Source: Lachnospiraceae bacterium (lineage in GTDB: Bacteria; Bacillota; Clostridia; Lachnospirales; Lachnospiraceae). Taken from it: a DNA stretch of 20,026 nt. This document shows, one piece after another, positions 1-20,026 of the stretch. The position numbers were made by a program, and so were the translations under genes. The stretch covers positions 1 to 20,026 of the forward strand of contig CAAFNG010000098.1 in NCBI GenBank assembly GCA_900764225.1, given 5' to 3'. The notes under the pieces were generated by a model. It made no database searches. It was not told where the DNA came from and saw only the letters and a program-made list of their open reading frames with translations. How positions within the stretch are numbered: position 1 is the first letter of the stretch; each line of letters begins with the position of its first letter.

Positions 1-6
1 AATCAT
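1..6 (-). CDS. 5' end of a divergent gene, cut by the window edge
   Basis: Reading the minus strand, ATG at 6-4 followed by ATT is preceded at a good distance by GAGGTGATC (17-9), a contiguous nine-base match to the classical Shine-Dalgarno AAGGAGGTGATC. A TATAAT and a TTCACT 17 bases apart lie further upstream. Together these indicate a real gene reading leftwards out of the window. Only Met-Ile is visible, so the product cannot be named. Confidence 0.5.
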
Positions 7-37
7 GCGATCACCTCTTGTATGTTATTATTGTTTA

Positions 38-66
38 ATTATATCATACTTTACCGTATTAGTGAA
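38..66 (-). promoter_or_regulatory. Promoter of the divergent leftward gene
   Basis: On the minus strand there is a perfect -10 TATAAT (43-38) and a 4/6 -35 TTCACT (66-61) with a 17-base spacer. The start codon at 6-4 follows about 30 bases downstream, with a very strong ribosome binding site between. Seen directly; promoter activity is inferred. Confidence 0.55.
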
Positions 67-241
67 CATTTTTTACAATTATTTTGCCTAGACTTTACTT
101 TTTTTATCGCTATTGTATATCAAAAATTGGTATGACTAATCATTTTTTTCGTTCTTCTGGTAAATTTCAACATTTTTCCGCAACATTTTCTGGTTACTTT
201 TGTATTCAGCACAAAACCGCTTTTTTATCTGAAAGTAGCAC
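67..241. other. AT-rich intergenic DNA between divergent promoters
   Basis: This is the remainder of the 315-base gap between the leftward gene and murC. It is strongly AT-rich with several T-runs. I see no convincing gene, RNA or strong inverted repeat in it. A short open frame across 84-269 has no ribosome binding site and an unconvincing composition. Confidence 0.5.
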
Positions 242-270
242 TTTTCAATTGTTTCCGTTGGCGTTATAAT
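242..270 (+). promoter_or_regulatory. murC promoter
   Basis: TATAAT at 265-270 is preceded by TTTTCA (242-247, 4/6 match to TTGACA) with a 17-base spacer. Transcription would start near 277, giving a leader of about 45 bases that ends in the ribosome binding site AAGGAG (310-315), six bases before the murC ATG. Confidence 0.6.
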
Positions 271-321
271 AAAACAGACTAAAGAACCCCGAAAAAACAA
301 CATATATATAAGGAGATTATT

Positions 322-1701
322 ATGTATCAGATAGACTTTCATAAACCGCTCCACATTCATTTTATCGGAATCGGCGGCATCAGCATGAGCGGCCTTGCCG
401 AGATTCTTCTCGAGGAGAATTTCAAGATCTCCGGTTCCGATGCCAAGGCCAGCCCTCTGACCCGCGCTCTGGAAGAACGCGGTGCCATGATCTACTATGG
501 TCAGCGTGCAGCTAATATCAAGGATGATGTAGATGTTGTTGTGTACACTGCAGCGATCCACCCTGACAACCCGGAATTTGCCTGCGCTAAAGAAAAAGGT
601 CTTCCAATGCTCACACGTGCAGAACTGCTTGGGCAGATCATGCGTAACTATGATACTCCGATCGCAATTTCCGGTACCCATGGCAAAACAACCACAACCT
701 CCATGGTATCCCACATCCTTCTTGAGGGTGACTGCGATCCGACGATCAGTGTCGGTGGCATCCTTCCTGCAATCCACGGCAACATCCGCGTGGGAAATTC
801 TGAGACTTTTGTCACGGAGGCCTGTGAATACACCAACAGCTTCTTAAGCTTTTTCCCAAAAATCAGTGTGATCCTGAATATGGATGCTGACCATCTGGAT
901 TTCTTCAAGGATATTGACGATATCCGTCATTCCTTCCGGAAATTTGCCGAGCTTCTTCCGGAAGACGGAACTCTGATCATCAATGCCGATACACCGGAAT
1001 ATGAGACTATCACCCGTGATCTTTCATGTCATATTCTTACCTATGGTCTTGAGCATGATGCAGATTATACAGCAACAGACATCACATGGGATAAATACGG
1101 ACACCCATCCTTTACTGTTCTTTTCCAGGGCAAAAAAATCGGCAGCTACTACCTCCGTGTACCGGGCATCCATAACGTATCCAACGCTCTGGCAGCCATC
1201 GCTGTGGGACGCCTTCTGGATCTTCCGGAGGAAGTTCTCGTCAAAGGACTGGGAAGCTTCACAGGAACAGACCGCCGTTTCCAGTACAAGGGTGAAATTG
1301 GCGGAGTTACCATTATCGATGATTACGCACATCATCCGACAGAGATCGAGGCAACTCTTCATGCAGCGAAGAATTACCCTCATCAGAAGGTATGGTGTGT
1401 ATTCCAGCCACATACTTATACCCGTACCAAGGCTCTTCTTCCGGAGTTTGCCAAAGCTCTGACCCTTGCAGACCACGTAGTGCTTGCTGATATCTATGCA
1501 GCCCGTGAAACTGACGATCTTGGCATTTCCTCCCAGGATCTCCAGAAAAAGATCCAGGAACTGGGAACACCTTGCGAATATTTCCCGACTTTCGATGAGA
1601 TCGAGAGCTTTCTGCTGAAAAGTTGTGCACATGGTGATCTGTTGATAACTATGGGCGCCGGAGACGTTGTAAATATTGGAGAACACCTCCTCGGAAAATA
1701 G
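322..1701 (+). CDS. murC: UDP-N-acetylmuramate--L-alanine ligase
   Basis: MurC adds L-alanine to UDP-MurNAc using ATP, the first peptide-forming step of peptidoglycan precursor synthesis in the cytoplasm. At 459 residues it has the family's normal length. The N-terminus carries the UDP-binding Rossmann motif GIGGIS (16-21). The Mur-ligase ATP loop is GTHGKTTTT (118-126), and the DDYAHHPTE segment (about 333-341) marks the start of the C-terminal ligase domain. AAGGAG sits six bases before the ATG, so the start is secure. It has its own promoter and a terminator directly after the stop, so it is probably monocistronic. The first DnaA box begins at the base after its stop codon. The assignment is firm from motifs and full-length similarity to the known family. 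Confidence 0.97.
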   Translation: MYQIDFHKPLHIHFIGIGGISMSGLAEILLEENFKISGSDAKASPLTRALEERGAMIYYGQRAANIKDDVDVVVYTAAIHPDNPEFACAKEKGLPMLTRAELLGQIMRNYDTPIAISGTHGKTTTTSMVSHILLEGDCDPTISVGGILPAIHGNIRVGNSETFVTEACEYTNSFLSFFPKISVILNMDADHLDFFKDIDDIRHSFRKFAELLPEDGTLIINADTPEYETITRDLSCHILTYGLEHDADYTATDITWDKYGHPSFTVLFQGKKIGSYYLRVPGIHNVSNALAAIAVGRLLDLPEEVLVKGLGSFTGTDRRFQYKGEIGGVTIIDDYAHHPTEIEATLHAAKNYPHQKVWCVFQPHTYTRTKALLPEFAKALTLADHVVLADIYAARETDDLGISSQDLQKKIQELGTPCEYFPTFDEIESFLLKSCAHGDLLITMGAGDVVNIGEHLLGK

Positions 1702-1776
1702 TTATCCACATTATCCACATGCTTATGCACATTCCATACGTGCCTGGCATGTGGATTTTTTTGTGCATAATCCACT
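1702..1776. promoter_or_regulatory. DnaA-box cluster 1
   Basis: DnaA binds the 9-mer TTATNCACA. Perfect TTATCCACA copies lie at 1702-1710 and 1711-1719, directly abutting, and TTATGCACA lies at 1723-1731. TTATGCACA on the minus strand lies at 1762-1770. Weaker two-mismatch copies are AAATCCACA (minus, 1750-1758) and TAATCCACT (plus, 1768-1776). Four consensus 9-mers within 69 bases is far beyond chance. Function in replication control is inferred from the box sequence and the helicase-loader genes downstream. Confidence 0.85.
1713..1762 (+). terminator. murC rho-independent terminator overlapping DnaA boxes
   Basis: ATCCACATGC (1713-1722) and GCATGTGGAT (1747-1756) form a perfect 10-bp stem, followed by a T-run (1756-1762). 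The 24-base loop can close further through GCAC (1727-1730) and GTGC (1740-1743). It begins 12 bases after the murC stop. The left arm is largely the second DnaA box, and the right arm overlaps a degenerate inverted box. Confidence 0.75.
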
Positions 1777-1867
1777 TGACATAAATTGACAGCATAATTC
1801 TGCAAATACCGCATTTTCCTTATAAAATCCGGTTTTTTTTCAGTTACCAATAATGTCATCCTCAAAG
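1777..1867. other. AT-rich spacer between the two DnaA-box clusters
   Basis: About 90 bases separate the two clusters. They contain TTGACA twice (1776-1781 and 1786-1791, ten bases apart), but no -10 element at a usable distance. There are T-rich tracts including an eight-T run near 1832-1840. No gene is visible. Such an AT-rich stretch could serve as an easily melted element, but nothing here proves it. Confidence 0.4.
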
Positions 1868-1894
1868 TTTTCCACATTATCCACATTTTCCACA
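1868..1894 (+). promoter_or_regulatory. DnaA-box cluster 2: three abutting 9-mers
   Basis: TTTTCCACA (1868-1876), TTATCCACA (1877-1885) and TTTTCCACA (1886-1894) follow one another with no gap and in the same orientation. The central copy is the perfect DnaA consensus and the flanking ones each differ at one position. The array ends 36 bases before the -35 of the loader operon promoter, a suitable place for a transcription regulator. Confidence 0.8.
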
Positions 1895-1930
1895 TACAAA
1901 TTTGCGTACATCCGTTGTGAAAATAAACTA

Positions 1931-1959
1931 TTCTCATTTAAAAATGGTTGTGCTATAAT
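1931..1959 (+). promoter_or_regulatory. Promoter of the helicase-loader operon
   Basis: An extended -10, TGCTATAAT (1951-1959), is preceded by TTCTCA (1931-1936, 4/6) with a 17-base spacer. Predicted start near 1966 gives a leader of about 66 bases. A second TATAAT at 1991-1996 lacks a recognisable -35. Confidence 0.65.
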
Positions 1960-1973
1960 CCTTCTTAGTGTGT

Positions 1974-1989
1974 CGGACAGATTTGTCCG
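1974..1989. repeat. Palindrome in the leader of the loader operon
   Basis: CGGACA (1974-1979) and TGTCCG (1984-1989) are perfect inverted arms around GATT. The palindrome lies just downstream of the predicted transcription start and one base before a second TATAAT. It could be a repressor operator or a small RNA hairpin; it has no T-run, so it is not a terminator. Confidence 0.5.
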
Positions 1990-2031
1990 CTATAATTTGT
2001 GCGATAATATTACAGAAAGTGAGCTGCTGAT

Positions 2032-3144
2032 ATGAGTATGATTTCTCTTCAGAATACCTCAGAAACAGAGGTTACGATTCTTTCCAATCGTTTTATTGAC
2101 AACTTCATGCCTCGTGCCAACGGAGAATTTGTGAAGGTATATATCTACCTGCTCCGTATTGTATCTGCCGCTCCAACCTCCTTCAGTCTGGAAACTATGG
2201 CAGACCGGCTTTTCTGCACGGAGCGAGATATCTCCCGTGCCTTAAAATACTGGGAAGCTGAGAAGCTGATCTCCCTGACTTATACCAATGACCAGCAGCT
2301 TACCGGAATCACTCTTCTGGATCCATTCACAGATACCGGCCGTCTGGAGAGCAGTGCTTCCAGTGATCAGGTGTTTTCCCACGAGAGTACTTCTTCTCCG
2401 GTTTCCGTATCCAATGTGGGAGCCTCTTCCGGCACAGACACTGACCGGTCCGGAACTTCTGCCTACAGACTCACTCCAGACCGTGTAAAAGAGCTCAAAC
2501 AGAACGAGGAAGTCAGCCAGCTGCTCTATATTGCCGAGCAGTATCTTGGCAAGACACTGACTCCTACGGAAATGCAGAAGATTCTTTTTTTCTACGACGA
2601 GCTCAAAATGTCCGCAGACCTCATCGAATATCTTGTGGAATACTGTGTTTCCAGAGGGCGCAAGAGTATGCGCTATATTGAAACTGTTGCCATGGCCTGG
2701 TCCAAAGACGGCATTACAACGGTTGAGAAGGCCCGTGAAGCAAGCTCCCGTTTTTCCAAAGATTATTATTCAGTCCTGAAAGCTATGGGAATCAACGGGC
2801 GCAATCCTGTGGAGGATGAGATCACTTACATTGATACCTGGCGTAAAACCTACGGTTTTGACCTGGAGCTGATCCAGGAGGCCTGCAGCAGAACAGTTCT
2901 CACAACAGGCCAGCCAAGCTTCCAGTACGCAGATAAAATCCTCTCCGGCTGGAAAAAGAAAAACGTACATACTCTGGAAGATATCCGGCTTCTGGATGCC
3001 GAGCATAAGAAGCGCCAGCTGGAGAAATCTGTTTCCCGCAAGAAACAGCCTACACAGCCGCCTCAGAGTAATAACCGGTTTAACAATTTCCATCAGCGGG
3101 ATTACGATTTCGCAGAATATGAGAAACGTCTTTTAAATCAGTAA
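2032..3144 (+). CDS. DnaB/DnaD-type replication initiation protein
   Basis: Probable primosomal protein that helps load the replicative helicase. The first ~100 residues look like the winged-helix domain of the DnaD/DnaB family. A Ser/Thr-rich low-complexity linker (about 105-145) follows. Then come two copies of the DnaD C-terminal domain (DDBH2, PF07261): about 159-234 and 242-318. Each ends in the family signature Y-x3-I/V-x3-W (YIETVAMAW 215-223, YADKILSGW 299-307). Tandem DDBH2 domains are the layout of Bacillus subtilis DnaB rather than DnaD, which has one. The start has only a weak site (AAAGTGAG), and a second ATG lies two codons in. The helicase-loader ATPase follows 27 bases later. 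Family assignment is firm; which of DnaB or DnaD it replaces is inference. Confidence 0.9.
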   Translation: MSMISLQNTSETEVTILSNRFIDNFMPRANGEFVKVYIYLLRIVSAAPTSFSLETMADRLFCTERDISRALKYWEAEKLISLTYTNDQQLTGITLLDPFTDTGRLESSASSDQVFSHESTSSPVSVSNVGASSGTDTDRSGTSAYRLTPDRVKELKQNEEVSQLLYIAEQYLGKTLTPTEMQKILFFYDELKMSADLIEYLVEYCVSRGRKSMRYIETVAMAWSKDGITTVEKAREASSRFSKDYYSVLKAMGINGRNPVEDEITYIDTWRKTYGFDLELIQEACSRTVLTTGQPSFQYADKILSGWKKKNVHTLEDIRLLDAEHKKRQLEKSVSRKKQPTQPPQSNNRFNNFHQRDYDFAEYEKRLLNQ

Positions 3145-3171
3145 CCTTTTTTACCTGGAAGGAGCTTTTTT

Positions 3172-4158
3172 ATGCCTTTACAGAATTTTCAGTATGATAC
3201 TATAATGAGAGAATACAGTCGGCGTCAGGCTCAGAATCACCGGATTCTGGAGGAGCACACTGCCAATGCCTATGCGAAGATTCCCCGTCTTAAAGAGATT
3301 GATGACGAGGTAGCTACCTTAAGTGCAGATAAGGTGCGAAGGCTTTTAAGCGGCAAAGAAAAAGGAACTTCTGACCTGAAGGCAGCGATCCAGGAGCTCT
3401 CAGATGAACGACTCACGCTTCTTGTTGCCAATGGTTTTCCCGGAGATTATCTGGAAATGCCCTGCACCTGTCCTGTCTGTCAGGACACCGGATACGTGGG
3501 CAGCAAAAAATGCACCTGTTTCAAAAAAGCCGAGATTGAACTGCTCTATGCACAGTCTAATCTCAATGAAATTCTTGAAAAAGAAAATTTTGACAGCTTT
3601 TCATTTGACTATTATTCTGCTACAATAAAAAACGAAGCCACGGGACTGTCTGCTCTGGAAACAGCCAGACGGGCCTACGACACTGCACAGCGCTTTGTGC
3701 AGGACTTCGACCACAAATTCGAAAATCTGTTTTTGTATGGCGATACCGGCGTGGGAAAAACATTTCTCTCACACTGTATCGCGCGGGAGCTTCTCAGATC
3801 CACGCACTGTGTTCTGTATTTCTCAGCCTATGATCTTTTTGATATGATGGCTGCGAACTCTTTTTCCAGAAAGGATACAGGCACAGATGAGGAACTGCTC
3901 TACGACTGTGATCTTCTTATCATTGATGACCTTGGAACAGAGCTTACCAACAGCTTTGTATCCTCGCAGCTTTTTCTCTGTCTCAATGAACGGATCATGC
4001 GAAGAAAGTCCACGATCATTTCCACGAATCTGACGCTCAAGAATTTCTCGGATACTTATTCCGAGAGAACTTTTTCCCGGATCGCAAGCAACTATCAGAT
4101 GATCTCGCTGATCGGGAAAGATATCCGTATACAGAAAATATTTTTAGGAGGAAATTAA
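3172..4158 (+). CDS. DnaI/DnaC-like helicase loader ATPase
   Basis: AAA+ ATPase of the DnaC/DnaI/IstB group, expected to load the hexameric replicative helicase onto DNA. The N-terminal part has a cysteine cluster, C98-T-C100-P-V-C103 and C114-T-C116, typical of the zinc-binding N-terminal domain of DnaI. The ATPase core has Walker A GDTGVGKT (190-197), Walker B LLIIDD (248-253) and a sensor-1 STNLTL segment. Length (328) suits DnaI. No transposase is nearby, so an IstB role is unlikely. The ribosome binding site GGAAGGAG (3157-3164) is strong. It lies between the DnaB/DnaD-like gene and the PRPP synthetase in one operon. I give no symbol because dnaI and dnaC naming differs between species. 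Confidence 0.92.
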   Translation: MPLQNFQYDTIMREYSRRQAQNHRILEEHTANAYAKIPRLKEIDDEVATLSADKVRRLLSGKEKGTSDLKAAIQELSDERLTLLVANGFPGDYLEMPCTCPVCQDTGYVGSKKCTCFKKAEIELLYAQSNLNEILEKENFDSFSFDYYSATIKNEATGLSALETARRAYDTAQRFVQDFDHKFENLFLYGDTGVGKTFLSHCIARELLRSTHCVLYFSAYDLFDMMAANSFSRKDTGTDEELLYDCDLLIIDDLGTELTNSFVSSQLFLCLNERIMRRKSTIISTNLTLKNFSDTYSERTFSRIASNYQMISLIGKDIRIQKIFLGGN

Positions 4159-4159
4159 A

Positions 4160-5344
4160 ATGGCACAGGTAACTACAAAAGATTTTTCCACACTCCCGGT
4201 AGGAAGACTTGGACTGATTCCCCTTCAGAGCTGCAGCTCATTAGGAGCTAAGGTGAATGACTGGCTGGTTAAATGGCGTGCCGAAAGGCAGTATCCCGGA
4301 ATGGATTCCTTCGCTTTCGAGGGATACAAGCGTGATTCTTACATTATCGAAGCAAAGAATCCTCGTTTCGGTTCCGGTGAAGCCAAATGTACCATCAACG
4401 AATCTGTCCGTGGTGATGATATCTACATTATGGTGGATGTGACCAACTACAGTCTTTCCTATCCGATCGGACCATATACCAATCTCATGTCCCCGGATGA
4501 CCATTTCCAGGATATGAAACGTGTAATCGCTGCCATCGGTGGAAAAGCCCGCAGAGTTAACGTAATCATGCCGTATCTCTATGAGAGCCGTCAGGACAAG
4601 CGTGTCGGAAGAGAGTCTCTGGACTGTGCCACTGCACTTCATGAGCTGATCGACATGGGTGTTGAGAACATCATCACCTTCGATGCCCACGACTCCCGTG
4701 TACAGAACGCTACACCGCTTCACGGCTTCGAAACTGTACAGCCGTCCTATCAGTTCATCAAGGCACTTCTCAAGAATGAAGAGGGTCTGCATATTGATAA
4801 GGATCATTTCATGACCATCAGCCCGGATGAAGGAAGCATGAGCCGTGCCATCTATCTCGCCAACGTGCTCGGTGTTGACATGGGTATGTACTACAAACGT
4901 CTGGACTACACAACCTACGAAAATGGCCGCCATCCGGTTGCTGCATATGAGTTCCTGGGACCGAAGCTTGAAGGCAAGGATATGATCCTGATCGACGATA
5001 TGATCTCTTCCGGTGATACGATCCTGAAAATTGCTTCTCTCCTCAAGGAGAAAGGTGCCGGAAAGGTTTATATCTGCTCTACTTTCGGTTTCTTCACAGA
5101 TGGTCTTGAGAAATTCGACGAGGCTCACAAGAAGGGCTACTTCGACAAACTCCTTACTACAAACCTTGTTTACCAGGAGCCTGAACTTCTTGAGAAACCA
5201 TACTACATCAGCTGCGATATGAGCAAATATATTGCCCTGATCATCGATACTCTGAATCATGATACCTCTGTCAGCCATCTTCTCAACCCGGTAGACAGAA
5301 TCAAACGTTGTGTTACCAATTACATGAGCCAGTATGAGAAATAA
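4160..5344 (+). CDS. prs: Ribose-phosphate pyrophosphokinase (PRPP synthetase)
   Basis: Transfers pyrophosphate from ATP to ribose 5-phosphate, giving PRPP for purine, pyrimidine, NAD, His and Trp synthesis. The PRPP-binding loop is DDMISSGDT (279-287). The catalytic-loop region is PYLYESRQDKR (138-148), and FDAHDS (174-179) corresponds to the FDLH metal-binding segment. At 394 residues it is clearly longer than the ~315-residue classical enzyme; the extra length is mainly N-terminal plus insertions, and the loop motifs diverge from the common PYARQDR form. Its start lies one base after the upstream stop, with AGGAGG (4146-4151) inside the end of that gene, so it is translated from the loader operon. 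A strong terminator follows. Function is well supported; activity of this longer form is inferred from intact motifs. Confidence 0.93.
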   Translation: MAQVTTKDFSTLPVGRLGLIPLQSCSSLGAKVNDWLVKWRAERQYPGMDSFAFEGYKRDSYIIEAKNPRFGSGEAKCTINESVRGDDIYIMVDVTNYSLSYPIGPYTNLMSPDDHFQDMKRVIAAIGGKARRVNVIMPYLYESRQDKRVGRESLDCATALHELIDMGVENIITFDAHDSRVQNATPLHGFETVQPSYQFIKALLKNEEGLHIDKDHFMTISPDEGSMSRAIYLANVLGVDMGMYYKRLDYTTYENGRHPVAAYEFLGPKLEGKDMILIDDMISSGDTILKIASLLKEKGAGKVYICSTFGFFTDGLEKFDEAHKKGYFDKLLTTNLVYQEPELLEKPYYISCDMSKYIALIIDTLNHDTSVSHLLNPVDRIKRCVTNYMSQYEK

Positions 5345-5380
5345 TTTTCCACCTGAAATACTATAAAATAATTAAGCAAA

Positions 5381-5425
5381 AAATCCCCCCGGTTCTCTTT
5401 AAATTTCCGAGAACCGGGGGGATTT
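5381..5425. terminator. Bidirectional terminator between convergent operons
   Basis: A perfect 17-bp stem pairs 5381-5397 with 5409-5425 around an 11-base loop; the core is CCCCCCGGTTCTC. On the minus strand the stem is followed by six Ts, so it is a strong terminator for the leftward ATPase operon. For the plus strand the tail (ATTTCTGTATTTC) is weaker but should still stop prs transcription. Confidence 0.9.
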
Positions 5426-5446
5426 CTGTATTTCTTCACCAGATAA

Positions 5447-7000
5447 TTATACCGTAAGCAATATTTTCTGATAAGGAATTCCTTCTTTATCCAGTATTTC
5501 CATCTCTCTTTTATTGCAGGTACTTATAATCACCTGTCTGTTTTCTTTATGAAGCCAGTGCAGTACGGAAGCCAATCGGTCTTCATCATACATGCCAAAC
5601 ACATCATCCAGAATCACAGGAAAAACCTCATCCCTGCAAAAAAGCTCTCCTGCGGCCATACGCAGTGCAAAATATATCTGCTCCAGTGTTCCGCGGCTCA
5701 GTCTCTCCACCGGAACTGTCCGTTCTCCGGTATTCACCAGAATATGAAGCTCCTCGTCCATAAGGACTTCTTTATATTTTCCGCCGGTGATCTCACTTAA
5801 TATCTGCGAGGTGCGATGTTTGAGTCTGTCTCCCACCTGGTCTGTGATATTCCCGGAAAGTGCTTCAATCGTATCCATGGCCATGTTCAGAGCCTGAATC
5901 TCCGTTTCCTCCGGTGTCATCACCTCTGTGTTATCCTCACACTCCTGAAGCTCAGACTTCAGATTGGAAAGAGCTGTATATTTCTCTTCATAATCCTGAT
6001 CCAGGCTGTTCCTGCTCCAGGTCAGTTCATCATGCCTGGAAAGCCAGCGATTCCTCTGACGTTCACGTTTATTCAGCTCTCTGCTCAGACGTACACGGAA
6101 AAACAATGCCGCTACCGTAACTCCTGCCGTAAGCACCCCTGTCAGAATGCTTAAGATCACCAGACCGGAAAAAGCCGCCAGACAACCCGTTCCTGCGATT
6201 CCCGCCACCAATACAACCGACAGGACCACATCAACCAGTTCTCGTCTTTTTTTTACACGGTGAATTCTCAGTTCCAGAAGATCTTCTGTACTTCGATCGC
6301 GGGTTCCCTGATTCATTCCATCCTGCTGCTGTGTTACCTTGTCTCGTTTCTCATCCAGCTCCCGGATTTCTTTCTGGATATATTCTATATTCGAAGAAAT
6401 TTTTTCTTTTTCTTTCTCCAGCTCTTTTTTTCGCCGGGACACTTCTGTAAGATATCCTTTTCTGGACATTTTCAGCATCTGCATAGCCCTTCCCATATCA
6501 ATGGAACTGTCCCCTGTCCCCTGATAACTTGCCATATAATTCTGAAGTTCCCGGACAAGATCGCGTCCTGTAACGCTTTTAAGCTGTGCAACAGAAACAG
6601 TATTATCATAGACTGCCTCACTGACATTTCCAAGAATTACATCCAGCACTCCTGCTTCTGCATCCACAAGGCTTCCGTCATCCTCGCAAAGAAGCTCACC
6701 GAATTTTTTTTCTTTATAAAAATTTCTGGTAAGGCGATATTTTTTTCCTTGCGCGGCAAACCACAAAATGCCACCGTATTCTGCCGGGTTTTCCCAGGGT
6801 TCATATTTCGTATATGTATCATTTTGTGCAGCCTTGCCTCTGAGTCTGCGGACGCCATAGAGCATGGAACGTATAAATGTGTGAGTGGTTGTCTTACCGC
6901 TTTCATTTTCTCCGTAGAGTACGTTGAGTCCCGGAGAAAGCTCTATATCTTTATCCCGTATCTTACCGAAATTTTTGATTTTCAAACGTCTGATGACCAT
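5447..7000 (-). CDS. Short SbcC/YhaN-like SMC-type ATPase with membrane hairpin
   Basis: RecF/SMC-type ATPase, probable partner of the phosphoesterase encoded just upstream. The N-terminus has the Rad50-like start IRRLKIKNFG and Walker A GENESGKT (30-37). The C-terminus has the ABC signature LSRGTLEQ (about 432-439) and Walker B FPVILDD (about 460-466). Charged coiled coils lie around 180-230 and 310-357. Between them, about 255-302, is a strongly hydrophobic stretch long enough for two membrane segments. At 517 residues it is about half the length of SbcC or YhaN, because the coiled coils are short. AGGAGG lies 11 bases before the start, and the gene begins 20 bases after the phosphoesterase stop. 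ATPase class is firm. A DNA-end-processing role at the membrane is inferred from YhaN/SbcC kinship. Confidence 0.85.
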   Translation of the reverse strand: MVIRRLKIKNFGKIRDKDIELSPGLNVLYGENESGKTTTHTFIRSMLYGVRRLRGKAAQNDTYTKYEPWENPAEYGGILWFAAQGKKYRLTRNFYKEKKFGELLCEDDGSLVDAEAGVLDVILGNVSEAVYDNTVSVAQLKSVTGRDLVRELQNYMASYQGTGDSSIDMGRAMQMLKMSRKGYLTEVSRRKKELEKEKEKISSNIEYIQKEIRELDEKRDKVTQQQDGMNQGTRDRSTEDLLELRIHRVKKRRELVDVVLSVVLVAGIAGTGCLAAFSGLVILSILTGVLTAGVTVAALFFRVRLSRELNKRERQRNRWLSRHDELTWSRNSLDQDYEEKYTALSNLKSELQECEDNTEVMTPEETEIQALNMAMDTIEALSGNITDQVGDRLKHRTSQILSEITGGKYKEVLMDEELHILVNTGERTVPVERLSRGTLEQIYFALRMAAGELFCRDEVFPVILDDVFGMYDEDRLASVLHWLHKENRQVIISTCNKREMEILDKEGIPYQKILLTV

Positions 7001-7020
7001 TTTTCAGCTATCCTCCTGTC

Positions 7021-8082
7021 TCATCGTCTGCTGCCTGTCTCCAGGAGCGCCTGAAGGCCATAATACAGCGCTTTTTTCTGCACAGTATCCAGTTCACCCT
7101 TCGAGAGAAAATATCCGATATAATCACCGATCAGCGTGCCACTGTAACGTTTATACAGCTCCGGAAGATTATAAGCAGGCCAGGATTCATCGATCACATC
7201 TGTGATATTTCCAAGATTTTTCAGCTTTTCAGGTATCAGCAGAAGATCCGGCGAACGCATACCCTGAAGGATCACACGATAAATATTTCTTCCACCTCTG
7301 CGAAATATCTGGGATTTCACAGCTTCCTCCAGCGAGATCTGTGTCGTTTCCTCATGAAGTGTCATTACCAGCTGCTGATAGGAACGGCAGGCAAACGGCA
7401 CAAATTCTGTACGGATCCTGCCGTTTACAAGCCTTCCTTCCATATAGCCATGGTCACCGGTATCATTTCTGTCTATAGGTTCCAGTGCTCCGGCAAATGC
7501 CGCCTGATCACGAATCAGAATCTGAGGTTTATGAATATGTCCAAGCGCTATGTAGTCAAAACCCGCTGCGGCAAGTGAGGCCGCGCTGAGTGGTATATGT
7601 TTCTCATCTCCGCCATGTGCCAGAAGAATGTGGATTCCCTCTTCCTGAATCGGAGATGCCTTATCATAAAGTCCTTCTTTTATTTCCCGGTCATAGTAGC
7701 TGAGACCATACACATAAACATCCAGCTTCGGATCTTTGACCCAGGTCAGTTCTCTGCTCTTAAAGAATACAACATTGGAATTCCACTCAAACGTATTGTA
7801 AAAAGAATCCCTGCTGATAAAATCATGATTTCCTGCCATGAGATACACCCGGGTATCCGGTATGGTCGAAAACAGATAATTTACTTCTTTAAGCTCTCTC
7901 ATCAGTGGCTGGCGGTGGAACAGATCTCCGGATATAAATAGCAAATCCACCGGATCTTTGCGGATACCCGCAATAACCCGGCGGAAAGTGCTCCAGATTT
8001 CTTCCTCCCGCTCTTTGCTCCATGGGCAGCCCCTGTCAGGGACAGCTCCCAGATGCACATCTGCAAGATGAATAAATCTCAT
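7021..8082 (-). CDS. SbcD/YhaO-like metallophosphoesterase (DNA exonuclease family)
   Basis: Calcineurin-like phosphoesterase of the SbcD/Mre11 group, which cuts DNA using two metal ions. All expected metal motifs are present: DVH (8-10), GDLFH (52-56), GNHD (84-87), AHGG (about 155) and GHIH (about 181-184). Its 353 residues end in a divergent C-terminal domain that would contact the ATPase partner. GGGAG precedes the ATG. It lies 33 bases after asnS with no terminator between, and 20 bases before the SbcC-like ATPase, so asnS, this gene and the ATPase probably share a transcript. The nuclease fold is firm. Whether it acts on DNA ends, as in SbcCD, is inferred from the paired ATPase. Confidence 0.88.
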   Translation of the reverse strand: MRFIHLADVHLGAVPDRGCPWSKEREEEIWSTFRRVIAGIRKDPVDLLFISGDLFHRQPLMRELKEVNYLFSTIPDTRVYLMAGNHDFISRDSFYNTFEWNSNVVFFKSRELTWVKDPKLDVYVYGLSYYDREIKEGLYDKASPIQEEGIHILLAHGGDEKHIPLSAASLAAAGFDYIALGHIHKPQILIRDQAAFAGALEPIDRNDTGDHGYMEGRLVNGRIRTEFVPFACRSYQQLVMTLHEETTQISLEEAVKSQIFRRGGRNIYRVILQGMRSPDLLLIPEKLKNLGNITDVIDESWPAYNLPELYKRYSGTLIGDYIGYFLSKGELDTVQKKALYYGLQALLETGSRR

Positions 8083-8115
8083 AATGTGTTCTCCCTTTTT
8101 TAAGGTATGATCTGA

Positions 8116-9507
8116 TTAAAGATCGCAGTTCTTTACAGTTCGCGGGAATGGGATCACGTCACGGATGTTGCCCATTCCTGTAAGATACATTACACATCTT
8201 TCGAAGCCAAGACCAAATCCGGAATGACGTGTAGAACCATATTTACGAAGATCCAGATAGAAATCATAATCCTCCGGCTTCAGACCAAGCTCGTCCATAC
8301 GTTCTCTCAGCTTGTCGTAGTCGTCCTCTCTCTGGCTTCCTCCGATGATTTCTCCGATTCCCGGTACCAGACAGTCCATAGCTGCAACTGTCTTGCCGTC
8401 CTCATTCAGTTTCATATAGAAGGCCTTGATCTCCTTCGGATAGTCTGTAACGAACACTGGTCTCTTGTAGATCTGCTCTGTCAGATAGCGCTCGTGCTCT
8501 GTCTGAAGATCGCAGCCCCAGAATACCTTATAATCAAATTTGTCATTGTTTTTCTCAAGAATCTCAACAGCCTCTGTGTAGGTTACATGTGCAAACTCAG
8601 AGTTAAGAACATGGTTCAGTCTGTCAAGAAGTCCCTTGTCTATGAAAGAATTAAAAAAATTCATTTCTTCCGGCGCATTCTCAAGAACGTAACGGATCAC
8701 ATATTTCAGCATAGCCTCTGCCAGCTCCATGTCATCCTGAAGATCTGCAAAAGCACACTCCGGCTCGATCATCCAGAACTCTGCCGCATGACGTGTTGTG
8801 TTGGAGTTCTCTGCACGGAAGGTCGGTCCGAATGTATAAATATTACGGAATGCCTGTGCATAAGTCTCGCCGTTCAGCTGTCCGCTTACGGTAAGGTTGG
8901 TTTCTTTACCAAAAAAATCCTGTGAATAATCTACTTTTCCGTCTTCTGTCATCGGAAGATTCTTCGGATCCAGTGTTGTTACCTGGAACATCTCTCCTGC
9001 ACCCTCACAGTCGCTTCCTGTGATCAGTGGTGTATGCACATAGACAAACCCTCTCTCCTGGAAAAATTTATGGATTGCATATGAACAGAGAGAACGTACA
9101 CGGAATACTGCCTGGAATGTGTTTGTTCTCGGTCTTAAGTGTGTCATAGTTCTTAAGTACTCAAGACTGTGGCGTTTCTTCTGAAGCGGATAATCCGGCG
9201 CTGAACTTCCCTCTACAGATACTTCCTTCGCCTGGATCTCAAATGGCTGTTTTGCCTGTGGTGTAGCTACCAGCGTTCCTTTGACAATGATGGCAGCTCC
9301 TACGTTTAACTTGGAAACCTCTGCGAAATTCTCCATGTCATCATGATACACGATCTGAAGAGTTTCAAAAAAGCTTCCATCGTGAAGAACAATAAAGCCA
9401 AAAGCTTTGGAATCACGGACACTGCGTACCCAGCCGCCTACTGTGATCTCTTTATCAAGATACTGTTCACGGTTTCTGTAAATCTCTTTAACTGTTGTCA
9501 GTTTCAT
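8116..9507 (-). CDS. asnS: Asparaginyl-tRNA synthetase
   Basis: Class IIb aminoacyl-tRNA synthetase that charges tRNA-Asn. The N-terminal OB-fold (about 1-110) contains [15 protein letters not shown]. Motif 2 is seen as [21 protein letters not shown] (around 235-255) and motif 3 as [15 protein letters not shown] near the C-terminus. Length (463) is normal. The AEFWMIEPE form and the 'GFGLGFER' ending fit AsnRS rather than AspRS, whose class members are longer. It is the first gene of an apparent operon with the two nuclease-like genes. The leader is short, about 65 bases, and shows no T-box core, but it does contain competing small stems. Assignment is firm. Confidence 0.96.
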
Positions 9508-9542
9508 AATCTATACCTCATTCCTCATATTCAGGATTTCCC

Positions 9543-9567
9543 GTCCCTGCGGACACTTGTAAGTCCG
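9543..9567 (-). promoter_or_regulatory. Alternative hairpins in the asnS leader
   Basis: The leader contains CGGAC and GTCCG arms (9550-9554 and 9563-9567). A further GTCC (9543-9546) can pair with the same GGAC (9551-9554). The middle segment can therefore pair with either neighbour, but not both. The stems are only 4-5 bp, so a regulatory role is speculative. Confidence 0.3.
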
Positions 9568-9578
9568 TATCGAATTAA

Positions 9579-9606
9579 GTATAGACTATTCTTATGGTTC
9601 GTGCAA
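9579..9606 (-). promoter_or_regulatory. Candidate asnS promoter
   Basis: On the minus strand there is -10 TATACT (9584-9579) and a weak -35 TTGCAC (9606-9601), spacer 16. It lies just downstream of the terminator of the preceding gene, which is where a promoter is needed. Confidence 0.4.
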
Positions 9607-9628
9607 GGAGTAATTGCCCTGTGGATGC

Positions 9629-9666
9629 AAAAATCCCGCACGCCGGAATTTATGTCGGCATGCGGG
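9629..9666 (-). terminator. Terminator of the SGNH hydrolase gene
   Basis: Arms CCCGCA (9635-9640) with TGCGGG (9661-9666) and GCCG (9642-9645) with CGGC (9656-9659) form a GC-rich stem with one C-A mismatch. On the minus strand the stem is followed by five Ts. It starts 13 bases after the gene's stop codon. Confidence 0.85.
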
Positions 9667-9678
9667 TATAATGTAAGA

Positions 9679-11160
9679 TTAATAATATGTTGCGTTAATG
9701 CTTCCTGTATTGAGATATGTCACGCAATAATAGTAAATTCTCTTATATGTTTTTGTTGTATAATGAAGACCGTCATCCGAACCTCTGTCCACTCCCACAT
9801 AGGAAGCATTAGTTCCATAACCATTCTTCATCAGTGCACTATAGGTATCAATAAATTTATAATTTGCAGCCAGTCCTGAACGAATCTTGCTGTTAAACTC
9901 TCTTACCTGTGCCTCTGTACGTGCACCTTTTCCTGCTTTCGTAATCATAATGCTGTTCAGCGGATTCACTGACATATAAAACAGCTTACAGTTTTTACTC
10001 TTCAGTGTGGATGCAATGCCTGTCATATAGCTTATGTAATTACCTGCATTTGCCATATCGTTGACGCCCAGATTAAAGACAACCGCTACCGGACGGTTAC
10101 CTTCTGCTTTATTAATCTCTTTCAGAAGCTGCGTATAGCCTTCGCTTCTGAACCAGCTTAAGCCCTGTCCTGCACTTGCCACAAAGGCAACACCCTGTGT
10201 CACAGAACTGCTCATCTGTTTGTTCAAAGTTGCATTCATTCCCACTGTGCGGGAATCTCCCACAAAGATCACCTTACTGTACTTCAATCCAACAGCAGGA
10301 CGTGCCATTTCATCAGAACTGATATCCTTTTCCATTGCACGGTTAAATACTGTTGCATACAATGTTGTATTCTTGCTTACTTTAAGAAGTTCACCTGCTT
10401 CATAATCCGGATTGGTTGAAGAACCGGTACGTTTGGTTTTTGACCAGCCCATAAAAGTATATCCGGAGACCTGGGATGCTGACGGCAGCTTTAGATATCC
10501 GCCTTTTCCGAGAGTTACTGTTTTCCATACTGTACCGTTTGTTTTGCATAAGTTCACGCTTACTGACTGCATCTGCACTGCATAATACTTAATGTTTCCT
10601 GCAATTTTGATCTTTGTTCCTGCTTTTTTCGCAGTGGAGGTTTTTCCATTCATGCTTGCAGACCATCCAAGGTTTACATAACCTGATCGGAACGGTACTG
10701 ATGGCAAGGTATAATAGGTACCTTCCTCGACCTTTTTCTGAAGTTTCTTATAGGTTGCATTGCTGCTTCCATTTCCAAGATAAAAGCTCACTGTATAATA
10801 CCTGCTTTTTCTGCGGACAGCATACAAAGTCATATCTTTTGTGACCTTTACACCGGCACCTGCCTTATATACAACTTTCATGCTTCCTTTCTGTGTCGTC
10901 CAGCCAAGATTTGTATATCCCACCGCCTTCGGCACGGCCGGAAGTTTGATTGTTGTATTCAACGCCACATTTTTTGTAAGCGATGTATATGTTTTACTTT
11001 TGCTTGTCCCGGTATTATTCGTAAATTTCACTGTGTAAACAAGCTTCTTTGCAGATACCTTCCTGGCAGCTCCCGGCATAAATACCAGAGCCACAACTAC
11101 AACCAGCAGCAAAAGCCATCTGTATCGAAAGGCTTTTCCGGTTTTTTGTATATTTTTCAT
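9679..11160 (-). CDS. Secreted SGNH/GDSL hydrolase with three InlB-type repeats
   Basis: Exported esterase or lipase-like hydrolase. The N-terminus is a clear signal peptide: basic residues, a leucine/valine core (about 16-30), then GAARKVSA. About 40-270 hold three related repeats of ~75 residues, each with a 'LPxVPxxxGYxNLGWT' segment and ending 'TLYAV' or 'KYYAV', as in Listeria-Bacteroides (Flg_new/InlB B) repeats. The C-terminal third is an SGNH domain with GDSR (near 301, nucleophile Ser), NLGVND (near 363) and DGLH (near 462, Asp and His). No LPXTG or other anchor is seen. AGGAGGAG precedes the ATG, and a strong terminator follows, so it is likely a single transcription unit. Hydrolase class is well supported; the substrate, perhaps acetyl groups on glycans, is unknown. 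Confidence 0.87.
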   Translation of the reverse strand: MKNIQKTGKAFRYRWLLLLVVVVALVFMPGAARKVSAKKLVYTVKFTNNTGTSKSKTYTSLTKNVALNTTIKLPAVPKAVGYTNLGWTTQKGSMKVVYKAGAGVKVTKDMTLYAVRRKSRYYTVSFYLGNGSSNATYKKLQKKVEEGTYYTLPSVPFRSGYVNLGWSASMNGKTSTAKKAGTKIKIAGNIKYYAVQMQSVSVNLCKTNGTVWKTVTLGKGGYLKLPSASQVSGYTFMGWSKTKRTGSSTNPDYEAGELLKVSKNTTLYATVFNRAMEKDISSDEMARPAVGLKYSKVIFVGDSRTVGMNATLNKQMSSSVTQGVAFVASAGQGLSWFRSEGYTQLLKEINKAEGNRPVAVVFNLGVNDMANAGNYISYMTGIASTLKSKNCKLFYMSVNPLNSIMITKAGKGARTEAQVREFNSKIRSGLAANYKFIDTYSALMKNGYGTNASYVGVDRGSDDGLHYTTKTYKRIYYYCVTYLNTGSINATYY

Positions 11161-11280
11161 ATATAAGCTCCTCCTGAATATATAAACCCATTCCTGTGTT
11201 GCTTGACATACAGGATTTCTCCATTCGGATTCCCTTATCTGGAAATATCCGTTTACCGGTCTGTCCTTAAGTTATACTAC

Positions 11281-12771
11281 TTACAGGGTATTGATAAATC
11301 TCATAAATGCTTCCCTGCCCTCTGGTGTGCATTTATAAACACCGGCATCCTCCAGAACATGAACAAACACATTGCCCACTTCTTTTCGGAGAACTTCCTG
11401 AATATTGTCTTTGTCAAGTTTCTCATATTTTGGCAGAAATTCTGCAACCCATTCTGCATGTTTCTCAATCTTCTCATTGGAAGCAATGTCCTTACCACTT
11501 AAGATATAATCTTCCAGAAGTTCCAGTTCCTCTTTAAGACGGGCCGGAAGAACAGCAAGTCCCATAACCTCGATAAGACCGATATTCTCTTTTTTAATAT
11601 GATGGTATCTTGCATGCGGATGATAAACACCAAGCGGATTCTCTTCTGTCGTAATATTATTTCGTAATGTCAGATCAAGCTCAAAAGTATCTCCTGCCTT
11701 ACGCGCAATCGGAGTAATCGTATTATGTGGCTCTCCATCTGTCTCCGCAAAAATAAATGCTGTCTCATCTGTATAACCTCTCCAGTTAGCCAGCACATGA
11801 GTCGCAAGATCGATCAGTCTCTTCTCATCCTTACTGCGGATACGGAGAACAGAAAGCGGCCATTTTACGATACCGGACTCAACATCCTCATATCCCGGAA
11901 TTGTTACATGCTTCTCGATCTCAGCTTTCGCCATGGCAAAGGTGTAATGTCCGCCCTGAAAATGATCATGACTTAAAATTGATCCACCTACGATCGGAAG
12001 ATCCGCATTAGAGCCAAGGAAATAATGAGGAAACAGTTTCACGAAATCAAACAGTTTCACAAATGTATTTCTCTCTATTTTCATAGGAGTATGTTTGCTG
12101 TTGAATACAATGCAATGCTCGTTATAATAAACATATGGAGAATACTGAAAGCCCCACGGACTGTCATTGATCGTAATCGGAATGATTCTGTGGTTCTCTC
12201 TTGCCGGATGATTGACTCTTCCTGCATAGCCTTCATTTTCCGGACAGAGCAGACATTTCGGATAGCTGCTGGATTTCACCAGTTTAGCAGCTGCGATCGC
12301 CTTGGGATCTTTTTCCGGCTTGGAAAGATTGATTGTGATATCGATCTTACCATATTCGCTGTCTACTGTCCACTTCTGATCTTTTTTTACACGATAACGT
12401 CTGATGTAGTTACTGTCCTGACTCAACTTATAAAAATAATCCGTAGCTTTCTCCGGATCTTCTTTATAAGCATCCCAGAATTCTTTCTGCACCTGTGCCG
12501 GCCGTGGCATCAGACAGTTCATAAGCTTTGTATCAAACAAATCTCTGTATACAACACTATCCTCTATGATTCCTCTCTTCACTGCTTCATCCAGAAGTTC
12601 ATTCAATACTTCCTCCAAATTAATTTTAGCATACTCAGTCTCCGGTTCTGTATATTCACTTTCACCAAAGGCATCCAGAAGAAGATTCGTCGCATAGATT
12701 CTCTCGCATTCTGGTGTGATTCCACTCTCAACTCCATACTGCACCAGTTTTTTGATACTTTCACTTAACAT
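11281..12771 (-). CDS. galT: UDP-glucose--hexose-1-phosphate uridylyltransferase (Firmicutes type)
   Basis: Leloir-pathway enzyme that exchanges UMP between UDP-glucose and galactose 1-phosphate. It belongs to the long Firmicutes GalT family (about 490-500 residues; here 496), not the ~350-residue E. coli form. The active-site region is GGSILSHDHFQGGHY (about 260-275), where the H-x-H element carries the uridylylated histidine. The CPENEGYAGRVNHPARENHR segment is also typical. AAAGGGG lies a few bases before the ATG. No galK or galE is in the window. The 165-base leader has two hairpins. The gap to the SGNH gene shows no clear terminator, so read-through into it is possible. Assignment is firm. 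Confidence 0.95.
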   Translation of the reverse strand: MLSESIKKLVQYGVESGITPECERIYATNLLLDAFGESEYTEPETEYAKINLEEVLNELLDEAVKRGIIEDSVVYRDLFDTKLMNCLMPRPAQVQKEFWDAYKEDPEKATDYFYKLSQDSNYIRRYRVKKDQKWTVDSEYGKIDITINLSKPEKDPKAIAAAKLVKSSSYPKCLLCPENEGYAGRVNHPARENHRIIPITINDSPWGFQYSPYVYYNEHCIVFNSKHTPMKIERNTFVKLFDFVKLFPHYFLGSNADLPIVGGSILSHDHFQGGHYTFAMAKAEIEKHVTIPGYEDVESGIVKWPLSVLRIRSKDEKRLIDLATHVLANWRGYTDETAFIFAETDGEPHNTITPIARKAGDTFELDLTLRNNITTEENPLGVYHPHARYHHIKKENIGLIEVMGLAVLPARLKEELELLEDYILSGKDIASNEKIEKHAEWVAEFLPKYEKLDKDNIQEVLRKEVGNVFVHVLEDAGVYKCTPEGREAFMRFINTL

Positions 12772-12804
12772 TGCATTTTCCCCTTTCCTGTCGCGCTTTT
12801 GCTA

Positions 12805-12864
12805 CGGCAGACTTTTAATCCTCTGCCGCTTTATGCTAAACGGATCAGATTAACTCCGATCCGT
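12805..12864 (-). repeat. Two tandem hairpins upstream of galT
   Basis: Two perfect 7-bp inverted repeats lie side by side: CGGCAGA/TCTGCCG (12805-12811 with 12822-12828) and ACGGATC/GATCCGT (12840-12846 with 12858-12864). Neither is followed by a proper T-run in the direction of transcription. They could be weak terminators of the preceding gene, mRNA stabilisers or leader elements of galT. Confidence 0.4.
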
Positions 12865-12936
12865 CTCGCTGTCTTAACTGTTCCTGCCCTGTCTGATCCC
12901 TTTCAGATATTTGTTTTCTGTTACAGCAATTATTTT

Positions 12937-15390
12937 TTATTCTGTAACATTCTCTATATAAGTTAAAAATACATTTCCAGCCTTCTCGAACAGTGCCGTA
13001 CTGTCATTCAGTCCATATGGGTTTGTCTGACCTGTTGCCGGATCGTAAAGATATGTGTTGTATTCATCATAGCCTACTATCACAACACTGGAATTGTCTC
13101 CTGTTTTTGCAATTACCGGTCTCTGTGCACTTACCTCATACAGTACATTGTCCAGACTGCAACCGGTAAGATCGATCACGGTTCCGGTATCTCCGAGTCC
13201 CTTCTGAAGCTCATCCTTTTTCCAGCTGGCTGTCCTGATAATTTCCGGCACATCTTCAATATTAAGCTGCATTTTTGTTTTCTTGTTGCCTCGTTCCCAG
13301 ATATACTGCTGTGCCCGGTTAAGAACAACGCCTGTCTGATCATCTGCACGTTTTACAGCTGCTGCCGGGTCTGTATAAATTCGATCCAGAGAACCATACG
13401 CATAGACATAATAGAGTTCTCCCTGCGGAACTGTAGTATCCAGTGTTACAGATGCATCTTCCGTACTTTCGATTTTAGAATAAACAAGAAGCGGATTGTC
13501 CGTTTCCGGTTTCTGGGATATCGTCAAACGGATCAGTGTTCCGGCACGATTGGTCGTAATCAGTGCCACATCTATCTGACTTCCAGAAGCCTTGCTGTTG
13601 TTCATGATGTTGTCTTTTTTCTGGGCTGCATAGGTATTTCCGGATTTCGCAGAAAGCTCAAATTCCATCATTGTTGTGCCTACAGTCACATTCGTTACAT
13701 AAAGGCCCTTCTGATGGTACTCTTTTTTCAGTTCACCTTCAAAGCTTTCGATACGAAAAGTGCTGATTCCTTCTGTCTTATGTCCGTTTTCGTCTGTGAG
13801 GATATCTCCATCCGCCACAATTCCGTATACAAAATCTTCATTCATAAAGCCAAGTGCCCGCAGATTCTGTCCGCTTTCCGGCAGGATATCCCTGGTTTTC
13901 AGCGAATCAAACTCAATCTCACGAAGTTTTCCTTTATCATCGCCGGAAGTAATCAGCCATGCTGCATGTGCTTTTGTATCGGAAACTACAAAACTGTTCT
14001 GCCTAATTCCCTCTTCCAGCACCTGAGAGGTTCCGTTTTCAATATCTACCTGATATAACTTCTGTGCAAAAAGCAGAAACAGCTGATTATCCTTGTTTAC
14101 ATAAGTCAGAATCCCAAGATCTTCTTTCAGAAATTCATAGGATTCTGTACTTGGTATAAATACCTTCTCTTCCACAACATTCCTGTCACTGTTGTAATGA
14201 TAAACGCAGACTCCGCTGTAGCCTTCATGAATTCCTCGATTCATATAACCATACAGTACAAAATCCACATCTCCGCTATCCGACACACGGATAATCTTGA
14301 TATCATGATCGTTGCGTACATATCTGGAATCATTATTCTCTTCTTTACGAAAGCTGAATATCCGTGTAATCTTGCCCCCTGCCGGTGCATAGGACCACAA
14401 ATCTCCATCCTGTTCAAAAACAACGATTGTTCCATCACTGTTTGCAGAATATGTTACATTTTTATCTCTGATTCCAAGAAGAAGTCCTGCATCTGAGACA
14501 ACGGTCTGCGACGGATCAAATACCTTAGTCGCCGAACGTTTAAAATCAAGGAGCAGAATTCTCGTCTCCGTATAACGCATACGATAAAACTCTGTAACAT
14601 CATAGAGTTCTGTATTTCCCTCATCATCCTCGGCTGACACCTGATAATCCAGAGTAATACTGGCGGTTGTCTCATTGATATCATCAATCAGCGGAACCCC
14701 CTCCATATAAAGCTTCGGAGCCAATGAGCCCCAGCTGATATTGGAAAGTCCTGAGTTGATTGTTATATTATTGAAATTTGTTCCACTGGAAGTATCTTCT
14801 GCCTCCAGATAACCAGTCAGTGTATCTGCCTGTTCCTTATCCAGACATTTTTGGGAAAAATCTTTTACAAACTGCAAGTAGGATTCTGTATTAAGCTGGG
14901 TTCTGGAAACAACTCTTGTATAGTAATAGACTTCTCCTTCATTGGTATCCAGTGTAATCTGCATGGAATATTCCTGGTTCATTCTGAGATCGCTTCCTAT
15001 CTCGATTTCTGCGCTCAGATAACCATTCTCTTCTTTTGTAAGATTCTTGATCTTACGGTTTTCCATGACCTTACTTCCATCGGATGTACGCACCTCATAG
15101 GCAAGTCCTGTCACAGAATCTGTATAGGGATTGATCTCAAAAGTTAATTTCTTGGTAGTATCCAGAGGCGTAATGCTTCCGCGCATAAAATCTGTCTGCA
15201 TAGCCTGTCTGTATCCATACATCTTATTCGCCTGGGTACTTCCGATCTTTACCATAACTTCTGGAAGCGTTGCATCGTTCATATCAGAGCGGTTATCTGT
15301 AGACTGACTGTTCATAAGAAGAGAGCTGCCAGTTACCACCACTGCAAAAAGCACCAGAAGAACTGCTGCTTTGCCTAGAATCTTCTTCAT
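12937..15390 (-). CDS. Large exported protein with a degenerate C39-like domain
   Basis: I do not recognise a named family for the whole protein. It starts with a hydrophobic segment (about 6-26) lacking a lipobox cysteine, so it is probably a signal anchor or signal peptide; the rest would lie outside the cell. Residues about 80-270 are beta-rich. About 280-560 resemble a beta-propeller-like string of short strands with repeated 'G-x-L/V-x-Y' turns. The last ~130 residues resemble the C39-like peptidase fold: 'LDNVLYEVSAQRPVIAK', then 'VVIVGYDEYNTYLYDPATG'. The usual catalytic Cys is not seen, and the usual His before VVIVGYD is replaced by Ser-Ser. The start lies one base after the methyltransferase stop, with AGAAGGGGG in place, so the two are translationally linked. 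No function is claimed. Confidence 0.8.
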   Translation of the reverse strand: MKKILGKAAVLLVLFAVVVTGSSLLMNSQSTDNRSDMNDATLPEVMVKIGSTQANKMYGYRQAMQTDFMRGSITPLDTTKKLTFEINPYTDSVTGLAYEVRTSDGSKVMENRKIKNLTKEENGYLSAEIEIGSDLRMNQEYSMQITLDTNEGEVYYYTRVVSRTQLNTESYLQFVKDFSQKCLDKEQADTLTGYLEAEDTSSGTNFNNITINSGLSNISWGSLAPKLYMEGVPLIDDINETTASITLDYQVSAEDDEGNTELYDVTEFYRMRYTETRILLLDFKRSATKVFDPSQTVVSDAGLLLGIRDKNVTYSANSDGTIVVFEQDGDLWSYAPAGGKITRIFSFRKEENNDSRYVRNDHDIKIIRVSDSGDVDFVLYGYMNRGIHEGYSGVCVYHYNSDRNVVEEKVFIPSTESYEFLKEDLGILTYVNKDNQLFLLFAQKLYQVDIENGTSQVLEEGIRQNSFVVSDTKAHAAWLITSGDDKGKLREIEFDSLKTRDILPESGQNLRALGFMNEDFVYGIVADGDILTDENGHKTEGISTFRIESFEGELKKEYHQKGLYVTNVTVGTTMMEFELSAKSGNTYAAQKKDNIMNNSKASGSQIDVALITTNRAGTLIRLTISQKPETDNPLLVYSKIESTEDASVTLDTTVPQGELYYVYAYGSLDRIYTDPAAAVKRADDQTGVVLNRAQQYIWERGNKKTKMQLNIEDVPEIIRTASWKKDELQKGLGDTGTVIDLTGCSLDNVLYEVSAQRPVIAKTGDNSSVVIVGYDEYNTYLYDPATGQTNPYGLNDSTALFEKAGNVFLTYIENVTE

Positions 15391-15391
15391 G

Positions 15392-16558
15392 TCATTCCCC
15401 CTTCTGTGAGATCGACTCTTCCGGATAAAGCAGTCTGTCCAGGGTTGGATTTACATGAAGTGCTTCCATGGACTGTGCAAAGCTGTTCCTGCTCTTTTTC
15501 TTTCCGGTTTTTACTGCTCGGATCAGAATATTCTTCGGCGTATGTTCCATATCTATAAATTCAAGAAGCTGTGTTTCATATCCCCTGCTTTCAAGAAGTT
15601 CTGCCCGAAGTCCGTCTGTGATCAGTGCCGCCATTCGCTCTTTCAGGATACCATATCGCATAATCGGCTGGAGAGTCTCATTGCGGATCTGTCTGTTCAG
15701 CTCATGCTGGCAGCATGGAACGGACAGGATCACCTGTGCTCCCCATTCCACAGCCTTTGCCAGAGCAAAATCCGTTGCCGTATCACAGGCATGAAGTGTT
15801 ACTACCATATCCACAGATGAGACGCCTTCATAACCTGCAATATCTCCCTGATAAAAATGAAGCTTCTCATAGCCATAGGATCTGGCAAGCTCACTGCAGT
15901 GTCGGATCACATCTTCCTTAAGATCCAATCCTATGATATTTACATCAAAACCTTCCAGCTCGCGGAGATAATAGTACATTGCAAAAGTAAGATAGGATTT
16001 TCCACAGCCAAAATCCAGAATCGTAATTTCTCTGTCCTTCGGAAGCTTCGGAAGGATATCTCGGATAAATTCCAGAAAACGGTTGATCTGGCGAAATTTA
16101 TCATAACGGGAAGCTACTATCTTTCCATCCTTTGTCATAACTCCAAGATCCACCAGAAATGGCGCCGCCGTTCCTTCTTTTAAAATATACTGTTTGACCC
16201 GATTATGCGGAGCGATCTTTGTGTTCTGTGTGGGCGCATGCTGTTTGGTCTTTATTGTTGCCTTGCCTTTTTTGCTGATCAGAATACTTCCGTCCTGCAT
16301 ACGTCCTTTTGTCTGTAACTGACGGAATTCTTTCATCGCATACTCAAGGTAATCTATGATCTCTTCTTTTGAATAATTTTTGTGATAAACCTTAGGCCCC
16401 TCTGTCATAGAAGCCTGATAGCAGATCCTGCCTTTCAGCTCCACAGGACGAAGCTTCACCTTCGATGGTCCTTCGCCTGTCCTGCGACCGCTCAGAACAG
16501 CCTGAATCAGCTGTTCATTAATCTGTTCTTCTAAAAATTCCCTTATTGTTTTCATCAT
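15392..16558 (-). CDS. SAM-dependent methyltransferase, PF13679-like
   Basis: Probable class I methyltransferase of the Methyltransf_32 type. The SAM-binding loop is DFGCGKSYLT (about 182-191), followed by the acidic strand 'IIGLDLKED'. Family hallmarks 'VTLHACDTATD' and 'VPCCQHELN' (about 280-288) are present. The N-terminal ~110 residues are an extra domain with basic segments (KKGKATIKTKQH). Substrate is unknown; related proteins have been linked to RNA or protein methylation, which is only a hint. Two ATGs start the frame; the ribosome binding site is poor (GGGA), and a TATAAT lies only seven bases upstream. It is 30 bases downstream of the small gene and one base upstream of the exported-protein gene. 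Enzyme class is well supported, role unknown. Confidence 0.85.
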   Translation of the reverse strand: MMKTIREFLEEQINEQLIQAVLSGRRTGEGPSKVKLRPVELKGRICYQASMTEGPKVYHKNYSKEEIIDYLEYAMKEFRQLQTKGRMQDGSILISKKGKATIKTKQHAPTQNTKIAPHNRVKQYILKEGTAAPFLVDLGVMTKDGKIVASRYDKFRQINRFLEFIRDILPKLPKDREITILDFGCGKSYLTFAMYYYLRELEGFDVNIIGLDLKEDVIRHCSELARSYGYEKLHFYQGDIAGYEGVSSVDMVVTLHACDTATDFALAKAVEWGAQVILSVPCCQHELNRQIRNETLQPIMRYGILKERMAALITDGLRAELLESRGYETQLLEFIDMEHTPKNILIRAVKTGKKKSRNSFAQSMEALHVNPTLDRLLYPEESISQKGE

Positions 16559-16564
16559 ATTCCC

Positions 16565-16593
16565 ATTATAATCGTTGTTTTTCTGTGCTTAAA
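16565..16593 (-). promoter_or_regulatory. Possible promoter directly before the methyltransferase
   Basis: TATAAT (16570-16565) on the minus strand, with only a weak -35 (TTTAAG, spacer 17). Its start point would fall about at the ATG, implying a nearly leaderless mRNA, so it may be a chance match in AT-rich DNA. Confidence 0.25.
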
Positions 16594-16963
16594 AAAGGCG
16601 GCATTTTCTGCATCTGCGGCGTCTGCACCGCCTTCTGGATATCTCCTGATATACCAGTACTTCGATCAGATCATCCAGAAAATTTCCCGGAATCTCCTGT
16701 GCACTGGCATCTGATGCCATCTCATCCTTCACCTGGCTGCATATATGATACAGCATAAAACGATCCGGATATTCATCATAAAGCCGGCTTCCTTCATAAT
16801 CCAGAAGCTGGCATTGCGCTTCGGCTTTTTCCTGAATCCTTCTTGCAGTATCCGGATAGTAGGATTTCATCAGATCAAATTCTTTTTCCTGTTCTCTTTC
16901 TTCATTATAGATATCAGGATTCCCCTGTGCCGCATAAAACGGATAAAAATCTCGATAAAGCAT
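16589..16963 (-). CDS. Small protein of unknown function with Arg/Cys tail
   Basis: 124 residues, acidic and helical in the main part (many Glu, Asp, Tyr), soluble, without a signal or membrane segment. I do not recognise the family. The frame is probably real: it fills the space between mtnN and the methyltransferase in the same direction, and its composition is protein-like. The last 15 residues, RRRCRRRRCRKCRLF, differ sharply from the rest. The DNA for this tail can form a GC stem, and Leu-Phe-stop is encoded by CTTTTTTAA, the U-run of an apparent terminator. The ribosome binding site is weak (GAGG about 13 bases upstream), so the start is uncertain. No function is claimed. Confidence 0.6.
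   Translation of the reverse strand: MLYRDFYPFYAAQGNPDIYNEEREQEKEFDLMKSYYPDTARRIQEKAEAQCQLLDYEGSRLYDEYPDRFMLYHICSQVKDEMASDASAQEIPGNFLDDLIEVLVYQEISRRRCRRRRCRKCRLF
16591..16632 (-). terminator. Possible terminator inside the small gene's 3' end
   Basis: On the minus strand GGCGG (16632-16628) can pair with CCGCC (16601-16597), followed immediately by six Ts (16596-16591). TGCA segments inside the loop can extend pairing. The outer stem is only 5 bp and the loop is long, so strength is uncertain. Confidence 0.4.
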
Positions 16964-17044
16964 AACGATTCTGCTGCCTCTCTCTGTTATCTCTTACAGT
17001 ATATGCAGCAAAAAAGTGTCGGTTCCGTTTATCCTTACAGTTCT

Positions 17045-17746
17045 TCAGGCCATACGTTTCAGCATTCCCTGTGTGAGACGGACGCTGTGTTCAATGGCAA
17101 GCTTCTCAAATGCCGGATAATCCATGTTTGCGCTGTTATCTGCCTTATCGGAGATCGCACGGATGATCAGGAATGGGATTCCGTTAAGAGCTGCTGCCTG
17201 TCCGATTGCTGCACCTTCCATCTCAACCGCATATGCGCTGAACTCTTTTACAATATTGTCTTTAACTCCCTGATCACAGACAAACTGATCTCCGGAAGCA
17301 ATTCTTCCCTCAAATACCTGGATCTCAGGATTTACCTCTGCACATACATCATGTGCGATCTTACGAAGGCATTCATCTGCCTTAAAAGAAAATTCTTTCA
17401 TCTGCGGAATCTGTCCTTTCGGATAACCAAAACCTGTGGCATCCATATCATGATGAAGAACATCTGTGGAAAGTACGATATCTCCGATATTGATATCATT
17501 GTTCAAGCTTCCTGCAATCCCTGTATTGATCACAGCCTCAACCTGGAAAAGATCTGCAAGGATCTGTGTACATATACCTGCATTTACCTTACCAATTCCG
17601 GACTGTACCACAACAACCTTCTTATCTTCCAGAATTCCCTCGTAAAAATCCATTCCGGCTCTTGTTGTAATCTTTACATTCTCCATAACTTCTTTCAGTC
17701 TGGCAACTTCCTGTTCCATTGCTCCTATGATTCCAACACATTTCAT
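17045..17746 (-). CDS. mtnN: 5'-methylthioadenosine/S-adenosylhomocysteine nucleosidase
   Basis: Removes adenine from methylthioadenosine and S-adenosylhomocysteine, which recycles methionine, clears methyltransferase by-products and feeds the LuxS step where present. The start MKCVGIIGAMEQEV matches the E. coli enzyme start, with E13 equivalent to its catalytic Glu12. SGIGKVNAG, the substrate-binding VEMEGAA and the RAISDKAD segment (catalytic Asp near 198) are all present. From this start the protein is 233 residues, the family length. A longer in-frame start at 17794 is rejected because GAGAGG lies just before 17746 and the extra residues are not conserved-looking. A methyltransferase lies two genes downstream. 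Assignment is firm. Confidence 0.95.
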   Translation of the reverse strand: MKCVGIIGAMEQEVARLKEVMENVKITTRAGMDFYEGILEDKKVVVVQSGIGKVNAGICTQILADLFQVEAVINTGIAGSLNNDINIGDIVLSTDVLHHDMDATGFGYPKGQIPQMKEFSFKADECLRKIAHDVCAEVNPEIQVFEGRIASGDQFVCDQGVKDNIVKEFSAYAVEMEGAAIGQAAALNGIPFLIIRAISDKADNSANMDYPAFEKLAIEHSVRLTQGMLKRMA

Positions 17747-17836
17747 GATAATTAAATCCTCTCTTTCTGTATCGTATAGTACCAGATGGGTCAAATTGTC
17801 CCTTCTGATATCTCTTTTTCTCTTTCTACAACGTTC

Positions 17837-17865
17837 ATTATAACAAATTTTATTTTTTATGGAAA
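17837..17865 (-). promoter_or_regulatory. mtnN promoter
   Basis: On the minus strand there is an extended -10, TGTTATAAT, with hexamer 17842-17837, and -35 TTTCCA (17865-17860, 4/6), spacer 17. The -35 occupies the same six bases as the -35 of the opposite promoter. The predicted leader is about 85 bases. Confidence 0.55.
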
Positions 17866-17888
17866 CTTTTTTTCAGAGATGCTATAAT
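17860..17888 (+). promoter_or_regulatory. Promoter of the TSCPD-protein gene
   Basis: Extended -10 TGCTATAAT (17880-17888) with -35 TGGAAA (17860-17865, 4/6), spacer 17. Transcription would start near 17895, giving a 30-base leader with AAGGAG ten bases before the ATG. Confidence 0.6.
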
Positions 17889-17924
17889 TAGCAGCATATA
17901 TTATGTTAAAAGGAGATAATAAGA

Positions 17925-18173
17925 ATGGTTTACAAGACAAAAGGTGTCTGTGCTCAGGGAATTGAGTTCGAGATCGATGATAATAAGAAAGTTCACAATA
18001 TTAAATTCACAGGTGGCTGCTCCGGAAATACTCAGGGTGTGGCTCATCTTGCTGAAGGAATGGATGCTGAGGAAGTTATCAGCCGTCTGGAGGGAATCCG
18101 CTGTGGTTTCAAGCCAACCTCTTGTCCGGATCAGCTTGCCAAGGCGATTCGTGAGGCGCTTGCTGAGAATTAA
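17925..18173 (+). CDS. TIGR03905-type TSCPD domain protein
   Basis: 82-residue protein of the small TSCPD family, named after the TSCPD motif seen here at 65-69. Four cysteines, C9, C32, C60 and C67, lie in GVC, GGCSGN, RCGFK and TSCPD contexts and would fit a metal or cluster site. A similar domain sits at the C-terminus of B12-dependent ribonucleotide reductase, but no reductase gene is nearby. The molecular function is unknown. AAAAGGAG and a strong promoter precede it, and a strong terminator follows, so it is a monocistronic gene and the only plus-strand gene in the right half of the window. Confidence 0.9.
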   Translation: MVYKTKGVCAQGIEFEIDDNKKVHNIKFTGGCSGNTQGVAHLAEGMDAEEVISRLEGIRCGFKPTSCPDQLAKAIREALAEN

Positions 18174-18187
18174 GCTTAACTATGTTG

Positions 18188-18228
18188 ATCACACTACCAG
18201 GAACTGCTTCCTGATAGTGTGATTTTTT
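18188..18228 (+). terminator. Terminator of the TSCPD-protein gene
   Basis: ATCACACTA (18188-18196) pairs with TAGTGTGAT (18215-18223), and CAGGAA (18198-18203) with TTCCTG (18208-18213). One C-A mismatch interrupts the stem, the loop is four bases (CTGC), and six Ts follow (18223-18228). On the minus strand the same stem has no T-run, so it serves the convergent hydrolase gene poorly. Confidence 0.93.
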
Positions 18229-18259
18229 ATACTGTTATCTGTTTATTATAGTCTGAAGA

Positions 18260-19876
18260 TCAGAAATCACTTCTGTCCCATTTATCACACAGGGACTGAA
18301 TATCCCTTGCAAAACGGTCCAGATCTTTATTCGGACAACCTTCGTTCTTACGGATCACAGTCATCAAACGGCGGCCCATAGCCAGCAGCTTCTCGTATGC
18401 GCGGGCAGCACGGCTGGTCTTAGGAGATGCAGTTGCCTTGACAATACGAATACCTACAGCCTCATGAATACATTTGTTCTCAAGAAGATCATATTCTGTT
18501 CCACTGAATGGTGCCGTAGCATCATATCCCAGCTCTTCTTTCAGTCTTTGGGCAAAAATCTCTGTCACTGTATCATCACCATGTGTAACAAACACATGCT
18601 TTGGTTTTTCCTCAAAGGCTCTGACCCAGTCCAACAGGCCATTTACATCTGCATGGCCACTGATTCCCGGCATTCTGCATATCTCAGCAGCTACCTGTAC
18701 AGTCTCACCAAACAGCTTCATCTCAGTAGCACCTTCTAGCAGGGCGCGTCCCGGTGTTCCAATTGCCTGATATCCTACAAAAAGAACTGTATTTTTCGGA
18801 TTCCACAGATTATGCTTCAGATGATGCTTGATACGTCCTGCATCGCACATACCACTGGCTGAAATGATCACCTTGCAGTCCTCATCAAAATTAATTGCCC
18901 TGGAATCTTCTGTAGTAACAGAAGTCTTCAATCCAGGAAACGATAACGGATTAATTCCTTTATTCAGAAGCTCCATCGCCTCCGCATCATAACAGGTATA
19001 GGCATTCTCACTGAAAATCGTAGTTGCCTCATTAGCCAACGGACTGTCCACATATACAGTAAATCCATCATGTCCCTGTACCAGTCCCTGTTCCTTGATC
19101 TGTCGGATGAAATAAAGCATTTCCTGTGTTCTGCCTACCGCAAAGGATGGGATTACCAGATTTCCTCCTCGGTCAAAGGTTCTCTGAATGATCTCCGCCA
19201 ACATTACCGGATAGTCCGGGCGCTCGCCATGGCTTCTGTCGCCATAAGTAGATTCCATGACAACGTAATCCGCATCTCTGATATATGCAGGATCTTTGAT
19301 AAGCGGTTGATTTGTATTTCCGATATCTCCGGAAAATACGATCTTCTCTGTCTTATCCTCTTCTGTCATCCAAATTTCAATACTGCTGGATCCAAGAAGA
19401 TGTCCTGCATCTACAAAACGTACCTCTATACCTTCAGCCGGTTTAATGATCTTATCATAGGGACATCTGACAAAATTTCGCAGAACTCCCATCGCATCTT
19501 CCATCGTATATGCAGGTATAAATTCCGGTTTACCTTCTCTGCGACCTTTACGATTTCTCCATTCTGCCTCAAACATCTGAATGTGCGCGCTGTCACGAAG
19601 CATAATGTCACAAAGGTTACAAGTTGCCTCCGTTGCATAAATCGGTCCCTGATAACCTTTTGCATATAATGCCGGAAGATTTCCGGAATGATCCATATGT
19701 GCATGTGTTAAAAGCACAAAATCAAGATCTCCCGGAGCTACAGGCAGATCTTTGTTTTCGTAATAATCAGGTCCCTGTTCCATACCATAATCTACCAGGA
19801 ATTTTCTCCCTGCTGCTTCCAGGTAATAACAGCTTCCGGTTACCTCATGCGTTGCACCGATAAATGTTATCTTCAT
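18260..19876 (-). CDS. Beta-CASP metallo-beta-lactamase-fold hydrolase
   Basis: Probable RNA-processing nuclease of the COG1236/Ysh1-like group (MBL fold with beta-CASP and RMMBL 'RNA specificity' domains). The zinc-binding motif THAHMDH is at 57-63. 'FSGDIGN' carries the next metal Asp, 'MESTYGDR' follows, and the beta-CASP part has 'GMCDAGRIKHHL'. The RMMBL-type end has 'ISGHAD' and 'THGDD'. From MKITFIGATHEV the length is 538 residues. This start has AAGGGGGT eight bases upstream; an in-frame ATG at 19927 has no comparable site and adds 17 unlikely residues. It is distinct from RNase J, which begins differently and is a 5' exonuclease. The substrate is not known for this bacterial branch. 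The family is firm, the RNase role inferred. Confidence 0.9.
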   Translation of the reverse strand: MKITFIGATHEVTGSCYYLEAAGRKFLVDYGMEQGPDYYENKDLPVAPGDLDFVLLTHAHMDHSGNLPALYAKGYQGPIYATEATCNLCDIMLRDSAHIQMFEAEWRNRKGRREGKPEFIPAYTMEDAMGVLRNFVRCPYDKIIKPAEGIEVRFVDAGHLLGSSSIEIWMTEEDKTEKIVFSGDIGNTNQPLIKDPAYIRDADYVVMESTYGDRSHGERPDYPVMLAEIIQRTFDRGGNLVIPSFAVGRTQEMLYFIRQIKEQGLVQGHDGFTVYVDSPLANEATTIFSENAYTCYDAEAMELLNKGINPLSFPGLKTSVTTEDSRAINFDEDCKVIISASGMCDAGRIKHHLKHNLWNPKNTVLFVGYQAIGTPGRALLEGATEMKLFGETVQVAAEICRMPGISGHADVNGLLDWVRAFEEKPKHVFVTHGDDTVTEIFAQRLKEELGYDATAPFSGTEYDLLENKCIHEAVGIRIVKATASPKTSRAARAYEKLLAMGRRLMTVIRKNEGCPNKDLDRFARDIQSLCDKWDRSDF

Positions 19877-19958
19877 GCACAGACCCCCTTTTGTCCGTTT
19901 TTTGATATAAATATTTTTAATGGACATTTCGTTTATTAACGATTATTTTGTTGTATTT

Positions 19959-19964
19959 ATTATA
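19959..19964 (-). promoter_or_regulatory. Candidate -10 of the MBL hydrolase gene
   Basis: TATAAT on the minus strand, about 85 bases before the ATG. The best-placed -35 (TATCAA, 19987-19982) is poor. Confidence 0.35.
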
Positions 19965-20009
19965 CATTAAACATAGGGGTTTTGATAGTCTTTTCGTGGA
20001 ATATATATG

Positions 20010-20026
20010 CTGTCTCTTATACACAT
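20010..20026. other. Sequencing adapter (Tn5 mosaic end) at contig end
   Basis: CTGTCTCTTATACACAT equals the first 17 bases of the 19-bp hyperactive Tn5 mosaic end used in Nextera tagmentation libraries. The natural IS50 ends differ from this hybrid, so it is library sequence left at the end of an assembled contig, not part of the genome. Confidence 0.92.

Follow-up and report, generated by a model that had tools for sequence, protein, structure and literature searches.

A candidate DnaA-responsive control region upstream of the dnaD-dnaI-prs operon in Blautia-like Lachnospiraceae

Genes and DnaA boxes at the murC-dnaD junction

The stretch of DNA analysed here (20,026 nucleotides, hereafter the window) is Blautia-like (Lachnospiraceae), and its DnaD-like protein shares 80-82% identity with Blautia massiliensis, B. 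luti and a strain titled B. schinkii MSK.6.26. B. massiliensis is a member of the Lachnospiraceae, and in all counts below the term family refers to the family of its genome (G001), taken as Lachnospiraceae. Nine of the window's open reading frames were covered by a family search, while the rest of the list was judged by eye. The genes and elements that concern us are compiled in Table 1. The AAA+ helicase loader scored above the PRK06835 cut-off and under the DnaI-equivalog cut-off of NCBIfam and is therefore named DnaI/DnaC-like. Its DnaC/DnaI-type AAA+ match and the DnaB_2/DnaD-domain stretches of the gene before it corroborate the preliminary description of this DNA, according to which the boxes precede a DnaB/DnaD-like and DnaI-like gene pair. 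As also stated there, dnaA and dnaN are absent from the window, judging from an inspection of the open reading frame list by eye. Positions 5447-8082 hold two adjacent minus-strand genes, convergent to prs, which encode a short SbcC/Rad50-like ATPase and an SbcD/Mre11-like nuclease; neither product reaches the curated cut-off of its NCBIfam match.

Table 1 Features of the murC-dnaD junction and the genes around it (window coordinates).
Feature	Position	Strand	Basis or remarks
murC (UDP-N-acetylmuramate--L-alanine ligase)	322..1701	+	TIGR01082 above cut-off; Mur ligase domains
Array 1, three DnaA boxes (1702, 1711, 1723)	1702..1731	+	starts 9 and 12 bp apart
Predicted murC intrinsic terminator	1713..1762	+	5' arm is part of box 2; 3' arm GCATGTGGAT, then T-run
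Minus-strand DnaA box TTATGCACA	1762..1770	-	between arrays 1 and 2
Array 2, TTTTCCACA TTATCCACA TTTTCCACA, head to tail	1868..1894	+	9-bp steps; aligned in relatives
Putative dnaD-operon promoter	1931..1959	+	weak -35 TTCTCA, 17-bp spacer, extended -10 TGC-TATAAT
dnaD/dnaB-like helicase-loading gene	2032..3144	+	PF07261/DnaB_2, two stretches; TIGR01446; PDB DnaD 8ojj, E 2e-9
dnaI/dnaC-like AAA+ helicase loader	3172..4158	+	NF005304/PRK06835 above cut-off; PDB DnaC 6qel, helicase loader 2w58
prs-like phosphoribosylpyrophosphate synthetase	4160..5344	+	NF005299 above cut-off; 1 bp separates dnaI from prs

The gap between murC and dnaD measures 330 bp in the window and has a GC content of 35%. 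It contains the boxes originally reported at this locus, all of which we could confirm in position: five exact matches to TTATNCACA, namely the three boxes of array 1, the minus-strand box and the central box of array 2 (1877, plus strand), as well as two sites with one mismatch (1868 and 1886, plus strand). The last box ends 137 bp upstream of the dnaD-like start codon. In the whole window there are eight exact boxes, whereas 100 dinucleotide shuffles averaged 0.85 and never exceeded 3. The gap hence shows what characterises a DnaA-box cluster in Bacillota, several consensus boxes in an intergenic position and above chance. Two minus-strand consensus boxes, 66 bp apart and possibly there by chance, lie inside asnS (8855-8863 and 8921-8929).

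The murC stop codon TAG abuts the first box of array 1. Folding of positions 1680-1780 yielded a z-score of -4.05, which corresponds to a strong predicted hairpin followed by T's, and the hairpin involving box 2 is likely the murC terminator. The terminator-like site that a terminator scan itself called here has a shorter stem (1737-1753). Given this predicted terminator, the loader operon should rely on a promoter of its own, and the -10 element of the putative promoter starts 59 bp past array 2. Just past this promoter the dnaD 5' leader holds a hairpin (CGGACA-GATT-TGTCCG, 1974-1989), a similar form of which occurs in one relative (L011) and which is not visible in most other aligned relatives.

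Conservation, promoter phasing and genomic position

To compare the region among relatives, we used 80 family loci drawn from the 82 best-ranked, after G001, of 120 family genomes. G056 (upstream sequence missing), G008 (internal stop) and 37 lower-ranked loci were left out, so that the sample leans towards relatives of the window. The order murC-dnaD-dnaI-prs, on one strand, was found in 80 of 80 family loci, and gene order was kept in all 98 loci studied. The murC-dnaD gap held at least one box in 71 of the 80 family loci, at least two in 63, at least three in 50 and at least four in 37. The boxes are thus conserved upstream of the loader operon, a point on which the preliminary description had made its proposal depend. 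Among the Blautia-like loci, window included, 17 of 18 had at least four boxes; a cluster upstream of dnaD was present in 16 of the 17 Blautia-like relatives, the exception being L015 with a 20-bp gap and no box. Box density amounted to 12.5 per kb in the murC-dnaD gap versus 0.22 per kb in the rest of the 98 loci, and dinucleotide shuffles gave a mean of 0.083 boxes per gap. Boxes were lacking in nine of the 80 family loci and in L015. Six of these ten have a gap shorter than 70 bp, and the four with longer gaps (168-294 bp) each carry at least one one-mismatch site.

The individual elements recur as well. Across 15 aligned Blautia-like loci (window included) the columns of array 1 are nearly all invariant, and the first box begins within 16 bp of the murC stop in 69 of the 88 loci having a plus-strand box. 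The predicted terminator, in the form ATCCACA...TGTGGAT-T4, recurs in 43 of the 80 family loci and, among the 18 Blautia-like ones, in 13 (shuffle mean 0.0 of 80); terminator pairing accounts in part for array 1. In nine of 17 Blautia-like loci, a minus-strand box again lies 39 bp past box 3. An extended -10 element, TGnTATAAT, is present in 41 of the 80 family gaps, for which mononucleotide shuffles predict 2.7 matches, and in 15 of the 18 Blautia-like gaps; two neighbouring -35 positions of the aligned promoters are each T in 86 of 89.

Array 2 keeps a periodic distance to this promoter. A distance from the end of array 2 to the -10 element, the latter called by motif and one-mismatch boxes being allowed in 9-bp runs, was usable in 50 of the 80 family loci and in none of the other 30. 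The values group near 49, 59, 69 and 79 bp. The best period was 10.4 bp (R = 0.74, n = 50 of 80), as compared to R = 0.41 at the 9 bp of the box repeat, and none of 2000 sets jittered by +/-6 bp, our null model, reached the observed R. After thinning to 22 values, based on clustering of the loader proteins at 58% identity with Blautia-like loci included (our sole handling of relatedness), phasing persisted (R = 0.72, p = 0.0005). In the same 50 loci there was no phasing between array 2 and the dnaD start (p = 0.976) or between the -10 element and the dnaD start (p = 0.717). Array 2 hence stands in the fixed relation to a promoter that is expected of DnaA-regulated promoters, the promoters being motif calls. 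The two arrays start 150-170 bp apart in 24 of the 39 family loci in which both could be measured. Looping between them by helical phase was unsupported: the 39 distances gave 11.3 as the best period and R = 0.39 at 10.5.

We further asked how specific the cluster is to this junction, using 60 of 147 other genomes of the class Clostridia. Boxes were present in all four class loci in which murC lies beside dnaD. A general association with dnaD in Clostridia was ruled out, as 54 of 56 dnaD loci unlinked to murC had no more than one box in the 900 bp upstream and the other two had at least two boxes. The same applies to murC, for which 0 of 25 unlinked loci had at least two boxes within 700 bp downstream; the five dnaD-linked loci among the 30 class murC loci (G001 and the same four class genomes) all had downstream boxes. 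Since unlinked murC and dnaD rarely have clusters, the cluster appears tied to the murC-dnaD junction and to neither gene alone, and in the class sample this junction goes with the family. L213, with six boxes, does not qualify as a clear second case: an apparent small opposite-strand DUF1858-like gene, named by eye, separates its boxes from dnaD.

Within the B. massiliensis genome, 211 exact boxes were counted, compared to 82 copies of the reversed pattern. Pairs of exact boxes within 30 bp gave seven matches in four places and none for the reversed-pattern control. The ranking of the locus within a whole genome, which had been called for earlier, therefore places it among four sites with close exact-box pairs; the other three lie in an intergenic region after a V-type ATPase subunit gene (named by eye), upstream of a SleB-like gene and at dnaA. 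Family-wide, 69 of 120 genomes contain the exact head-to-tail pair TTATCCACATTATCCACA, with 122 occurrences in total, and its reversed pattern was not matched once. Sixty-five of these pairs, from 46 genomes, are no more than 5 kb away from the loader gene, and the remaining 57 fall into 47 loci of 44 genomes. Inspection of 20 of the 47 loci assigned ten to the vicinity of hpf, three to dnaA/dnaN regions, four to Fur/rubrerythrin genes (by eye) and three to other places.

The location relative to the chromosomal origin was assessed by GC skew and the position of dnaA. All ten 2-kb bins of the window had negative skew, as had L001 as a whole. In B. massiliensis, 20-kb samples were positive from 0 to 1.2 Mb and negative from 1.4 to 2.4 Mb, and the sign changes inside the stretch that holds dnaA (2.725 Mb). 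The skew switch thus lies at dnaA and not at the murC-dnaD locus, which is at 2.017 Mb, 0.71 Mb away. One sample in the middle of the left replichore (L041, G001:C4:2550001-2570000) had reversed, positive skew and is perhaps a mobile element or inversion. In the six genomes with both genes on one contig, dnaA and the loader gene are 707 (G001), 257 (G103, presuming a circular contig), 287 (G047), 516 (G086), 238 (G036) and 138 kb (G006) apart; in G105 they are on different contigs. Identity with oriC can therefore be dismissed. The preliminary description had arrived at the same conclusion from the orientation of the minus-strand genes, which is a weak argument; skew and dnaA position carry the conclusion instead. 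DnaA-trio-like runs were near chance level (13 in 80 gaps versus 8.4 in mononucleotide shuffles).

A proposed control region and its alternatives

We propose that the dnaD-dnaI-prs operon is controlled from this region in response to DnaA and that the region is not an origin; from the sequence comparisons we put the probability of this at roughly 0.7. DnaA would assemble head to tail along array 2, which would share a helical face with the weak-35/extended -10 promoter downstream, and would also load on array 1 at the murC end. From both arrays it would alter initiation at the dnaD-operon promoter, while transcription of murC would stop at a terminator to which a DnaA box contributes sequence. 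Activity of the promoter and terminator, binding of DnaA and a dependence of the operon on cell cycle or replication status are what we infer from this arrangement. Class I activators act from helically phased distances upstream of a promoter. As the boxes precede the promoter core at class I-like phased distances and the -35 element is weak, activation is favoured; the sign of control is probably positive, which in our judgement is about twice as likely as negative.

A more elaborate version would be a feed-forward loop, in which DnaA, via a promoter-phased two-array complex anchored at the murC terminator, sets the expression of the helicase loaders and PRPP synthase, so that loader supply, and possibly murC read-through, track DnaA level or nucleotide state, with a Spo0A-box-like off-switch conceivable in some species. 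We consider this version less likely than not. A family-wide DnaA array in phase with the promoter of dnaD-dnaI would imply that a common group of gut bacteria ties initiator activity to loader supply, and genomes whose arrays are degenerate, reduced to one or absent would offer natural experiments on whether loaders limit initiation.

The preliminary description had left the choice between a control point and a DnaA-titrating locus, and the data support its interpretation, favouring control of the two. A titration or reactivation locus, at which the boxes soak up or recycle DnaA as in B. subtilis DnaA-box clusters or E. coli datA/DARS and the place beside the loader operon is incidental, would fit the small number of clusters per genome, such as the four places in B. 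massiliensis, which range from 0.71 Mb away up to oriC. It is also in line with the finding that B. subtilis initiates early once six clusters are removed (PMC5295017, a review). The family's second conserved cluster, at hpf, is not promoter-near: it lies 129-318 bp from the hpf -10 element in the 19 of 30 loci with both measurable. Because the hpf cluster has less resemblance to a promoter element, some clusters may well serve in titration, perhaps this one too. However, array 2 keeps helical phase with the promoter but shows none with the start codon, and the loader-operon cluster is faithful to one operon though free to sit anywhere in family genomes. A passive sink would have little evident reason to stay in helical register with RNA polymerase; the phasing of about 10.4 bp therefore suggests a transcription complex rather than passive titration, and we regard titration as the sole role of this locus as unlikely.

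The remaining alternatives are much less probable. The AT-rich gap flanked by two arrays superficially resembles a bipartite oriC, but the negative skew of the window and L001, the switch at dnaA in B. massiliensis and the distance from dnaA in six genomes make a secondary or ancestral origin highly improbable. That array 1 is merely the stem of the murC terminator and array 2 a weak relic could be argued from box 2 serving as predicted 5' arm, with such an arm pair in more than half of the family loci. Yet complementary arms would suffice for a terminator, without two adjacent exact oriC 9-mers; array 2 does not belong to the predicted terminator and keeps phase with the promoter, and none of the 25 unlinked murC genes sampled has a cluster, all of which renders this explanation very doubtful. 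There is similarly little to commend a protein other than DnaA as reader of the repeats. Additional elements in the gaps could point to one, whereas the same 9-mer occurs at the dnaA region of the same genome, and the DnaA of that genome keeps, as seen in its open reading frame, the segment GNRDHTTVMHG, which we take to have a role in box recognition. One of these elements, TTDACATAA (D = A, G or T), was present in 29 family gaps out of 80, compared to a shuffle mean of 1.0, and in 18 of the 29 it follows the first box by 61-63 bp; the window has an element of this type at 1776-1791. The other, Spo0A-box-like TGTCGAA, was found in 15 of 80 gaps versus about 2 expected, and in the window in degenerate form only. 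They may belong to an extra regulator or represent degenerate minus-strand boxes. LexA-like and NrdR-like sites numbered 0 in the 98 gaps.

Control by DnaA as proposed here has partial counterparts in known systems, of which the cited papers were available in part. DnaA is known as a transcription factor, and in B. subtilis it regulates its own operon and a few others (PMC4447404, PMC8203912); the B. subtilis targets named in the available text do not include a helicase-loader operon under its direct control. The eight in vivo DnaA regions described for this organism do not include dnaB, dnaD or dnaI (PMC4447404, available portion), and the wiring of the loader operon would hence be lineage-specific. 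The B. subtilis clusters outside oriC (sda, ywlC, yydA, trmE, ywcI/vpr, gcp) share with ours several intergenic consensus boxes away from oriC, and some of them act as DnaA-regulated promoters (PMC4447404, same portion). As far as these sources go, the present cluster differs in its dnaD-dnaI target, the family-wide two-array layout and the box inside a predicted terminator. In Caulobacter crescentus the DnaA regulon includes the helicase gene dnaB and dnaQ, with predicted boxes upstream of dnaB (PMC8203912); there, as here, boxes precede a replication gene acting just after DnaA. The target is the helicase, however, the lineage is unrelated, and the accessible text of that paper contained no comparable head-to-tail array. 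The autoregulation of dnaA-dnaN in Bacillota and their bipartite oriC, which in clostridia is arranged around dnaA (PMC7561715), involve the same 9-mer and, according to the parts available, DnaA as transcription factor, but the gene is a different one, 138-707 kb from dnaA in six genomes. Like E. coli datA and DARS, as far as their descriptions were accessible, our locus is a box cluster outside oriC; unlike them it is promoter-phased and operon-bound. In the open-licence literature, so far as it was available, we found no report of DnaA boxes at the murC-dnaD junction or the helicase-loader operon in Lachnospiraceae.

Other box-rich places in the family

The second conserved cluster lies beside hpf, the gene of a ribosome hibernation factor (L216-L220, L229, L230, L232-L234; L266-L295). 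In eight of ten inspected loci it is located between divergent hpf and secA. Among 30 hpf loci, the best 30 of 114, 22 had at least two boxes within 700 bp upstream, a count that is biased upwards because the loci are best matches to an hpf from a cluster-bearing locus. Several of them carry two tandem pairs whose starts are separated by 97 bp; the hpf of B. massiliensis (L290) had no box within 700 bp upstream.

In L223, L224 and L226, near positions 3000-3100, boxes lie upstream of a gene of 66-69 amino acids close to apparent Fur/rubrerythrin genes. We take this small gene to be DUF1858-like, and an apparent relative adjoins the six boxes near dnaD in G162 (L213). In one family genome, G017, the origin region is unusually dense: 31 DnaA boxes, of which 29 match TTATCCACA exactly, lie in and around dnaA (L222, 466-2628).
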